A DNA stretch of 64,000 nt from Hyphomicrobium sp. D-2. GTDB lineage: Bacteria; Pseudomonadota; Alphaproteobacteria; Rhizobiales; Hyphomicrobiaceae. Both the position numbers and the translations under genes were made by a program. Positions 1 to 64,000 of the stretch are shown piece after piece. Under the pieces are notes generated by a model that worked only from the letters and a program-made list of their open reading frames with translations, ran no database searches and was not told where the DNA came from. Location of the stretch: the NCBI RefSeq assembly GCF_029872155.1, contig NZ_JARXLA010000008.1:2501-66500 (forward strand). The letters are read 5' to 3'. Within the stretch, counting starts at the first letter, position 1, and every line of letters starts with the position of its first letter.

Positions 1-43
1 CGGCGAAGCGTGAAACCGCATCGCCAAGACTGTTGATTTAATA

Positions 44-60
44 ACAACGGTAACCGTTGT
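44..60. promoter_or_regulatory. Operator-like perfect palindrome
   Basis: The bases form ACAACGGT-A-ACCGTTGT, an 8-bp perfect inverted repeat around one central base. Short outer arms GTTGA/TCAAC extend it. It sits at the left edge of the window, so the regulated gene may lie to the left. The regulator family cannot be told from the sequence alone. Confidence 0.4.
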
Positions 61-474
61 CAACCCCCAGCCCGAAATTTTCTCAACAACGCAATGCCAA
101 CCTTCCTGATCCCCAAGACGACGAGCGCCTCGTGACCGGCGGGCCGGTGTGTGTCGCTGACGAGGCGATATCTAGGGGCAATGAACGCGGGACGCAAGAC
201 CTTTTTTTGACAAAACCACAGGGTCTGTCGAAAAAAGTTTTGGTTGTTCAGTTTTGCCATGTGCTCGCGCCATCAGGAAGCCCGGTTTCATTGGGCTTAT
301 GGGTGATCTTCCGGGGGGCACATGGTAAATTCCGTCTTGTCACCCTGCTCTCCCTGTTCAATGAGGGCTTCCGGGAGGTGCCTGGCTCGCCAAATCAGCG
401 GGCCGAGCGCATGATCTGACCGGCTGTGGGGATCCATTCCCGCAGTTATCTGCATTGGGAAGGTTGCACGGACA
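61..474. other. Non-coding stretch upstream of the M23 peptidase gene
   Basis: No convincing gene is present. The open frames here are short, lack family-like features and overlap one another on both strands. The stretch presumably carries the promoter and leader of the peptidase gene. A GGGAAGG purine run near 457 is a plausible ribosome binding site for the GTG at 475. Confidence 0.5.
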
Positions 475-2505
475 GTGGTTGACCGCCGCCGCTACTCACC
501 TCAGGGACGGTTTGGAGCTCTCGCCGCCAACAAGCGGGAGAACGGTCTACCCCAACTCTATAGGGGGCGGGCCGCTAGCTCCTTTAAGGATCTCTACGAG
601 ACCGACCACGCCGACGGGCGCCGCGCCGGCCGCTTCCGCTGGCTGATAAGCACGTGCCTTGCCGGAACAGTGGGCGCGGTCTCCATTCTGGTCGTTATCT
701 ACGGCTCCATAGACAAGCGCGACGCGCGCGGCGGTTTCCTCCCCGGCCTGACCGAGGTAGGCGAAGCCAATCTGATCGATCGCGAGATGCCGTTTGTGCG
801 CACCAGCGATGGTTTGAAGTGGGCGGCACCCAAGGGCGACAAGCTCAATGTGACCAGCGGCGCCGTCACCGTCCGCTATCTCGTCAATGAATCCGTCAAG
901 CAGCGCCGCCTCGGCCGCGAGTACATCCATGCCAAGCCATACGCCCGCATCGTTGCGCGCCTGGCCGCTGTCCCGTCGGACTACCAGGATAAAATTCCGC
1001 CGTTTAATCCGCTGAAGCTTTACGCCACCCAGACCGTCAACCCCGGTGAGGACGACGAGACCGAGACGGCAAATCTCGGCAACGTCAACGTCCGTGTCAT
1101 CGAGCTGCTCGGCGGCATCCTTCCCGATGATGACGGGCAGGAGCTCGACGAGACCGAAATCGCCGAGCACGTGGAGACCGCGCTCGCTGCCGAAGTTGAA
1201 GCTGAGATGATCCGCGCAGGAGCGGAGGCGGAGACCAGGCGCGGCAACGGCCAGGACGGCATGCCGATGGATTCAGACGGCTCCTATGCCTCGCTGCCCA
1301 ACACCACTGTACTGGTCAAGCCGGCCCAGCCTGATGAAGACCCGCTCGCGGATCTTGAAGGCCGGGAGACGCAGGTCGTTCGCGTCGGCACCAACGACAG
1401 CCTGCGTTCGATTTTGAAAAATGCCGGCGCAGACAACTGGCAGGCGCGCGGCATGATCGAGGCCGCCCGCAACATCTTTCCGCAGTCCAATCTCGAACCC
1501 GGCCAGGAAGTGCGGATCACGCTAATCCCATCTCTCACGAAACCGGATCGCAAGGAGCCTGCGCGCTTCAGCATATTCTCTGGCGGCCACGATCACCTCG
1601 TCACCGTCACACGCAACTCCGCCGGTGAGTTCGTCGCCAGCAAATCGTCCACGATCGATCAGGAAATCGCCAACGCCGCGCTCGACAATAACGACCGCGC
1701 CTCCACCTCCAGCGTCTATGCTTCGGTCTATTATGCCGGCCTGCTGCAGGAAGTGCCTGACGACACGATCATGAAGCTGATGAAGGTGCACGCTTCGCAA
1801 ACGGATTTCCGCCGCCGACTGCGCCCCGGCGACACGATCGAGTTCTTCTTTGACATGAAGGACAATGCGAAGGCTGACAGTCCGCCCGGTGAGCTGCTTT
1901 ACACCGCAATCACCAGCGGCGGTGAGACCAACCGCTATTACCGCTTCAGGACGCCGGATGGCGTCGTCGACTATTACGACGAGAACGGAAACAACTCTCG
2001 GCAGTTCCTTATGCGGCGCCCGGTACGCGGCGACGTTCGCCTTGCTTCGGGTTTCGGTATGCGCTTCCATCCGCTTCTCAATGAGCGGCGGATGCACACC
2101 GGCGTAGACTGGGCGACTTCTCCGGGAACGCCAATTCTGGCCGCGGGCGGTGGCGTGATCGAAGAGGCCGGACGCAAGGGCCAGTACGGCAACTATGTGC
2201 GCATTCGCCATCCCAACGGTTATCACACCGCCTACGGTCATATGCTGCGCTTCCGCAAAGGCATCAAAGCCGGCGACAAGGTGCGCCAGGGCGAGATCAT
2301 CGGCTATGTTGGCGCCACCGGTCTCGCCTCCGGTCCGCACCTTCATTACGAAGTGCTGATCAATTCGCGCTTTGTCGATCCGCTGGCCATTCAGGTGCCG
2401 CGCGAACGCGAGCTTTCCGGCCGCGTGCTGGCCGAATATCAGAAAGAGCGCCAGCGCATCGACGAACTGCGCCATCTCGCTCCGGTCATGACCGCCAGCA
2501 AATAA
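475..2505 (+). CDS. M23 family (LytM-type) metallopeptidase, membrane anchored
   Basis: Predicted peptidoglycan DD-endopeptidase or cell-division activator of 676 residues. One N-terminal membrane segment lies at about residues 55-77 after a basic cytoplasmic leader. A LysM/OapA-like region is at about 300-350. The C-terminal LytM domain has the zinc signature HTGVDW (H541, D545) and HLHYEV (H622, H624), so the catalytic site looks intact. The GTG start at 475 has a GGGAAGG ribosome binding site about 11 bases upstream. It stands alone on this strand, with structured repeats just after its stop that may stabilise or terminate the message. The family call is firm; the exact substrate bond and any role in division are inference. 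Confidence 0.88.
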   Translation: MVDRRRYSPQGRFGALAANKRENGLPQLYRGRAASSFKDLYETDHADGRRAGRFRWLISTCLAGTVGAVSILVVIYGSIDKRDARGGFLPGLTEVGEANLIDREMPFVRTSDGLKWAAPKGDKLNVTSGAVTVRYLVNESVKQRRLGREYIHAKPYARIVARLAAVPSDYQDKIPPFNPLKLYATQTVNPGEDDETETANLGNVNVRVIELLGGILPDDDGQELDETEIAEHVETALAAEVEAEMIRAGAEAETRRGNGQDGMPMDSDGSYASLPNTTVLVKPAQPDEDPLADLEGRETQVVRVGTNDSLRSILKNAGADNWQARGMIEAARNIFPQSNLEPGQEVRITLIPSLTKPDRKEPARFSIFSGGHDHLVTVTRNSAGEFVASKSSTIDQEIANAALDNNDRASTSSVYASVYYAGLLQEVPDDTIMKLMKVHASQTDFRRRLRPGDTIEFFFDMKDNAKADSPPGELLYTAITSGGETNRYYRFRTPDGVVDYYDENGNNSRQFLMRRPVRGDVRLASGFGMRFHPLLNERRMHTGVDWATSPGTPILAAGGGVIEEAGRKGQYGNYVRIRHPNGYHTAYGHMLRFRKGIKAGDKVRQGEIIGYVGATGLASGPHLHYEVLINSRFVDPLAIQVPRERELSGRVLAEYQKERQRIDELRHLAPVMTASK

Positions 2506-2510
2506 AAAAT

Positions 2511-2615
2511 TTTTATAGCGCTCGGCGACTCCCCTGCGGGGAGCCGGCCGCCGAGCGAACAACAACTTTTATAGCGCTCGGCGACTACTCTTCTACGGAG
2601 AGCCTGCCGCCGAGC
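2511..2615. repeat. Two tandem copies of a cruciform-forming intergenic repeat
   Basis: Copy A (2511-2556) and copy B (2567-2615) both begin TTTTATAGCGCTCGGCGACT and end CCGCCGAGC. In each, GCTCGGCG pairs with CGCCGAGC as an outer 8-bp stem. In copy A an inner CTCCCC/GGGGAG hairpin forms; in copy B the middle differs but still gives CTCT/AGAG. Keeping the stems while the sequence changes suggests selection on structure. The array lies directly after the peptidase stop and could act in termination or mRNA 3' end stability. Confidence 0.65.
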
Positions 2616-2779
2616 TGGTAACAGCGGCGTCAACGTGCGAGCGCCCGAGCTCATCAATTTACTCCAAGTACTTTTCGCGCACGCCCGGCGGCAATGTTTG
2701 GCTATGCTTCGATGAAGCGAAGCCGGGAGAGTTGCAGCCAGATGGCAAAACGAGCTCGTAACAGCGGCGTTAACATGCC
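2612..2779 (+). repeat. 28-nt imperfect direct repeat around the ATPase gene start
   Basis: The segment at 2612-2639 (GAGCTGGTAACAGCGGCG followed by TCAACGTGCG) recurs at 2752-2779 with 24 of 28 bases the same. The second copy contains the ATG start of the ATPase gene at 2775. The first copy is contiguous with the structured repeat before it. The 5' end of the ATPase gene may therefore have arisen by local duplication or mosaic repeat insertion. Confidence 0.5.
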
Positions 2780-3512
2780 CGCGCCATATCTTCTGCGCAT
2801 ATGGCTCGACGAGGATCGCGTGCCCGATCCCAAATCCTATCCCTACTGCATACCGTTGCTGCGCGACGGCCTTGAGCTTGAGTTCACTGCGCCCGTCACC
2901 ATTTTTGTCGGCGAGAACGGTGTCGGCAAATCAACCCTTATCGAAGGCATAGCAGCTCTCGCCGGATACGATGACGCCGGTGGTGGCAAAGGCTATCGCC
3001 CTGTCGATCACAGCGGCGCTGTGGAAGCGAGTGGCGGTGAACTTGCGGCAGCGCTCCGTGCAGCGTGGCGTCCGAAGATAACCAACGGCTGGTTCTTCAA
3101 AGCCGAGAGCTTCTTTTCTGTCGCCCGTTATCTCGATGAGGCTGCGCTCGACGCCAATGCGCTACCACCGGATTTCCTCTCGCACTCACACGGCGAAGGA
3201 TTTTTGCGCTTCTTCAAAGAGCGCTGCAGTTATCAGGGCATCTACTTTTTCGACGAGCCAGAGTCAGCACTGTCGCCAGCGCGGCAGCTTGAGTTTCTAA
3301 AACTGCTGCGGCGGATGCAGGACGCCACCAACATTCAGGTGATAATGGCAACGCACTCGCCGCTGCTGATGGCCTGCCCCGGTGCGCGCCTAATGCAAAT
3401 TACAAAATATGGAATCGCACCAACACGCCTTGAGGATACGGATCACTTCCGTCTGCTCGCTTCGTTCTGCGAAGACCCCGAGGGCTTTCTCGCAAGCACC
3501 CTCGACGACTGA
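2775..3512 (+). CDS. AAA/ABC-type ATPase (AAA_15/AAA_21-like), cytoplasmic
   Basis: A stand-alone ABC-like ATPase of 245 residues without membrane segments. The Walker A motif GENGVGKST lies at residues 46-54, Walker B IYFFDEPESALSP at about 156-168, and a switch histidine in MATHSPLLM at 194. These features match small RecF/SMC-like ATPases annotated as AAA family proteins in many bacteria, whose role is not established. The ATG at 2775 is chosen because similarity to such ATPases begins just after it (MPAPYLLRI) and earlier in-frame codons lie in repeat sequence. It has no obvious operon partner. The ATPase call is firm; a function cannot be given. Confidence 0.8.
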   Translation: MPAPYLLRIWLDEDRVPDPKSYPYCIPLLRDGLELEFTAPVTIFVGENGVGKSTLIEGIAALAGYDDAGGGKGYRPVDHSGAVEASGGELAAALRAAWRPKITNGWFFKAESFFSVARYLDEAALDANALPPDFLSHSHGEGFLRFFKERCSYQGIYFFDEPESALSPARQLEFLKLLRRMQDATNIQVIMATHSPLLMACPGARLMQITKYGIAPTRLEDTDHFRLLASFCEDPEGFLASTLDD

Positions 3513-3648
3513 CGACTAACAGCAACGCTACGTCGAGTAAAAATCGTCGCCCGCTGCTCCTCATAGCCGCTGCACAAACGCAAGCGGCGCCGGATCATTG
3601 ACCCAGCGCCGCCCGTCTCTCAGTTCAGCCCGAGAGAATTTATATATG

Positions 3649-6246
3649 TCAGGCCGCAGCCCTGGCAGGCTCGCCGTTCATTTCCAGCTCACCATCGCGC
3701 ACCGTCAGGTGTACCGCCTCGCCATCCTTGATGCGTCCGGCGAGAATCTGCTCGGCGAGCGGATTCTGCACATGACGCTGGATGACGCGCTTCAGCGGAC
3801 GCGCACCATAGGCCGGATCGTAACCGCGGTTCGCAAGCCAGGTGCGTGCCGCGTCGTCCATGTCGATGGTGATCTTGCGATCGGCCAGCAGCTTGCGCAG
3901 ACGCTCCATCTGGATATCCACGATCCGCCCCATCTCCGAACGCTGCAGGCGATGGAACAGGATGATGTCATCCAACCGGTTCAGGAACTCCGGCCGGAAC
4001 TTCTGCCGCACTTCGCCCATCACTAGATCGCGGACCAGATCGGTATCCTCGCCTTCCTTCTGGTTGACGAGGAATTCCGCACCAAGGTTCGACGTCAGGA
4101 TGATGATCGTGTTGCGGAAGTCCACCGTGCGGCCCTGGCCATCGGTCAGACGGCCATCGTCCAGCACCTGCAGCAGCACGTTGAACACATCGGGGTGCGC
4201 CTTTTCGATCTCGTCGAACAGGATCACCTGATAGGGCCGACGCCGCACCGCTTCCGTCAGCGAGCCGCCTTCCTCATAGCCGACATATCCCGGAGGCGCG
4301 CCGATGAGACGAGCAACCGAGTGCTTCTCCATGAACTCCGACATGTCGATGCGGATGATCGCGTTGTCGTCGTCGAACAGGAACGCAGCCAGCGCCTTGG
4401 AAAGCTCCGTCTTGCCGACACCCGTGGGCCCGAGGAACATGAACGAACCAATCGGACGGTTCGGATCCTGCAGCCCAGCGCGCGCACGGCGCACCGCGGT
4501 TGAAACCGCATCCACGGCTTCGCGCTGACCGACGACACGCTTTGCCAGCGCATCTTCCATCTTCAGCAGCTTCTCGCGCTCGCCTTCCAGCATGCGGTCG
4601 ACAGGAATGCCGGTCCAACGGGAAACGATGCTGGCGATCTGGTCCGGCGTCACCGCCTCTTCGACCATGCCACCCTTCGCTTCCTCGTCTTCCATCTTCA
4701 GCAGCTTCTTCTCCAGCTCGGGGATCGTGCCATAGGCAAGCTCGCCCGCGCGCTGCAGATCGCCGCGACGCTGCGCCTTCTCAAGTTCGGTGCGCGCCTG
4801 ATCCAGCTCTTCCTTCAGCTTCTGGGCGCTGCCAAGCTTTTCGCGCTCGGCCTCCCAGTTCTGGGTCAGCAGCTTGCTCTCCTCTTCGAGGTCGGCAATC
4901 TCCTTCTCCAGATTGGCAAGCCGATCCTTCGACGCCGCATCGCTCTCCTTCTTCAAGGCTTCGCGCTCGATCTTGAGCTGCATCAGCTCGCGATCGATGC
5001 GGTCCAGCTCTTCCGGCTTTGAATCGATCTGCATCTTGAGGCGCGAGGCAGCCTCGTCGACGAGGTCGATCGCCTTGTCCGGCAGGAAGCGGTCGGTGAT
5101 ATATCGATTGGAAAGCGTAGCCGCAGCCACCAGCGCGCTGTCGGTGATGCGCACGCCGTGATGCAGTTCGTACTTCTCCTTGATGCCGCGCAGAATCGAG
5201 ATGGTGTCTTCCACCGTCGGCTCGGAAACGAACACCGGCTGGAAACGCCGCGCCAGCGCAGCGTCCTTCTCGATGTGCTTGCGATATTCATCCAGCGTCG
5301 TTGCACCAACGCAGTGCAGCTCACCGCGCGCCAGCGCTGGCTTCAGCAGGTTGCCGGCATCCATCGAGCCTTCAGTCTTGCCGGCGCCGACAATGGTGTG
5401 CAGCTCATCGATGAACAGGATGATGCGCCCGCCGTCGGCTTCCACTTCGCCCAGCACGGCCTTCAGCCGCTCTTCGAACTCGCCACGATACTTCGCACCG
5501 GCAATGAGCGAACCCATGTCCAGCGCCAGCAGCTTCTTGTCCTTCAGGCTGTCGGGCACATCGCCCTTAACGATGCGCTGCGCGAGGCCTTCGGCGATCG
5601 CCGTCTTGCCCACGCCCGGCTCACCGATCAGCACCGGATTGTTCTTGGAGCGACGCGACAGCACCTGAATCGTGCGGCGGATTTCTTCGTCGCGGCCGAT
5701 GACCGGATCGATCTTGCCCGCAGCGGCCGCTTCCGTCAGATCGCGCGCATAACGCTTCAGCGCGTCATAGCCCTGCTCGGCCGATGCGGTATCAGCAGTG
5801 CGGCCCTTGCGCAGATCGTTGATGGCGGTGTTGAGGCCCTGCGCCGTGACGCCTGCATCGGCGAGGATCTTCGCCGCGTCGGTATCCTTCTCCAGCGCGA
5901 GAGCCAGCAGCAGACGCTCGGCGGTCACATACTTGTCGCCCGCCTTCTCAGCGATCTTCTCAGCCGCGTCGAACACGCGTGCCAGTTCGGACGCCATATA
6001 CAGCTGGCCCGAACCACCGCCGGAAACCTTCGGCCGCTTTGCAAGCTGTGCCTCGACCGCGTTCAGCGCCGCCTTCGGATCGCCACCCGCCTTGCGGATC
6101 AGCCCCGCAGCAAGGCCTTCATTGTCATCCAGCAGAACCTTCAACAGATGATCGGGTGAAAACTGCTGGTGCCCCTCGCGCAGGGCAAGATTTTGCGCAG
6201 CCTGCACGAAGCCGCGGGCGCGATCGGTGAACATTTCGAAATTCAT
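3649..6246 (-). CDS. clpB: ATP-dependent disaggregase ClpB
   Basis: Hsp100 chaperone of 865 residues, the usual full length. It resolves protein aggregates with DnaK in the cytoplasm. It carries the N-terminal Clp repeat domain (start [13 protein letters not shown]), a first AAA+ module with Walker [14 protein letters not shown], the long coiled-coil middle domain typical of ClpB rather than ClpA or ClpC, and a second AAA+ module with [14 protein letters not shown] and the GYVGYEEGG pore loop. The gene is transcribed alone, divergent from the MOSC gene. A heat-shock-type promoter is possible upstream. Nothing looks truncated. Confidence 0.97.
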
Positions 6247-6374
6247 AGTCCCTCCTCGGCGTACCGATCCGCCCGATATGGCGCGGAGCCGGAACCTTCA
6301 ACGTCAGGAAACTCAGGAACGCGGACGGGCCTCCGGCATGCGGCAGGATCGTCCGTAATCCTTTCCAACACGTG

Positions 6375-6402
6375 ATATAGGGTGGTCGAAACTGCACAAA
6401 AG
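6375..6402 (-). promoter_or_regulatory. Possible clpB promoter, weak RpoH-like match
   Basis: On the reverse strand a -10-like CTATAT (6375-6380) is preceded after 16 bases by CTTTTG (6397-6402). This partly resembles alphaproteobacterial heat-shock promoters (CTTGAA type). Its position about 130 bases before the clpB start is reasonable. The -35 match is poor, so this is only a candidate. Confidence 0.3.
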
Positions 6403-6469
6403 AGGTGAAAGCCTCGCTTCGTGCACTTCAGACACCGCCAACAAAAGTTGCATCGGCGATTGGATTGTT

Positions 6470-7237
6470 ATGGACATTCCGAACACACCTGCGGTCGTCG
6501 GTCTTTATCGCTACCCCATCAAAGGGCTGTCCCCGGAAGCGCTTGCCGAGGTGCCCTTGCAAGCGGGCGGCACAGCGCCCTTCGATCGCGCCTACGCTAT
6601 CGAGAATGGTCCCGGCCGCTTTGATCCCGAGCAGCCCGCCCATGTGCCGAAGACAAACTTCCTCATGCTGATGCGCAATGAGCGGCTGGCTACTCTCACA
6701 ACGCGCTTCGACGAAACCGATCACAGCCTCACCGTCTTCCGTGCCGGCAAGCAGGTGGCGCGCGGCAACCTCGCAACGCCGCTGGGCCGCCGCATGATCG
6801 AGCAGTTCTTTGCCGCCTACATGCAGGCCGATCTGCGCGGCCCGCCCCGCATTGTCTCTGCACCCGGCCACAGCTTTTCAGACGTTGCCGCCAAATGCCT
6901 GCACATCGTCAACCTGGCATCCGTACGGGAACTGGAGCGCATCATCGGCCGGCCAGTCGATCCATTGCGCTTCCGCCCCAACGTCATCGTCGATGGCGCG
7001 GAGCCCTGGTCTGAATTCGGCTGGATCGGAAAGCCGCTTGTCATTGGCGATGTACGGCTGGAGCCATTCAAGCGCACGCAACGTTGCGCGGCGACGGATG
7101 TCGATCCAGGCAGCGGACAGCGGGACATGGCGATTCCCGCTACGCTTCAACGCTCCTTCGGCCACACGGACTTCGGCATCTATGCCCGCGTCACAGCCGA
7201 CGGCACGATCAAAGCGGGTGACCCGCTCATCCTGTGA
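6470..7237 (+). CDS. MOSC domain-containing protein (MOSC N-terminal barrel plus MOSC)
   Basis: Protein of 255 residues resembling YcbX/mARC-like MOSC proteins, which bind the sulfurated molybdenum cofactor. It opens with the barrel motif VGLYRYPIKGLS at residues 9-20. The C-terminal half holds the MOSC core (FRPNVIVDGAEPWSE, then KRTQRCAATDVDPGSG), with the conserved cysteine in RCAATDVDP. The ATG at 6470 directly precedes this conserved N-terminus. It is divergent from clpB and convergent with the DUF4167 gene. The substrate is unknown; family members include molybdenum-dependent reductases of N-hydroxylated compounds. Confidence 0.85.
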   Translation: MDIPNTPAVVGLYRYPIKGLSPEALAEVPLQAGGTAPFDRAYAIENGPGRFDPEQPAHVPKTNFLMLMRNERLATLTTRFDETDHSLTVFRAGKQVARGNLATPLGRRMIEQFFAAYMQADLRGPPRIVSAPGHSFSDVAAKCLHIVNLASVRELERIIGRPVDPLRFRPNVIVDGAEPWSEFGWIGKPLVIGDVRLEPFKRTQRCAATDVDPGSGQRDMAIPATLQRSFGHTDFGIYARVTADGTIKAGDPLIL

Positions 7238-7283
7238 ACGCCGAGAGCGTCATGGGGAAGCCGACCAATGACCGCCCAAACGT

Positions 7284-7320
7284 AAAACAAAAAAGCCGCC
7301 CTGCTTTCGCAGAGCGGCTT
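7284..7320 (-). terminator. Rho-independent terminator of the DUF4167 gene
   Basis: A stem AAGCCGCCCTG/CAGAGCGGCTT with loop CTTTCG lies at 7293-7320. Read on the reverse strand it is followed by a run of T residues. It sits between two convergent genes and could stop transcription from both sides, though the T run favours the reverse strand. Confidence 0.8.
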
Positions 7321-7343
7321 CATTGAAAATCGTCTGACTGAGA

Positions 7344-8273
7344 TCAGTCCTGGTCGGCGGCTTCATCCACTGCCGGAGCGACAGCTTCCGGCGCAGCAGC
7401 GGCTGCCTCACGGCGCGGACGGCGCACCGGACGGCGCAGAAATTCCGGCTGCTCATGCTCCTGCGAAGAGAACCCGCGACGCGAAGCCGGTTGCGGCGGC
7501 TGCACCTCAGCCGGGGGCTGCTGCCCCATGCCTTCAACCTGCTCTACCGGGCGCGGCTCCATCGGGCGCATACGCGGCTGAGGACGTTCGGCACGCTCGA
7601 TACGCTCCGGCCGGTCCATCCGATCGCCACGATCTGGCCGGTCACCACGATCCATGCGGTCGGACCGCTCTACGCGATCCCCCCGATCATGACGATCGCC
7701 ACGGTCTCCGCGATCACCACGGTCGGAGCGATCCATGCGATCACCGCGATCCCCCCGATCGTGCCCACGGCCGTTGTTGCGGTGCTCGCCATTATTATTG
7801 CGAGCACGGAAACGGTCATGCCGCTGGCCGCCATCGTGACGGGGCCCATCCATACGCGGCTGATCATTATGACGGGGCTGGCTTTGATGCTGGTGCTGGC
7901 TCTGGTGCACTGGCGCGAAATCATCGTCGCCATCGTCGTCACCGTAGTCATCGCCCTCGATATCATTGAAGGGACGATGCTGAGCGATGCCGCCATTGAG
8001 ATCGCCACCACCCTGGCTGATCTGCTGTTCGCGGACGGCCATGATGATGCGATTATAGTGCTCTGCGTGTTGCAGATAATTCTCGGCTAAAACCGGATCG
8101 CCGGAGGACGTCGCATCGCGCGCCAGTGACATATACTTTTCGGCGATGTGGGATGGGGTGCCACGGATTTTTACGTCCGGACCCGTGCTCTCGAAGCTGC
8201 GTGTGAGTGGGCTTTGCCCGCCCTTACGGTTACTACGCCCGCGGCCCCTGCGATTCTGCTGTCCTTGCCTCAT
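7344..8273 (-). CDS. DUF4167 domain-containing protein with Arg/Asp-rich disordered tail
   Basis: Protein of 309 residues. The N-terminal domain (about residues 1-85: basic RRGRGRSNRKGG, then HIAEKYMSLARDA and AENYLQHAEHYNRI) is the DUF4167 family, conserved next to prmC/prfA in Hyphomicrobiales. The middle is a long low-complexity stretch of DRGDR-like repeats with Arg, Asp, Gly and His, followed by a basic PVRRPRRE tail and an acidic end. This composition suggests an intrinsically disordered, possibly RNA-associated protein, but no function is established. It lies about 400 bases downstream of prmC on the same strand. Confidence 0.85.
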   Translation of the reverse strand: MRQGQQNRRGRGRSNRKGGQSPLTRSFESTGPDVKIRGTPSHIAEKYMSLARDATSSGDPVLAENYLQHAEHYNRIIMAVREQQISQGGGDLNGGIAQHRPFNDIEGDDYGDDDGDDDFAPVHQSQHQHQSQPRHNDQPRMDGPRHDGGQRHDRFRARNNNGEHRNNGRGHDRGDRGDRMDRSDRGDRGDRGDRHDRGDRVERSDRMDRGDRPDRGDRMDRPERIERAERPQPRMRPMEPRPVEQVEGMGQQPPAEVQPPQPASRRGFSSQEHEQPEFLRRPVRRPRREAAAAAPEAVAPAVDEAADQD

Positions 8274-8671
8274 TGGCTCCGTTCTCGGTCGTGATGCAAC
8301 GAAAAACCGTGCACGCCCTGCTGACAGCGTTCTCGTGGATCTATCGCTGTAAAGCAGGCGCTGACACGCAATCTTTGGCCAGTTTCTAACGGGCGCTCAT
8401 GCGCGCGCGTGTGACTCTATCCCGTGACGCTCAAAACTTGGCAGTCGCTACTTCCGATCAAGGGGGCGTTTCACGCCAAGCGGCTAGCGATTGCCGTTTC
8501 AGCGGGAGCAATAGGTGCCGCGCTTCTTTTGCGGATCCCCGTGCTTCGCAAATCCCAGTTCGTGCAATCAATCTGACTTCGATAAAAGAAGCGAGATGCA
8601 CGATATCAATCGGCTGTAATTGAAGACTAGCGCGGAACCCGGCCGTTTCAAACCTTTTTCTTTTGCGACTT
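8274..8671. other. Intergenic region between prmC and the DUF4167 gene
   Basis: About 400 bases with no credible coding region on either strand. It should hold the leader and promoter of the DUF4167 gene on the reverse strand. No clear promoter or terminator hairpin was recognised. Confidence 0.5.
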
Positions 8672-9559
8672 TTATGTCTGTAGCCTGATGGCCACACAGC
8701 GTGTGTGCCCTCCAAGGTCGTCATACCGGCGTACTTCTGCCTGGCGTGTCTTAACGAACGCTTGCTGAAACACTGAAGCCACAGCGTCCGCTTGCCCCGC
8801 CCCTACCTCCAGAATGACCCGACCGGTCAGTATCCGCCCCAATTCGCTGGCAATGCGCCGATAAATCTCAAGGCCATCAGGCCCGCCATCAAGCGCGGCC
8901 ATGGGATCGAACCGCTGCACTTCAGGGTCCAGCCCCGCAATCACCCCCGTCTCAATATATGGAGGGTTACTGATAACGAGGTCGAAAGGCCCGTTCACGC
9001 CTTCCAGCACATCGTGCTGCGCAAAGCTCGCCCGCTCGCCCAGCCCCAGCGCCTCGGCATTAGCCGCAGCGGTTTTGAGAGCCTCGGCGCTGATATCCGT
9101 CCCCAGGCCGGTCGCGTTCGGCAGTTCAGCCAGCAAAGTCAGCAGCAGGCATCCGGTGCCGGTTCCGATATCGAGAATACGAATCTGCCGCCCGGCCCAA
9201 TGCTCGCGACTGACCAATTCCAACGCGGCATCGATCAGCGTCTCGCTATCGGGCCTCGGATCCAGCGTCGCCGCCGACAGCTTGAACGGCCGACCGTAGA
9301 ATTCGCGCTCACCCAGAATGCGCGATATGGGCTCCCGCGCACTGCGCCGCGCAACCATGTCGGCAAGCCGCTGCTGCTCGTTAGCACTCAGAGACCGCTC
9401 CGGCCGCACGATGATTTCGGATGTCGGCAGCCCACACACGCTGGCCACGATCAACCGCGCCTCGCGTCCAGCCTCCTCAATCCCGGCCGCCTTCAGCTGA
9501 CGCTGCGTCTCGCGTACGGCATCACCCAATGTAATGGCGGATGGACGGTCAGGAGGCAT
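8672..9559 (-). CDS. prmC: Release factor glutamine methyltransferase PrmC
   Basis: SAM-dependent enzyme of 295 residues that methylates the glutamine of the GGQ motif in release factors RF1 and RF2. It has the SAM-binding motif [14 protein letters not shown] and the diagnostic NPPYIE motif that binds the target glutamine. The ATG at 9559 is preferred over a TTG slightly upstream because GGAG lies a suitable distance before it. The start overlaps the end of prfA by 11 bases, so the two are translationally coupled. Enzyme and substrate are thus encoded together, a very common arrangement. Confidence 0.95.
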
Positions 9560-10634
9560 TTCGCTCCAGATCCGCAAGCTGGCTGGCCTGGAAGTCGGTG
9601 ATCAAGGCATCGACCAGCTCATTCAGCCCCGGCCCCTCCAGAACAGCATCCAACTTGTGCAGGGTCAGGTTGATGCGATGGTCAGTAACCCGCCCCTGCG
9701 GAAAGTTGTAGGTGCGGATGCGCTGCGAGCGATCACCCGAGCCGACCTGTCCCTTGCGGGCTTCAGCACGCGCGCTGTCGACCTTCTCGCGTTCAAGCTC
9801 ATAAATCCGCGAGCGCAGCACCTGCATCGCCAGACGCCGGTTCTGATGCTGCGACTTCTCGGCGGAAACCACCATGATACCGGTCGGCAAATGGGTCATG
9901 CGGACGGCCGAATCCGTCTTGTTGACGTGCTGACCACCGGCACCACCCGCGCGCATCGTATCGATGCGGATGTCTTCCGGCCGGATATCGATGTCGACCT
10001 CTTCAACCTCCGGCAGTACCGCAACCGTCGCCGCGGAGGTGTGGATGCGCCCACCGGTTTCCGTCTCCGGAATGCGCTGCACGCGATGCACGCCGGATTC
10101 AAACTTCATCCGCGCAAAAACGCCCTCGCCTGCAACCGAGGCGATGATTTCCTTGTAGCCGCCAAGATCGTTCTCGGAGATGGAGATGATCTCCACCTTC
10201 CAGCCGTGGATTTCAGCAAATCGGTTGTACATGCGGAAAAGATCCGCAGCGAACAGCGCCGCTTCATCGCCACCGGTTCCGGCGCGCACTTCAAGAATGG
10301 CGCTCCGCTCGTCGGCGGCATCCTTCGGCAGCAACTCAATCTTGAGCTTCTGCTCCAGCTCTTCAATGCGCGGCCCCAGCGCTTCAAGATCGTCACGGGC
10401 CATCGCCGCCATCTCGCGATCCGAACCCGCATCCTTGATCAGCGCTTCAAGATCAGCGCGCTCTTTCTCTGCGGCGCGAAGTTGCTCGATGATCGCAACG
10501 ACAGGATTGAGCGCGGCGAACTCCTTCGTCAGCTTCGCATAGGTCGCCTGATTGACGCCCGCGTTCAGCTCCGCCTGTATCGCGGCCCAGCGCCCGATCA
10601 TCCTCTCAAGCTTGTCTTGTGCGATGCCTGCCAT
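9549..10634 (-). CDS. prfA: Peptide chain release factor 1 (RF1)
   Basis: RF1 terminates translation at UAA and UAG. From the ATG at 10634 the protein has 361 residues, the usual length; upstream in-frame codons would add an atypical leader. It has the peptidyl-hydrolysis motif [14 protein letters not shown] near residue 235 and an RF1-type codon recognition loop [17 protein letters not shown], not the SPF of RF2. The stop overlaps the prmC start. ptsP and lysC lie upstream on the same strand, separated by a RodZ-like gene. Confidence 0.95.
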
Positions 10635-10790
10635 GCTCTCGATCGTTTTTGAAAATGCAGCGACGTCGTCAGCACGACAACAGCGTTGCGCCAGCAACGA
10701 AGCCAGCGGACGCCCAATCGAGCGCGCTGGCGAATGTATTGGCTGGGAAGTCTATGACCGAACCCGGCCCGCGCCAACGGCGCGGCGCAT

Positions 10791-11615
10791 CTAATCCGAT
10801 TGCCGCTCGGCTGTCTGCAATTTGTCACCCCGGCGGGTGCGCGGATCTGGCACGTCTATCCAGCGCAGGCCATCTCGGACCGGCGAAAACTGCACAATCA
10901 TGTAGTTCTGCGCACCCTGGACCATCCGCTTCACCGGCGAAGGCAGCTGCGCCACGGCAGCTTCCAGAACCGACGTCTGCGTCACAAGTGCCACCGACGC
11001 GACAACGCTCGTCACCACAAACAGCGCCATGCCAGGGCGCCCCGCCTGGCGATCGACCATATGCCCGGCGGATCGCACTGTGCGAGCGGCGCGCCCGGAA
11101 CTGACAGCCTTGAACGGCTTCAGCAGGTTCGAAGGCTTGAGCGAACCGCCGTTCAAAGTGCTGGAGATAGCCCTGAGCATCGACGTGCCCTGACCACCAC
11201 CGTTTGCCATTTTTGAAAATCCGGCCCCGCCGCGCTTCTCAGGCGCGGGCGTGCGCGGCATCGCGTGGAACAGCTGCTCAAGCGAATGCAACACCGGCCG
11301 AGGATCGAGGCCAGCATAGCTGGCGTACGTGCGCACGATGCGGCACGTCTCCGGCCACGGCGGCAGCGCCGCAACCTTTGCAACCTCGAACGCCACAACG
11401 ATATCGACACGCGTCGACAGCGCCTGCGCAGCTTGTGCTGGTGTCATACGCAATGCCGCGCGCAGATCCTGAAAGAAGTGCGCGACCTCTGCGGCCACCT
11501 GATGGATTTGAAATTGCGGTGCAGGCTGCACCTGTGGCGACACTTGCGCTGCATACGAATGCGTATGCTGATGCGCAGCGGAATAGTGTCGAGCCGGCCT
11601 GTTGCCCTCACGCAT
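10791..11615 (-). CDS. RodZ-like protein: HTH_25-type domain plus single membrane segment
   Basis: About 274 residues from the ATG at 11615; an in-frame start 21 bases further upstream is possible. After a His/Gln-rich leader there is a helix-turn-helix region (FFQDLRAALRMTPAQAAQAL, then TCRIVRTYASYAGLDPRPVL) that resembles the cytoplasmic domain of RodZ. A linker follows, then one hydrophobic segment (MALFVVTSVVASVALVT) and a short C-terminal part. It is smaller than true RodZ and lacks an obvious periplasmic beta domain, so a role in shape control is only a possibility. It lies between ptsP and prfA on the same strand. Confidence 0.6.
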   Translation of the reverse strand: MREGNRPARHYSAAHQHTHSYAAQVSPQVQPAPQFQIHQVAAEVAHFFQDLRAALRMTPAQAAQALSTRVDIVVAFEVAKVAALPPWPETCRIVRTYASYAGLDPRPVLHSLEQLFHAMPRTPAPEKRGGAGFSKMANGGGQGTSMLRAISSTLNGGSLKPSNLLKPFKAVSSGRAARTVRSAGHMVDRQAGRPGMALFVVTSVVASVALVTQTSVLEAAVAQLPSPVKRMVQGAQNYMIVQFSPVRDGLRWIDVPDPRTRRGDKLQTAERQSD

Positions 11616-11709
11616 GACCAACGCACTACCAATCAAAAACTGAAGCTTACCCCGGCAGCCATCGTCCGGGAAAAGCGCGCCGTTGTCAAAGGTAGAGCGC
11701 GTCTAAAAA

Positions 11710-13998
11710 TTAGACATCAACGCCTTCGGATTTCGCGAAAGTATCAAGGTGTTCGCGTATGTTTTGCACGCCCGCCACGACAAGTTCATCCACAAGTTTC
11801 GACACGCGCGTGGTGTCGAGGCTAAGGATCATCGACTTGACGGGACCGATAGACGCAGGCGCCATCGACAGCGAACGGAAGCCAAGCGCAATCAAAGCCA
11901 TTGCTTCAATCGGACGGCCCGCCATTTCTCCGCACAATGTCAGCGGAACACCGTGCTTTTGCGTCGTCTGCGCAAGCATCTTCAATGCGCGCAGCGGTGC
12001 CGGCGTCAGCGGATCGAAGCGACTGCCAACACGCGCGTTGGTGCGATCGGCCGCAAACAGAAACTGCATCATGTCGTTGCTGCCGACGGAGACGAAGTCG
12101 ACGCGCGGCATCAACTCGTCGAGCTCAAACAACAGGCAGGGCACTTCGATCATTGCGCCCACCAGCAGTTTTTCCGGCAGCTCGTGGCCGCGCTGCATCA
12201 GTATCTCGCGTTCCTTGCTGATGAGCGCATGAACCGCGTCCATTTCCGCGGCCGATGACACCATCGGGATCATGATGCGCAGCTCTTGCCCGGCCGCAGC
12301 ACGTAGCAATGCACGCACCTGGGTTCGCAGCAGCGCCGGGCGATCGAGCCCCATGCGCACCGCGCGCCAGCCCATCGCGGGGTTTTCTTCCTTCGGCTGC
12401 CGCAGATAGTGCAGCACCTTGTCGCCGCCGATATCGAGCGTGCGGAACACCACTGGCCTGCCATCCGCGCGGGCTAGGATCGCCCGATAGGAATCGGCCT
12501 GCCGCTCAACCTTTGGCAAGCTGTTGGACAGCATGAACAGCAGCTCGGTGCGGAACAGCCCCACGCCGTCGGCGCCTGCATCCTTCAGATGCGGCATGTC
12601 CACCAGCAGACCGGCATTGATGTTCAGGTTGACCTTGACGCCATCCCTCGTCACCGCCGGAACATCACGCAGCGCGCGATACTGCCGCTGCCGCCGTGCC
12701 AGAAAGCGCACCTTGTCCGAGTAAGCTGCAATCACGTCGCTCGACGGACGCAGATGCACCTGGCCACTCATCGCATCGACGATTGCAGCATCGCCCGCGC
12801 TTACACGCTCGACTATGCCACGCGCCTGACCGACCGCCGCAATACCGAGCGCCTTGGCGACAATAGCCACATGGCTCTGCCCGCTGCCGTCTTCTACGAT
12901 CAGACCGCGCAAGCGCCGCCGATCATAATCCAGCAGTTCCGCCGGCCCCATCGTGCGCGCCACCAGGATGGTATCGGGTGGCAACGCCGAAGGTTCGTCC
13001 GCGCTTGTGATGCGGCCAGCAAGAATGCGCAGCAGCCTGTCCGACAGATCATCCAGATCGCGCTGGCGCTCGCGCCAATAGGCATCGTTCTGCCGCAGCA
13101 TGCGCGCGCGAATTGAATTCTGCACGCGCTCGACTGCCGCCTCAGCCGTCAGGCCACCATCAACCGCCTCACGCAGGCGCCGCTCCCAGCCCTTGTCATG
13201 CGCAAACATGCGGTAGGCTTCCAGCACGTCGCGATGCTCGCCCGCAGCCGACAAGTGTTCATGATCGAACATCTCGTCCAGCGATGCGCGCAGCGATGCG
13301 ATGGCTGTTTCCAGACGCAGCAACTCAGCCTCTGGATCTTCCGCCATCAGGTGCGTGACGACGATGCGCGGCTCGTGCAGCACAACGTGGCCAAGGGCGA
13401 TGCCCTCCGCCATGCGCTCGCCCTGGATCACGGTCGACAGTGAGCGCTCAATCTCAATCGCGGTGCCCGCACCGGCTACAGCACCGGACACCAGGTGCTC
13501 GGCAACCACCATCGCGGTGGCCTGCAGCACCTCGACATCCTCGTCGGAGTATTCCTTCTGGGTGCGGTTCTGCACGACGAGAACGCCGAGCACCTGGCCG
13601 GAGCGCGCGATCGGCACCGCCAGCAGCGAGTGATAGATCTCTTCGCCGGTTTCCGGTCGATACGAGAATGACGGATGGCTCGAAGCCTCCGGCTCGTTGA
13701 CCGTGATGTTCAGCTCAGCGCAACGGCCAACGAGACCCTCGCCACGCTTCATGCGCACAACGTGCACAGCGTCGGGATTGAGGCCCTCACTCGCGAACAG
13801 TTCCAGAGAACCGTCCTGACGCTTGAGATAAATCGAGCAGACCTCGGCGACCATGACGCCGGCAATCTGCTTCACGATCTTGTTGAGACGTTCCTGACCA
13901 TCACCCGGCTGAGACATGATCTCGCGCAGGCGCCGCATGATCACACGCAGTGCCGGCTCGGATGTCAGTGCTCGTGGCTCGTCGCCTCGCCTTTGCAT
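11710..13998 (-). CDS. ptsP: Phosphoenolpyruvate-protein phosphotransferase PtsP (EI-Ntr)
   Basis: First enzyme of the nitrogen-related phosphotransferase system, 762 residues. It takes phosphate from PEP and passes it to the HPr-like NPr and on to EIIA-Ntr. An N-terminal GAF domain (about residues 25-165) distinguishes it from sugar-type enzyme I. The phosphohistidine domain motif GSGQSHVAIVAKALGIAAVG holds the active histidine. The C-terminal PEP-binding TIM barrel includes GVGLFRTELLFM and FVSVGSNDMMQFLFAADR. It follows lysC by about 75 bases, the typical order in Hyphomicrobiales, so the two are probably co-transcribed. Confidence 0.95.
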   Translation of the reverse strand: MQRRGDEPRALTSEPALRVIMRRLREIMSQPGDGQERLNKIVKQIAGVMVAEVCSIYLKRQDGSLELFASEGLNPDAVHVVRMKRGEGLVGRCAELNITVNEPEASSHPSFSYRPETGEEIYHSLLAVPIARSGQVLGVLVVQNRTQKEYSDEDVEVLQATAMVVAEHLVSGAVAGAGTAIEIERSLSTVIQGERMAEGIALGHVVLHEPRIVVTHLMAEDPEAELLRLETAIASLRASLDEMFDHEHLSAAGEHRDVLEAYRMFAHDKGWERRLREAVDGGLTAEAAVERVQNSIRARMLRQNDAYWRERQRDLDDLSDRLLRILAGRITSADEPSALPPDTILVARTMGPAELLDYDRRRLRGLIVEDGSGQSHVAIVAKALGIAAVGQARGIVERVSAGDAAIVDAMSGQVHLRPSSDVIAAYSDKVRFLARRQRQYRALRDVPAVTRDGVKVNLNINAGLLVDMPHLKDAGADGVGLFRTELLFMLSNSLPKVERQADSYRAILARADGRPVVFRTLDIGGDKVLHYLRQPKEENPAMGWRAVRMGLDRPALLRTQVRALLRAAAGQELRIMIPMVSSAAEMDAVHALISKEREILMQRGHELPEKLLVGAMIEVPCLLFELDELMPRVDFVSVGSNDMMQFLFAADRTNARVGSRFDPLTPAPLRALKMLAQTTQKHGVPLTLCGEMAGRPIEAMALIALGFRSLSMAPASIGPVKSMILSLDTTRVSKLVDELVVAGVQNIREHLDTFAKSEGVDV

Positions 13999-14073
13999 GG
14001 TCGTGCCACCCGGATGGGACCGCCACGTGGGGCGGCCGAATGCTCGACCTTACGCGGGGGGTAGTGTCCGCGT

Positions 14074-15336
14074 TCAGTCTGCGTCGAGACCATAAATAGA
14101 GTGAAGCGTCCTAACGGCAAGCTCGGCGTATGCCGCGTCGATAAGAACGCTGATTTTGATCTCTGAGGTCGTAATCGCCAAAATATTGATACCCTTGTCT
14201 GAAAGGGCCTTAAACATCAGGGCGGCAACGCCAGCATGGCTGCGCATACCAATGCCGATGACCGAAATTTTGGCAACATCGGCCGAGCTCTGGATTTCGA
14301 ACTCGCCAATCTCGGATTTCGCCGCTTTTAGCGTTTCGAGAGTGCGCGGCAGCTCGGTCGCCTGCACTGTAAAGGTCATGTCGGTGTGCTTGCCGTCAGG
14401 CGTGACGCTCTGCACAATCATATCGACGTTGATGTTCGCATCCGCGAGCGGACCAAAGATGCGCGCGGCGATGCCGGGCTTATCCTCGACCTTGATGAGC
14501 GTCACCTTGGCCTCGTCCTTGACGTAGGCAATGCCGCTGACGACCTGGCTTTCCACGATCTCATCCTCATCGCAAACAACAGTGCCGATGTCTTCAAGTT
14601 GGCCCAGACGCACCGGGGCCATCGCTTCCGGCGCTACGAAGCTGGAAAGGACACGCACGCGCATCCGATGGTTCATCGCAAGTTCGACCGAGCGCGTCTG
14701 TAGAACCTTCGAACCGAGGGACGCCATTTCCAGCATCTCCTCATAGGAAATCTTGGGCAGGCGCTTGGCCTTGGCGACGATGCGCGGATCGGTGGTGTAG
14801 ACGCCATCGACGTCGGTATAGATGTCGCAGACGTCAGCCTTCAGCGCGACGGCCATGGCCACGGCGCTGGTGTCCGAGCCGCCTCGGCCAAGCGTTGCAA
14901 CGCGCTGACGCTCTGGCTCGATGCCTTGGAAGCCGGTGACGACTGCCACTTCATCGTTCTCAAAACGACGGAGAATCTCGGCGCCATCAATGCCAGTGAT
15001 GCGGGCGGAACCGTGCGCGGCACTGGCCGTGATCGGCACCTGCCAACCCTGCCACGAGCGCGCCTGTAGCCCCATCGACTGCAGCACAATGGCGAGAAGT
15101 CCGGCGGTGACCTGCTCACCCGTGGCGACGACGGCATCGTATTCGCGCGCATCGTGCAACAGGGAGGCTTCGCGCACGTAGGCAACGAGCTGATTCGTTA
15201 CGCCGGACATGGCGGAAACCACCACGCAAACCTTGTTGCCGGCGTCCACCTCGCGCTTCACGTGGCGCGCGACATTGCGGATGCGCTCGACGTTGGCAAC
15301 CGACGTGCCGCCAAACTTCATCACAACAACAGCCAT
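14074..15336 (-). CDS. lysC: Aspartate kinase
   Basis: Catalyses ATP-dependent phosphorylation of aspartate, the first step to lysine, threonine, methionine and diaminopimelate. The 420-residue chain has the N-terminal kinase signature VMKFGGTSVANVERI, the substrate region RGGSDTSAVAMAVAL, and two C-terminal ACT domains (about residues 265-415) for allosteric feedback inhibition by amino acids. It is the first gene of the lysC-ptsP group and is divergent from ubiG across about 200 bases. Confidence 0.97.
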   Translation of the reverse strand: MAVVVMKFGGTSVANVERIRNVARHVKREVDAGNKVCVVVSAMSGVTNQLVAYVREASLLHDAREYDAVVATGEQVTAGLLAIVLQSMGLQARSWQGWQVPITASAAHGSARITGIDGAEILRRFENDEVAVVTGFQGIEPERQRVATLGRGGSDTSAVAMAVALKADVCDIYTDVDGVYTTDPRIVAKAKRLPKISYEEMLEMASLGSKVLQTRSVELAMNHRMRVRVLSSFVAPEAMAPVRLGQLEDIGTVVCDEDEIVESQVVSGIAYVKDEAKVTLIKVEDKPGIAARIFGPLADANINVDMIVQSVTPDGKHTDMTFTVQATELPRTLETLKAAKSEIGEFEIQSSADVAKISVIGIGMRSHAGVAALMFKALSDKGINILAITTSEIKISVLIDAAYAELAVRTLHSIYGLDAD

Positions 15337-15545
15337 GCGCTTCCCGCTGTGCGGCCTTCGCTAAAGTTGCCAGGATTAGGGTGACGAGGTGCCGGACGCA
15401 CGAATGCACGGCCGGTCCAGAATTCGGCGCAAACAGCCTGCGGTGAGCAGGAATCCCGTTTACGGGCGTTCTCTTAACGACATCGCGCCGCAACCGCAAT
15501 ACGCAGCGGCTTGACTTTCTGTTGCGCACCCTACGGTATCGGCCC

Positions 15546-16319
15546 ATGCAGAGCGCCACGAACACACCTGAGCCCCCCAACGCCGCCCCCAATCTCGACC
15601 CCGTCGAGGTCGAACGGTTCGGTAGGCTGGCGGCCGAATGGTGGGACACCAAGGGCCGTCTAAAGCCCCTGCACGATCAGGGGCCGGCCCGGCTTGGCTT
15701 CATTCGCGACCACCTGCTGCGCCATTTTTTCGTTACGGATAAGGGCCTTAAGCCTTTGGTGGGCTTGCGCATCGTGGATGTAGGATGCGGTGGCGGGCTG
15801 GTATCGGAGCCGCTTTCCCGCCTTGGCGCCACTGTCACAGCCATCGACCCAACGACCGATTCCATCGCCGTGGCGCGCGCTCACTCCGCCTCTCAGGGCC
15901 TCGATATCGACTATCGTACCACCTCGATAGAAGAGCTGGCAGCTTCGGGGGCGCAGTTCGACGCAGCAGTTTGTATGGAAGTCATTGAGCACGTTCCGGA
16001 CCCGGCCGCATTCGTGCGCAGCATCGCCGAAACCGTGCGCCCGGGCGGTATGCTCATTTTCTCAACGCTGAACCGCAACTGGAAGTCGTATGCGCTGGCG
16101 ATCGTCGCCGCGGAATATGTGCTCGGCTGGCTGCCACGGGGCACCCACGACTGGAACCGCTTCGTAACGACCGGCGAACTGGGACAATTTCTTACCCAGG
16201 CGGGATGCAACGATCCGGACTGTTCCGGCATTATCTATGATGTGATGTCAGACACTTGGCGTCTCGGAAACGACACCGACGTCAACTACATTGCAGCTTC
16301 GTCGAAGCCTCGGGGCTGA
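15546..16319 (+). CDS. ubiG: Bifunctional 2-polyprenyl-6-hydroxyphenol methylase / 3-demethylubiquinol O-methyltransferase
   Basis: SAM-dependent O-methyltransferase of ubiquinone synthesis, 257 residues from the ATG at 15546. An earlier in-frame ATG at 15522 would add eight residues that do not look conserved. It shows the UbiG N-terminus FGRLAAEWWDTKGRLKPLH, SAM motif I VGLRIVDVGCGGGLVSEPL, AAVCMEVIEHVPD and the typical STLNRNWKSYALAIVAAEY. Divergent from lysC, as commonly seen in this order. Confidence 0.95.
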   Translation: MQSATNTPEPPNAAPNLDPVEVERFGRLAAEWWDTKGRLKPLHDQGPARLGFIRDHLLRHFFVTDKGLKPLVGLRIVDVGCGGGLVSEPLSRLGATVTAIDPTTDSIAVARAHSASQGLDIDYRTTSIEELAASGAQFDAAVCMEVIEHVPDPAAFVRSIAETVRPGGMLIFSTLNRNWKSYALAIVAAEYVLGWLPRGTHDWNRFVTTGELGQFLTQAGCNDPDCSGIIYDVMSDTWRLGNDTDVNYIAASSKPRG

Positions 16320-16432
16320 CTCGGCGGCTAAGAATCAGCATATTCCCTAGCTCAAGCAACGGGATGACCTGCAAGCTCCCATTCGATCCGCGCTTCTGAC
16401 TGCGGAACCCGATTCATCTGCATCCGCTTCGC

Positions 16433-16819
16433 ATGATGCTAAATCAAAGTGCGAGCCTCGCATTGCAAAGCACTGACCAACATAAATTTTCATTGACGCT
16501 TGCGGCGTGCGCGTCGCTGTGTGCGCTCGCTCTCGGCCTCGTTGGTTGTAGCTCGGCTACAGCGCCATCACTGACGACGCAAAGCGTAGCGCCGCCGCGT
16601 CCAGCCCAGAGCTACGAGGCACCGCATCAGGTCGGCGCTGAAAACGAATGGGATGCGAGTTCGCAACCGGCTGGAGGAGCCTATCGTCCTGCTCCGGTAA
16701 GTCCGCGCGCGCCTGCTTCGACCGCCTCTGGCGGACGCGATTACGAATATCGCGGCGGGCGTGACCCGGTCACCGGCAAGGCCTACACGCAAATCGGCGC
16801 TGAAGAAGAGCCCCGCTAA
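16433..16819 (+). CDS. Putative lipoprotein, function unknown
   Basis: Small secreted protein of 128 residues. The N-terminus has a hydrophobic segment ending in the lipobox LVGC with Cys39 as the predicted lipidation site, preceded by an unusually long n-region. The mature part is rich in Pro, Ala, Ser and Gly and ends YRGGRDPVTGKAYTQIGAEE. No family is recognised. The lipobox and coding-like codon use support a real gene. Confidence 0.6.
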   Translation: MMLNQSASLALQSTDQHKFSLTLAACASLCALALGLVGCSSATAPSLTTQSVAPPRPAQSYEAPHQVGAENEWDASSQPAGGAYRPAPVSPRAPASTASGGRDYEYRGGRDPVTGKAYTQIGAEEEPR

Positions 16820-16937
16820 AGCCCGAGAAATCTGCCTGCAAGGCTGTGTGAGCGCATCTCGCGTCTGGCGAAGGATTTCTGCGCGCTCGGCACCCGGCTC
16901 CACGCAGCGGAATCGCCGAGCGCCATAAAAAACACTT

Positions 16938-17234
16938 TCACCGCCGGCTGCCAGGAACCAGCGTACTTTCGAACGAGACCGGATCGCTGGCCGGGAAAGT
17001 CTGCTCCAAAGCCTCGTCAAGATCCCTGTCTGTTTCACGCGCCGAGGCCGATTTCTGGCCCGTCGGCTTTTTGGTGCCCGCCAGCATTCGGGCATCGCCG
17101 TCGTTGCCCTTGATGAGGCGCCGCGCGGAACCGCGATCCTGCTTGCGATCCACCGCGTGCTTGGAGCCATCCGGGGCATGATCAGGCATGGCTTTACCGC
17201 CATCTTTAGAGGTCCGCTGAACTTTCGTTGCCAT
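16938..17234 (-). CDS. Small hydrophilic protein ending in the ETFPASDPVS-type motif
   Basis: Protein of 98 residues, strongly charged. Near its C-terminus is DEALEQTFPASDPVSF, a motif shared by many small proteobacterial proteins of unknown role, often stress related. No signal peptide or membrane segment. The ATG at 17234 follows AGGAG at a suitable distance. Monocistronic, convergent with the lipoprotein gene. Confidence 0.65.
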   Translation of the reverse strand: MATKVQRTSKDGGKAMPDHAPDGSKHAVDRKQDRGSARRLIKGNDGDARMLAGTKKPTGQKSASARETDRDLDEALEQTFPASDPVSFESTLVPGSRR

Positions 17235-17557
17235 ACTGACAAAACTCCTGCATTGAGCTGCCGCCCGACTGAGAGCGGCACAGCCACCACGGCATAACGC
17301 CCAGCGGTTGCATCCGGTTTCCGGCGGGCAGTGGCGTTAAAATGGCAGGTCAGTAGGCTGCCTTGGGAACGCCAACGGGTTAACGCGAATTATCCGCATT
17401 CTGCGAATAGCCGGGTGGTGAAGAATGGAGCCTCGCGTTGACAACAATCCGCCACGACACCCATCTCATGTCCTGCCATCGAGATAGCGCCTAAGTCGCT
17501 CGCACTCCCTACACGCGCTGCTTCAGAACGAATTCAACAAAAGCAACAGGTGACGCA
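17235..17557. other. Intergenic region upstream of the opgD-like gene
   Basis: About 320 bases between divergent genes without a credible coding region. A TTGACA box occurs at 17439-17444, but no good -10 sequence follows at the right distance. The promoters for both flanking genes should lie here. Confidence 0.45.
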
Positions 17558-19141
17558 ATGCCGACCGTAAGCCGCCGGGAACTGCTTGCCACGGGAGGGC
17601 CCTGGGCCCTGACGCTGGCGATTGCCGGTTTGAGCCCTGCCTATGCCGAGCCGCCGCCTATTTCACGACTGGGCGATGCCGAGCCCTTCAGCTTCGAAGC
17701 ACTCCGCTCACGCGCAAAGGAACTGGCTGCAAAGCCATACGTAGCGCCACCCGCCGCCGCTGAGATCGTCGCCAGCATCGATTTCGACGCCGCGCAGAAA
17801 ATCCGCTTCCGCGGCGATCGCGAGCTGTGGCCGACCGGCCCCGGATCTTTCCCGGTGCGGCTGTTTCATGTCGACATGTACAATTCCCTGCCTGTGCGGC
17901 TTAACCAGCTCAGCGACAGTCAGTCTCGCGAAATCATCTTTTCCGCCGACAGCTTCGATTACAAAGATCCGAAGTTCGCTGAAAAGCTGCCCGCCGATCT
18001 TGGCTTTTCAGGCTTTCGCGTCATGAACGGCCGCGGCCAGGAAACTGACTGGCTGGCGTTCCAGGGCGCAAGCTACTTCCGCTCATCGGGCGAAGACGAT
18101 CAGTACGGTGCTTCTGCACGCGGCATCGCCATCAACACCGCCATGCCGCAGGCGGAAGAGTTTCCACGCTTCACCGAATTCTGGCTGGAGGAAGCGAAGG
18201 ACGAAGCATCGCCATTCGTCGTTTACGCGCTGCTTGACGGCCCCAGCATTGCCGGCGCCTACCGCTTCGAAGCCACCAAGGGCCGCGTGCCAGTGGTCAC
18301 GGTAACCGCCGACCTTTTTGCACGCACCGACATCGACCGCGTCGGCATTGCACCGCTTACCAGCATGTACTGGTACGGCGAAAACGAGCTGCGCTTTGCC
18401 ACCGACTGGCGGCCCGAAATTCATGACAGCGACGGCCTCGCGATCTGGACCGGCACTGGCGAACACATCTGGCGCCCCCTTATCAATACAAGGCAGGTGC
18501 GGACCAATTCGTTCCTCGATAATTCGCCCAAAGGCTTCGGCCTTATGCAGCGCGACCGCGACTTTGAGCGCTATCAGGACGACGGCGCATTCTACAACAA
18601 GCGCCCCGGCATCTGGGTCGAGCCTGTCGGCCCGTGGGGTGAAGGCGCGGTGCAGCTTGTCGAGATTCCGACCGACGATGAGATCCACGATAACATCGTC
18701 GCTTACTGGGTACCGAGGGAGCCCGTGCGAACGGGCACCGAACTGCGCTACGAATACAAGCTGCATTGGGCGAACGACGAACCCAATCCGCCGGTAAACA
18801 TCGGTCGCGTTGTCGCCACGTATAACGGCGCTGGCGGCGTTCCCGGTCAGCGCCGCGCGGAAGATCAGCACAAGCGCAAGTTCGTCATCGATTTCGTCGG
18901 CGGCCCGCTCTCCAACATGGAGCAGCGCTTTGACATCACGCCCGTGGTTACGCCCTCGCGCGGCTCCGTAGATAACGCCTATGTCATCAAGGTTGTCGGC
19001 ACCGACCGTTGGCGCGCGCTGTTCGACCTTACGGCCGAGGGCGACGAGCCTGTCGACCTGCGTTGCTTCCTCCGACTGGGCGATGAGACGCTTTCGGAGA
19101 CGTGGCTCTATCAGTGGCTGCCAAACGCGGCACCGGCATAA
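17558..19141 (+). CDS. opgD: Periplasmic glucan biosynthesis protein of the OpgG/OpgD (MdoG/MdoD) family
   Basis: Protein of 527 residues that shapes the beta-glucan backbone of osmoregulated periplasmic glucans. The N-terminus MPTVSRRELLATGG has a twin-arginine motif, which favours OpgD (Tat-exported) over OpgG (Sec). The mature chain shows the family features FSFEALRSRAKELAAKPY, RLFHVDMYNSLPV, GASYFRSSGEDDQYGASARG and a C-terminal immunoglobulin-like domain. No opgH glucosyltransferase gene is adjacent in the window. The family is certain; choosing D over G rests on the Tat signal. Confidence 0.88.
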   Translation: MPTVSRRELLATGGPWALTLAIAGLSPAYAEPPPISRLGDAEPFSFEALRSRAKELAAKPYVAPPAAAEIVASIDFDAAQKIRFRGDRELWPTGPGSFPVRLFHVDMYNSLPVRLNQLSDSQSREIIFSADSFDYKDPKFAEKLPADLGFSGFRVMNGRGQETDWLAFQGASYFRSSGEDDQYGASARGIAINTAMPQAEEFPRFTEFWLEEAKDEASPFVVYALLDGPSIAGAYRFEATKGRVPVVTVTADLFARTDIDRVGIAPLTSMYWYGENELRFATDWRPEIHDSDGLAIWTGTGEHIWRPLINTRQVRTNSFLDNSPKGFGLMQRDRDFERYQDDGAFYNKRPGIWVEPVGPWGEGAVQLVEIPTDDEIHDNIVAYWVPREPVRTGTELRYEYKLHWANDEPNPPVNIGRVVATYNGAGGVPGQRRAEDQHKRKFVIDFVGGPLSNMEQRFDITPVVTPSRGSVDNAYVIKVVGTDRWRALFDLTAEGDEPVDLRCFLRLGDETLSETWLYQWLPNAAPA

Positions 19142-19183
19142 ACGCGGCACAGCACAAGAGCACCAAGCTGACGATTTACAAAC

Positions 19184-19214
19184 ATGCCTGTCCGGTTCAC
19201 TTCCGGGCAGGCAT
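19184..19214. terminator. Hairpin between convergent opgD and MFS genes
   Basis: ATGCCTG (19184-19190) pairs with CAGGCAT (19208-19214), and inner CCGG/CCGG arms extend the stem. It lies just after the opgD stop and overlaps the last codons of the MFS gene. There is no strong T run on either side, so it is a possible shared terminator only. Confidence 0.4.
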
Positions 19215-20459
19215 TTCCGTCCGGGCGGTGTCGAGATGCGCATTGCGCAGCGCAGGAAACCATCTGCCCCATATGCCGGTCAGCGCAATCGACCCTACGC
19301 CACCGAATATCGCCGCGCCGACTGGCCCCAGGAAACGCGCCGCAACGCCGCTTTCAAACTCGCCCAACTCATTTGAGGCGCTGATGAACAGACTTGAAAC
19401 TGCGGTGACGCGCCCGCGCATCGGATCCGGCGTCACAATCTGAATAAGCGTTTGACGCACGAACACCGAAACCGCATCGGCCGCGCCCAGAATTGCCAGC
19501 GCCACCATCGACAGCCACAGCCAGGACGACAGCGCGAACACGATCGTCGCCGCGCCATAAACCGCAACGGCGACCAACATCCAGAAGCCAGCGTTGCGCT
19601 GGACCGGTCGCGTGCTCAGCGTCAGCGCCATCAATCCGCCACCGATCGCCGGGGCTGAACGCAACATGCCGAAACCATCCGCGCCGATATGCAGAACATC
19701 ACGTGCGAACACCGGCAGCAGCGCGGTGACTCCGCCCAGCAGCACCGCGAACAGGTCCAGCGAAATGGCACCGAACACAATCTTGTTCGACCACACGTAC
19801 GAAATGCCTTCGAGTATCAGCTTGAGGCGCTTGCCACCCTGATGATCCGGCTTTGTGTTGCCCCGGATGCATGTGATGGCAACCGTGGCGCAGGCATACA
19901 GCGTGGCAGCGGTGGCATAGGACAGCGGCACCGAGATTGCAGACAGTACACCGCCAAGCCATGGGCCAAGCACCATTCCCATCTGCATGCCCAGCGTGTT
20001 CCAGCCGATCGCACGTGGCAGGATCTCGCGCGGCACCAGCATGGGCCCTAGCGATGCGCCGGCCGGCATGGTGAAGGCGCGCGCCACCCCGAACAGCGCA
20101 GCGACCGCGAAGATTGCGATCAGGCTTGGCTCGGATGATGTCGCGATGAATGCCAGGCTGGCCGAGCAGAACACCTGCAGAAGACAGCACGCGATGAGGA
20201 TCTTGCGGCGATCATACCGGTCTGCTGTTTCTCCCGCGAGCAGCACAAACGCGAACATCGGTACGAATTGTACCAGCCCGATCATGCCGACGAGAAATGA
20301 TGAGTAGGCGACCGTATGTTCGAGGCGCGCGATGGAATAAACCTGCCACCCCAGCGTGACGCTTTGCGTCAGCATGGCCACGGACGACAGGAAGCGGCCT
20401 AACAACAGCAGCGCAAAATTCGGATACCGCAGCAGCGGATTTTCTGTGAGTGCACGCAT
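19197..20459 (-). CDS. MFS transporter, EntS/MFS_3-like exporter
   Basis: Integral membrane protein of 420 residues with about 12 predicted membrane helices. The N-terminus ENPLLRYPNFALLLLGRFLS and the loop ETADRYDRRKILIACC after the second helix are typical of the MFS_3 group, which includes enterobactin exporters and multidrug efflux proteins. The substrate cannot be told. It is transcribed alone, convergent with opgD; btuB is on the same strand about 600 bases upstream. A siderophore role would be speculation. Confidence 0.82.
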   Translation of the reverse strand: MRALTENPLLRYPNFALLLLGRFLSSVAMLTQSVTLGWQVYSIARLEHTVAYSSFLVGMIGLVQFVPMFAFVLLAGETADRYDRRKILIACCLLQVFCSASLAFIATSSEPSLIAIFAVAALFGVARAFTMPAGASLGPMLVPREILPRAIGWNTLGMQMGMVLGPWLGGVLSAISVPLSYATAATLYACATVAITCIRGNTKPDHQGGKRLKLILEGISYVWSNKIVFGAISLDLFAVLLGGVTALLPVFARDVLHIGADGFGMLRSAPAIGGGLMALTLSTRPVQRNAGFWMLVAVAVYGAATIVFALSSWLWLSMVALAILGAADAVSVFVRQTLIQIVTPDPMRGRVTAVSSLFISASNELGEFESGVAARFLGPVGAAIFGGVGSIALTGIWGRWFPALRNAHLDTARTEMPARK

Positions 20460-21064
20460 GGGCGTTCGACGCGGACCTCCGCGCCGCGCGGCCGGAACGG
20501 TCGGCGGGCTGCGTTCCTATATTCCAGCCTGCTGCTGCGGTCGATACCGCAGTTCGACGCTGGCTTAACAGAGCGTGACGGGAGAGGCGGCGCGGAGCAG
20601 GCTTATGCCTAGTCTCCAAGGCGACGATGATGGGAACGGCGGAGCGGGTGCACTAAAGAAGCCGGCGCATCCTGCATGACGCAGGACTGTTCACCATAGC
20701 TTCGGCCGTAGGATGAGCTTGGCATGCTCCTGCGGCACGAGATCGCTTGAAGCGCAACAAGAGCCAACTGCACGCGGAGACCCTGCCGCGGCACAGGTCA
20801 AACGTACTTCTACCCTGAAACGGCAGCGGCGGATCGCGTCCTGTCGTCGGCGCATGCAGTGGCATGCATCAACAGAACCACACGCGCCGCCAATCAGGCA
20901 GGCCCAAAAGCGTTGGAGCGCGCCACCCAAATCTGGGCAACGCGCTCCGGGGGTTTCGAGGGCGGGATCCTCGAAGTGGGTAGGGGTAGCGGATCGCTTG
21001 GCGATCTATCGCAAGGCGATACCAGCGCCACTAACGTCGCAGCGCCGGCTGAACGACGCGCAGA
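20460..21064. other. 605-base non-coding stretch between btuB and the MFS gene
   Basis: No coding region is convincing here. Two hairpins are visible: CCTGC/GCAGG at about 20669-20683 and GGAGCGCG (20915-20922) pairing with CGCGCTCC (20941-20948). The second could be the btuB terminator, although no T run follows on the reverse strand. The rest presumably carries the MFS promoter. Confidence 0.5.
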
Positions 21065-23101
21065 TCAGTTGGCTGGCATCGCCATCTGGATACCACCGAA
21101 AACGGTCAGGCCGGCGGTGCCGTAGTTGGCGATAGTTTGATACTTCTCGTCGAGCAGGTTCTCGCCGCGCACGTAGGCCTTCCAGCCGGGCGTGAACTCG
21201 TACGAAGCCTTCGCACTAAGCAGAAAATAATCGTCGAGATTCACTGTCGCGCTCTGGAACGTGTTAGCGACGTACTGACCAACGACATTTAGCTCGACCT
21301 TATCGATCGGCTTCACATCCAGACCGAGCACGAGGCTGTGCTTGGGCACGAATGGCAGGCGCGCACCTGATGGAATTTCCGTATCGGTGTATGTGTAGCC
21401 CGCTGAGACCGCCAGATAATCGGTTACCTGCGCTGCTGCACTCAACTCGACGCCACGACGGTTGGTAATGCCCGGAACGTTGACCATGCACGGCACAGCG
21501 GCAGTGCAGCCCGTCCAATCATAAATGATCGCGTTCTCGGTATCGATCTCGAAGTACGTTGCGCTCAGCAGGTAACGCCCCCGCTGGAAGCCCTGATCGA
21601 TTCCGACATCCCAGCTCTTGCTTTCTTCAGGCGTCAGCGCAGTGTTGCCGTAATAAGGTATCCCTGGATACAGGCCGAACATTTCATCCAACGCCGGAGC
21701 GCGGAAGCCGGTGGCGAGAGAGCCGCGGAACTTGGTTTCGGTGCCCGGAAGCTGATAGGCGCCGGTGAGACGGTAAGTGTTAAAGCGCCCGAATTCGCTG
21801 TGCTCATCAACGCGACCGCCACCGGTCAGCAGTAGGCCGTCAATCGGCTCCATCATCAACTGAGCATAGACACCGGCAATGTCGGCCGACGGGCTGTAGG
21901 TGATGTTGCTGTTGCTGATGCTGGTGCGCTCCCAATCTGCGCCAGCGAGAAACGCCAGCCGCTCGTTGATTGAAAGCACGCCCTTGTATTCACCTTTGAT
22001 GCGGTCGCCGTCGTAGAACGAGTCTGTTCCACCTTCATAAAGATCTCGCGTGACGGTCATGCCCTGAATGGCGAAGGTGTTGACGAACGCTCCACCCAAC
22101 AGTGACACTTCCATTCCAGCGCGACCGGCATGCTGCGCGAAATCGCCGTAGTTGTCTGCGTCCTGCAGCGGGAAGCCACCATCATAATGGTACCGGGCAT
22201 CGGTGGTGCGGCCGGCAAAGAACAGCGAGACAGCATCGGAAACGCGGTATGTTCCACGGCCCGAGAGCGTAAGGTTGCGATAGCCATCGTCTTCCGTGCC
22301 GCGCGCATACGCCGAGAAGCCGTCGGTGTTCACGCCCTGCACCGAAAGCGCAATATTACTGCCGTCAGTAGTGGCGTATCCGGCGGTGTAATTGCCGTTA
22401 TAGGTGTTGTAAGTGCCGTATTCCGCACTGCCGCTCTGGAAGAAGCCAGGCTTCGTCGCTGCCTTGGTCTGTATGCTGATAACGCCGCCGATGGCATCCC
22501 CGCCGTAAAGCGTGCTCTGCGAGCCCTTCAGCACCTCGATCCGCGAAACGTCTCCGACCATCAGATGCTCGAAGTGTGTGACCGTAGTCGTACCGGAAGG
22601 ATCGCTGACGTCGATGCCGTCTACCAGCATCTTCACGTACTTCATCGAAACACCGCGCACGCTGATACGGGTCATCGTGCCGGGCGGGCCATTCTGGCTG
22701 AAGTTCACACCCGTCACCTGCTGGAGGTAATCCTTCAGGTAGATTTTGGACTGGGCGTTGAGATCCTTCTCCGTCAACACCACCACGGACGAGCCGACCT
22801 TGGCGGCGTCGGTCGGCGTGTTGTTTGCGGTATGCGATACCGTAGCATCGGTCGTGCCCGCGCTCGAACCGCTCGCCTGCGCCACCGGAACCTGCGGCTC
22901 AGCATTCGGCCGCTTCTTGACGACCTTCTTTTTCTGAGAGGTTTCGACCTCAAGCGGCGGCAGCTCGCTAGCCGCAAAGTCATCCGCCGACTGAGCGTTT
23001 GCCCCAGTCGCTCCAGCGACGGCGACGACAGAAACCGTAAGCGCGAGCAACCGCGCATGAATAGACTGGGCGGAATGCCGCCGTGACCAACGCAAATACA
23101 T
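21065..23101 (-). CDS. btuB: TonB-dependent vitamin B12 receptor BtuB
   Basis: Outer-membrane receptor of 678 residues. A signal peptide ends near GANAQS. A plug domain follows (SSVVVLTEKDLNAQ, RISVRGVSMKYVKMLVDGID, RIEVLKGSQSTLYGGDAIGG), then a 22-strand-type barrel with the TonB-receptor motif RGENLLDEKYQTIANYGT at the C-terminus. The ATG at 23101 is chosen because it precedes the signal peptide and has GGGGG just upstream. A cobalamin riboswitch in its leader identifies the ligand as cobalamin or a corrinoid with good confidence. No btuCDF genes are in the window. Confidence 0.9.
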   Translation of the reverse strand: MYLRWSRRHSAQSIHARLLALTVSVVAVAGATGANAQSADDFAASELPPLEVETSQKKKVVKKRPNAEPQVPVAQASGSSAGTTDATVSHTANNTPTDAAKVGSSVVVLTEKDLNAQSKIYLKDYLQQVTGVNFSQNGPPGTMTRISVRGVSMKYVKMLVDGIDVSDPSGTTTVTHFEHLMVGDVSRIEVLKGSQSTLYGGDAIGGVISIQTKAATKPGFFQSGSAEYGTYNTYNGNYTAGYATTDGSNIALSVQGVNTDGFSAYARGTEDDGYRNLTLSGRGTYRVSDAVSLFFAGRTTDARYHYDGGFPLQDADNYGDFAQHAGRAGMEVSLLGGAFVNTFAIQGMTVTRDLYEGGTDSFYDGDRIKGEYKGVLSINERLAFLAGADWERTSISNSNITYSPSADIAGVYAQLMMEPIDGLLLTGGGRVDEHSEFGRFNTYRLTGAYQLPGTETKFRGSLATGFRAPALDEMFGLYPGIPYYGNTALTPEESKSWDVGIDQGFQRGRYLLSATYFEIDTENAIIYDWTGCTAAVPCMVNVPGITNRRGVELSAAAQVTDYLAVSAGYTYTDTEIPSGARLPFVPKHSLVLGLDVKPIDKVELNVVGQYVANTFQSATVNLDDYFLLSAKASYEFTPGWKAYVRGENLLDEKYQTIANYGTAGLTVFGGIQMAMPAN

Positions 23102-23104
23102 AAT

Positions 23105-23139
23105 AGCCCCCGTTACGCAGAACTGAGCCTCGGGGAGCT
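23105..23139 (-). promoter_or_regulatory. Ribosome-binding-site-sequestering hairpin in the btuB leader
   Basis: On the reverse strand AGC(T)CCCCG pairs with CGGGGGCT, which contains the probable Shine-Dalgarno run directly before the btuB ATG. A second perfect stem, GCCGCAGC/GCTGCGGC with a TTGT loop, lies at 23189-23208 between riboswitch and start. Together they look like a translational expression platform in which ligand binding would hide the ribosome site. This is inference from pairing. Confidence 0.5.
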
Positions 23140-23350
23140 CAACATCACACACGCAAACTACGACGCACTGAAACAACAGCCTCCTGCAGCCGCAGCACAA
23201 GCTGCGGCCCACTGCGGCCGGAACCGTCTCAATTCATCAGTGTCGGATGATGACACCGTAGCTAGACATGCTGACGTGGGCCCCTTCGGTTACACATCAG
23301 TCGCCACTACGGTTGACCGTTCCACCAAGCGTCCCGCATGGAGGATGGGC

Positions 23351-23526
23351 GACTTGTGGCGGCAGGTCTCCTGGCTCACGGCTCAGACATTCTTTCCGGC
23401 CTTCCCACTGGCTCAACGCGAGCCGGCAGTGGCATTTGCGAAAAGAACTAACCGCTTACAGTTGCGGGAGCAGCCACGGCATCGGACGAGCCTCACCGTG
23501 TTCCCTTTTCATCGCCGCACACAAGG
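23351..23526 (-). ncRNA. Cobalamin riboswitch
   Basis: The reverse strand carries the conserved parts in order: GGGAACACGGTGAGGCTC, TGCCGTGGCTGCTCCCGCA, ACTGTAAGCGG, TGCCACTG...AGCCAGTGGGAAGGCCGG, GAATGTCTGAGCC and the B12 box AGCCAGGAGACCTGCC (23361-23376). A closing stem CTTGTG/CACAAG joins the ends. It lies about 250 bases before btuB and should repress it when adenosylcobalamin or another cobalamin is abundant. Confidence 0.97.
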
Positions 23527-23853
23527 CGCGTACAGCGAAACCGTCACCTCTTTAGAGCGCCTCAACGTCGCCACAAAGTCAACGCGAAAGCCCATGTCGC
23601 GGCTTGCGCGACTCTGGAGTGTTACTGAAGAGCAACGCGAATCACGCAAGAGTAGGTTGCCGCCAGACGATCATCTCGTCCAACCGGAAGCGCGGCAAAG
23701 CATTCGGATGCCGCCGGAACCTTCAACAAAACCAAAGCTGAAAAGGGGATATCGCGCGCGAACCACCAGACTGACAGCCGCATCGCGACTGTGGGGGCAA
23801 ACGCCAAAGCGCTATTCAGCGCGAAACAATCTGAAGGGAGGTCATTGTGTTGA

Positions 23854-23930
23854 TGGTACCACCTCCCGGGCTCGAACCGGGGACCTCTAGATCCACAATC
23901 TAGCGCTCTAACCAACTGAGCTAAGGCGGC
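23854..23930 (-). tRNA. tRNA-His (anticodon GTG)
   Basis: A 77-nt gene folding as a complete cloverleaf with CCA encoded. The anticodon stem-loop CTAGATTGTGGATCTAG gives anticodon GUG. The acceptor stem pairs GCCGCCT with AGGTGGT, including a G1-U72 wobble. The discriminator base is A73, and the base before G1 is U in the gene, so the G-1:C73 pair of ordinary bacterial tRNA-His is absent. This variant is known from a subset of alphaproteobacteria with a divergent histidyl-tRNA synthetase. Confidence 0.97.
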
Positions 23931-24153
23931 ACACATTTAACATCAGGGACTTACGTCAGCACGAGCCTGAAAGTCAATCCATCGAGACTGCCCATCGGGG
24001 CCGCAATGTGACCCTAGCAGGCTGAGCACTTTGACGTAAGGAGGCCGTGCAATACAGCGACCGGCGCCCGGAAGCAAGATCCGCGATGAAATTGCATCGA
24101 AACGGCGCAGACGAAGGGCCTCTCGCCCCGCCCGGCACCAATCTGGTGCTGCC

Positions 24154-24525
24154 TCAGCGACCTTGCGCTTTTTGCGCCGCTTCACTGACCAGCCGGCCAA
24201 GAACATGGGCCTGATGGGCGAAGGTCTGCATCTGCTTTTGCGCGTAACGCTGTTGAATTTCCATGTATTCCTTAAGATCGCGGGCCCGCGACAGATCCGT
24301 GGCGAAGGAAAAACTGGCCTGGATATTCTGCTCGGCAAATTTCGCAATCTGAGACTGCATTTCTGCCGCACTGGAAGTCACGGCGCCCTGCGATGTCGCC
24401 AGTGTGTCCTGAACCTTGCGCGCCATATCAATGAATTGGTTATAGGCAGTGCGGGCCTGCTCGACGTTGCGCTCGGCAAGCTCTCGAACCGCCTCAGGAA
24501 ACTCAAATTGCGGCTTGTCGGACAT
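24154..24525 (-). CDS. Phasin family protein
   Basis: Small amphipathic protein of 123 residues from the ATG at 24525, which has a GGGG-rich site upstream. It matches the phasin_2 pattern: EFPEAVRELAERNVEQARTAYNQF, then a long helix ending SFATDLSRARDLKEYMEIQQRYAQKQMQTF. Phasins coat polyhydroxyalkanoate granules in the cytoplasm; homologues without PHA also exist, so PHA binding is inferred. It is divergent from the sensor kinase gene. Confidence 0.9.
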   Translation of the reverse strand: MSDKPQFEFPEAVRELAERNVEQARTAYNQFIDMARKVQDTLATSQGAVTSSAAEMQSQIAKFAEQNIQASFSFATDLSRARDLKEYMEIQQRYAQKQMQTFAHQAHVLGRLVSEAAQKAQGR

Positions 24526-24710
24526 TGGGGGCTTCTCCCTGGCCGGTATGGTTATAGGGCCGGACACATGATCCCGGCCAAACACGAATATAGCGCGTTC
24601 TTTTATTGCATGATCGCGAAATGCGTGTGGGATACGCGTCGGTGTAGCTGCATGCAGATGGACGCAAGCGGCGCGGCGCGCTAACAGATTTGAAGCATTT
24701 GGTATTTTCG

Positions 24711-26051
24711 ATGTCCACAGATGGCGAGCACGCTCTGAGACCTAACCTAGCAGCAGACCCGGCCAGAGCACTGGCAGGCCGATTGGATCCGGCATGGATC
24801 ATCGACCCTGCACGCGGCCGCGTTCTTGCCGCCAACGCCGCTGGCGCCGCTCGCCTTGGCCTGCGTCCCGACGCAGCTTCCGGAACACTCGACGCCGCCA
24901 TGCCCGGACTTGTGCGCCTGCGCGCCATGATCCGCGAAACACTCGATGGTGGCCGCCGTGAACCGCTCGTGTTCTGGACCGCCTATGGCGCGGAAAGCCT
25001 GCTGTGCGACGTCGCAGCCTTACCTGAAAACCTCGACACATCAACGCCGCCAGAACTCGTGCTGGTGAGCATCGCCACCTCGGGCAGCTCAAACAAGACG
25101 GCGACACCGGCCCGAAAGCAAGAAGCCCTCGGCGCGGATGGAGATGAAGACGGCGAAGCGGCCCTCACCGCGCCTCTGAGCCCCCTGCCCTCAGCCTCAG
25201 CCCCAAACCCGGACGATGCCGCAACGCTATCGAAAATCGCCAACGCGATCCGGAATGGCTTTGCAGGGGCACGATCGGAGCCCCTGCCGGCCGACGCAGA
25301 TGATGAAAATGCGGCCAGTGCATCCGCTGCCGAGATCGAACGCAAGGCGCGGGTTTCAAAACTCGCCCACGAGCTGCGCACCCCCTTGAGCGCCATAGCT
25401 GCGGCCGCCGAAATCATGCGCGATGAGCGCTTCGGCGCGCTGGAGAACGAGCGCTACCGCGATTACAGCTCGGACATCCACGACAACGCCCGCCACGCCC
25501 TGGCGCTGATAAGCCGTCTGCTGGGAGGCGATATCGCCGATCAGTCGTCCGCCGCGCCGGAAATGACGGAGATCGATCTCAACGCAATGGCCAACAGCTC
25601 GGTTTCTGCTGTTCGCCCGCTGGCTGAAGAAGCCGGGCTGAAGCTGTCGGTCGAGTTCCACAATCAGCTTCCGCTGGTGCGGGGCGATGCTACCGCGATC
25701 AAGCAGGTGCTTTTCAACCTGCTGTCGAATGCGATCAAGTTTACACCGCGCGACGGCGACGTCCGCGTCGTCACCGGCCTCGGCTTCAACCGCTCCATCT
25801 TTATTGCCGTGCAGGACACCGGCTCCGGGATGACATCGGAGCAGATCGAAGCCGTATTGAAAGCCAGCGTGCCTCAGGAGCCCAAGCCCAGCACCACAGG
25901 CGGGCTCGGCATCGGATTGCCGCTGGCACGCAGTCTCGCCGAAGCCAACGGCGCCAGGCTCGAAATCGACAGTGCAACCGGCGAAGGCACGGCAGTCGCT
26001 CTGGTTTTTCCACGCGACCGCATCGTGCCGCCCGCCACTACTTCGAATTAG
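24711..26051 (+). CDS. Cytoplasmic PAS-type sensor histidine kinase
   Basis: Histidine kinase of 446 residues from the ATG at 24711. The N-terminal half has a PAS-like region (LDPAWIIDPARGRVLAANAA) and a long acidic linker. The H box KLAHELRTPLSAI has the phosphoaccepting H220. The ATPase domain carries N box LSNAIKFTP, G1 DTGSGM and G2 GGLGIGLPL. No membrane segment is visible, so the signal is intracellular or comes through a partner. No response regulator is adjacent, so it is an orphan. Its stop overlaps an Irr-box-like palindrome for the next gene. Confidence 0.85.
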   Translation: MSTDGEHALRPNLAADPARALAGRLDPAWIIDPARGRVLAANAAGAARLGLRPDAASGTLDAAMPGLVRLRAMIRETLDGGRREPLVFWTAYGAESLLCDVAALPENLDTSTPPELVLVSIATSGSSNKTATPARKQEALGADGDEDGEAALTAPLSPLPSASAPNPDDAATLSKIANAIRNGFAGARSEPLPADADDENAASASAAEIERKARVSKLAHELRTPLSAIAAAAEIMRDERFGALENERYRDYSSDIHDNARHALALISRLLGGDIADQSSAAPEMTEIDLNAMANSSVSAVRPLAEEAGLKLSVEFHNQLPLVRGDATAIKQVLFNLLSNAIKFTPRDGDVRVVTGLGFNRSIFIAVQDTGSGMTSEQIEAVLKASVPQEPKPSTTGGLGIGLPLARSLAEANGARLEIDSATGEGTAVALVFPRDRIVPPATTSN

Positions 26052-26063
26052 ACGATTTCTAAT
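26047..26063. promoter_or_regulatory. Irr-box (ICE-like) palindrome upstream of fbpA
   Basis: The sequence ATTAGA-CGATT-TCTAAT is a perfect 6-bp inverted repeat with a 5-base spacer, matching the layout of iron control elements (TTAGA, five bases, TCTAA) bound by Irr in Hyphomicrobiales. It ends 135 bases before the start of an iron transporter gene, and an irr gene lies at 51 kb in this window. Whether Irr would repress or activate here cannot be told without the transcription start. Confidence 0.55.
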
Positions 26064-26197
26064 CTATTGGCATTTCAAGCACTTTTGTTGACGGCACACT
26101 TCGCGCCACGTTAGGGATGATCGCTTAGCGGGCATCGCCACTCGCCCGTCGTATCCACCGATACCGGGGCCTTGAACCCCGCTTATTGGAGTTTCTC

Positions 26198-27241
26198 ATG
26201 CGGTCCACCAAGGCTTTCCTGCGTCACGCTGTGTGCGCCACAGCCGTCGCCGTTTCGAGCTTCGCATTTGCCGCCACCGGCCATGCCGATGGCGAGGTCA
26301 ATATCTATTCCTTCCGCGAGCCCGGTCTCATCAAACCGCTGCTCGACCAGTTCACCAAGGAAACCGGCATCAAGGTCAATGCCGTTTTCACGCCGAAAGG
26401 CCTTATCGAGCGCATTCAGGCCGAGGGCAAAAACAGCCCCGCCGATCTTATCCTAAGTAATGACTCCGGCCTGCTCGTTCAGGCTGTTGAGGCAGGCGTT
26501 ACGCAGCCGGTCAACTCCGAGATTCTGAACAAGTCCATCCCCGCCGCATGGCGCGACGACCAGAACCAGTGGTTCGGTCTGACGCGGCGCGCGCGCGTTG
26601 TTTACGCGTCCAAGGATCGCGTGAAGCAGGACAAGTTCACCTATGAGGAACTGGCTGATCCGAAATGGCGCGGCAAGGTCTGCATCCGCTCCGGCCAGCA
26701 CACATATAATATCGCCCTCATCGCTTCGATGATCGCTCATCACGGCGAAGCAGAAGCCGAGAAGTGGCTGCGTGGCCTCAAGGACAATCTTGGCCGCAAG
26801 CCCGCCGGTGGTGATCGCGAAGCCGTACGCGATGTGAAAGCCGGGCTGTGCGATATCGCGATCGGCAACACCTATTACATGCGCGCGATGATGAACAAGC
26901 CGGAGACCCGCGAGTGGGCCGAGGCAGTGCGCATTGTGTTTCCAAATGCCGACGACCGTGGAACCCATGTCAACGTCTCGGGCGTTGCTATGGCAGCGCA
27001 CGCTCCCAACAAGGACAATGCGCAGAAGCTGATGGAATTTTTCGTTTCGCCGGAAGCCCAGAAGATCTATGCCGAAGCCAACGGAGAATATCCGGTGGTG
27101 GAAGGCATTCCGGCTTCGGAGCTCGTGCAGAGCTGGGGGCCCTTGAAGGCCGATCCGCTGCCGCTCTCCGATATCGCGAAGCTGCGCAAGAAAGCATCTG
27201 AACTTGTCGACCGCGTACAGTTCGATCAGGGGACCAACTGA
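26198..27241 (+). CDS. fbpA: Fe(3+) ABC transporter substrate-binding protein
   Basis: Periplasmic iron-binding protein of 347 residues. The ATG at 26198 follows GGAG and begins a clear signal peptide (AVCATAVAVSSFAFAATGHA). The mature start DGEVNIYSFREPGLIKPLL is typical of the FbpA/AfuA family. The motif IGNTYYMRAMMNKPE holds the paired tyrosines that ligate ferric iron in FbpA, supporting an iron role rather than thiamine or spermidine. Its stop overlaps the ATG of the next gene (TGATG). An Irr-like box lies upstream. Confidence 0.92.
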   Translation: MRSTKAFLRHAVCATAVAVSSFAFAATGHADGEVNIYSFREPGLIKPLLDQFTKETGIKVNAVFTPKGLIERIQAEGKNSPADLILSNDSGLLVQAVEAGVTQPVNSEILNKSIPAAWRDDQNQWFGLTRRARVVYASKDRVKQDKFTYEELADPKWRGKVCIRSGQHTYNIALIASMIAHHGEAEAEKWLRGLKDNLGRKPAGGDREAVRDVKAGLCDIAIGNTYYMRAMMNKPETREWAEAVRIVFPNADDRGTHVNVSGVAMAAHAPNKDNAQKLMEFFVSPEAQKIYAEANGEYPVVEGIPASELVQSWGPLKADPLPLSDIAKLRKKASELVDRVQFDQGTN

Positions 27242-27756
27242 TGTCTGAGATCGATACCTTCAAGCTGGGCCGGGATACTGCCATCCCCGCCGCAGCCATG
27301 TTTCCCGCCGCCGAGCGCCTTGTCGGCGTCGGCTTCCGCTGTTGGCTGCAGGGCTTTCAGACCAGCGACATCGGCTGCTGGGAAGTTGCCTGGCACGAGT
27401 TCTCCAAAGCCGTGGGACCTCGCGCTGCAAAGCCGCTGATGACGGAGCTGGCATGCTGGGTGCGCGCCGTGCAGGACACTGCCGAGCGCCGCATCGAGGT
27501 CTTCCCCGCGCAATGCGCCCGTTTCTGCCGCGACGAGTGTCTGGCTATTTCGATGGTTGCTGCCTGCCAGCACAGCACCTGCCCGGCCTTCAAGGCCTGC
27601 GCGATTGCCTTGCTGGGCAGCGACGACGTCGAGGAAGCCATCGAAGGCGCCGACAGCTTCGCACGCTGCCTGCGCGATGCCGGCCAGCTGCTATCTCCGG
27701 GCACAGCCTTCATGGGCGCTGGCCTCGTAGTGCCGAGCCCGCGCAGCCTCTGCTGA
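27241..27756 (+). CDS. Cysteine-rich protein translationally coupled to fbpA
   Basis: Protein of 171 residues with 11 cysteines (34, 46, 72, 92, 96, 100, 109, 114, 120, 143, 171), six of them clustered as C-x3-C-x3-C-x8-C-x4-C-x5-C between 92 and 120. No signal peptide or membrane segment, so it is probably cytoplasmic. The ATG overlaps the fbpA stop. The position between fbpA and fbpB and the cysteine pattern suggest metal or iron-sulfur handling, but no named family is recognised. Confidence 0.75.
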   Translation: MSEIDTFKLGRDTAIPAAAMFPAAERLVGVGFRCWLQGFQTSDIGCWEVAWHEFSKAVGPRAAKPLMTELACWVRAVQDTAERRIEVFPAQCARFCRDECLAISMVAACQHSTCPAFKACAIALLGSDDVEEAIEGADSFARCLRDAGQLLSPGTAFMGAGLVVPSPRSLC

Positions 27757-27782
27757 TGGCCGCCAACGACCAGTGACGATAT

Positions 27783-27830
27783 AAAAAGCCGGAGCCGGTT
27801 CGATCACCTCGAAACTCGCTCCGGCTTTTT
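27783..27830 (+). terminator. Strong Rho-independent terminator after the fbpA pair
   Basis: A 13-bp perfect stem AAAAAGCCGGAGC/GCTCCGGCTTTTT encloses a 22-base loop that can pair further, followed by TCTTT. It separates the fbpA group from fbpB, so fbpB probably has its own promoter or depends on read-through. Confidence 0.85.
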
Positions 27831-27909
27831 CTTTGCTCCGCGTTTTTCCTTTAATGAGATCGATGCAGCTGCTTCCGACCGGCCCCGGACAAATCACGCA
27901 ATCCGGCCT

Positions 27910-29676
27910 ATGGTGCTGGCAATGAGCGCGCACAATTCTCAGCCAACAGATCCGGCAATTTCGGTGCAGCGCCTGTCGCCGCTTAGCGGTGCGATGGGCG
28001 CGTGGCTTTCGGCCGTGCGAAACAGGCGTGGTACCCGCACCGCTGCGCCAGCGTGGACGCTCATCACCGCGCTCATTCTGGCCCTGATCAGCCTGCCCAT
28101 CGTCACCATCATCGTGCTGGCGCTGACACCCACCGAGAACATCTGGCCGCATCTGGTTTCAACGGTGCTGCCACACTCGCTGATGAGCACGGCAGTACTT
28201 GCCGGAGGCGTGGCCACCGCATGCTTGATCGCCGGAACAGGCGCTGCATGGCTGATAACGATGTACCGCTTTCCCGGCCGCGAGATGCTGGACCGACTGC
28301 TGGTGCTGCCACTCGCCGTGCCCACCTACATCGCGGCCTACTGTTACGCTGAGCTGCTCGATTATGCCGGTCCGGTGCAGACATACCTGCGCACGACATT
28401 TGGCTTCGCCACCGTGCACGATTACTGGTTTCCGCAAATCCGCTCGCTTGGCGGTGGCGTGCTGGTGATGGCGTCGGTGCTGTATCCCTATGTCTATCTC
28501 ACCGCGCGCTCCAGCTTTGCGCAGCAATCGGTATGCGTGCTCGAAGTTGCCCGCACACTCGGGCGCTCACCAATCGCCACGTTCTTTTCCGTCGCCCTGC
28601 CGATTGCCCGACCTGCCATCGCTGCGGGCGTTGCACTCGTCATCATGGAATGCCTAAACGACCTCGGCGCGGTGCAGTATCTTGGCATCGACTCGCTGTC
28701 CGCCACCATCTACGCAACATGGCTGCACCGCTCCAACATTGGCGGCGCGGCGCAGCTTGCCACCGTGATGCTGATGCTGGTCGTGATGCTGTTCGCCATC
28801 GAACGCGCCAGCCGTCGCGGCGCACGCAGCCACAACACCACCGGCCGTTACCGCGCCATTCCGTTCCACGAACTCACCGGAGCCAAAGGCTGGTGCGCGG
28901 CGCTGTTCACCGCAATTCCGTTCGTGCTGGGCTTCGTCGTGCCGGTGGCGGTGATCGCGCCCGACGCCATCAAACACACCTCAGAAGCCATTTCGAGCGG
29001 GTTTCTGGACGCTGCTCTCAACAGCCTGTTTTTATCCGCGATGGCTGCTGCGATTGCTGTCATCGTTGCACTGACTCTGGCTTACGCCACGCGTATCGTC
29101 GGCAGCGGTTTCGTGCGTACAGCCGGACGCGTCGCAGCGCTCGGTTATGCCATTCCCGGTACGGTGCTAGCTATTGGACTGCTGATACCGCTGGCGGCGT
29201 TCGATAACCGTGTCGATGATTTCATGCGCGCGACGTTCGGCGTCTCAACCGGCCTGCTGCTGTCGGGCTCGCTGTTCGCGCTGACGCTGGCCTATGTCAT
29301 TCGCTTTCTGGCGGTCGGACTCGCCCCGATCGATGCCGGGCTGGGACGCATCTCCACCAACCTCGATGCGGCGGCGCGCACGCTGGGCCAGAACTCGTTC
29401 TCCGTGCTCTGGCGCATCCACCTGCCGCTGCTCATTCCGCCCATTGGCGCCGCTGCGTTGCTGGTGTTCGTCGACGGCATGAAAGAACTGCCCGCAACGC
29501 TGCTGCTGCGGCCGTTCAATTTCGAAACGCTGGCGACGCACGTCTATAATCTTGCTTCGCTGGAGCAATTGGAGCTGGCTTCGGTCGGCTCACTCACGAT
29601 CGTGCTTGTGGGGCTCATTCCGGTGCTGTTGCTGCATGAGGCGATTGCTGGCGGTCGCGCTGGCTCAAGCCGTTGA
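27910..29676 (+). CDS. fbpB: Iron(III) ABC transporter permease
   Basis: Inner-membrane permease of 588 residues with about 12 helices in two fused halves, each with the binding-protein-dependent transport motif (EVARTLGRSPIATFFSVALP in the first, DAAARTLGQNSFSVLWRIHLP in the second) that contacts the ATPase. This double-permease form is typical of FbpB/AfuB iron transporters. An internal ATG at 27922 is an alternative start. The ATPase fbpC is not next to it; the following gene is on the other strand and unrelated. Confidence 0.92.
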   Translation: MVLAMSAHNSQPTDPAISVQRLSPLSGAMGAWLSAVRNRRGTRTAAPAWTLITALILALISLPIVTIIVLALTPTENIWPHLVSTVLPHSLMSTAVLAGGVATACLIAGTGAAWLITMYRFPGREMLDRLLVLPLAVPTYIAAYCYAELLDYAGPVQTYLRTTFGFATVHDYWFPQIRSLGGGVLVMASVLYPYVYLTARSSFAQQSVCVLEVARTLGRSPIATFFSVALPIARPAIAAGVALVIMECLNDLGAVQYLGIDSLSATIYATWLHRSNIGGAAQLATVMLMLVVMLFAIERASRRGARSHNTTGRYRAIPFHELTGAKGWCAALFTAIPFVLGFVVPVAVIAPDAIKHTSEAISSGFLDAALNSLFLSAMAAAIAVIVALTLAYATRIVGSGFVRTAGRVAALGYAIPGTVLAIGLLIPLAAFDNRVDDFMRATFGVSTGLLLSGSLFALTLAYVIRFLAVGLAPIDAGLGRISTNLDAAARTLGQNSFSVLWRIHLPLLIPPIGAAALLVFVDGMKELPATLLLRPFNFETLATHVYNLASLEQLELASVGSLTIVLVGLIPVLLLHEAIAGGRAGSSR

Positions 29677-29733
29677 GGCGCTATCGGCTGCAGTGAAGCC
29701 GCGCGAAGATTGCAGCCGCAGGACGATCGTAAA

Positions 29734-30783
29734 TCAGTCCTGCAGATCTTCATCTTCAATCCAGATCGGCTCGGCCAAACGCTCCGGCGAGGCACGCTCT
29801 CCAACATCCTCTGACCAACCTATGTTCATCAGCGCATCGCCCATGTTGACGATGGGCAACGTGGTTCGGCCAATGATGATGCCACGATGGGATGAGCGCA
29901 CTTCAACCGCAGCATCTTCGTAGGGATTTGCAACGTGGCCCACGAGTTCACCCAGACTAACCCCGTCACCGATGCGCTTTGTGGTGCGGAAAACACCACC
30001 CTCCGGCGCGCGTAGCCAGCTCGATGTATTGATGTGCACCGGCACATGCCGCGCTGTAGACGCGCATGCTTCAGCCTCATCGGACGCATGCAGCATTTCC
30101 ATCTGCTGCATCACGCCGGTGATCCCTTCGACCCCTGCGCGGATAGCGAACTCATCAAAGCGCAAGCCCTCGCCACCCTCATAGGTCAGCACGTCGACGC
30201 CAACAGCGCGTGCGGCTTCACGCAGCGATCCGGGACGCTCCGGACTTTCCACCATCACTTCGGCACCGAACGCGTGCGCAAGCTCCAACACCCGTGGACG
30301 CTTGCGAAACACGCAGCGGATCTGGGGCAGGTTGACGCGATGGCTGGATGCCGTGTGCAGATCAATGCCCACCTGCGAACGCTTGACAATTTCGGTGAGA
30401 AACAGATGCGCCAGCCGTGCGGCTAACGAGCCGTTCGCAGAGCCAGGAAACGAGCGATTGAGATCACGCCGATCCGGCAGATAGCGCGACCGGCTGATAA
30501 ACCCGAACACGTTCACCACCGGCACGCAAAGCAGCGTTCCGTTGATGCTGCGCGGATCAAGCGTGCGTAAAAGCCGACGAATGATCTCAACACCGTTGAG
30601 CTCATCGCCGTGTATGGCAGCCGATACAAATACCGTGGGGCCAGGCTGCGCGCCGTGCAGAACCTGCACCGGCAATGTGACAGGCGCATGATTAGAAAGC
30701 TTCGAAAGCGGCAGATCCACGAGCCGCCGCTCACCCGGCAGAACAGCCACGCCGCCCATAACAAATGGCTGCCTCACCGGCAT
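29734..30783 (-). CDS. Succinylglutamate desuccinylase/aspartoacylase family zinc hydrolase
   Basis: Zinc-dependent amidohydrolase of 349 residues from the ATG at 30783. It has the metal-binding motifs IHGDELNGVEII (His and Glu ligands) and GIDLHTAS (His), followed by RCVFRKRP and a C-terminal beta domain (APEGGVFRTTKRIGDGVSLGELVG). It belongs to the AstE/AspA-like group whose substrates are often N-acyl amino acids. No arginine succinyltransferase genes are nearby, so the substrate is open. It is convergent with fbpB. Confidence 0.85.
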   Translation of the reverse strand: MPVRQPFVMGGVAVLPGERRLVDLPLSKLSNHAPVTLPVQVLHGAQPGPTVFVSAAIHGDELNGVEIIRRLLRTLDPRSINGTLLCVPVVNVFGFISRSRYLPDRRDLNRSFPGSANGSLAARLAHLFLTEIVKRSQVGIDLHTASSHRVNLPQIRCVFRKRPRVLELAHAFGAEVMVESPERPGSLREAARAVGVDVLTYEGGEGLRFDEFAIRAGVEGITGVMQQMEMLHASDEAEACASTARHVPVHINTSSWLRAPEGGVFRTTKRIGDGVSLGELVGHVANPYEDAAVEVRSSHRGIIIGRTTLPIVNMGDALMNIGWSEDVGERASPERLAEPIWIEDEDLQD

Positions 30784-30795
30784 GCTCCCGTTCAA

Positions 30796-31159
30796 TCAAT
30801 TGCGCAAAATTCAGGCGCAAGGTGCACGAGCGAACATCCGCACGCAACCATGCGGAGCCAAGTGCCAGCTACGATGCAACAGCAAAACCAAGTGTTTTAT
30901 AACTCATCCACATTCTTCACGCACAAGGTTGAAAAGCGTGGGAAGCGAGGCGGCACTGCTCGCCTTAGCAGCATTGCGGGTATAGAAAGACGCCTCTGGA
31001 ATTAAGCAAATAGCGGTGCCGGTCGCACTATATCGTCCATGGCGTCTTGCACGCCTCAGGTCGCTTCTTTAAGACTGTTGGCACCCGCTTAGGTATCGAG
31101 GTTCACAGCCCAAAGCTGGAGCCTTCGTCGTATTTTCCCTTGTTCACGGTGGTTGACGC
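30796..31159. other. Intergenic region between divergent genes
   Basis: About 360 bases with no reliable coding region. It is somewhat AT-richer near 30880-30920. It must contain promoters for the hydrolase (reverse) and the AsmA-like gene (forward), but no clear -35/-10 pair was recognised. Confidence 0.45.
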
Positions 31160-31180
31160 GTGCTGAGGCGGCAAAAGTAC

Positions 31181-33085
31181 ATGGAGCGCCCGACGCAAAG
31201 GATGCGAGGCTATACGCGGATCATCGCGCTGTTCTCGCTCCTCATCGTACTGATTGCTGCTCCACTGATCGCCATTGATCGCTACCATCGCATCACGCTG
31301 CAGAGCGGAGCCGTTTTGGCCGCGTCGCCGAATACCTACAGCCTGAGCGCGCCTGTGCGCCTTCTGTCGGCGCCGGTTATCGATGTCGCTGAAGGCACGT
31401 TGTCCATTCCGCCTACGCGCACCGGACTTGCACGCGGCGGTCAGGTCATTGCGATGCTGCTAACCGGCAGCGGCCCGCAGCTCACGCTGGAATACGCGAC
31501 GTTCACTGTCGATTTCGTTCCGCGCAGCCCGACCCTTCAGCAGCATCACACAACAGACAATGCAGGAGACGTCGTCGCGCCACTTGTGCAGGCGCTGCAG
31601 GGCATGCAGTTTGACGGGCTGGTCGTACGCAAGAGCGTCATCCAGATCCGGATGGAAAACAGCCCGCAGATCGACCTCAAGGATTTCACCGCTATCGTAT
31701 CGCGCGATGCCAACGGCACCATCCATGCCAAGGGCAGCTTCGACCTGCGTGGCGAACGGTTAGAGTTTGATACCACCTTGGGTGCAGCGCTTGACGCGCA
31801 GGGCATTTCAAGGCCGCTGCGCGCAGCCATCAATTCCGCACCGATCACCGCGTCGGTGGAAGGCAATCTGCTCCTGGGCGAAAACCCCAGATTGACCGCC
31901 CCGCAAACTGCCGTGCAGGTTACCAACCTGCGTGCGCTGACAAGCTGGCTCGGCATCGAATGGAATGAAGGCAACGGCTTTGGTCCGTTCCGCGCCAAAG
32001 GCCAGATGGAATGGTCCGGCCGCAACATTGCGTTTCAAAATGCCAGCATCGACCTCGACGGCAACAGCGCCGTAGGTACGCTCGGCCTCAACTTCACAAC
32101 AGCGCAACCGCTTGTTGAAGGCACGTTGGGTTTCAAGACGCTCGACCTCAATCCTTATTTCAAGGACATCAAGCCATTCACCAGCGATGAAAGCCTGCTG
32201 GAGGCACTGCGCAGCGCCGACAATCTGGATTTCCCGCACATCCCGGATGTCGACGCCGATTTGCGCATCTCAGCCGACAGCCTTGCACAGTCTCTGGCAT
32301 CGCTGACCATCGGGCGCAGCGCCGTAACGCTTTCGGTGCGTGACAGCAAAGTCCTCGCTGACATCGCCGAGCTGGAATTCGCCGACGGCACACGCGCCAG
32401 CGGACAGGTGCGGATCGACCTTGAAGGAGCTAATCCGCGATACGCGGTGCAGGCAAAGTTCGACACCGTCGATCTCGGGCGCCCGCTGCTGGCGATCTTT
32501 GGACACCCCTCAATTCAAGGGCGTGGCATTCTCGATGCTGACATCACGACCAGCGGCAACACCGGCGAAGCGTTGCTGCACTCGCTGGATGGCAAGTTCA
32601 ACGTCGTGCTGATCGAAGGTGGTCGCGTTGGTATTGACGTCAACAGGCTGACCGCCACCACGGCTGATAACCCGCTGCCGGACGACGCCTGGAAGGAAAT
32701 CTACGCACGTGCGATCGCGGTCGACAGGCTCGATGCACGCTTCACCGTTTCCGGCGGCGTAATTCGCACGCAATCGGCCAATGCGGTTTCCGGCCCGAGG
32801 GCGCTGAACACCGAAGGCGCAATCGATGTTCTGAACGGCACCGTCGCTCTCAAATTCGCCGTCAGTGATGCACCCGTGCAAGATGCATCGCAGGCCACCG
32901 CCGTTACAGGATCGGTGGAAACGCGCGCGCCTGCGCCAACCAACATCGTGACGGTGAAAGGCCCCTGGTCCACGCCGGTGGTGGAAGCACATGTCACGCC
33001 CGCTTCGCCATCGCCCGCACAGCCGCAGGGCTCAGGCGAGAGCGATACAAAAGCACCGGCAACGCAAGCGATCCCGCCCGGCTAA
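31181..33085 (+). CDS. AsmA-like envelope protein
   Basis: Protein of 634 residues with one N-terminal membrane anchor (IIALFSLLIVLIAAPLIAID) and a long periplasmic beta-rich chain. The C-terminal part (FGHPSIQGRGILDADITTSG, then SLDGKFNVVLIEGGRVGIDV) matches the AsmA C-terminal domain. AsmA-family proteins are linked to lipid movement and outer-membrane assembly. The tail is Pro/Ala-rich and disordered. The ATG at 31181 is preferred because it just precedes the anchor; an in-frame start lies 21 bases upstream. Confidence 0.8.
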   Translation: MERPTQRMRGYTRIIALFSLLIVLIAAPLIAIDRYHRITLQSGAVLAASPNTYSLSAPVRLLSAPVIDVAEGTLSIPPTRTGLARGGQVIAMLLTGSGPQLTLEYATFTVDFVPRSPTLQQHHTTDNAGDVVAPLVQALQGMQFDGLVVRKSVIQIRMENSPQIDLKDFTAIVSRDANGTIHAKGSFDLRGERLEFDTTLGAALDAQGISRPLRAAINSAPITASVEGNLLLGENPRLTAPQTAVQVTNLRALTSWLGIEWNEGNGFGPFRAKGQMEWSGRNIAFQNASIDLDGNSAVGTLGLNFTTAQPLVEGTLGFKTLDLNPYFKDIKPFTSDESLLEALRSADNLDFPHIPDVDADLRISADSLAQSLASLTIGRSAVTLSVRDSKVLADIAELEFADGTRASGQVRIDLEGANPRYAVQAKFDTVDLGRPLLAIFGHPSIQGRGILDADITTSGNTGEALLHSLDGKFNVVLIEGGRVGIDVNRLTATTADNPLPDDAWKEIYARAIAVDRLDARFTVSGGVIRTQSANAVSGPRALNTEGAIDVLNGTVALKFAVSDAPVQDASQATAVTGSVETRAPAPTNIVTVKGPWSTPVVEAHVTPASPSPAQPQGSGESDTKAPATQAIPPG

Positions 33086-33159
33086 CATTCGGCCCATGCG
33101 TTACAGCGGTACTTGCAGCAACAGCGCCATCACCAACCAACACGTCACATCACAACACA

Positions 33160-34659
33160 TCACAGGATGCGCGCAATCGCATCCGCCGCTGCCGTACGGT
33201 CCACATCGTTCATGTGCAGCCCGCACTTGGTACGCCGCCAGAGCACATCCTCGGGCGTTTGAGCCCATTCGTGATCGCGCAGATAGACAACTTCGCGCTC
33301 AGTCAGACCCGCACCGAAATCGGCGCCAAGATCGGCCTTGTCCTTTGCCCCGGCGAGAACAGTATCCGTCAGACTGCCATAGCGCCGCGCCAGACGGCCA
33401 AGAAACGCTGCATCAAAACCGGGATACCGGCGGCCAAGGTCCAGCACAAAACCCGCAAGACCATCTGCGCCGAGCGCGCCGCCGGGCAATGGCGTGGAAG
33501 CCGTCCATTTCGGACCCATTCCCGGAAAGTGCGGGCCCAGCATATCCATCGCCGCTTCTGCCAGCCGGCGATACGTGGTCAGCTTGCCGCCGAGCACCGT
33601 AAGCAAAGGCGCGCCGCGAGACTGACTGACCTCAAGGTGATAGTCGCGCGTAACAGCGGAAGCGCTGCCGCCAGCATGTTCGCCATATAGCGGTCGCACG
33701 CCCGCAAAACTCCAGACAATATCGCTGCGTTCAGGCGGCCGTGAAAAATAGCGCCGCACCAGTTCCAGCAAATAATCGATCTCTGCGTCGCTGATGACGA
33801 CGGTGCGCGGATCGCCGCTGTAGTCGACATCCGTTGTGCCGATCAGCGTGAAGCGCTCCTCGTACGGAATAGTGAAAACAACACGCCCGTCGCTGTTCTG
33901 AAACAGATACGCGTCGTCGGCGCCCGGAATGCGCGGCACGACGATGTGGCTGCCCTTTACCAGACGCAACGCATTCATCTTGGGATGCGATGTCTCACCC
34001 GCTGCATGCACTAAACCGTCGACGCCATCGACCCACGGCCCTGCCGCGTTGACCAGAACACGCGCCGAAGCCTCCTGCACAGCGCCGGAACCTTTGAGAT
34101 CAAGCCGCCAGATGCCGTTCTCTGCGCGGGCCGACTGCAGCGCGGTGCGCGTCGCGATAACAGCACCGCGCTGCTGAGCGGCCATCGCGTTGAAAACCAC
34201 AAGGCGCGCATCGTCCATCCGGCAATCCCAACAGGCAAAGCCGCGTTCAATGTCCTTGCGCAACGGATGGCCGGCCGCGTCATGCCGCAGATCAAGCGAC
34301 GCCGATCCCGGGATGCGCTGGCGCGCGCCCAGATTGTCATACAGGAACAGCCCAGCGCGCAGCATCAGTCCGGACCTGCCACCTTGCACCCGGGGCAGCA
34401 CGAACCGCTGCGGCCAGACGATGTGTCCGGCGTTCGCCAGCAGCACCTCGCGCTCCTGCAGCGCCTCGCGCACCAGCCGAAACTCATAGTGTTCCAGATA
34501 GCGCAAGCCGCCGTGGATCAGTTTTGAGCTTGCCGATGATGTTGCGCTGGCCAGATCGTCTTTCTCGACCAGCAGCACCGACAGACCGCGGCCGGCTGCG
34601 TCGGCTGCAATGCCCGCGCCGTTGATACCGCCACCCGCAATCGCAATGTCGTAGACCAT
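33160..34659 (-). CDS. glpD: Aerobic glycerol-3-phosphate dehydrogenase
   Basis: FAD-dependent, membrane-associated enzyme of 499 residues that oxidises glycerol-3-phosphate to dihydroxyacetone phosphate and passes electrons to quinone. The FAD-binding GGGINGAGIAADAAGRG is at the N-terminus, followed by SSKLIHGGLRYLEHYEF, LIGTTDVDYSGD and GGKLTTYRRLAE, all typical of GlpD. It starts 25 bases after the symporter stop (an in-frame GTG is only 10 bases away), so it probably belongs to the same transcript. No glycerol facilitator or kinase gene is present. Confidence 0.95.
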   Translation of the reverse strand: MVYDIAIAGGGINGAGIAADAAGRGLSVLLVEKDDLASATSSASSKLIHGGLRYLEHYEFRLVREALQEREVLLANAGHIVWPQRFVLPRVQGGRSGLMLRAGLFLYDNLGARQRIPGSASLDLRHDAAGHPLRKDIERGFACWDCRMDDARLVVFNAMAAQQRGAVIATRTALQSARAENGIWRLDLKGSGAVQEASARVLVNAAGPWVDGVDGLVHAAGETSHPKMNALRLVKGSHIVVPRIPGADDAYLFQNSDGRVVFTIPYEERFTLIGTTDVDYSGDPRTVVISDAEIDYLLELVRRYFSRPPERSDIVWSFAGVRPLYGEHAGGSASAVTRDYHLEVSQSRGAPLLTVLGGKLTTYRRLAEAAMDMLGPHFPGMGPKWTASTPLPGGALGADGLAGFVLDLGRRYPGFDAAFLGRLARRYGSLTDTVLAGAKDKADLGADFGAGLTEREVVYLRDHEWAQTPEDVLWRRTKCGLHMNDVDRTAAADAIARIL

Positions 34660-34683
34660 GGCCGAGCTTAGCACGGTGAGCGG

Positions 34684-36621
34684 CTATACTTCTGCTGTTT
34701 CGCGGCGGCGGAAAGGCGCTGTGAGCAGCGACACCACAATCAATGCCAGCAGCGACGCCGGCACAGCAAGCAATGCCGAGCCAAGGTTGTTGATGCCCCA
34801 TATCCCGACGACGGATCGCGCGTGGGCGTTCAGCTCTGCCCACGCCACGTCTTTGGCTTCGCCCGGCTCTGCGTCCTGCCACGCCTCTTTCAGCTCAGCG
34901 AAATACTCATCCCGCTCCGCTGTCACGCCACCGCGCAACAGGCCATCGCTCATCTCGTAGAAGTACGCAGGAAAATGCTGGTTGGCGACGAGATAGCCAC
35001 CCGAAACCGCCAGCCCGACGACGATGGCGGCGATTGCGCCTGATGCAGTCGTGCGCCGCCACCAGAGCAGCGCCAGCAGCGGCACAAAAACCGCAGCCGC
35101 CAGCATCACCAGAGCCCAGGCGGCAACTTCGATAACCGCTGCGGATCGGGCCGACGCCACCGCGAACGCCAACGCAAGTGCAGCCATTGCAACCAGCAGC
35201 GACAGCGCCCGCTGACCTGCGGCTGGGCCGCCTGCATCGTCCCTGCCATCATCCGCGCCATCGACAAATGCGCGCGTGATTGCGCGCAGGGCGGCGTTGG
35301 CGCTTACAAGCGCGGCCGCCATGGCAACCATGCCCAACACACCAAGAGCGCCGGGCGCAAAGCCGGTCATCTCCGGCAGTGCAAGCAGCACCGCATCGGC
35401 ATCGATCACCACATCCTGCAAGCTGAGCGAGCCGGTGAAATCCGGCAGCTCGGAACATGCTGCGGCTACGGTTGCGGCATCGGTTGCCGCCCGCCCGCAG
35501 ATGTGCAGCAGATCGAGGCGCCCATAAGTGAAAATCCAGTCCGGCAAATCAGCCAGAGGCGTGCGTTCGGCGATCAGGTTGGTCAGCGCAAACCTGGCGA
35601 ACGCTGCTGCGGCGGGAATGAGGGTCAGCAGCAGTACGGCGAACGCTAACGCCCACAGCGCCGAGGATCGCGCCCGCGTGCCAGAAGCGTCCTTTGCCGG
35701 AAGCAACCCGAACAGCACCGGCAGAACCGCAACGCCGAGCGCCACCCCGAGCACAAGCCCGAGAAAGTTTGTCGGTGTCAGCGCCACAAACGGCGACATC
35801 ATCGGCCGCAGAAAAGCAGGGTCGGCAAGGTCGCTCTCGAGCAGCATCTCCTCAAGGCCCTGCACCTGCCAAAGCACGTTGGCATATGCGATCTGCGGCA
35901 CCGGAAGCCCGAACCATACCATCGACAGGACGACCAGCGGCACCAGCAGCGCAAAGATCATCAGCGCCAGTAGCGCGCCGTCGCACCAGCGCTGTCCAAC
36001 AGCGCCACGGACGATAAAGCAAAGCAGCACGAAGACCGCCGCGATCGCGGTGGCTGGAAGATACGCCAGCCCCAGCAGACGCGAGCCAACCAGACCCGCC
36101 GCCATCAATTGGGCGGCCAGCAGCGCGACCATGGCCACCGCCGTTGCGAGCGTAAGGGCGATCTGCACGCCGCGGCCCGGCAGCCTGCGGGCAAACAGAT
36201 CAGGCAGCGATGTCGCCCCTGACTGCGAGAAGCGTGGCGCAATAACGAGCTGCAACAGAAGGATGCCCGCCGCCAGGCCGATGCAGTAGGCGAGCCCGTC
36301 GTGACCAGACACGAACACCGCGCCGGTGAGACCGAGAAAGAACGCACCAGAAACTACCGTGGCGCCAATCGCCATCCCAGCAGCGGCATTGGACGGAGCG
36401 ACCGCAGCGGTTGAAGCCGAGCGGGCATACCAGGCGAGCAGGGCAACAAGCACGAGGCCCAGCGCCCAATAGCCACTCTCGCTCTCCGACGGAAACAGCC
36501 CCGAGCCGGTGGCCCACTTCCACGCGGAAGCGCCTGCAATGGCGACAAGCAGCAAGATCGCGAAAAGCAGGCCGCAGCGGCCAGACACAGCGGCTTGCTT
36601 TTCGACCGGGCCAGACACCAT
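34684..36621 (-). CDS. Sodium:solute symporter, large subunit of the DUF4212-associated type
   Basis: Membrane protein of 645 residues with 13 or more predicted helices, of the SSS family and close to the VC_2705-type/ActP-like group that pairs with a small DUF4212 subunit. It has a long soluble insertion (about residues 345-415) and a hydrophilic loop near the C-terminus (VTAERDEYFAELKEAWQD), both typical of this subgroup. Monocarboxylates such as acetate or lactate are the usual suggested substrates; this is inference. The small subunit gene precedes it and glpD follows. Confidence 0.85.
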   Translation of the reverse strand: MVSGPVEKQAAVSGRCGLLFAILLLVAIAGASAWKWATGSGLFPSESESGYWALGLVLVALLAWYARSASTAAVAPSNAAAGMAIGATVVSGAFFLGLTGAVFVSGHDGLAYCIGLAAGILLLQLVIAPRFSQSGATSLPDLFARRLPGRGVQIALTLATAVAMVALLAAQLMAAGLVGSRLLGLAYLPATAIAAVFVLLCFIVRGAVGQRWCDGALLALMIFALLVPLVVLSMVWFGLPVPQIAYANVLWQVQGLEEMLLESDLADPAFLRPMMSPFVALTPTNFLGLVLGVALGVAVLPVLFGLLPAKDASGTRARSSALWALAFAVLLLTLIPAAAAFARFALTNLIAERTPLADLPDWIFTYGRLDLLHICGRAATDAATVAAACSELPDFTGSLSLQDVVIDADAVLLALPEMTGFAPGALGVLGMVAMAAALVSANAALRAITRAFVDGADDGRDDAGGPAAGQRALSLLVAMAALALAFAVASARSAAVIEVAAWALVMLAAAVFVPLLALLWWRRTTASGAIAAIVVGLAVSGGYLVANQHFPAYFYEMSDGLLRGGVTAERDEYFAELKEAWQDAEPGEAKDVAWAELNAHARSVVGIWGINNLGSALLAVPASLLALIVVSLLTAPFRRRETAEV

Positions 36622-36696
36622 CTCAGCGCGCGCCTCCGTATCTTAGTGCACGATCGCTTTTCTTTGCATCGCGATGCGGCTCTAGCTCTTCGATGG

Positions 36697-36799
36697 GACC
36701 GATGCTTCACGCCTCGGACTGATAGGATCCGAAGCGATCATAGAAGTTTCTCAAGACCGATGATTCACGCTTCGAACTGATAGGATCCGAAGCGATCAT
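36697..36799. repeat. Two 45-nt direct repeats, each palindromic, between the symporter subunit genes
   Basis: Copies at 36697-36741 and 36755-36799 share GACCGATG, TCACGC, ACTGATAGGATCC and GAAGCGATCAT with three differences. Each forms a hairpin CGCTTCG/CGAAGCG around GGATCC; in the first copy the stem is kept on the reverse strand by a G-U pair. The second copy contains the stop codon of the DUF4212 gene. The position suggests an mRNA-processing or stability element that sets relative output of the two subunits. Confidence 0.7.
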
Positions 36800-37152
36800 G
36801 GTCTAGTGGCACGGCGATTTTGCCAGCGAGCCGATCCCCACGCCACGAGCAGGAGACCAAGCAGGATGCCTTGCGCCGCCATGAAATAGCCCAGCGGAAA
36901 CGCCAGCACGTCGACCAGATTCAGCGCTTGCACAAAGCTGGGCACCAGAAATGCGAGCGCTGCCCACATACACAGCGCAAATAGCGGCAGGCGCGCGGCG
37001 CGTGCGGAATTTTCCGCCGGAGTTGATTGCCCCTGCACGCATTCAACCGCTCCGACATTGCCGGGCGCATCGCTTTCGGAAACCGGCTTGTCCTGCACCA
37101 CGATCCCCCGCACAACGCGCGGTGCGCGCACCGCTAGTGGCAACTTCAACAC
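36796..37152 (-). CDS. DUF4212 domain protein, small subunit of sodium:solute symporter
   Basis: Protein of 118 residues with two membrane helices: LFALCMWAALAFLVPSFVQ and FMAAQGILLGLLLVAWGSA, joined by LNLVDVLAFPLGY. The FPLGYFMAAQG pattern is the DUF4212 signature. A GTG start at 37152 gives an unusually long hydrophilic N-terminal leader; a later start is possible. It precedes the large subunit gene by about 175 bases that contain palindromic repeats. Confidence 0.8.
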   Translation of the reverse strand: MLKLPLAVRAPRVVRGIVVQDKPVSESDAPGNVGAVECVQGQSTPAENSARAARLPLFALCMWAALAFLVPSFVQALNLVDVLAFPLGYFMAAQGILLGLLLVAWGSARWQNRRATRP

Positions 37153-37246
37153 CGTTTGCGACAGCGTCGTGGCGCGTGTCTATAGCAGCGGATGGAAATC
37201 TCGATTTGCGGCGGCCCACCCAGCATCGCCCCGCAATCGATGGCTG

Positions 37247-37291
37247 CAAAAACGCAAAAGGCGGGGCGATACGTATCCGCATCCCCCCGCC
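37247..37291 (-). terminator. Terminator after the TPR protein gene
   Basis: On the reverse strand a GGCGGGG/CCCCGCC stem (37260-37266 with 37285-37291), with an inner GATAC/GTATC, is followed by TTTTGCGTTTTT. It lies about 190 bases beyond the TPR gene stop and before the DUF4212 gene, separating the two units. Confidence 0.6.
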
Positions 37292-37475
37292 CCTCGGGAT
37301 AGCTCCCTAGACTTGGACCTTTTATTTTTTCAGGACTGACAGAATGGTCCGAGGATTCGCCAGCGGCCGCACCATGTGCGACCAAACGACCTGCGTCAAG
37401 CCATGGGTTGGGGATGAATCGCTGATGTAAAGCAGGAGCTTGTACAGCGAACATTTCGAGCCTTTGTCAACCGGC

Positions 37476-38138
37476 TCAGGAAACCTCGGGCAGGCACTCG
37501 GCGTCGGCTGGCAGGGGATCACATTGGCGCATGCCGGAGCAGGCACGCAGGGCCTTTTGGAGCGTTTCAGACCGCTCACCGTCCACCGCGCCGAAGTACA
37601 GCCCGTGGGCCTTCAGCCCGCACTGATACATCTTTACCATGCTCTTGCCGCCCAGCCGCATCGCGAGATTGTAGTCTTCGTAGGCGGCCTCGCTCTGGCC
37701 GAGGGACTGGCGAATGTGCGCCCGAGTATCGAGCGCGGACGGGCTGTCTGGCGCCAGCTTCAGCGCCCGCTCAACATCAGCGACACCCTCCGCTGCCCGG
37801 TCCAGCTTGTAGTAGGACCAAGCGCGATTATTCAGCGCCAGCGGAAAATCCGGCGTTATCGCAAGCGCCGCATCATAATCCTGCAGGCCTTTGTCGAAAT
37901 GTCCGACGAGCGAATACGCCAGCGCACGCATCGCATAGGCGAGGCTGAGCTCATCGCTGGGCAAGCCGGGCGTTTCGATAAGGATCGAGCAGCCCTGAAT
38001 GCGGCGCTCATTATCCTCGCTGTGGCAGTCAACCTTCGCGTTAGAAGCGGCTACTCCCGCTGGGGCCGCTACAGACACGGTCACCGCGACGGCAAAGCTT
38101 GCCAGCAGCATCGCAGCAGCACGACTGACGCGCACCAT
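37476..38138 (-). CDS. Secreted tetratricopeptide repeat protein
   Basis: Protein of 220 residues from the ATG at 38138, which has GGGGAGAG just upstream. A signal peptide (AAAMLLASFAVAVTVSVAAPAGVAAS) is followed by about three TPR units between residues 65 and 165 (AYAMRALAYSLVGHFDKGLQ, ALNNRAWSYYKLDRAAEGVA, ALDTRAHIRQSLGQSEAAYE). Several cysteines in the mature part probably form disulfides in the periplasm. TPRs mediate protein contacts; partners are unknown. Confidence 0.8.
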   Translation of the reverse strand: MVRVSRAAAMLLASFAVAVTVSVAAPAGVAASNAKVDCHSEDNERRIQGCSILIETPGLPSDELSLAYAMRALAYSLVGHFDKGLQDYDAALAITPDFPLALNNRAWSYYKLDRAAEGVADVERALKLAPDSPSALDTRAHIRQSLGQSEAAYEDYNLAMRLGGKSMVKMYQCGLKAHGLYFGAVDGERSETLQKALRACSGMRQCDPLPADAECLPEVS

Positions 38139-38530
38139 AGTCTCTCCCCATTCGCACCGGATCGATCCACACACGGCCACGCTTATGTTGAGCCCCAGCG
38201 TATGTTGGGCACTGAGCGGACCATCGCTAGCCCCGGCCCATCAAAAATCTTGAGGCCATACCAGCCCCACGATCGCAATACCGCCGGGGGCCGATATTTT
38301 CCGTGCAGCAGTTCGGCAAGGTTGGCCTAATTCATCCCGAGCGGCATCAAAAAAATACTGCAGGCCGCGGCCCTAACGCCCTCATCCTTCGGCATGTTCC
38401 AGCCCAGCAATCGCGGTTCACCGTTCCGCATGCTAATGAGGCATTACCTCTGCCGCGCTGCCTGCCCCTTAACCCATTTTCCGCCGGCAGCGTGTTAGCC
38501 TTAACGCCTTCCCAAAGGTGAGCGTCCCAC
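38139..38530. other. Intergenic region between the TPR gene and coaBC
   Basis: About 390 bases between divergent genes with no credible coding region. A small perfect palindrome TAATGAGGCATTA lies at 38434-38446, about 85 bases before coaBC, and may be an operator. No firm promoter boxes were identified. Confidence 0.45.
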
Positions 38531-39769
38531 GTGAAACAGCGGCGAATACTACTGATAATCGGCGGCGGCATTGCCGCTTACAAATGCCTCGAACTCATCC
38601 GCCGTCTGCGTGATGAGGGCGCCAGTGTGCGCGCGGTGATGACTAAAGCCGCCACCGAATTCATCACGCCGCTTTCCGTTGGCGCGCTCAGCAATGGCCC
38701 GGTGCTTACCAGCCTGTTCGATCTCAACGCCGAACAGGAGATCGGCCACATCCGCCTGTCGCGCGAGGCCGACCTCATCATCGTCGCGCCTGCTACCGCC
38801 GATCTGCTGGCCAAGATGGCTGGCGGTCATGCCGACGATCTTGCCTCTACTGTTCTGATGGCCACGGACAAGCCCGTGCTGGTGGCACCGGCCATGAACC
38901 CGCGCATGTGGATGCACGCCGCGACCCGACGCAACGTCACGCAGCTGCTCAATGACGGTATCCATTTTATCGGCCCCAATGTTGGCGAGATGGCCGAGAG
39001 CAATGAAGCGGGGTCTGGACGTCTCGCCGAGGTGCCCGAGATCATTGCTGCAGCGTCGCGCCTGCTGAACGCCGACAACGCACCAGGCGCGCTCGGCGCT
39101 CCGCTTGCTGGCAAGCATGTGCTCGTAACCAGCGGCCCGACGCACGAACCGATCGACCCCGTGCGCTACATCGCCAATCGCTCCTCCGGCAAACAGGGAC
39201 ACGCGATCGCACGCGCCGCAGCCGCGCTTGGCGCTAACGTCACGCTTGTGACCGGCCCTGTTGCACTGGCCGATCCCGCCGGCATCAATGTGGTGCATAT
39301 CGAAACGGCGCAGGAAATGGCGCAAGCCGTTGCTTCCGCGCTGCCCGCCGATGTCGCGATCTTCGCCGCTGCGGTTGCTGACTGGCGCAATGCCGCGCCA
39401 AAGGACGCCAAGATCAAAAAGTCATCCGGCGGCAAACCTCAACTCGAACTCACCGAAAATCCGGACATCCTTGCAGGTGTTGGCAATCGCACCGAAGGGC
39501 GTCCGGCCCTGGTCATCGGCTTTGCAGCCGAGACGGAAAACGTTGTTGCGGAAGCCACGCGCAAACGTCAGACCAAGGGGGCGGACTGGATCGTCGCCAA
39601 CGATGTATCGCCTGCTCGCGGCGTGTTCGGCGGTGACGGCAATACCGTCCATCTTGTTACTGCACACAGCGTCGAGGATTGGCCAACACTGAGCAAGGAC
39701 GAGGTGGCCGCGCGGCTGATGGCGCACATCGCAGAGCATTTCAATTCAAAGGCGTCGGTAGCGGAATGA
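38531..39769 (+). CDS. coaBC: Bifunctional phosphopantothenoylcysteine decarboxylase/phosphopantothenate-cysteine ligase
   Basis: Two steps of coenzyme A synthesis in one chain of 412 residues. The N-terminal FMN domain has [16 protein letters not shown] and APAMNPRMW; the C-terminal ligase domain has [21 protein letters not shown] and [10 protein letters not shown]. The decarboxylase lid reads [16 protein letters not shown], without the catalytic-type cysteine of the E. coli ACG motif. The GTG start at 38531 follows AAGGTGAG. The stop overlaps the dut ATG (ATGA). Confidence 0.95.
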
Positions 39770-40506
39770 CATCGAAGCACAAGCCTGCATCCAAAGCTGC
39801 CGCCGTGCGCAAGACTGCCGTCCGCACCACAAAGCCGGCACGCGTATCCGCGCCCGACAAATTGACGAGAGCAACCACTCCAGCAGCGACACCGGCGCAA
39901 TCGACGCGAAAGAAATCGTTGGCTGCAAGACGGGCGGCGAAGGTGAATGTGCGCGTGGTTCAACTTGAACATGGCAAAGGCCTGCCTCTGCCTGCGTATC
40001 AAACCTCCGGCGCAGCGGGCATGGATTTGCTCGCGGCCATCGATGTCGCCCATCCTGTGACGCTGGCTCCGGGCGCGCGTGCCTTGGTGCCGACTGGCCT
40101 GACGATAGAGCTGCCGCTGGGTTACGAGGCGCAGGTGCGCCCGCGCTCAGGGTTGGCGCTTAAAAACGGCGTCACGGTTCTCAATAGCCCCGGCACTGTA
40201 GATAGCGACTATCGCGGTGAGGTTGGCGTCATTCTCGCCAACCTTGGCCAGGCACCGTTCGAAATACGGCGCGGCGATCGCATTGCGCAGATGGTCATCG
40301 CAGCTGTTCTGCAGGCGACGCTGGTCGAAGTTAAAACCATTTCAAATACGGCGCGCGGCGATGGTGGTTTTGGCTCCACCGGAAAGACAATCGCAAAACA
40401 AAAAGCAACATTACGCAAATCACGCGATAAAAAGAAAGCTATCCCTCCTCTCGCTGCGGCGCCAAAAAAATCAGGTTCAAGCAAAGCCCGTACCCGCAAT
40501 CGGTGA
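39766..40506 (+). CDS. dut: dUTP diphosphatase with basic extensions at both ends
   Basis: Hydrolyses dUTP to dUMP and pyrophosphate. The 246-residue chain is well above the usual ~150. The trimeric dUTPase core spans about residues 60-207, with motifs [41 protein letters not shown] and GDGGFGSTG. Before it are about 60 Lys/Arg/Ala/Thr-rich residues; after motif V come 39 more basic residues (such as [15 protein letters not shown]). The extensions look disordered and may bind nucleic acid. Start and stop overlap with coaBC indicates coupling. Confidence 0.93.
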
Positions 40507-40622
40507 TCGGATGCGCGACTTGACAGCCCGAGCCAATCACTCAACGTGAGAAGATGAAGCTGAGGCATTTGATCCGTGCACCCTGCGGATCAGCCGATAC
40601 TGCTCAATCAGAAGGCTCCTCG

Positions 40623-41624
40623 ATGACCAACACCACCGAGTTCAAAACACTGGCTGCAACGCAATCGTGGGGACGCGGGCGCGTTTATGATTCAATCGCA
40701 GAAACGATCGGCCACACGCCGCTCGTGCGGCTATCCAAGATAGCGAACGCCGCAAAGGTGAAAGCGGACATTCTGCTCAAGCTTGAATTCTTCAATCCGC
40801 TTTCGTCCGTGAAAGATCGTATCGGCGTGGCGATGATTGATGCGCTCGAAGCGGAAGGCCGCATCACGCCCGGTCGCACCGTGTTGATCGAACCGACGTC
40901 AGGCAACACAGGCATCGGCCTTGCGTTCGTTGCTGCGGCTCGCGGCTATCGACTGATCCTCGTGATGCCCGAGACGATGTCGCTTGAGCGCCGCAAGATC
41001 CTTTCGCACCTTGGCGCCGAACTTGAGCTGACACCGGGAGCTGGCGGCATGCCTGCAGCGGTCGAACGCGCTGCCGAGCTTGCCAAGACCATCCCTGGCG
41101 CCATCATTCCCGGGCAGTTCGACAATCCGGCAAATCCGCTGGTTCACGAAAAGACGACTGCGGAAGAGATCTGGAACGACACCAACGGCAATGTCGATGC
41201 GATCGTGCTTGGCGTCGGCACTGGCGGCACGCTTACCGGCGTCGGCCGCGCGCTGAAGCCACGCAAGCCGGGCCTCAAGATCATCGCGGTTGAACCATCG
41301 ACCAGCCCGGTTCTTTCCGGCCAGCCACGCGGCCCGCACAAGATTCAGGGCATCGGCGCAGGCTTCATTCCGTCCATTCTCGACACCGGTCTGATCGACG
41401 AGATCGTTACCGTATCGAGTGAGCAGGCGTTCGAGGTTTCGCGCCTGGTGGCGAAGGTTGAGGGTATTCCGGGTGGCATTTCGACGGGCGCCAATGTGGC
41501 AGCTGCTCTGTCGATCGCCGAACGCCCCGAGTTCGCCGGCAAGACGATCGTCACCGTCGCGCCTTCGTCAGCCGAACGGTATTACACCAGTGATCTGTTC
41601 CTTGATCCGACAAAGCCCGCCTGA
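40623..41624 (+). CDS. cysK: Cysteine synthase A (O-acetylserine sulfhydrylase)
   Basis: PLP enzyme of 333 residues making cysteine from O-acetylserine and sulfide. PLP lysine K64 is in NPLSSVKDRIG; the phosphate-binding loop is TSGNTGIGLAF; GVGTGGTLTGVG and PSSAERYYTSDLF are family hallmarks. The ATG at 40623 is chosen over upstream codons because the conserved chain begins near it. A strong terminator follows. It lies about 350 bases before an encapsulin-desulfurase pair that consumes cysteine, a link that may be functional. Confidence 0.95.
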   Translation: MTNTTEFKTLAATQSWGRGRVYDSIAETIGHTPLVRLSKIANAAKVKADILLKLEFFNPLSSVKDRIGVAMIDALEAEGRITPGRTVLIEPTSGNTGIGLAFVAAARGYRLILVMPETMSLERRKILSHLGAELELTPGAGGMPAAVERAAELAKTIPGAIIPGQFDNPANPLVHEKTTAEEIWNDTNGNVDAIVLGVGTGGTLTGVGRALKPRKPGLKIIAVEPSTSPVLSGQPRGPHKIQGIGAGFIPSILDTGLIDEIVTVSSEQAFEVSRLVAKVEGIPGGISTGANVAAALSIAERPEFAGKTIVTVAPSSAERYYTSDLFLDPTKPA

Positions 41625-41652
41625 TCGATCGTCTGAACAGCGCTACTCTTCA

Positions 41653-41685
41653 AAAAAGGCGGCTCCGAAAAGGGGTCGCCTTTTT
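41653..41685 (+). terminator. Rho-independent terminator of cysK
   Basis: Stem AAAAAGGCG/CGCCTTTTT with inner CTCC/GGGG pairing and loop GAAAA, ending in a T run. It separates cysK from the encapsulin gene and implies that the latter has its own promoter. Confidence 0.88.
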
Positions 41686-41689
41686 GCTG

Positions 41690-41977
41690 GCAACACTACA
41701 TTCAGGAAAACGAACAACCCCACACAAAACGACAATATAACAGCCTTTGAAAAATAGAATTTCGATTAAACGAACGAAACTCCGTGATAATGAACCAAAT
41801 CTATTTTGGGAATGCTTATTTCTATTGCGAGCCCCAATATTAGAATATAAACCCGCCTTCAGACGCTAAGTCGCAAAACTTCATACATCCAAATGCGGAC
41901 CAAAAACAAAAGGCCCGCATATGCCGCGCTGCCCGCAGGGCAGCGTGCGAGCCAACGTGTGCAAGAAAGGTTTCTCC
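41690..41977 (+). promoter_or_regulatory. AT-rich promoter/leader of the encapsulin operon with palindrome and two hairpins
   Basis: The stretch 41700-41880 is clearly AT-richer than all surrounding DNA. It contains a small inverted repeat ATATT-AG-AATAT (41837-41848), which could be an operator, and a possible -10 box GATAAT near 41787. Further down, two stems could form in the mRNA leader: ATGCGGACC with GGCCCGCAT (about 41893-41920), and the perfect CGCTGCCC-GCA-GGGCAGCG (41927-41945), ending 32 bases before the ATG. AAAGG upstream of the ATG is the likely ribosome site. The regulator is not identified. Confidence 0.5.
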
Positions 41978-42931
41978 ATGGCTGAGGAAGGCGCGGGTCG
42001 CGGAACACTGGCAGAAGGGGCGGCAAGGCAATTAGCCAACGCCACCAAGACGCGGGCGCAATGGGGTGGAATTACGCCGCGCTGGCTCATTCCCTTCCTG
42101 CCCTGGACACCGGTCGAAGCCGGCATCTACCGCCTCAACAAGGTGAAGGAAACGCGCGGCGCAACTGCAAGCTCCACCCTGGACGTGCAGTGCAGTCCGC
42201 CACGGGACAGCGACCCGGACCTGCCAGAGACATTCGTCGACTATGAAGAACAGCCGCGCGAATATTTTCTGAATGCGGTCACCACGGTGCTCGACGTTCA
42301 AACCCGCGTATCCGACCTTTACAGCCATCCATTCGATCAGATTCAGGAGCAGTTGCGCCTGCTGATCGAGAAGGTGAAGGAGCGGCAGGAAAGCGAGCTG
42401 ATCAACAACAAGGAATATGGTCTGCTCGCCAACACCGCGCCGTCAATGCGTATTACTGCGCGCAGCGGCGCTCCGACGCCTGACGATCTCGACGAGCTTA
42501 TCGCGAAGGTCTGGAAAGAGCCGTCTTTCTTCCTGGCGCATCCGCGTGGCATCGCCGCCTTCGGTCGCGAATGCACCCGCCGTGGCGTACCGCCGCCCAC
42601 CGTCAATCTGTTCGGCTCACCATTCCTCACCTGGCGCGGCATCCCGCTCGTACCGTCGGATAAGGTTCCGCTGACGCCGGAAGGAAAGTCCAAATTCCTG
42701 CTGCTGCGCACCGGTGAGAAGAAGCAGGGCGTCGTCGGCCTGTTCCAGCCCGGCGTTCCCGGCGAAGTTGCTCCCAGCCTTTCGGTCCGCTTCATGGGCA
42801 TCGATCGGCGCGCAATCGCATCATACCTGATCTCGCTCTACTGCTCGCTTGCCGTTCACACGGAAGATGCATTGGGCGTTCTGGATGATGTTGAGGTGGG
42901 CAAGTACCATGACTACCCCGCAGCGAAGTGA
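41978..42931 (+). CDS. Family 2A encapsulin nanocompartment shell protein (SrpI/MMP-I-like)
   Basis: Shell subunit of 317 residues with the HK97-capsid fold expected for encapsulins; it should assemble into a closed icosahedral protein compartment. The N-terminal arm ARQLANATKTRAQWGGITPR, followed by WLIPFLPWTPVEAGIYRLNKV, closely resembles cyanobacterial SrpI and mycobacterial major membrane protein I, the type members of Family 2A. Typical later parts include DVQTRVSDLYSHPFDQIQEQ and FGSPFLTWRGIPLVPSDKV. No cyclic-nucleotide-binding insertion is seen, which excludes Family 2B. The ATG at 41978 has AAAGG upstream. The end overlaps the next gene, a cysteine desulfurase, which is the known cargo class of this family. 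Confidence 0.93.
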   Translation: MAEEGAGRGTLAEGAARQLANATKTRAQWGGITPRWLIPFLPWTPVEAGIYRLNKVKETRGATASSTLDVQCSPPRDSDPDLPETFVDYEEQPREYFLNAVTTVLDVQTRVSDLYSHPFDQIQEQLRLLIEKVKERQESELINNKEYGLLANTAPSMRITARSGAPTPDDLDELIAKVWKEPSFFLAHPRGIAAFGRECTRRGVPPPTVNLFGSPFLTWRGIPLVPSDKVPLTPEGKSKFLLLRTGEKKQGVVGLFQPGVPGEVAPSLSVRFMGIDRRAIASYLISLYCSLAVHTEDALGVLDDVEVGKYHDYPAAK

Positions 42932-45047
42932 AGTGAGCGCCGTGGCCGATACGGCAGAAAACGCGACGCCATCCGTCGCAGGTGACGCGGTGCAATCTGC
43001 ACCGCCCACCGCCGTGCCAGACGTGGCGGCGATTGCCCGTCTGGCTAACGCGTTGTATGCAACGCCGCCAGCAAGTCCCTATCCGGGACCAGGCGCGGCG
43101 CTGCCATCGGCGCACGTGTTTGCATCGGAGCCTGCCTATAACTCCGTTCCCGGCACGCCAACGCTGCATCCGCCGCTGACGCCGAACCAGAACCCCGGGC
43201 GGCCAGCGCTGCCTATTCCGGAGTCGGGAGCAGCGCAGCCATCAGCACATGTGTTTGCCGCCGAGCCCGCGTTGCGTAATCCGCAGCAGCTTCAATCCGC
43301 ACCGGCGCTTGCCAGCGGCAGCCCAACAGGCCCGGGCCTGGATACGCTTGAGCTGCCGTCATTTTCGCGATCACCGCAGAACACACCAGGCACAGGTGCA
43401 GCGGCGCCCGCACGGCCAACGTCAGGTGCTCCCGCACCATCGCGGCCCGCGACCAACGAGCTCGACTACGCAGCCGTGCCGCTTTCTCTTGGCGGCACGC
43501 TCGCGCTCGTGCCCGAATTTGATGACGGCGATCTTTCATATGGCAACGACACGCTGACGGGACCGGCTTATGGCGCTGCATCCCCCGACAACAGCTTTGC
43601 ATTCCTTGACCGCTCGACGGCAGCGCCATTCGATCCCGCCCCGAAGTCGGGCAATGGCGCAACGCCTGCTGCAAAGTCTGCGTCTACACCCGCATCAGGC
43701 ACACCGTTCGCATACGCTTACAGCGCTTCTCCGCTTGATGTCAGCGCGCTGGATCTGAACGCACTCGGCTACCAGCATCAGTCTGCCGTTGCGGGATCAC
43801 CACAGGCCATATCGGGCGTGCGCCCATTCGATCCGCGGGCCATCCGCCGGGACTTCCCGATCCTGCGCGAGCAGGTCAACGGCAAGCCGCTTGTCTGGCT
43901 TGATAACGGCGCGACGACGCAGAAGCCCCAGAGCGTTATCGACCGGCTGGCTTATTATTACGCGCACGAAAATTCCAACATCCATCGCGCGGCGCACACG
44001 CTGGCTGCTCGCTCAACCGATGCCTATGAAGATGCGCGCGCCAAGGTGCGCACCTTTATCAACGCGCCATCGCCGGACAGCATCATCTTTGTCCGCGGCA
44101 CAACCGAGGGCATCAATCTGATCGCCAAGGCGTGGGGCGGACGGAATGTCAGCGAGGGTGATGAGATAGTCATCTCGCATCTCGAGCACCACGCCAACAT
44201 TGTTCCATGGCAGCAACTTGCCGCCGCGAAAGGAGCGATCCTCAAGGTCGCGCCGGTTGATGATAGCGGGCAGGTCATCCTGGCGGAGTTTGAAAAGCTC
44301 TTCACGCCGCGTACGCGCGTTGCTTCGTTCAGTCAGGTATCGAATGCACTGGGCACGGTGACGCCCGTTGCCGACATGGTCGCCATCGCCCATCGCCACG
44401 GCGCCATTGCCATCGTTGACGGTGCGCAGTCGGTCTCGCACATGCCCATCGATGTGCAGGCGCTGGACGCGGACTTCTTCGTGTTCTCGGGACACAAGAT
44501 GTTTGCACCCACCGGCATCGGCGCTGTTTACGGTCGTCCCAGCATACTGGAGGCGATGCCGCCATGGCAGGGCGGCGGCAACATGATCAGCGATGTCACG
44601 TTCGAAAAGACAACGTTCCATGGCGCTCCTGCGCGCTTTGAAGCTGGAACCGGCAACATTGCGGACGCTGTCGGCCTCGGCGCCGCGATCGATTATCTGT
44701 CGCGCATCGGCATGTCGAACATCGCTGCTTATGAGCACGAACTGCTGGAGTATCTGACGCGCGGGCTGCTGACCGTTCCGGGGCTGCGCATCATCGGCAC
44801 CGCAACGGAAAAGGCCGGCGTCGCATCGTTCGTTCTGGATGGGTGGCGTGTTGAAGAAGTCGGCAAGGCGCTGGCGCAGGAGGGCATCGCTGTGCGCGCT
44901 GGCCACCACTGCGCGCAGCCGATCCTGCGCCGCTTCGGACTGGAAGCTACCGTGCGTCCCTCGCTGGCGCTTTACAACACCACTGACGACGTCGATGCGT
45001 TGATCGCGGTGCTGCAGCGCCTTCAGGCCAGCCGCGCCCGGCGCTAA
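42909..45047 (+). CDS. Encapsulated cysteine desulfurase (SufS-like) with long N-terminal cargo-loading domain
   Basis: PLP enzyme of 712 residues that releases sulfur from cysteine as a persulfide or sulfane sulfur. Residues 1 to about 305 are Pro/Ala/Ser/Gly-rich and disordered; this is the cargo-loading domain expected for Family 2A encapsulin cargo. It has VAAIARLANALYATPP (39-54) and a duplicated GAAxPSAHVFAxEPA motif (62-76 and 107-121). The catalytic domain begins at FDPRAIRRDFPILREQVNG and has SHLEHHAN (420s), PLP lysine K530 in FSGHKMFAPTG and catalytic C668 in RAGHHCAQPILRRFG. The ATG at 42909 overlaps the shell gene by 23 bases and has GAGGTGGG upstream. Members of this family have been linked to elemental sulfur storage. 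Confidence 0.94.
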   Translation: MTTPQRSEVSAVADTAENATPSVAGDAVQSAPPTAVPDVAAIARLANALYATPPASPYPGPGAALPSAHVFASEPAYNSVPGTPTLHPPLTPNQNPGRPALPIPESGAAQPSAHVFAAEPALRNPQQLQSAPALASGSPTGPGLDTLELPSFSRSPQNTPGTGAAAPARPTSGAPAPSRPATNELDYAAVPLSLGGTLALVPEFDDGDLSYGNDTLTGPAYGAASPDNSFAFLDRSTAAPFDPAPKSGNGATPAAKSASTPASGTPFAYAYSASPLDVSALDLNALGYQHQSAVAGSPQAISGVRPFDPRAIRRDFPILREQVNGKPLVWLDNGATTQKPQSVIDRLAYYYAHENSNIHRAAHTLAARSTDAYEDARAKVRTFINAPSPDSIIFVRGTTEGINLIAKAWGGRNVSEGDEIVISHLEHHANIVPWQQLAAAKGAILKVAPVDDSGQVILAEFEKLFTPRTRVASFSQVSNALGTVTPVADMVAIAHRHGAIAIVDGAQSVSHMPIDVQALDADFFVFSGHKMFAPTGIGAVYGRPSILEAMPPWQGGGNMISDVTFEKTTFHGAPARFEAGTGNIADAVGLGAAIDYLSRIGMSNIAAYEHELLEYLTRGLLTVPGLRIIGTATEKAGVASFVLDGWRVEEVGKALAQEGIAVRAGHHCAQPILRRFGLEATVRPSLALYNTTDDVDALIAVLQRLQASRARR
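43092..43271 (+). repeat. Duplicated putative shell-docking motif inside the cargo gene
   Basis: Codons at 43092-43136 and 43227-43271 encode GAALPSAHVFASEPA and GAAQPSAHVFAAEPA, with 13 of 15 residues the same and a spacing of 45 residues. The codons differ at many third positions, so the amino acids have been kept under selection after an old duplication. Conserved short motifs in an otherwise disordered leader are the best candidates for shell binding. Confidence 0.75.
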
Positions 45048-45054
45048 AACATCG

Positions 45055-45085
45055 AACGGCGGGCGATACGCATGCGCCCGCCGTT
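45055..45085 (+). terminator. Terminator-like hairpin after the encapsulin operon
   Basis: A perfect 11-bp stem AACGGCGGGCG/CGCCCGCCGTT with a 9-base loop starts eight bases after the desulfurase stop. The sequence after it (CCTTCCTC) is pyrimidine-rich but has no real T run, so termination may be partial. Confidence 0.65.
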
Positions 45086-45272
45086 CCTTCCTCAACATAA
45101 CCACTGCACACGCACCGCTTGACAGATCACGGCGACGGAGCACCGCGCGCCACTAATCCCCCAATTGAACTTTCATCGCCCATTGGCGTTTTCCCCGCAA
45201 ACGCATTGCGTTCTGTGCGGGCGTATCTCCATGCGCGTCGCACCTATCGATTGTCACCGTACGGGGCGCGAC

Positions 45273-45965
45273 ATGCCCGATCACTACCCGGAAATAATGC
45301 TGCATCTTGGCTCGGCCCTGCTCGCCGGCAGCCTGATTGGCTTGGAGCGCTCCATTCACGGACGCCCTGCGGGCTTCCGCACGCACGCGCTCGTGTGCCT
45401 TGCATCGGCCTTGCTGATGCTCATTACGCTGTATCAGGACGAGTGGCTGGAAACGATCGCGCGTGAAACCGTTCGCGCTGATCCGACACGCGTTGCGCAG
45501 GGCATCGCGACCGGCATCGGCTTTCTGGGCGCCGGCGTGATCTTCAAGGAGCGCTTCACCGTTCGCGGACTGACGACGGCGGCTTCGATCTGGATCACCG
45601 CCGCCATCGGCATCATGTTCGGCATCGGGTTTTATTTCCCGGCGGTGCTCGCCACCATCGCGACACTGATCGTACTGGCAGTCTTCCGATACGTCGAAGG
45701 CTGGCTGACGACGCGCACCTCGGCCTACAATGTCATCCGCTTTGCGCGCGATTCCATCCTGCCCGAATCTGAGCTGCGGGGCTTGCTCGATCATCACGGC
45801 TTTACCATTTCCAAGATCAGCTATCGGCTGATCGCATCGGGAACGATGTTCGAATATCGCATGTTGATCTATTCGGAGGACGCTGATGCGCCCCAGCGCC
45901 TAGTGCGAACCCTTGCCAGCATGCCAGCGGTTCTGGAATTTCGCCTGTCGATGACCGGAGAATGA
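45273..45965 (+). CDS. MgtC/SapB family membrane protein
   Basis: Inner-membrane protein of 230 residues from the ATG at 45273; an in-frame ATG at 45231 is possible. The first half has four to five helices with family motifs GSLIGLERSIHGRPAGFRTHALVCL and GIGFLGAGVIFKERFTVRGLTTAAS. The C-terminal soluble part (about 150-230) resembles an ACT-like domain. MgtC-type proteins act in growth at low magnesium and on the ATP synthase, mostly known from pathogens; in free-living bacteria the role is unclear. Confidence 0.88.
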   Translation: MPDHYPEIMLHLGSALLAGSLIGLERSIHGRPAGFRTHALVCLASALLMLITLYQDEWLETIARETVRADPTRVAQGIATGIGFLGAGVIFKERFTVRGLTTAASIWITAAIGIMFGIGFYFPAVLATIATLIVLAVFRYVEGWLTTRTSAYNVIRFARDSILPESELRGLLDHHGFTISKISYRLIASGTMFEYRMLIYSEDADAPQRLVRTLASMPAVLEFRLSMTGE

Positions 45966-46086
45966 AACCTCACCGTTCAACCTCGGCGCATCATCCGGCG
46001 CCGTCATAAGCACAGCTATTTTTCTTCGTTCCGCCCTTCGCCTGCGTTCGGCTAGCTAGCAATCCGAGATCGGGCTGGAGGGATAA

Positions 46087-47134
46087 ATGCTTGCACGAAC
46101 CATCTTGGCTGACCACCGCGTCAAGCCTGTCAGAACCGCCGTTATTGCTGCTGTTGCGCTGATTGCAGGCGCGGGTGCTGTCTTCGCAGATGACCAGAAA
46201 ACCCTGCTCAACGCCTCCTACGATGTTTCGCGCGAGCTCTACAAAGACATCAGCCGCGGCATTCATCGCGGCGGAGAAAAGCCGCCCGGCAAAGACGTTG
46301 CCCGTCAACCAGTCCCACGGCGAGATCGACCAAGCAGGCAGCTCACGCCGGTTGCCAACGGCCTTGAGGCCGATGTCGTAACCTTCAATCAGGCGCCCGA
46401 TATCGACATTCTGGCCAAGGCTGGCGTTGTCGATGCCGACTGGCGCGCCGGGATTTGCTAACAACGCTTCGCCCTCGCGACAACCTCGGTTTTCTGGTTC
46501 GCAAGGGCAGTCCCAAGCAGATCAAGGATTGGGATGATCTAGCCAAGCCCGGCATCGAAGTGATCTTGCCCAACCCGAAGACATCGGGCAATGGCCGCTC
46601 ACATATCTCGCCGCATGGGGCGATGCTCGGTGCAAGACAGGCAGCGAAGAGGCGCGCGCAGGATTTCGTCGCCAAACTGTTCGCCAGCGCGCCGGTTTCT
46701 CGATGGTGGTGGACGTGGCGCAACGACGACATTCACCCAGCGCGACAAGGGCGACGTGCTCGTTACATTTGAAAATGAGGCTGCGCTGATCGGCCGTGAG
46801 ATCGGTGCCGACAAATTTGAAGTTGTCTATCCCAAGGCTAGCATCATCGCCGAGCCTCCGGTTGCAATCGTGAACTCGGTTGTCGATCGCCGCAGCAGTC
46901 GCGAACTGGCCAAGGCCTACATCGACTTCCTGTACTCGCCAGCTGGGCAGGAAATCATCGCCAAGCACGATCTGCGGCCCCGCGATGCCGAGTGTTCTGA
47001 AGGCAAACGCCGCCAAGTTCCCGCCGATCGAAACCTTCTCGGTTGAGGAACTGCTGGGCGGCTGGGAGGCGGTGCAGAAGAAGCATTTCGCTGACGGCGG
47101 CATCTACGACACCATCACTATCGGCAAACAGTAG
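46087..47134 (+). pseudogene. Sulfate ABC transporter substrate-binding protein, broken by many single-base insertions
   Basis: The first codons encode a normal signal peptide ending AGAVFADDQ, then the sulfate-binding start LLNASYDVSRELYKDIS. After that the similarity jumps between all three frames: NQSHG, GLEADVVTFNQAPDIDILAK, NLGFLVRKGSPKQIKDWDDL, PNPKTSGNG, GATTTFTQRDKGDVLVTFEN, AEPPVAIVNSVVD, FLYSPAGQEIIAKHDLRPRD and ELLGGWEAVQKKHFADGG. Together they cover a whole Sbp/CysP protein. About ten extra single bases (for example near 46254, 46312, 46323, 46341 and 46990) account for the shifts, with no clear deletion. No sulfate permease genes follow. It is either a pseudogene or a sequencing artefact. 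Confidence 0.85.
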
Positions 47135-47182
47135 TTCTACCCAGGCTTTCCCTAGCGCTTTTCCCCTAGCTACCCAAACTTG

Positions 47183-47218
47183 CCCCGGATGCACCCGCAT
47201 CCGGGGCTCTTTTATTTT
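47183..47218 (+). terminator. Strong terminator after the sulfate-binding protein gene
   Basis: A perfect 10-bp stem CCCCGGATGC/GCATCCGGGG with loop ACCC is followed by CTCTTTTATTTT. This intact signal shows that the broken gene was recently a functional transcription unit. Confidence 0.92.
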
Positions 47219-47421
47219 CAGCAGCATCGCTTTTTCGACGTTCGTAAAACGCCCGCGCCATAACCATGTTTATTGCACGGTGCCGCTGTTAGTCGGCATC
47301 GGTGGCGCAAGCGGCCAATTTGGCTAAGCTGCCCGTCAGTGAAATCAGACGCGCACCGAACGGCCATGAAGCATCACCATGGTGCTTCGGCTTGGCACTC
47401 AAACGGCACGGCACAGAAAAC

Positions 47422-48270
47422 ATGACTTCCGTTTCACTCTCCGCAACGGAGATCGAGCGATACAAAAGACATCTGGTCCTCAAGGAAGTTGGCGGCCAGG
47501 GACAGCGAGGCGCTGGAAAGCGCGCCCGTGTTCTGCTGGTCGGAGCAGGCGGCCTCGGCTCGCCGCTAGCGCTTTGCCTTGCCGCGGCGGGCGTCGGCAC
47601 AATTGGCATTATCGATGACGATCACGTCTCGCTCGATAACCTGCAGCGCCAGATCGCCCACACCACCGCCAGCGTCGGCGCTCCCAAGGTAAACAGCGCA
47701 GCGGCAGCGATGGCGGCCATCAATCCGCACATTACAGTTGAACCGCTGAACATGCGGCTCGATGCTACCAACGCGCTGGACATCATCTCCCGCTACGACA
47801 TTGTCGCCGATGGGTCTGACAATGCCGCAACACGTTACCTTGTGTCAGATGCCTGCTATCTGGCCAAACGCACCCTCGTTTTTGGCGCTGTTGGTCCGTT
47901 CGACGGATACGTGTCGACCTTCAAGCCACACCTGAGCGGCCCTGACGACACACCTTTCCCAAGCTACCGCTGCCTGTTTCCGGAGCCGCCGCCAGCGAAC
48001 GAAGGCCCGAACTGCTCCGACGTAGGAGTGTTGGGCGCCGTTGTCGGTGTCATCGGTACTTTGCAGGCAACAGAGGTACTTAAGGAAATCCTCGGATTGG
48101 GCACCACGCTCGCCGGTCGGCTGCTAATCTATGATGCACTTGCCGCACGCTTCGAAAGCGTTTCGGTGGGCTGGGATCCGGAAAATGCCATCAGCGGCGT
48201 CAACCCTTCGATAACCGATCTATCAATTCATGCAGCGGCGGCGAATCGCAACTCGACATGCGCGGCATGA
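47422..48270 (+). CDS. HesA/MoeB/ThiF family adenylyltransferase
   Basis: E1-like enzyme of 283 residues that would adenylate the C-terminal glycine of a small sulfur-carrier protein (MoaD- or ThiS-like). It has the nucleotide-binding LLVGAGGLGSPLALCLAAAG, the DDDHVSLDNLQRQIAH motif with the catalytic arginine, and GPNCSDVGVLGAVVGVIGTLQATE. Unlike typical MoeB the first zinc pair is reduced to YRC (no CxxC) and no C-terminal CxxC is present, so the structural zinc site appears lost. No rhodanese domain. No carrier gene is adjacent. MoeB or ThiF assignment is uncertain. Confidence 0.85.
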   Translation: MTSVSLSATEIERYKRHLVLKEVGGQGQRGAGKRARVLLVGAGGLGSPLALCLAAAGVGTIGIIDDDHVSLDNLQRQIAHTTASVGAPKVNSAAAAMAAINPHITVEPLNMRLDATNALDIISRYDIVADGSDNAATRYLVSDACYLAKRTLVFGAVGPFDGYVSTFKPHLSGPDDTPFPSYRCLFPEPPPANEGPNCSDVGVLGAVVGVIGTLQATEVLKEILGLGTTLAGRLLIYDALAARFESVSVGWDPENAISGVNPSITDLSIHAAAANRNSTCAA

Positions 48271-48285
48271 CAGGATACCGCTTTC

Positions 48286-48777
48286 ATGTTCCACATTTGG
48301 ACATTGCGTACCGTGTATATTGCCCTTATCGCAGCCCTGCTTCTCCTCTTGCCCGAGTATCGCGAGGCGCACGCGCAGCCTGAGCAACAGCAGATGTCTG
48401 TAGCTCCCGCGCCCTCCGACGACACGCTCGAGTACGGCGCCATTGCGTTTACGCCCGACGGCTCCTTTTTCGCAGTTTGGAAGATCGGATCGCGACTGGA
48501 AGCGGAAGAAAAAGTGCGTGCCGAATGCGCGGACATGGGGCGCGGCAATTGCGAGGCCGTCAGCTTCCGTGGCGAAGTGTGTGCCGCAATTGCGTCCGGG
48601 CGCGTTTCCAAGCAGCGCAAGGTCACCTACTCCGGCGGCGGCTTGACCCCGCGCGAAGCCGAACGTGTGGCCCTCGACCGCTGCAATAAAAACCGTCGCG
48701 CGCGCGGTTCCTGTCAGCTTCGGACAACTGTTTGCGGCGATGGGCGGCTGGATTCAGCAACCGCCAAGGCGCCCTGA
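48286..48777 (+). CDS. DUF4189 domain-containing secreted protein
   Basis: Protein of 163 residues with an N-terminal signal peptide or anchor (VYIALIAALLLLLPEYREAHA). The mature part has two DUF4189-like halves: YGAIAFTPDGSFFAVWKIGS with paired cysteines (RAECADMGRGNCEAVSF, EVCAAIA), and a basic end with ALDRCNKNRRARGSCQL and TTVCGDG. Disulfides are likely. The role of the family is unknown. The start is 15 bases after the ThiF-like gene, so they may share a transcript. Confidence 0.75.
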   Translation: MFHIWTLRTVYIALIAALLLLLPEYREAHAQPEQQQMSVAPAPSDDTLEYGAIAFTPDGSFFAVWKIGSRLEAEEKVRAECADMGRGNCEAVSFRGEVCAAIASGRVSKQRKVTYSGGGLTPREAERVALDRCNKNRRARGSCQLRTTVCGDGRLDSATAKAP

Positions 48778-48947
48778 AACTCGGCACGGTGCGCGTCACG
48801 CCACCAACGCAGCGCGTTTTGCGATCACTCGAAAACGGCCAGCGGCTCTCGATGCGATGCCGCTACCCTGCCCGCAGACCCGCCCTGCAAGATGGCGCCA
48901 AGCGCTCGTCGACAACTCGCGTGCGCAGTTGATGTGATCTCGGATGC

Positions 48948-48976
48948 AATAAGGGCGCCCCTCACGGGAGCGCCCC
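48948..48976 (-). terminator. Terminator of the D-glycerate dehydrogenase gene
   Basis: On the reverse strand GGGCGCTCCC pairs with GGGGCGCCC around a GTGA loop and is followed by TTATT. It lies about 25 bases after the dehydrogenase stop. Confidence 0.75.
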
Positions 48977-49001
48977 AAATAATCTCAACCGAAACTGTGG
49001 C

Positions 49002-50000
49002 TCAGAACATGGCCGGATGCACACGGTCCGGCGGCGCGTGGCCATCAAGGAAGGTCTTGATGTTGATGATGACCTTCTCGCCCATGTCGATGCGACCCTC
49101 AACGGTCGCCGAACTCATATGCGGCAGCGCCACGACGCGATCCGAGTTGAGGATCTTCGGATTGACGGCCGGTTCGTTCTCGAACACGTCCAAACCCGCG
49201 CCTGCAATCGCGCCTGCTTCGATCAGCCGGGCCAGCTCGTTCTCGTCGATCACTTCGCCGCGCGAGGTGTTAACGACATAAGCCGACGGCTTCAACAGAC
49301 GCAGCCGCCGCGCCGACAGCAGGTGGTAGGTGCCGGGCGTATGCGGGCAGTTGACCGAAACGATATCAACGCGGGTCAGCATCTGATCGAGGCTTTCCCA
49401 GTAGGTTGCCTCAAGCTCGCGCTCGACATCCTGCGAAACGCGGCGCCGATTGTGATAATGGATCTGCAGTCCGAACGCCTTCGCGCGGCGCGCCACGGCC
49501 TGACCGATGCGGCCCATTCCGATGATGCCAAGACGCTTGCCATAGATACGGTGGCCCAGCATCCAGGTCGGCGACCAGCCCGTCCAACCGGCGTGGTGCT
49601 CCTTGAGGTAGGCCGCACCCTCGGCCAGCCGACGCGGCACCGCCAAGATCAACGCCATCGTCATGTCGGCGGTATCTTCCGTCAGCACGCCTGGCGTGTT
49701 GGTGACGGTGATGCCCCGGTTGCGGGCGGTGTCGAGATCGATGTTGTCGACGCCGGTGCCGAAGTTCGCGATCAGGCGCAACTGCGGCCCGGCCTGCGAG
49801 ATAACCGCGCGGTCTATCCGATCCGTGACAGTCGGCACCAGAACATCGGCGATTTTGAGCGCCTCGGTGATCTGGCCTTGGCTCATCGGCTGATCGTCAA
49901 CGTTGAGCCGTGCATCGAACAGCTCACGCATGCGGGTCTCGACGACATCCGGTAGCTTGCGCGTTACAATGACGATGGGTTTTCGGGCGCTGTTCGGCAT
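49002..50000 (-). CDS. 2-hydroxyacid dehydrogenase, D-glycerate dehydrogenase/hydroxypyruvate reductase type
   Basis: NAD(P)-dependent enzyme of 332 residues. The N-terminus KPIVIVTRKLPDVVETRMREL, NFGTGVDNIDLDTARNRGI, the nucleotide-binding region LGIIGMGRIGQAVARRAKAFG and the catalytic histidine in VALPHMSSATVEGR match glycerate/glyoxylate dehydrogenases of Hyphomicrobiales. It reduces hydroxypyruvate or glyoxylate. A glycerate kinase gene lies 10 kb away in this window, which could handle the product. Monocistronic, with its own terminator. Confidence 0.88.
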   Translation of the reverse strand: MPNSARKPIVIVTRKLPDVVETRMRELFDARLNVDDQPMSQGQITEALKIADVLVPTVTDRIDRAVISQAGPQLRLIANFGTGVDNIDLDTARNRGITVTNTPGVLTEDTADMTMALILAVPRRLAEGAAYLKEHHAGWTGWSPTWMLGHRIYGKRLGIIGMGRIGQAVARRAKAFGLQIHYHNRRRVSQDVERELEATYWESLDQMLTRVDIVSVNCPHTPGTYHLLSARRLRLLKPSAYVVNTSRGEVIDENELARLIEAGAIAGAGLDVFENEPAVNPKILNSDRVVALPHMSSATVEGRIDMGEKVIINIKTFLDGHAPPDRVHPAMF

Positions 50001-50229
50001 TGGGGGATCGCTGTTGTCTCTTGAATATTCAGGGAATTGTTCAGGGAAAGCACGCTAGGAACCAGCTCCGAATGGCCCCCTGCTCAGGCAGGTCTAACAG
50101 AACGCCATTGCGATGACAAAGTGCGGGATTTTCTTTCTACTGCAATCGCATCACATTGCCTTCACAGTTTCATATCGGTGCCGGGCGATCTAGGCGGAAA
50201 AGCTGTCACCAAAGAGGCAAGGAATAGGC

Positions 50230-50793
50230 ATGCGGGCGTTTTTTGCGCTATGGCGAGTTTGCTTGTTTTTGGCGGCGGCCGGGGTCGGTGTGCTAGCCGT
50301 GACCGCAGCAGGCGCCCTGGCCCAGCCAGCAGGGTCCAGCCTTTCAACTGGCAGCGGCCTGCCATTGCCCCGTTTCGTCAGCCTGAAATCCGATCGGGTC
50401 AACATGCGGCAGGGTCCGGGAACGGACTACCCAACCGCATGGGTTTATCGCCGCGCTGGCTTGCCGCTAGAAGTCGTCCGCGAGTTCGAAAGTTGGCGCC
50501 AGGTGCGCGACGCCGACGGTTCAGCGGGCTGGGTGCTGCAATCGTTTCTGTCCGGGCGCCGCACCGCCCTGGTGCTGCCGTGGGAAATCAAGCAAGGACA
50601 GAAGGCACCCAAGATTGCGCTGCACCGAAACGATAGCGAGCGCTCCGCTGCCGTCGCCATGATTGAAGCCGGGGTGATTGCCAACCTGGTGAGCTGCGAC
50701 AGCCGCTGGTGCTTAGTGAATATCGATAAGTATCAGGGCTATATCGAGCAGAAAAAGCTTTGGGGCGTCTATGAAGGCGAAGTGCTGAAATAA
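50230..50793 (+). CDS. Secreted SH3b-domain protein
   Basis: Protein of 187 residues with an N-terminal signal peptide (VCLFLAAAGVGVLAVTAAGALAQ) and two bacterial SH3-like domains. The first begins VSLKSDRVNMRQGPGTDYPT (about 55-115); the second covers about 125-187 (KIALHRNDSERSAAVAMIEAG to SRWCLVNIDKYQGYIEQKKLW). Such proteins bind cell-wall peptides or act as envelope scaffolds. Convergent with irr. Confidence 0.85.
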   Translation: MRAFFALWRVCLFLAAAGVGVLAVTAAGALAQPAGSSLSTGSGLPLPRFVSLKSDRVNMRQGPGTDYPTAWVYRRAGLPLEVVREFESWRQVRDADGSAGWVLQSFLSGRRTALVLPWEIKQGQKAPKIALHRNDSERSAAVAMIEAGVIANLVSCDSRWCLVNIDKYQGYIEQKKLWGVYEGEVLK

Positions 50794-50904
50794 AGCGCCG
50801 CCCTATTCAGCCAGAAGACTTCCGCAAACGGGCGCCTCAGCTTTACAGCTCAGCTGCGCAAGCTAGCCCTCCCGACACGCGGCGCTCTCGCAACCCCACA
50901 AACA

Positions 50905-50932
50905 AAAACGGCCGCTGATGCGGCCATTTTCT
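50905..50932. terminator. Bidirectional terminator between the SH3 gene and irr
   Basis: Stem GGCCGC/GCGGCC with loop TGAT (50910-50925) is flanked by AAACAAAAAC on the left and ATTTTCTTATT on the right, so it can work for both convergent genes. Confidence 0.82.
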
Positions 50933-50965
50933 TATTCGAATAATTCAAACCAACGTCGAAGTGGC

Positions 50966-51415
50966 TCAGGCCTTCTTCAGGCGAATGACCACATCGATAT
51001 GCGTGATGCGCATACCCTCGGGCGGCTCCGGCACGCCGTCCACGCGGATCGCATGGCCCGGAATATCGTGCAGCTCACCCTCTTCCTCGTGGAAAAAGTG
51101 ATTATGGTTCGAGGTGTTGGTGTCAAAGTACGCCTTGGCGCCGTTAATCGCCAGTTCGCGCACCAAGCCAGCACGCTTGAACTGATGCAGCGTGTTGTAA
51201 ACGGTGGCCAGCGAGACGTGCTGTCCAGCAGCCGTAGCTTCAGCGTGCAGAGATTCTGCGCTTACGTGGCGGTCCTCGCCCTCAAACAGCAGACTGCCAA
51301 GTGCCATACGCTGACGCGTCGGCCGCAGTCCTGCCTTGCGGAGAACCTGAGCAACGCCACCACGGGAGGGCTTACCCTCCGGGTGACTATGCGAGTGTGT
51401 CATTCTATCGGTCAT
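50966..51415 (-). CDS. irr: Iron response regulator Irr (Fur family)
   Basis: DNA-binding regulator of 149 residues from the ATG at 51415; other in-frame starts exist on both sides. The winged-helix part has LRKAGLRPTRQRMALGSLLF and VSLATVYNTLHQFKRAGLVREL. The metal/heme region KAYFDTNTSNHNHFFHEEEGELHDIPG holds the HxH motif seen in Irr proteins, instead of the HHH of some homologues. The GCPWHD heme regulatory motif of Bradyrhizobium Irr is absent; the N-terminus is His-rich (MTHSHSH). Position beside fabA is the classic Hyphomicrobiales order. Irr controls iron and heme genes according to heme status. Confidence 0.92.
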   Translation of the reverse strand: MTDRMTHSHSHPEGKPSRGGVAQVLRKAGLRPTRQRMALGSLLFEGEDRHVSAESLHAEATAAGQHVSLATVYNTLHQFKRAGLVRELAINGAKAYFDTNTSNHNHFFHEEEGELHDIPGHAIRVDGVPEPPEGMRITHIDVVIRLKKA

Positions 51416-51534
51416 TCGCTTGCGCCAGATGCCAAATTGATGGGCCACGAAAACATGCGCAGCCTGTCTGATGGGGCTTGATCTGACCGCGTCTCACCGC
51501 AGGCGACGTCGGCTCAAGCTAACATTACTGGTGT

Positions 51535-51563
51535 AGTATAGTCAGACCACCGCCAGCCTGCAA
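51535..51563 (-). promoter_or_regulatory. Sigma-70-type promoter of irr
   Basis: On the reverse strand TTGCAG (51558-51563) and TATACT (51535-51540) are separated by 17 bases, a near-consensus housekeeping promoter. It lies about 120 bases before the irr start. The rest of 51449-51759 shows no gene and should also hold the fabA promoter. Confidence 0.65.
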
Positions 51564-51759
51564 CACGGCAGAACGTCAGATATGTGCGCACATCGCCTCT
51601 CCCAACCTGACCGGGGCTGCCGGCGCCCTTTTGAAGCCAAGATGACTGTGTTAGGAACCCCCACCGGGTTGCGGATGAGCACAACGTGTGCCTGCTGGCA
51701 GCCTTCGATTAAGCACCCTTATGGGCGCTCGCTGAGAATAGAGACTGGGCCAAGAAATC

Positions 51760-52302
51760 ATGACAGAACGCCGCACGAGCTTCGAATATGAGGATCTGCT
51801 TGCCTGCGGGCGCGGAGAACTGTTCGGGGCCGGCAACGCCCAGCTACCCTTGCCGCCAATGCTGATGTTCGACCGCATTAGCCTTGTTTCGGAAAACGGC
51901 GGTCAGCACGGCAAAGGCCAGATCGCTGCCGAACTTCAGGTTGCAGGAAATCCCAACCTCGACTGGTTCTTCCGCTGCCACTTCGAAGGCGATCCGGTGA
52001 TGCCCGGCTGCCTCGGCCTTGATGCCCTGTGGCAGATGACCGGCTTTTTCCTTGGATGGCTTGGCGCGCCGGGACGTGGCCGGGCGCTTGGTGTCGGCGA
52101 AGTGAAGTTCACCGGCATGGTGGTGCCGACCACGGGCCGCATCGAATATGTCATCGACATGAAGCGCGTGATCCTGCGCAAGCTGAAGCTCGCCATTGCC
52201 GATGGTGTCATGAAAGCCGATGGCCAAGTGATTTACACAGCTACCGATCTGCGCGTCGGCCTGTTTGAGAGCGGCGAAACGACAGCCCCGGTCAGTTCTT
52301 GA
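51760..52302 (+). CDS. fabA: 3-hydroxydecanoyl-ACP dehydratase/isomerase FabA
   Basis: Introduces the cis double bond in anaerobic-type unsaturated fatty acid synthesis. The chain of 180 residues is slightly longer than the common ~172. Catalytic His is in [20 protein letters not shown], and the Asp of the active pair is in the same segment (GLDALWQ). It opens the fabA-fabB-fabI cluster, divergent from irr. Confidence 0.97.
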
Positions 52303-52384
52303 TCTTGGTGCCGTTTCGTGCTCGCTTCCGCCGAAGAAAATTGCCGGCGGGCGTCATGAGCGCCGGGCGCAAGAGGATGTGCGG

Positions 52385-53617
52385 ATGAGACGTGTCGTCG
52401 TCACGGGAATGGGCATCGTTTCCTCGATCGGAAACAATAGCCAAGAGGTGCTCGCCTCCCTGCGCGAAGGAAAATCCGGCATTGTGCGCGCTGACAAGTA
52501 CGCCGAGCTGGGCTTCCGTTGCCAGGTGCACGGCGCGCCCAACATCGATTGGGAATCGCAGGTGCCGCGCAAGCCGCGCCGCTTCATGAGCGATGGCGTG
52601 GGCTGGAACTATGTCGCGATGGATCAGGCGATTCGTGACGCAGGGCTGGAAGAAGCCGACGTCATCAACGAGCGCACCGGCATCATCATGGGCTCGGGTG
52701 GTCCGTCGACGCGCGCCATCGTGCAGGCAGCCGACGTAACGCGCGAAAAAGATCCCAAGAAGGTCGGCCCGTTCGAAGTGCCGAAAGCCATGTGCTCGGG
52801 TCCCTCGGCCGCGCTGGCAACGAGCTTCCAGATCAAGGGCGTGAACTATTCCATCTCGTCCGCCTGTTCCACATCCGCCCACTGCATCGGCAATGCCGCT
52901 GAACTCATTCAGTGGGGCAAGCAGGATGTGATGTTTGCCGGCGGCTGCGAGGAACTGGATTGGACGCTGTCAGTGCTGTTCGACAGCATGGGCGCAATGT
53001 CTTCCCGCTTCAACGATACGCCAGCCAAAGCCAGCCGCGCCTATGACAAGGACCGCGACGGCTTCGTGATTGCCGGTGGTGCCGGTGTTGTCGTGCTTGA
53101 AGAGCTTGAGCACGCAAAAGCGCGCGGCGCGCGGATCTACGGTGAGGTTATCGGCTACGGCGCCACATCGGACGGCTTCGACATGGTTGCGCCATCCGGC
53201 GAAGGCGCGGTGCGCTGCATGCAGTCGGCGCTGAAGGGTCTCGACGGCAAGGGCATCGCGGAAAAGATCGACTACATCAATCCGCACGGCACCGGCACGC
53301 CCATCGGCGACCTGCGCGAGATAGAAGCCATCCGTCAGGTATTCAAGGACGAGATCCCTTACATCGCCGCGACGAAATCGCTGACCGGGCATTCGCTCGG
53401 AGCAGTCGGCGTGCAGGAGGCGATCTTCTCGTTGCTGATGCTAAACAACGGTTTCATCTGCGAAAGCGCCAACATCGAAGAGATCGATCCGGCACTGGCA
53501 GATGTTCCAATCGTGCGTCAGCGCATGGATAACGTTAGCCTTAATTGTGTGATGTCGAACAGTTTTGGCTTCGGCGGTACTAATGCCACCCTCGTTTTCC
53601 GCCGCCTGCCAAGCTAG
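52385..53617 (+). CDS. fabB: 3-oxoacyl-ACP synthase I FabB
   Basis: Condensing enzyme of 410 residues that elongates unsaturated acyl-ACP. The ATG at 52385 ([16 protein letters not shown]) is the conserved start. Catalytic Cys lies in [13 protein letters not shown], and the two histidines in [14 protein letters not shown] and [14 protein letters not shown]. It follows fabA by about 80 bases. The gene is intact, in contrast to the next one. Confidence 0.97.
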
Positions 53618-53750
53618 AACGGCTATAATCTTCCGGCAGTCCATATGAGACGCGCAAACCGGAAGAGCCAGATAAGCGCGCAAGCACGATCATGATCCAA
53701 GTAGCGGACGGATTCGCCGATCCGCATGTAATGGAACGACAGGAACCCCC

Positions 53751-54636
53751 ATGACCGCAATCGACTTCGCCAATCCCGGCCCCATCATGGCAGGCAAGCG
53801 CGGACTGATCATGGGCGTCGCGAACGACCATTCGATCGCCTGGGGCATCGCACCGTAGTCTCGCCGAGCCATGGCGCCGAGCTCGCATTCACCTATCAGG
53901 ACGGCGCATTCGGCCGCCGCGCCCTGCCACTCGCGCAGTCCATCGGCGCTGAGATCCTTGAGCCGTGCAACGTGCTCGATCTGGACAGCGCTTGATCGCT
54001 GTCGCCTTCGAGACGCGTCACCGAAAAGTGGGGCGGCATCGACTTCGTGGTGCACGCGCATCGGCTTCTCCGATCACGAACGAGCTTTCAAGGGCCGCTA
54101 CGCCGACACCACGCGCGAGAACTTCGTGCAGCACGATGGTGATCTCGTGCTTCTCCTTCACCGAGGTCGCCAAGCGCGCGGCTGCCATTGATGAACGACG
54201 GCGGCTCGCTGCTGACGCCTGACGCTACGGTGGCGCCATCCGCGTCGGTGCCGAACTACAACGTCATGGGCGTCGCCAAGGCTGGCGCTCGAGGCTTCAG
54301 CGTGCGCTACCTCGCCAGCCGACCTACGGTCCGCAGGGCATCCGCGTCAACGGCCTGTCCGCTGGTCCGATGCGTACGCTGTCCGGCGCCGGTGTCTCCG
54401 ATGCGCGCGTAGATCTTCAACTATCCAGAAAGAGCAACTCGCCGCTGCGTCGCACGCCGTCAGCCTCGAACGAGGTCGGCGGATCGGCGCTGTACCTGCT
54501 GTCCGACCTGTCGTCGGCGCGGTCACAGGCGAGATCCACTACGTCGACTGCGGATACTCACATCGTGTCGATGCCGAGCCTCGATGCGCTGAAGCACTTC
54601 GATGCCGAATCCGGTGGCCGCAACGCTGCCGAATAA
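53751..54636 (+). pseudogene. fabI: Enoyl-ACP reductase FabI, broken by about 20 scattered insertions
   Basis: The first 34 codons are perfect for FabI (AGKRGLIMGVANDHSIAWGIA, an SDR-type nucleotide-binding site), then a stop appears. Past it all three frames carry consecutive FabI pieces: RALPLAQSIGAEILEPCNVL, TEKWGGIDFVVHA, GFSD, KGRYADTTRENFVQ, FSFTEVAKRAAA, NYNVMGVAKA, SGAGVSDAR, VGGSALYLLSDLSS, MPSLDALKHFDAE. Removing single extra bases (near 53854, 53870, 53992, 54059, 54132 and many later) restores the whole ~270-residue protein. Substitutions look few. FabI is normally essential, so this is either a sequence error, a very recent inactivation, or there is another reductase elsewhere. 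Confidence 0.88.
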
Positions 54637-54678
54637 GCAGTCTCTTGACGCCGTGCAATTGCCGGATCACACACGCGC

Positions 54679-55533
54679 ATGATCGGCGTCTTCGACTCAG
54701 GTCTGGGCGGGTTGACGGTGCTACGGGCACTCGTCAGCCGCTTCCCGGATAAGTCCTTCATATATCTCGGGGACCACGCCAACGTCCCCTATGGCGACCG
54801 CTCATCGGCGGAAGTCATCGATCTGACGCGCGCCAGCGTGGAAGCGCTGTTCGCCGAAGGCTGCAAGCTGGTGTTATTGGGCTGCAATACTGCAACCGCG
54901 GTGGCCGCCCGACATCTGCAGCAGACATGGCTGCCCACCAGCCAATGGCGCGAACACAACGTGCTTGGCATCGTCGCTCCAACCGTTGAAGCCGCCACGC
55001 AGACGCCGTGGGCAGTGTCGGCGCCGCAATATCCCCAGAAATACAACACTGACGTCATCGGCGTATTCGGGACCACGCGCACCATCTCCTCGGATGTCTA
55101 CCCGGAGGAGATCCGCAAGCGCTGCCCGAAAGTGACGGTGGTGCAGCAGGTGTGCTCGCGTCTTGCCGGTGCCATCGAGCACGAAGCGCCCGAGGCCGAG
55201 CTGGAGCAACTGGTCGAGGAAGGCGTGCGCGGACTGCTAGCCCAAACCGATGGCATTCCTCCGCATCGCGCCATTCTGGGTTGCACACACTTTCCGCTGG
55301 TGGAACACTTGTTCCGCCGCCATCTGCCGCCGTTCACGCGCATTCTTTCGCAGCCGGAAGTCGTCGCTGACAGCCTTGAGGATTATCTGGCGCGGCATAC
55401 GCGTTTCACTGCGGGTGATCCCGGTGGCCGCCTGACGCTTCTCACCTCCGGCAACCCAGATGAGATCAGCGCGCGCGCGCAGGTGTTCTGGCCGGAAGTC
55501 GCCGCCTTCACCTGCTCGAAAACGAAAGCCTGA
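54679..55533 (+). CDS. murI: Glutamate racemase
   Basis: Makes D-glutamate for peptidoglycan; 284 residues. The two catalytic cysteines are in VLLGCNTATAVAARH and AILGCTHFPLVEHLF; the start IGVFDSGLGGLTVLRAL and YLGDHANVPYGDRS complete the signature. It begins only 42 bases after the broken fabI gene and shows no frame damage. Confidence 0.96.
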   Translation: MIGVFDSGLGGLTVLRALVSRFPDKSFIYLGDHANVPYGDRSSAEVIDLTRASVEALFAEGCKLVLLGCNTATAVAARHLQQTWLPTSQWREHNVLGIVAPTVEAATQTPWAVSAPQYPQKYNTDVIGVFGTTRTISSDVYPEEIRKRCPKVTVVQQVCSRLAGAIEHEAPEAELEQLVEEGVRGLLAQTDGIPPHRAILGCTHFPLVEHLFRRHLPPFTRILSQPEVVADSLEDYLARHTRFTAGDPGGRLTLLTSGNPDEISARAQVFWPEVAAFTCSKTKA

Positions 55534-55653
55534 TCGGTTCGCTGCGTTGCGCGCTGCCGACTATCGCTTCGCTCAGCCCAAAGAAACGAAAACAGCCAGT
55601 GAAGCTGTGCGCTCCACCGGCTGCATTTCATCCATTCAACAGCGTGCCGCCGA

Positions 55654-57246
55654 TCAATTGCCCGGCATGGTGTTGAAGCGGGCCTTCTGCTCGTCGCTCA
55701 GCGAGTCATAGAAGCCAGACAGCGCGGGCCGCACTTCGTTCATCGCCGTGACGGTTGCCTTGAGACGCTTGCCCATCGCGTCGAGACGCGCTTCCGTTGT
55801 GGCTGGAACCTGCGCCGGGCAAGTCTCCTGAAGCATCGCTGCCGCCTTGGCCGAAACCGCATCCAGCTTGTCGAGCGCCGCCTTCTGCGCGTCGTTTGGA
55901 TCAACCGTTGCGATGATCTCCTGCGTCGGCACGTTCACGAACGCTTCGTTCTGGTTGGAGCACAGCGCAGCCGGGCTGGCCGCCTTGTCACCGCCCAGAG
56001 CATCAAGCGCCTGACGCTGTTCGGCTGTCAGCGAAGCATCGAAGCGTGCCAACGGACCGCGCACCAGATCGATGCCCTGCACCATCGCATCGAGACGCTT
56101 TTGCAGCGCATCAAGGCGGCCGACCGGAGTCAACGGTGGCGACTTCGGGCATGAATTGCCCAGCACGTTGCCGGCCTGATCAGATGCCGCTTCCAGCGCC
56201 TTCAGGTCTGCAAGCTGCGCACCGGTGGGCTTCACGCTCGACTTGATCTGCGCAATCGGCAGGCCCGATACACCCGGGGCAAAGCCGCTGCACGTCGACA
56301 GATCAGCGCTCTGGCTTGGAGCTACGTTGCTGTTGTCGTTGCTGTCACCGCCATCAGCTGCAACCGATGAGCCCGCTCCCGAGGCATCCGAAGCATCGCT
56401 CGGCGCGGCCGCCGCACTGTTTGACGGGCCGGCGCTGTAGATGTCCTGATGCGAAGATTGCGCATAGGTGTAGCTGCTATCGGTGTTGGTCCAGGCCGTT
56501 GCACCATAACCGCCGCTCGGCCAGGCATAGGCGCCATTCGGCCAGAACAGACCGCCCATGATGTAGTCGACGTTGTAGTTCCAGAACGGCGCCGTTGCAG
56601 CGTATGGCCACCACGCGAACGACCACATGTCACCCAGCGCAAACGGCCAGAATACCGGGCCAGCCCACCCCCAACGGCAGTTGAAGCAGTTGAAGTTGCG
56701 CGCGTTCCAATGGTTGTTCCAGAAGCCATTGTGATCCCAGCGGCCCCAGTTCACCGGACGGTTCCAGTTGTTCCAGTGATGGTTCAGATCATCCCGGTGC
56801 GCCAGATCGCGGTTCAGATCGTGCCGGTCTAGGGCGCGGTCTGCGGCGTGGTCATCGGGACGATGGTCACCGATGTGGTCGGCCGGACGGTGATCGCCTG
56901 CATGGTCATCCGGCCGATGATGGTCATGGTCCGGGCGATGGTCGTCCGCGCGGTGCTGGTCACGGTCGCGAACATCGCGCCGATCATCCCGTGCATGGTC
57001 GCTGTCGATGTCGCGATGCTCCATGCGCGGAGCGGAGTGCATTTCCGGCCGGAACTCCGGATGAAACTCGGGACGGAAACCGCCGCCCATGCGGCCAAAG
57101 TCGGCCCGGCCGCCGAAATGGCCGCCACCGCCAAACCCACCAAAATGGCCTCCGCCACCGAAACCGCGCGCCTGTGAATCGGTCGCCGTTACCAGCGCGC
57201 CCACGGAAATGCTTGCCGCCAGCGCAATAATTGAGCCGCGAACCAT
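55654..57246 (-). CDS. LTXXQ-motif (Spy/CpxP-like) periplasmic protein with Gly/His/Asp-rich N-terminal region
   Basis: Protein of 530 residues with a signal peptide (IIALAASISVGALVTATDSQA). Residues about 28-75 are GGGGHFGG-like repeats; about 85-165 are built of HRPDDH-type repeats rich in His, Asp and Arg that could bind metal ions. A Trp/Asn-rich section follows (NNHWNARNFNCFNCRWGW). The C-terminal third has two LTXXQ-like helical repeats: FDASLTAEQRQALDALGG and YDSLSDEQKARFNTMP. Such domains occur in the envelope-stress chaperones Spy and CpxP. A chaperone or metal-sensing role is inference. Confidence 0.8.
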   Translation of the reverse strand: MVRGSIIALAASISVGALVTATDSQARGFGGGGHFGGFGGGGHFGGRADFGRMGGGFRPEFHPEFRPEMHSAPRMEHRDIDSDHARDDRRDVRDRDQHRADDHRPDHDHHRPDDHAGDHRPADHIGDHRPDDHAADRALDRHDLNRDLAHRDDLNHHWNNWNRPVNWGRWDHNGFWNNHWNARNFNCFNCRWGWAGPVFWPFALGDMWSFAWWPYAATAPFWNYNVDYIMGGLFWPNGAYAWPSGGYGATAWTNTDSSYTYAQSSHQDIYSAGPSNSAAAAPSDASDASGAGSSVAADGGDSNDNSNVAPSQSADLSTCSGFAPGVSGLPIAQIKSSVKPTGAQLADLKALEAASDQAGNVLGNSCPKSPPLTPVGRLDALQKRLDAMVQGIDLVRGPLARFDASLTAEQRQALDALGGDKAASPAALCSNQNEAFVNVPTQEIIATVDPNDAQKAALDKLDAVSAKAAAMLQETCPAQVPATTEARLDAMGKRLKATVTAMNEVRPALSGFYDSLSDEQKARFNTMPGN

Positions 57247-57499
57247 GAGTTCCCTCCGGGAAATAAGCTATTTTCAGGCCAGCGCCCGATAACGCATGGA
57301 TACACAGCAACTCGTAATGGGCCCCCAACGCCCGCAGGAACGTTGCAGGACGGCAAATAAAGCATTGAGAAGCGAGTTATCCGGGTATGTGACAGCGTCA
57401 TTTGCAATGGTGACGCTGCGGCACGATATGACGCTCCCTATCGGGCGCCGTGGCGGTTATTGATCGTGCCAACGCACTACGGACCGACAACAGGAAGTT

Positions 57500-58525
57500 A
57501 TGATGCAGCCAGACGACCTAAACACCACCGTCACCGTTCCGCCGGAGTGGGCACTTCTGAAAGCGGTATGGACCGCCTGGCCGGCCAACGCCGATGAGTG
57601 GAACGGGGATCTTGAGTCCCCCCGTCGCGACGTTGCGGAGCTGGTGCGTGCGCTCGCTGAGACAAACACCGTGCGCCTGCTGGTCAATGGCGTCGAGGCC
57701 GAAGCATCGGCGCGAGCTGTGCTGGGCGGCACGGCCGACATCATTCAGGCGCGGTATGGCGACATCTGGCTGCGCGATACCGGACCAATCTTTTCGCGTT
57801 CCGACATCGGCCCCGTCGCACTCCGCTTCGCCACCAACAGCTGGGGCGGCAAATACGACCTGCCCGATGACGCTACCGTGGGCGACGACATCGCGCGCAT
57901 CGCCGAAGCGCCGGTGCGCCGCTTCGACTTCGTGCTTGAAGGTGGTGCCGTCGATCATGATGGCGAGGGCACAATCCTCACCACGCGGCAGACACTGCTG
58001 AACCCGAACCGCAACGGCTGGTCCAAGGAGCAGGCGGAGGCCGCGTTGGCGCAAGCCTTCAACGCCCGCAAGGTGATCTGGATCGACGAGGGCCTGCACA
58101 ACGATCACACCGACGGCCACATCGACAACATCGCGCGCTTTGTTGGCCCCGGCCGCGTCGTGTGTCAGGCGCCGGCCGGCGATGACGATCCCAACCGCGA
58201 AACGCTGGATGCCATCGCTGCATCGCTGGAAGCTGCAACGGATGCATGCGGCCGCACGCTGGAAGTTACCCGCGTTCCGGGCGTCGGCCTCTATCGTAAC
58301 GCGCTCGGCGAAATCTCGCCCGCTTCGCACATGAACTTCATCATCGCCAACGGACTTGTCATCGTGCCGGTGTATGGAACCTCAACGCAGGAAGCGGCGC
58401 TTGAAGCTTTGCGGGGCGTGTTCCCCGACCACAAGGTAATCGGCGTATCCTCGAAGGGCTTGCTCGGTTGCGGCACCGCAGGCGGCGGCTCCTTCCACTG
58501 CATCACTCAGCAGGAACCACGATAA
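57500..58525 (+). CDS. aguA: Agmatine deiminase
   Basis: Converts agmatine to N-carbamoylputrescine; 341 residues of the Porphyromonas-type peptidylarginine deiminase fold. Features are WTAWPANADEWNGDLE, DIWLRDTGPIF, the histidine in NDHTDGHIDNIARFV and the nucleophilic cysteine in GGGSFHCITQQ near the end. It lies one base before aguB, so both steps of this putrescine route are coupled. Confidence 0.95.
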   Translation: MMQPDDLNTTVTVPPEWALLKAVWTAWPANADEWNGDLESPRRDVAELVRALAETNTVRLLVNGVEAEASARAVLGGTADIIQARYGDIWLRDTGPIFSRSDIGPVALRFATNSWGGKYDLPDDATVGDDIARIAEAPVRRFDFVLEGGAVDHDGEGTILTTRQTLLNPNRNGWSKEQAEAALAQAFNARKVIWIDEGLHNDHTDGHIDNIARFVGPGRVVCQAPAGDDDPNRETLDAIAASLEAATDACGRTLEVTRVPGVGLYRNALGEISPASHMNFIIANGLVIVPVYGTSTQEAALEALRGVFPDHKVIGVSSKGLLGCGTAGGGSFHCITQQEPR

Positions 58526-58526
58526 A

Positions 58527-59387
58527 ATGGCCAATCGCACCATCACCGTCGCCGCCGTCCAGACTCACTTCGGCAACGATGTCGCCGACAACATCGCGCG
58601 CACGGAAAAGTTCGTGCGTGCGGCAGCGGCTGAAGGCGCGCAGGTCGTGCTACCGCCTGAACTGTTTCAGGGCATCTACTTCTGCACACGGCAGAACCCG
58701 AAATGGTTCGAGACCGCGTTCGCAACGGAAGAGCATCCGTGCGTGATCGCGATGCGCAAGCTGGCCGCTGACCTCGTCATCGTGATCCCCGTGTCGTTCT
58801 TCGAGAAGGACGGCCCGCGCTATTACAACAGCATTGCCATTGCCGACACCGACGGAAGCATCCTCGGCGTCTATCGCAAGAGCCACATTCCTGATGGCCC
58901 CGGCTATCAGGAGAAGTATTACTTCCGGCCCGGCGACACTGGCTTCAAGGCCTGGAAAACGCGTGCGGGCAACATTGGCGTCGGCATCTGCTGGGATCAG
59001 TGGTTCCCGGAATGTGCGCGCGCGATGGCGCTGGCCGGCGCAGAAGTGCTGTTCTACCCAACCGCGATCGGCTCTGAGCCCTACGACACCAGCCTCGACA
59101 CGCACCTGCAGTGGCAGCGCGCGATGCAAGGCCATGCGGTTTCGAATGCCATTCCCATTGTGGCCGCCAACCGCATCGGGCTGGAAGAGAACGAGGGCGC
59201 GGAGCAGCGCTTCTACGGCCATTCGTTCATCGCCGACCATCGCGGCGAGATCGTTGCGGAGCTGGGGCGCGATACCGAAGGCGTGCTTGTGCACACGTTC
59301 GACCTCGATGAGATCCAGAGCTATCGCGCCGATTGGGGCTTCTTCCGTGATCGCCGCACCGAGCTCTATGAAAAAAGCATCATCTGA
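58527..59387 (+). CDS. aguB: N-carbamoylputrescine amidase
   Basis: Nitrilase-family enzyme of 286 residues that hydrolyses N-carbamoylputrescine to putrescine, CO2 and ammonia. The catalytic triad is visible: Glu in VLPPELFQGIYF, Lys in GVYRKSHIPDGPGYQEKYYF and Cys in GVGICWDQWFPECAR. The ATG follows the aguA stop after one base. A terminator ends the operon. Confidence 0.96.
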   Translation: MANRTITVAAVQTHFGNDVADNIARTEKFVRAAAAEGAQVVLPPELFQGIYFCTRQNPKWFETAFATEEHPCVIAMRKLAADLVIVIPVSFFEKDGPRYYNSIAIADTDGSILGVYRKSHIPDGPGYQEKYYFRPGDTGFKAWKTRAGNIGVGICWDQWFPECARAMALAGAEVLFYPTAIGSEPYDTSLDTHLQWQRAMQGHAVSNAIPIVAANRIGLEENEGAEQRFYGHSFIADHRGEIVAELGRDTEGVLVHTFDLDEIQSYRADWGFFRDRRTELYEKSII

Positions 59388-59413
59388 TCTGATGCACTCA
59401 CACGTCAGCACCA

Positions 59414-59446
59414 AAAAAATCGGGCCCATTCAGGGCCCGAAATTTT
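59414..59446 (+). terminator. Terminator of the aguA-aguB operon
   Basis: Stem TCGGGCCC/GGGCCCGA around ATTCA, preceded by an A run and followed by AATTTTGTG. It may work in both directions and lies between convergent aguB and glycerate kinase genes. Confidence 0.8.
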
Positions 59447-59503
59447 GTGTTCGATACTGTGTGTGCTCCGCCCACTTCCGCACGGAAGGCAGAAGACAAA
59501 GCA

Positions 59504-60655
59504 TCACTTCGCCATCTGCTGACCGATGGCGATGAGGCGCGCTGAACGCTCAGCCGCATTCTGAAGATTCTGGCGCGTCTTCTCGATCGCAGTATCCAGC
59601 GTCATCACGTTAGCCGTCGCCGCTTCAAGTCCGGCGATGCCATGCTCGAAAATTCCGCGCGCGTCATCTGACAGACCACCACCGATGGCAATCACGGGCA
59701 CGCCATGCTTGCCGGCTGCGTTTGCAACGCCCGATGGCGTCTTGCCGAACGCTGTCTGGAAATCGACGCGGCCTTCGCCCGTGAACGCCAGCGAAGCGCC
59801 TTTCATGTGCTGCTCAAGACGCGTCGCCGCGACTACAAGTTCTACACCGCGCTTCAGCGTTGCGTTGGTGAACGCCATCAGCCCCGCACCGATGCCGCCG
59901 CCTGCACCCGCGCCAGCGCGGTCAGCCACGTCAACACCAACGGAACGCTTGATGACATTGGCGAAGTGCTGAAGATTGCCGTCGAGCTGCTCCACCATTT
60001 CCGGCGTAGCACCCTTCTGCGGTCCGTAAACGCGCGAAGCCCCGGTCTCGCCACACAGCGGATTGGTGACGTCGCACGCAACGTTGATGCGAACCTTCGC
60101 CAGCCCCGGATTGATGGTGGACATGTCCACCGCCTGGATCTTGTCGAGGTCACCGCCCGCGATCAGGTCCGGAATGATTGTGCCGCCGAAGTTGACGAAG
60201 CGAACACCCAGCGCCTGCGCGAGGCCCGCGCCACCATCGTTGGTGGCCGACCCGCCAATGCCGAGAATGATCTCGTCCACGCCGCGGTCGATTGCATCCG
60301 CAATCAGCTGCCCGGTGCCGAACGTCGTGGCCTTCAGAGGGTCGCGCTGGTCGCGCGGCACCAGCGGCAAACCGGAAGCCTCTGCCATTTCGATGACAGC
60401 CGTCTTGCCGTTGCCCAGCAAGCCATAGGACGCCAGCACCGGCGCCCCCAGCGGACCGCACACCTCAACCTTGACGATCTCGCCGCCCGTCGCATCGACG
60501 AGCGACTGAACCGTGCCTTCGCCGCCATCGGCCATCGGCACCTTCACATAGGTTGCGTCCGGCCAGACCCTCTTGAGACCGGCTTCGATCTCGCTCGCCA
60601 CTTCAAGCGAGGAAAGGCTTTCTTTGAAGGAATCCGGGGCAATGACGATCTTCAT
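59504..60655 (-). CDS. glxK: Glycerate 2-kinase (GlxK/GarK type)
   Basis: Phosphorylates D-glycerate to 2-phosphoglycerate; 383 residues. The ATG at 60655 is chosen because the conserved start KIVIAPDSFKESLSSLEVA follows it and AGAAGAAG lies upstream; longer in-frame starts add an atypical leader. Other features: VPMADGGEGTVQSLVDAT, GIGGSATNDGGAGLAQALG and FTGEGRVDFQTAFGKTPSGV. It could complete a glycerate route with the reductase at 49 kb. An operator-like palindrome lies about 150 bases upstream. Confidence 0.93.
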   Translation of the reverse strand: MKIVIAPDSFKESLSSLEVASEIEAGLKRVWPDATYVKVPMADGGEGTVQSLVDATGGEIVKVEVCGPLGAPVLASYGLLGNGKTAVIEMAEASGLPLVPRDQRDPLKATTFGTGQLIADAIDRGVDEIILGIGGSATNDGGAGLAQALGVRFVNFGGTIIPDLIAGGDLDKIQAVDMSTINPGLAKVRINVACDVTNPLCGETGASRVYGPQKGATPEMVEQLDGNLQHFANVIKRSVGVDVADRAGAGAGGGIGAGLMAFTNATLKRGVELVVAATRLEQHMKGASLAFTGEGRVDFQTAFGKTPSGVANAAGKHGVPVIAIGGGLSDDARGIFEHGIAGLEAATANVMTLDTAIEKTRQNLQNAAERSARLIAIGQQMAK

Positions 60656-60801
60656 ATGGCACTTCTTCTGACGGACGCTCGCGCGCCAACGGCTAATGGG
60701 CGAGAGGGTGTGGTGGGAAGCCCGCACTGTGTCGCGCGGCTGCTTAAAGTTGCTTTCTTCCAGCACCCGGGCTGGGCGCCATCATGGCACATAGTTAAGG
60801 C

Positions 60802-60818
60802 GAACAAATTGATTGTTC
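60802..60818. promoter_or_regulatory. Operator-like palindrome between glxK and a small gene
   Basis: GAACAA-ATTGA-TTGTTC is a perfect 6-bp inverted repeat with a 5-base spacer. It lies in the divergent region upstream of glxK and of the small gene at 60960. The regulator is unknown. Confidence 0.45.
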
Positions 60819-60959
60819 AGTCCTGGGTAAACTGCAAGCAGGAATGTCATGCGTTACAGCCAAGGCCGGCAGCATCCGCCGCAGGCGCCTGCAAGTTTCT
60901 CTCAGTTTATCAAGTCGTCGTACAATCCGCCCAGCCCAGTTCGCAACAAGGATACAACC

Positions 60960-61199
60960 GTGGCCAATTTTACCGTACGTCAAGGCTGCCGCTACCGTGC
61001 CACCCTCAGCCTAGGGATGCTGGAAAGCCTCGCCAGCAACGCCATGATCGCCTCGAAACTGGAGGCTGCCGGCTTTTCCGAAGTGACCGTAGAGGGGCAA
61101 GGCTCCGTCCGTAACGCCACTGCCCTTTGGCCCAATGGCGATACCAGCGCCGCAATGCCAAAACAGGTTACGTCCGTAGAACAAATCGATGCGGTTTGA
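60960..61199 (+). CDS. Small conserved-looking hypothetical protein
   Basis: Protein of 79 residues from a GTG at 60960 that has AAGGA ten bases upstream. It begins VANFTVRQGCRYRATLSLGML and contains SKLEAAGFSEVTVEGQG and ALWPNGDTSAAMP. The pattern of a short alpha/beta protein with an AGF-V-V strand is plausible, and no membrane segment or signal is seen. No family is recognised. An ATG further upstream would add 37 atypical residues. Confidence 0.55.
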   Translation: MANFTVRQGCRYRATLSLGMLESLASNAMIASKLEAAGFSEVTVEGQGSVRNATALWPNGDTSAAMPKQVTSVEQIDAV

Positions 61200-61510
61200 A
61201 GCCATAGGTTGTGCGCGACATAATGGTACAAAATGCTGACGCCGCAAATTGTCTGCGCCAGATTAACCATCGGCTAATCGATATTTTGCATTGAATTGCA
61301 ACAATATAAATGTGGATCAACTCCCCGCACCCCGATATGTTTGTCCTGCAACGTTCGGCTGATACGAGACTTGCCATTTGAAACAAAACGGGCACATTCT
61401 ACAACCTTAGAGAGCAAGCGCGGCGCACGCTAGGGTGCAGGCTTTAACAGTGTGTGTGGGCTGACGGTCGCAAACAGCTTATATTTGCCTGCTGGCGAAG
61501 GGAGGGCACG
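61200..61510. other. Intergenic region before the NTF2-like gene
   Basis: About 310 bases, somewhat AT-richer around 61280-61320, without a credible gene. A strong GGGAGGG ribosome site lies at its end before the ATG at 61511. No definite promoter boxes or hairpins were recognised. Confidence 0.45.
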
Positions 61511-61960
61511 ATGCTGGATACCTATCAGGCCAGGCTAACATTGTATGCGGCACACGCTGCCTGGAGTGAGGGCGATATAGAAGGCGTCCTCAACTGCTAC
61601 ACCGACGACCTCATCTACTATTCTAACGCCAGCAGCACCGGCGATACCCCTTTGATCATCAATGGACGCGAAAATTTCCGGCATATGCTCGAACGGATCA
61701 GCGGAGCCGCCGAAAGCATGTCCGTCGTCGATTTTTTCCGCTTTGGCGATGACAACATCGGACGAGCCACCATCCAGGGCTTCATCAAGCACCGCGTCAC
61801 GCGGCACACGCTGACCGGCACTTTCCGCCAGGAAGTTACCTACCGGGGCAACAAGATCGCCCACATGCGCGAATACCACGATGCCGCTCGGATGCGGACG
61901 TTCTGGCACATCGTTTCGCAGGATGAGATCATCGACCGCGTACTGATGTCCGCCTGCTGA
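61511..61960 (+). CDS. Nuclear transport factor 2 / SnoaL-like family protein
   Basis: Protein of 149 residues with the cone-shaped NTF2-like pattern: LYAAHAAWSEGDIEGVLNCY, then TDDLIYYSNAS, GRENFRHMLERI, and the closing strands TGTFRQEVTYRGNKIAHMRE. The ATG at 61511 follows GGGAGGG. The family includes isomerases, cyclases and proteins of unknown role; neither ligand nor reaction can be told. Confidence 0.78.
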   Translation: MLDTYQARLTLYAAHAAWSEGDIEGVLNCYTDDLIYYSNASSTGDTPLIINGRENFRHMLERISGAAESMSVVDFFRFGDDNIGRATIQGFIKHRVTRHTLTGTFRQEVTYRGNKIAHMREYHDAARMRTFWHIVSQDEIIDRVLMSAC

Positions 61961-62161
61961 TACTCCTTCTCGGTCACCGGACCGGGGCTCCAGCAACACA
62001 GATGTGAGAACCAGCGCCGACGCCCTGAGATATCAAGCGCGCGCCAACCAATTTCCAACTGAAGCAACAGACAAAAAAGCGAAAGGTCCCGTACGAGACG
62101 AGGCCTTTGCCGAATTCAGAAAGCGCGGGCAAAAATCCCCCGCCGCTTTTTGTTTTTTGCG

Positions 62162-62200
62162 TGGTCAGTTCTGAAGCCGTTAGATCTTCAAAACTGACCA
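62162..62200. repeat. Long imperfect hairpin
   Basis: TGGTCAGTTCTGAAG (62162-62176) pairs with CTTCAAAACTGACCA (62186-62200) with one mismatch in 15 and a 9-base loop. T-rich DNA precedes it. It may terminate transcription on one strand or be part of an adjacent repeat element. Confidence 0.6.
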
Positions 62201-62214
62201 GCAAAAGCAATCAT

Positions 62215-62324
62215 GCACTAGAGCCATTCAGCGTTTTGTTGAATCGCGGAAAGACTCTAGCCGTTTGTTTTTCGTGCTTCTTACCGGAAAACCGGTTCCC
62301 ACTTTTCCGGAAGCACTCTAGCCG
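62215..62324. repeat. Rhizobial-type intergenic palindromic repeat (RIME/REP-like)
   Basis: On the reverse strand the unit reads CTAGAGTGCTTCCGGAAAAG, then GTGGGAACCGGTTTTCCGG, an adenine-rich stretch, and ends in CTCTAG. Stems include GTGCTT/AAGCAC and CCGGAAAA/TTTTCCGG (62274-62316), and the motif CTCTAGCCG recurs at 62265 and 62316. Similar elements are scattered in intergenic DNA of Hyphomicrobiales. It borders the pnp stop and may shape the mRNA 3' end. Confidence 0.7.
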
Positions 62325-64000
62325 TTATCGCGACGCGGACGACGGTCGCGACCACCACCGCCTTCACGGTCGCGGCGCGGCGGACGCGTAGCGGACATCT
62401 CCGGCTCCGGCTCTTCGCCCTCAGCGCGCGGAATTTCCTGGCCCGTGGTCTGATCGATGATCTTCATCGACAGGCGGGTCTTGCCGCGCTCATCGAAGCC
62501 GAGCAGCTTCACGTAGACTTCCTGGCCTTCCTTCACCACTTCGCCGACAGTCTCCGGACGACCCTGAGACAGCTGCGAAATGTGAACCAGACCGTCCTTT
62601 GCGCCGAAGAAGTTCACGAAGGCGCCGAAGTCCATGATCTTGACGACCTTGCCCTTGTAGATCGTGCCGACTTCCGGCTCCGAAGCGATCTCCTTGATGC
62701 GCTTCAGTGCTGCCTCGATCGATTCACGCTTCGACGCAGCCACCTTCACCGTGCCGTCGTCTTCGATGTCGATCTTGGCGCCGGATTCAGCAACGATCTC
62801 GCGGATCACAGAACCGCCCGAACCGATCACTTCACGGATCTTGTCGGTCGGGATCTTGATGGTTTCGATGCGCGGAGCATGCTCGCCCAGTTCGGTGCGG
62901 GCGGTGCCCAGTGCCTTGCCCATCTCACCAAGAATGTGCATGCGGCCATCGCGCGCCTGATCGAGCGCAACACGCATGATCTCTTCGGTGATGCCGGTGA
63001 TCTTGATGTCCATCTGCAGCGCAGTGATACCGTTTTCGGTACCGGCTACCTTGAAGTCCATGTCGCCGAGGTGATCCTCATCGCCAAGGATGTCGGACAG
63101 AACCGCGAAGTCCTCGCCTTCCTTGATGAGGCCCATGGCGATGCCAGCCACCGGCGACTTCATCGGAACGCCCGCGTCCATCAGAGCCAGCGACGTGCCG
63201 CAAACCGTGGCCATCGATGACGAACCGTTAGACTCGGTGATCTCCGAAACGACGCGGATCGTGTACGGGAATGCTTCCTGCTCCGGCATGGCCGGATGGA
63301 TGGCGCGCCAGGCAAGCTTGCCGTGACCAATCTCGCGACGGCCCGGCGAACCCATGCGGCCGGTCTCACCCACCGAGTAGGGAGGGAAGTTATAGTGCAG
63401 CATGAAGCGCTCTTTGCGGGTGCCTTCAAGCGCATCGATGAACTGCTCGTCTTCGCCGGTGCCGAGGGTGGCGACAACCAGTGCCTGCGTCTCACCACGC
63501 GTGAACAGCGCCGAACCGTGCGTGCGCGGAAGAACATGCACATCCGAAACGATCGGACGCACGGTCTTCAGATCGCGGCCGTCGATGCGGCGCCCGGTCT
63601 TCACGATGTCGCCGCGCACGATCTCGCTTTCCAGCGCCTTGAACGTGTCGGACAGCAGCACCTGCTCATTCGGATCGTCGGGGATCTCGATGCCAGCCTT
63701 GACCTTGGCCTTAGCCTCAGCCTTCAGCTCGTAACGCTTCTGCTTCTCCTTGGTGGAGAACGCGGCGCGCAGATCGGCCTCGGCCAGCTCGCGCACCTTC
63801 GCAGCATACTTCTGCGAGTCCGGAAGCTTGATATCCCACGGCTCTTTCGCGGCCTTTTCGGCCAGCTTGATGATCGCCTGGATAACCGGCTGGAAGTGGT
63901 TGTGGCCGAACATCACCGCTTCAAGCATCTGCTTCTCGGAAAGCTCCTTGGCTTCCGATTCAACCATCATCACGGCGTCATGGGTGCCGGCGATGACGAG
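62318..64000 (-). CDS. pnp: Polyribonucleotide nucleotidyltransferase (PNPase), 5' part beyond the window
   Basis: Phosphorolytic 3'-5' exoribonuclease of the RNA degradosome. The reading frame runs through the right edge ([21 protein letters not shown]), so the first ~150 residues of the ~700-residue protein are missing. Seen here: the second RNase PH domain ([41 protein letters not shown]), the KH domain ([20 protein letters not shown]) and the S1 domain ([20 protein letters not shown]), ending in an Arg/Gly-rich tail. rpsO would be expected upstream, outside the window. Confidence 0.96.

Follow-up and report, generated by a model that had tools for sequence, protein, structure and literature searches.

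Positions 41978-45047 of the window (the whole 64,000-nucleotide stretch of Hyphomicrobium DNA analysed here) almost certainly hold a family 2A encapsulin operon with a cysteine desulfurase that would be loaded through its leader, as read from the genes and from structural models; a candidate operator lies upstream. The family and cargo assignment is supported by matches to curated profiles and solved structures, by catalytic residues and by gene order. The operon is a further clear member of an already described kind of nanocompartment, and its protein pair is ordinary. The control of 2A encapsulins would matter more than one additional member, and a palindrome found before the operon may be an unreported control site.

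The shell gene and its overlapping desulfurase

The shell gene runs on the forward strand from ATG 41978 to TGA 42931 (317 aa), and the desulfurase gene from ATG 42909 to TAA 45047 (712 aa, same strand), the start of the second lying inside the end of the first with an overlap of 23 nt. The original prediction of a shell gene followed by an overlapping SufS-type desulfurase was thus exact in its coordinates, and two of the checks it had proposed, a family profile search and structure prediction of the shell, came out in its favour. Specifically, the shell protein scored 514.9 bits against the curated 2A profile NF041162 (cut-off 380) and 350.4 bits against PF19307 (cut-off 22.8), while the desulfurase scored 849.1 bits against the curated cargo profile NF041166 (cut-off 800). 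Because all three scores exceed their cut-offs, the assignment of the pair is not a matter of chance. The shell was also above the cut-off of NF041163 (427 vs 400 bits), with its best stretch at profile positions 209-449 of 450; when a cyclic-nucleotide-binding domain, the marker of family 2B, was sought by Pfam in the 317 shell residues, the sole match was SrpI-like. The shell model showed an HK97-type fold and matched the solved 2A shells 8t6r (Foldseek E 5e-28; VIA-align Z 19.6 over 153 residues) and 6x8m (structural alignment Z 19.0). Its mean pLDDT was 53.5 and the model was poor except at about residues 131-250 and 291-310, so that an identity of 53-61% to solved 2A shells carries most of the fold evidence.

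The SufS-like domain of the desulfurase (43827..45047, forward strand; TIGR01979, 557.6 bits) was 67-68% identical over about 400 residues to the Mycobacterium smegmatis cargo desulfurase 8kg1. Lys530 (44496-44498), Cys668 (44910-44912) and Arg683 were invariant in an alignment of 33 sequences, the codons of the first two having been checked; from general knowledge of SufS, we take Lys530 to be the PLP lysine and Cys668 the persulfide cysteine. The window's genome encodes another class-V aminotransferase elsewhere, with an equal score (C5:102803, 483.9 bits). It is probably the housekeeping SufS, and the encapsulin-linked desulfurase therefore need not be the essential copy.

This domain, which begins with FDPRAI at residue 307, is preceded by an Ala/Pro/Ser-rich leader of 306 residues (42909..43826, forward strand; 19.6% A, 15.7% P and 10.8% S, with Cys and Trp absent). 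A disordered leader of 305 residues had been predicted: its disorder was borne out by low pLDDT values, and its length differed trivially. AlphaFold2 placed 277 of the first 304 residues in segments below pLDDT 50 (1-33, 52-228 and 238-304), the exception being a helix at 39-51. That helix overlaps leader motif 1, PDVAAIARLANALYAT (residues 37-52; 43017..43064, forward strand), which matches the LARLANEFFS motif described for most such desulfurases in excerpts of PMC8049743. The score of its core, IARLANALYA at residue 42, was reached by 0 of 2000 shuffles, and 0 of 5000 shuffles equalled motif 1 when Hyphomicrobium was left out of the profile's training set. Leader motif 2, ELDYAAVPLSLGGTLALVPEF (residues 184-204; 43458..43520, forward strand), likewise gave 0/5000 when trained without Hyphomicrobium, and 14 of 25 held-out leaders carried it at 1% or less. 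Leader motif 3, SFAFLDRS (residues 229-236; 43593..43616, forward strand), corresponds weakly to the published ..YYFLDG motif: the short form was equalled in 23/5000 shuffles and, weakly, in 1.6% of shuffles in a second held-out test. The full AASPYYFLDG motif, published as present in most but not all sequences (excerpts of PMC8049743), was not significant in this leader, with 1589 of 2000 shuffles scoring as well. One set of these motif counts used profiles fitted to the same sequences, and the held-out tests were two others. Lastly, the leader contains a repeat with copies at 43092..43139 (GAALPSAHVFASEPAY; 0/5000 shuffles) and 43227..43274 (GAAQPSAHVFAAEPAL), both on the forward strand.

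The same pair recurs widely. In 73 of 81 loci the shell gene is followed by a desulfurase gene, and the contigs of the remaining 8 end within 908 bases. In this count and in the first tests of flanks and leader, the desulfurase start was set by rule of thumb at the ATG nearest the shell stop. The two genes overlapped in 56 of the 73 and the leader exceeded 100 residues in 72; locus L070 is cut by a contig end and L069 is a partial match without a leader. The original prediction had supposed the alphaproteobacterial version to be probably uncharacterised. This stood in so far as no dedicated open-licence paper was found: among the open-licence titles and abstract starts listed, none was on an alphaproteobacterial 2A system, and that literature gave no encapsulin paper for the methylotrophic genus Hyphomicrobium. 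The version is nonetheless widespread and was surveyed in 2021, when 813 proteobacterial 2A operons were catalogued computationally (excerpts of PMC8346489). Of the family's accessory genes, those for serine acetyltransferase and rhodanese show the strongest enrichment in that survey (excerpts of PMC8346489), and neither was among the profiled block proteins (Pfam/NCBIfam).

The operon block and its neighbours

The operon is preceded by cysK, encoding cysteine synthase A (40554..41624, forward strand; TIGR01139, 416.2 bits, cut-off 351), which has the same orientation as the shell gene and ends 353 nt before it. Arrangements of cysK-like genes vary among the loci, with a convergent one in L124 and L126, which belong to two further genera of the same bacterial family. 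Downstream of the desulfurase, the block contains a gene for an MgtC-family membrane protein (45165..45965, forward strand; PF02308, 138.7 bits), which is present in the window and in L011 (genome G007) and absent from G001 and G006; the contig of G004 stops short. It is followed by a remnant of sbp, a sulfate-binding protein gene, in a broken frame (46087..47134, forward strand), with TIGR00971 pieces in three frames, the forward frames being interrupted by 5, 6 and 9 stops; relatives with an unbroken frame exist, such as one of 345 aa in L011. At the end of the block lies a terminator-like hairpin with an 11-pair stem and a T-rich tail (47182..47207, forward strand), a kind of site that showed no enrichment in the region (6 found vs 6.2 expected). 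The right neighbour of the block encodes a ThiF/MoeB-type E1-like adenylyltransferase (47302..48270, forward strand; PF00899, 229.3 bits). A search for a sigma-70 consensus promoter in 41600-47500 gave 0 matches, where 1.8 were expected by chance.

Comparison with other Hyphomicrobium genomes revealed empty sites. In 4 of 8 genomes coaBC, dut, cysK and thiF are contiguous without the operon, in three of the 8, among them that of the window, the operon separates cysK from thiF, and in G006 it lies at another chromosomal place; homology with the empty sites resumes at 47437-47449. The predicted placement next to cysK therefore holds as adjacency and fails as specificity, as cysK already sits there in genomes without the operon: the adjacency is positional and unspecific to the operon. 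The comparison warns that a cysK neighbourhood by itself is no evidence for a shared operon. In Hyphomicrobium the operon forms a block beside a pre-existing cysK, probably acquired or moved as a unit.

As to its origin, a single clade of Hyphomicrobium and the family's other genera was rejected in the shell tree (AU p 0.0098), in a test run after the tree was seen, with 4 + 6 rows (4 other genera) against 21 rows and with the other genera on a long branch. Because this joint clade was rejected, the shell tree suggests gene transfer on one side, the recipient side being unspecified by the test. The grouping of Hyphomicrobium with Rhodopseudomonas/Bradyrhizobium was weak (43/46), and an earlier tree had placed Hyphomicrobium and the family's other genera in the same weakly supported half. 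Base composition gave no sign of transfer (60.3% GC in the insert vs 61.3% to its left and 60.5% to its right). A five-gene tree needs three state changes for the presence of the operon, and the cysK tree places the root of the genus elsewhere, so that the difference between the genomes may reflect gain in some or loss in others.

The neighbourhood bears on two other readings of the locus. One would make cysK, the shell gene and the desulfurase gene a single transcription unit in which cysK supplies cysteine to the encapsulated enzyme. Besides the shared strand and the 353-nt gap, it can draw on cysK-like genes in the flanks of 19 of the 81 loci (three of them being the shared Hyphomicrobium site), where a rough estimate, assuming two to three copies per genome as in the window's genome and 1.14 Mb of flanks, would expect under 1. 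The same gene order nonetheless occurs free of the operon in 4 of 8 genomes, the operon of G006 lies elsewhere, and the gap between cysK and the shell gene is A+T-richer (45.6% GC) and holds the palindrome described below, which suggests a separate promoter; we therefore regard a common unit as rather doubtful. The other reading, a prophage capsid gene beside an unrelated desulfurase, starts from the fact that the HK97 fold is common to phage capsids, and the shell model did give weak Foldseek matches to those of lambda and SPO1. Its chance is practically nil, however, as the shell exceeds the 2A equivalog cut-off by 135 bits, the pairing of shell with desulfurase is found again in Pseudomonadota, Acidobacteriota and Myxococcota loci, and the proteins and pieces profiled from dut to the DUF4189 gene gave 0 phage-family matches (Pfam, NCBIfam). 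A phage origin of the shell was rejected on these grounds.

A palindrome upstream of the shell gene

The palindromic element TCCGTGATAATGAACCAAA lies at 41781..41799 (forward strand), -197 to -179 from the shell start codon, and is a candidate operator accompanying the operon. Its pattern, TCCGTTATAACGGA-NN-AAA, was derived from Hyphomicrobium, and at up to 2 mismatches the window contains this one match, against 0.06 expected. Among 74 other shell genes, 12 also have the palindrome in their upstream region, where 0.45 per 80 would be expected, at 112 to 268 bases before the start codon. The family as a whole does not share it: allowing up to 3 mismatches, it was absent from 62 of 80 upstream regions, among them those of all nine Rhodopseudomonas loci (L015-L019, L021, L022, L024 and L025), eight of which encode shells 85-87% identical to that of the window.

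The pattern was also sought across whole genomes. The strict 19-base form gave 3 matches in 385 alphaproteobacterial genomes vs 1 for the reversed control. A tblastn search of the 3 kb around each of these 3 matches for the shell, cargo, cysK, sbp and the other window neighbours found none of them, and the 3 matches are therefore read as chance. The window's own genome gave 0 matches to this strict form and, at 1 mismatch, an extra site away from the operon at C2:764544; the reversed control at 1 mismatch gave 1 match, in G004. At 2 mismatches the genus showed no excess (41 matches vs 42 for the reversed control). A 14-base form, TYCGTNATARYGRA, occurred in 4 of 8 genus genomes, once in each and always at the encapsulin, but since its reversed control also gave 6 matches in 3 genus genomes, this uniqueness is not strong alone. 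In 7 other genomes the strict 14-base form matched once in each of 3 and in none of 4, its reversed control giving 2 matches, both in G109. On these counts the palindrome shows no wider regulon, and its reading as a wider regulon site was rejected. Where the operon sits elsewhere the palindrome stays with it, and strict searches match it almost nowhere else.

We tentatively propose, at somewhat short of even confidence, that the palindrome is the operator of a regulator of 2A operons in several alphaproteobacterial lineages and one gammaproteobacterium, and would thus be the compartment's own switch. As its binding protein, a LysR-type, CysB-like sulfur regulator is a guess. The element could instead belong to a structured RNA leader, since it forms an inverted repeat whose two sides appear to change together (TCCGT..ACGGA and TCCGC..GCGGA) and lies 112 to 268 bases 5' of the start codon. 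Symmetric changes are, however, equally expected for the binding site of a dimer, the stem in the window is short and imperfect, and an Rfam scan of 38000-49000 gave no family at gathering score; an RNA element seems unlikely. Taken as an operator, the palindrome in several lineages offers a concrete handle on the regulator and the signal of 2A encapsulin control.

Proposed mechanism and comparison with known systems

We infer assembly, loading, activity, sulfur storage and control by sulfur starvation from studied relatives. The shell protein would assemble through its HK97-type fold into a closed icosahedral shell, and the desulfurase, translated from a start overlapping the shell gene, would be drawn into it by the disordered leader, whose likeliest loading anchor is the ARLANALY segment near residue 42. 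The encapsulated enzyme would then remove sulfur from cysteine, forming a persulfide on Cys668, and the shell would govern whether this sulfur is retained or passed on. Loading through a disordered leader, which the original prediction had called established for 2A encapsulins, has been shown in Synechococcus elongatus, where the disordered N-terminus is both needed and enough and where sulfate starvation switches the system on (excerpts of PMC8049743).

Among known systems, the family 2B encapsulins (9bje, 9bix and 9bhu) have a related shell fold and 42-47% identity to the window shell, which, unlike them, is without a cNMP-binding domain (Pfam). The mycobacterial Mmp1 shell (8wol, 8won) is closer, at 53-57% identity, and the closest solved desulfurase, 8kg1 of M. 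smegmatis, reaches 67-68% although it comes from a different phylum. The nearest solved shell is the 2A shell of Acinetobacter baumannii (8t6r; 61% identity, Z 19.6 over 153 residues), whose encapsulin is reportedly the subject of the sulfur-storage paper of Benisch et al. (2024). SrpI of S. elongatus PCC 7942 (6x8m) is likewise a 2A shell, with 59% identity to that of the window, and its system shares the adjacent desulfurase and the disordered N-terminus, for which the loading role was shown there. The LARLANEFFS motif described for most such desulfurases is present in the Hyphomicrobium leader, whereas the second published leader motif is degenerate, and the leader has 306 residues vs about 225 in S. 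elongatus (excerpts of PMC8049743). Unlike the S. elongatus SrpI locus, the Hyphomicrobium block lies beside cysK and thiF.

Shell protein and cargo desulfurase

The shell gene (41978-42931, + strand) encodes a 317-residue protein which scored 514.9 bits against the NCBI equivalog model for family 2A encapsulin shells (cut-off 380) and also passed the Pfam SrpI-like cut-off, bearing out the original prediction of an SrpI-like family 2A shell. The 2B model cut-off was additionally exceeded (427 vs 400), and a Pfam search of the 317 residues returned no second domain. The nearest solved shells by sequence were 8t6r, 6x8m, 9ksl, 8wol and 8won. Foldseek searches with the AlphaFold2 model of the shell placed 2A and 2B encapsulins at the top (seven entries with E <0.001), phage-capsid matches being weak and ranked under them. 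The predicted HK97-type fold was likewise recovered using VIA-align, with the Acinetobacter baumannii 2A shell as best match (Z 19.6 over 153 residues, vs about 8 to 11 for phage HK97-type capsids and family 1 encapsulins), though the model was weak (mean pLDDT 53.5; confident mainly at about 131-250 and 291-310).

The downstream gene (42909-45047, + strand) encodes a cysteine desulfurase of 712 residues. As had been proposed, it is of SufS type and overlaps the shell gene: its start codon lies inside the latter, the two sharing 23 bases, and the protein passed both the 2A cargo cysteine desulfurase model (849.1, cut-off 800) and the SufS family model. The desulfurase domain was well modelled by AlphaFold2 and its top structure match was the crystal structure of the Mycobacterium smegmatis cargo desulfurase (67-68% identity); identity to E. 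coli SufS was about 49%. Lys530, Cys668 and Arg683 were invariant across 33 aligned cargo sequences; their roles would be catalytic, as in SufS.

Scanning a single genome from each species yielded 275 shell relatives, and the best 80 of these together with the window made up 81 loci. In 73 of the 81 the shell gene is followed on its own strand by a desulfurase gene, while in the other eight the contig stops 85 to 908 bases from the shell gene. The two genes overlapped in 56 of the 73 loci and were separated by up to 100 bases in 12 and by 280 to 1166 bases in five; the leader exceeded 100 residues in 72 of the 73 (range 128 to 448). The anatomy seen in the window, leader length included, is therefore usual.

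The 306-residue leader, predicted to be disordered, is rich in Ala (19.6%), Pro (15.7%) and Ser (10.8%). Its segment IARLANALYA is a form of the published leader motif LARLANEFFS (PMC8049743), and no shuffle scored as well; the surrounding helix (residues 39-51; block pLDDT 52 to 72) was the best-modelled piece ahead of the leader's end. The published motif AASPYYFLDG was not significant in its full form in this leader, and its core, SFAFLDRS, was borderline (23/5000 shuffles in one test, 1.6% in another). In S. elongatus, according to PMC8049743, the leader's first 100 residues suffice for cargo loading, at a lower level than the whole leader, and a piece with the second motif alone loads none. 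Motif 1 (residues 37-52) would thus be the best anchor candidate in the window leader.

A further conserved segment, ELDYAAVPLSLGGTLALVPEF (43458-43520; DLxxLPxxLGxxxxLVP), differs from both leader motifs named in the available text of that study. A profile trained on the best 30 of 47 leaders, almost all of alphaproteobacterial origin and with Hyphomicrobium left out, detected it at <=1% in 14 of 25 held-out leaders, of which three came from Hyphomicrobium. Conservation of the segment extends past the Alphaproteobacteria, in some of the cargo desulfurases. The leader also carries two copies of GAA(L/Q)PSAHVFA(S/A)EPA, which has counterparts in Rhodopseudomonas and Bradyrhizobium leaders and is confined to certain lineages (14 to 16 of 72 leaders).

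The block between cysK and thiF and the origin of the shells

The window comes from a Hyphomicrobium closely related to H. sulfonivorans S1, with which it aligns over 14.9 kb at 91.6% DNA identity. The genes coaBC, dut, cysK and thiF are contiguous, with no encapsulin there, in four Hyphomicrobium genomes (G002, G003, G005 and G006); in the window's genome, G007 and G001 this order is split between cysK (40554..41624, +, in the window) and thiF (47302..48270, +, in the window) by a block of shell, desulfurase and sbp, plus mgtC in two of the three. G004 has cysK, then the shell gene, then the contig end, and G006 carries shell, desulfurase and sbp at another place. DNA homology to the four empty sites breaks off where cysK ends (41608-41625) and picks up at 47437-47449. 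The adjacency to cysK noted in the original prediction is real, but since the empty sites already have the cysK-thiF order and homology breaks at the block edges, it reflects the location of the block.

Among the 81 loci (best 80 of 275 relatives plus the window), cysK-like genes flanked 19, in varied arrangements, and sbp-like genes 13, which makes a functional link likely at the level of the encapsulin family. Hexapeptide-repeat proteins, probably mostly serine acetyltransferases, were the commonest neighbours (17/135 downstream and 16/128 upstream open frames, chosen mechanically), and four downstream and five upstream had the serine acetyltransferase-specific N-terminal domain. The single match over the cysE cut-off in the window's genome lies on another contig.

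The window's sulfate-binding protein gene, sbp (46087-47134, + strand), is a remnant matching one family in three forward frames with stops in all three; it is intact at the same place in H. sulfonivorans S1 (L011) and G001 (L112), and the broken frame could reflect decay or a sequencing problem. An MgtC-family gene (45165-45965) is present in the block of the window and L011 and was not found in that of G001 (L112) or G006 (L113). By eye, the G006 contig that carries the relocated operon encodes, at that copy, a predicted 263-residue HAD-type phosphatase-like protein between desulfurase and sbp (L013:10992-11783) and a sulfonate-binding-protein-like protein upstream of the shell (L013:6744-7718). 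G001 has a 375-codon ORF between sbp and thiF (L112:11672-12799).

The shell is present in 5 of 8 Hyphomicrobium genomes and, across the Hyphomicrobiaceae, in 29 of 103 genomes spread over 5 of 25 genera. A 48-shell tree placed all five Hyphomicrobium sequences in one clade; a separate clade, grouped with Rhodocyclaceae and Pseudomonadaceae shells, held seven shells that represent four other family genera. Both clades fell inside one weakly supported half. A constraint joining the two was rejected in a reduced set of 31 (p-AU 0.0098), in a test chosen after the tree had been seen and with long branches in play. Within the best 80 of 275 relatives, the nearest shells outside the genus were from Rhodopseudomonas and Bradyrhizobium (85-87% identity, grouping weakly supported), those of other family genera showing 67-72%. 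The shell genes were likely transferred on one side or the other; GC content gave no hint of transfer. Within the genus, the flanking-gene tree requires three occupied/empty changes, its root being uncertain. In L122, L123 and L124, from two other family genera, the encapsulin is preceded at a distance of ~1.2 kb by a sulfate-binding protein gene of the same orientation, despite their shells belonging to a different clade from those of Hyphomicrobium.

A candidate operator upstream of the shell gene

When the 260-base stretches preceding the Hyphomicrobium shell genes were aligned, one conserved block stood out, kept even in G006, where the operon is elsewhere. In the window it lies at 41781..41799 (+), 197 bases upstream of the shell start codon. 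Written as TYCGTNATARYGAANNAAA, it was matched against 80 upstream regions, each at most 350 bases long, and turned up with up to 3 mismatches in 18; shuffling the regions in 50-base blocks gave about 0.45. Six of the 80 entries are from Hyphomicrobium (L012 and G004 apparently being one record). The 12 occurrences among the 74 others came from Bradyrhizobium (L014), a Xanthobacteraceae MAG (L020), Rhodospirillaceae, mostly Magnetospirillum (L048, L049, L054, L055, L064), Azospirillum (L050, L051, L056, L058) and Methylococcaceae (L073); related species being counted separately, the independent events are fewer, perhaps four. At the same tolerance 62 of the 80 regions lacked the site, all nine Rhodopseudomonas loci among them.

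The aligned sites gave the palindrome TCCGTNATARCGGA followed by NNAAA, and a half-site-like CCGCTAT or CCGTTAT was seen by eye ~21 bases upstream of it in L048, L054, L055 and L064. From the symmetry and this additional half-site, our guess would be a LysR-type regulator. Allowing one mismatch, the site stands before the shell in each of the five encapsulin-bearing genomes of the genus and is absent from the other three, which lack an encapsulin; one additional site occurs elsewhere in the window's genome (reversed control, one match). The strict 14-base form was found once each in three other genomes (G105, G106 and G108), at the encapsulin as judged from coordinates, and was absent from four others (reversed control, two matches in one genome). 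With looser patterns, reversed controls matched as often as the pattern itself, and no broader group of target genes emerged. Among the papers listed in a literature search with the core letters, no title concerned a bacterial control site.

Comparison with known family 2A systems

The definition of family 2A goes back to S. elongatus SrpI, whose cargo is loaded via a disordered N-terminus, whose system is induced by sulfate starvation and in which encapsulation raises desulfurase activity (PMC8049743). A survey counted 1281 family 2A operons whose cargo is a desulfurase (813 from Proteobacteria), found the accessory genes for serine O-acetyltransferase and rhodanese to be enriched and already described the family's sulfur context (PMC8346489); sulfur storage is cited as the role in PMC12407261 and PMC10960027. 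Since the family has been defined, surveyed with 813 proteobacterial operons and linked to sulfur storage, the window operon is a clear but ordinary member of it, to which the present analysis adds a candidate operator and a view of the site when empty.
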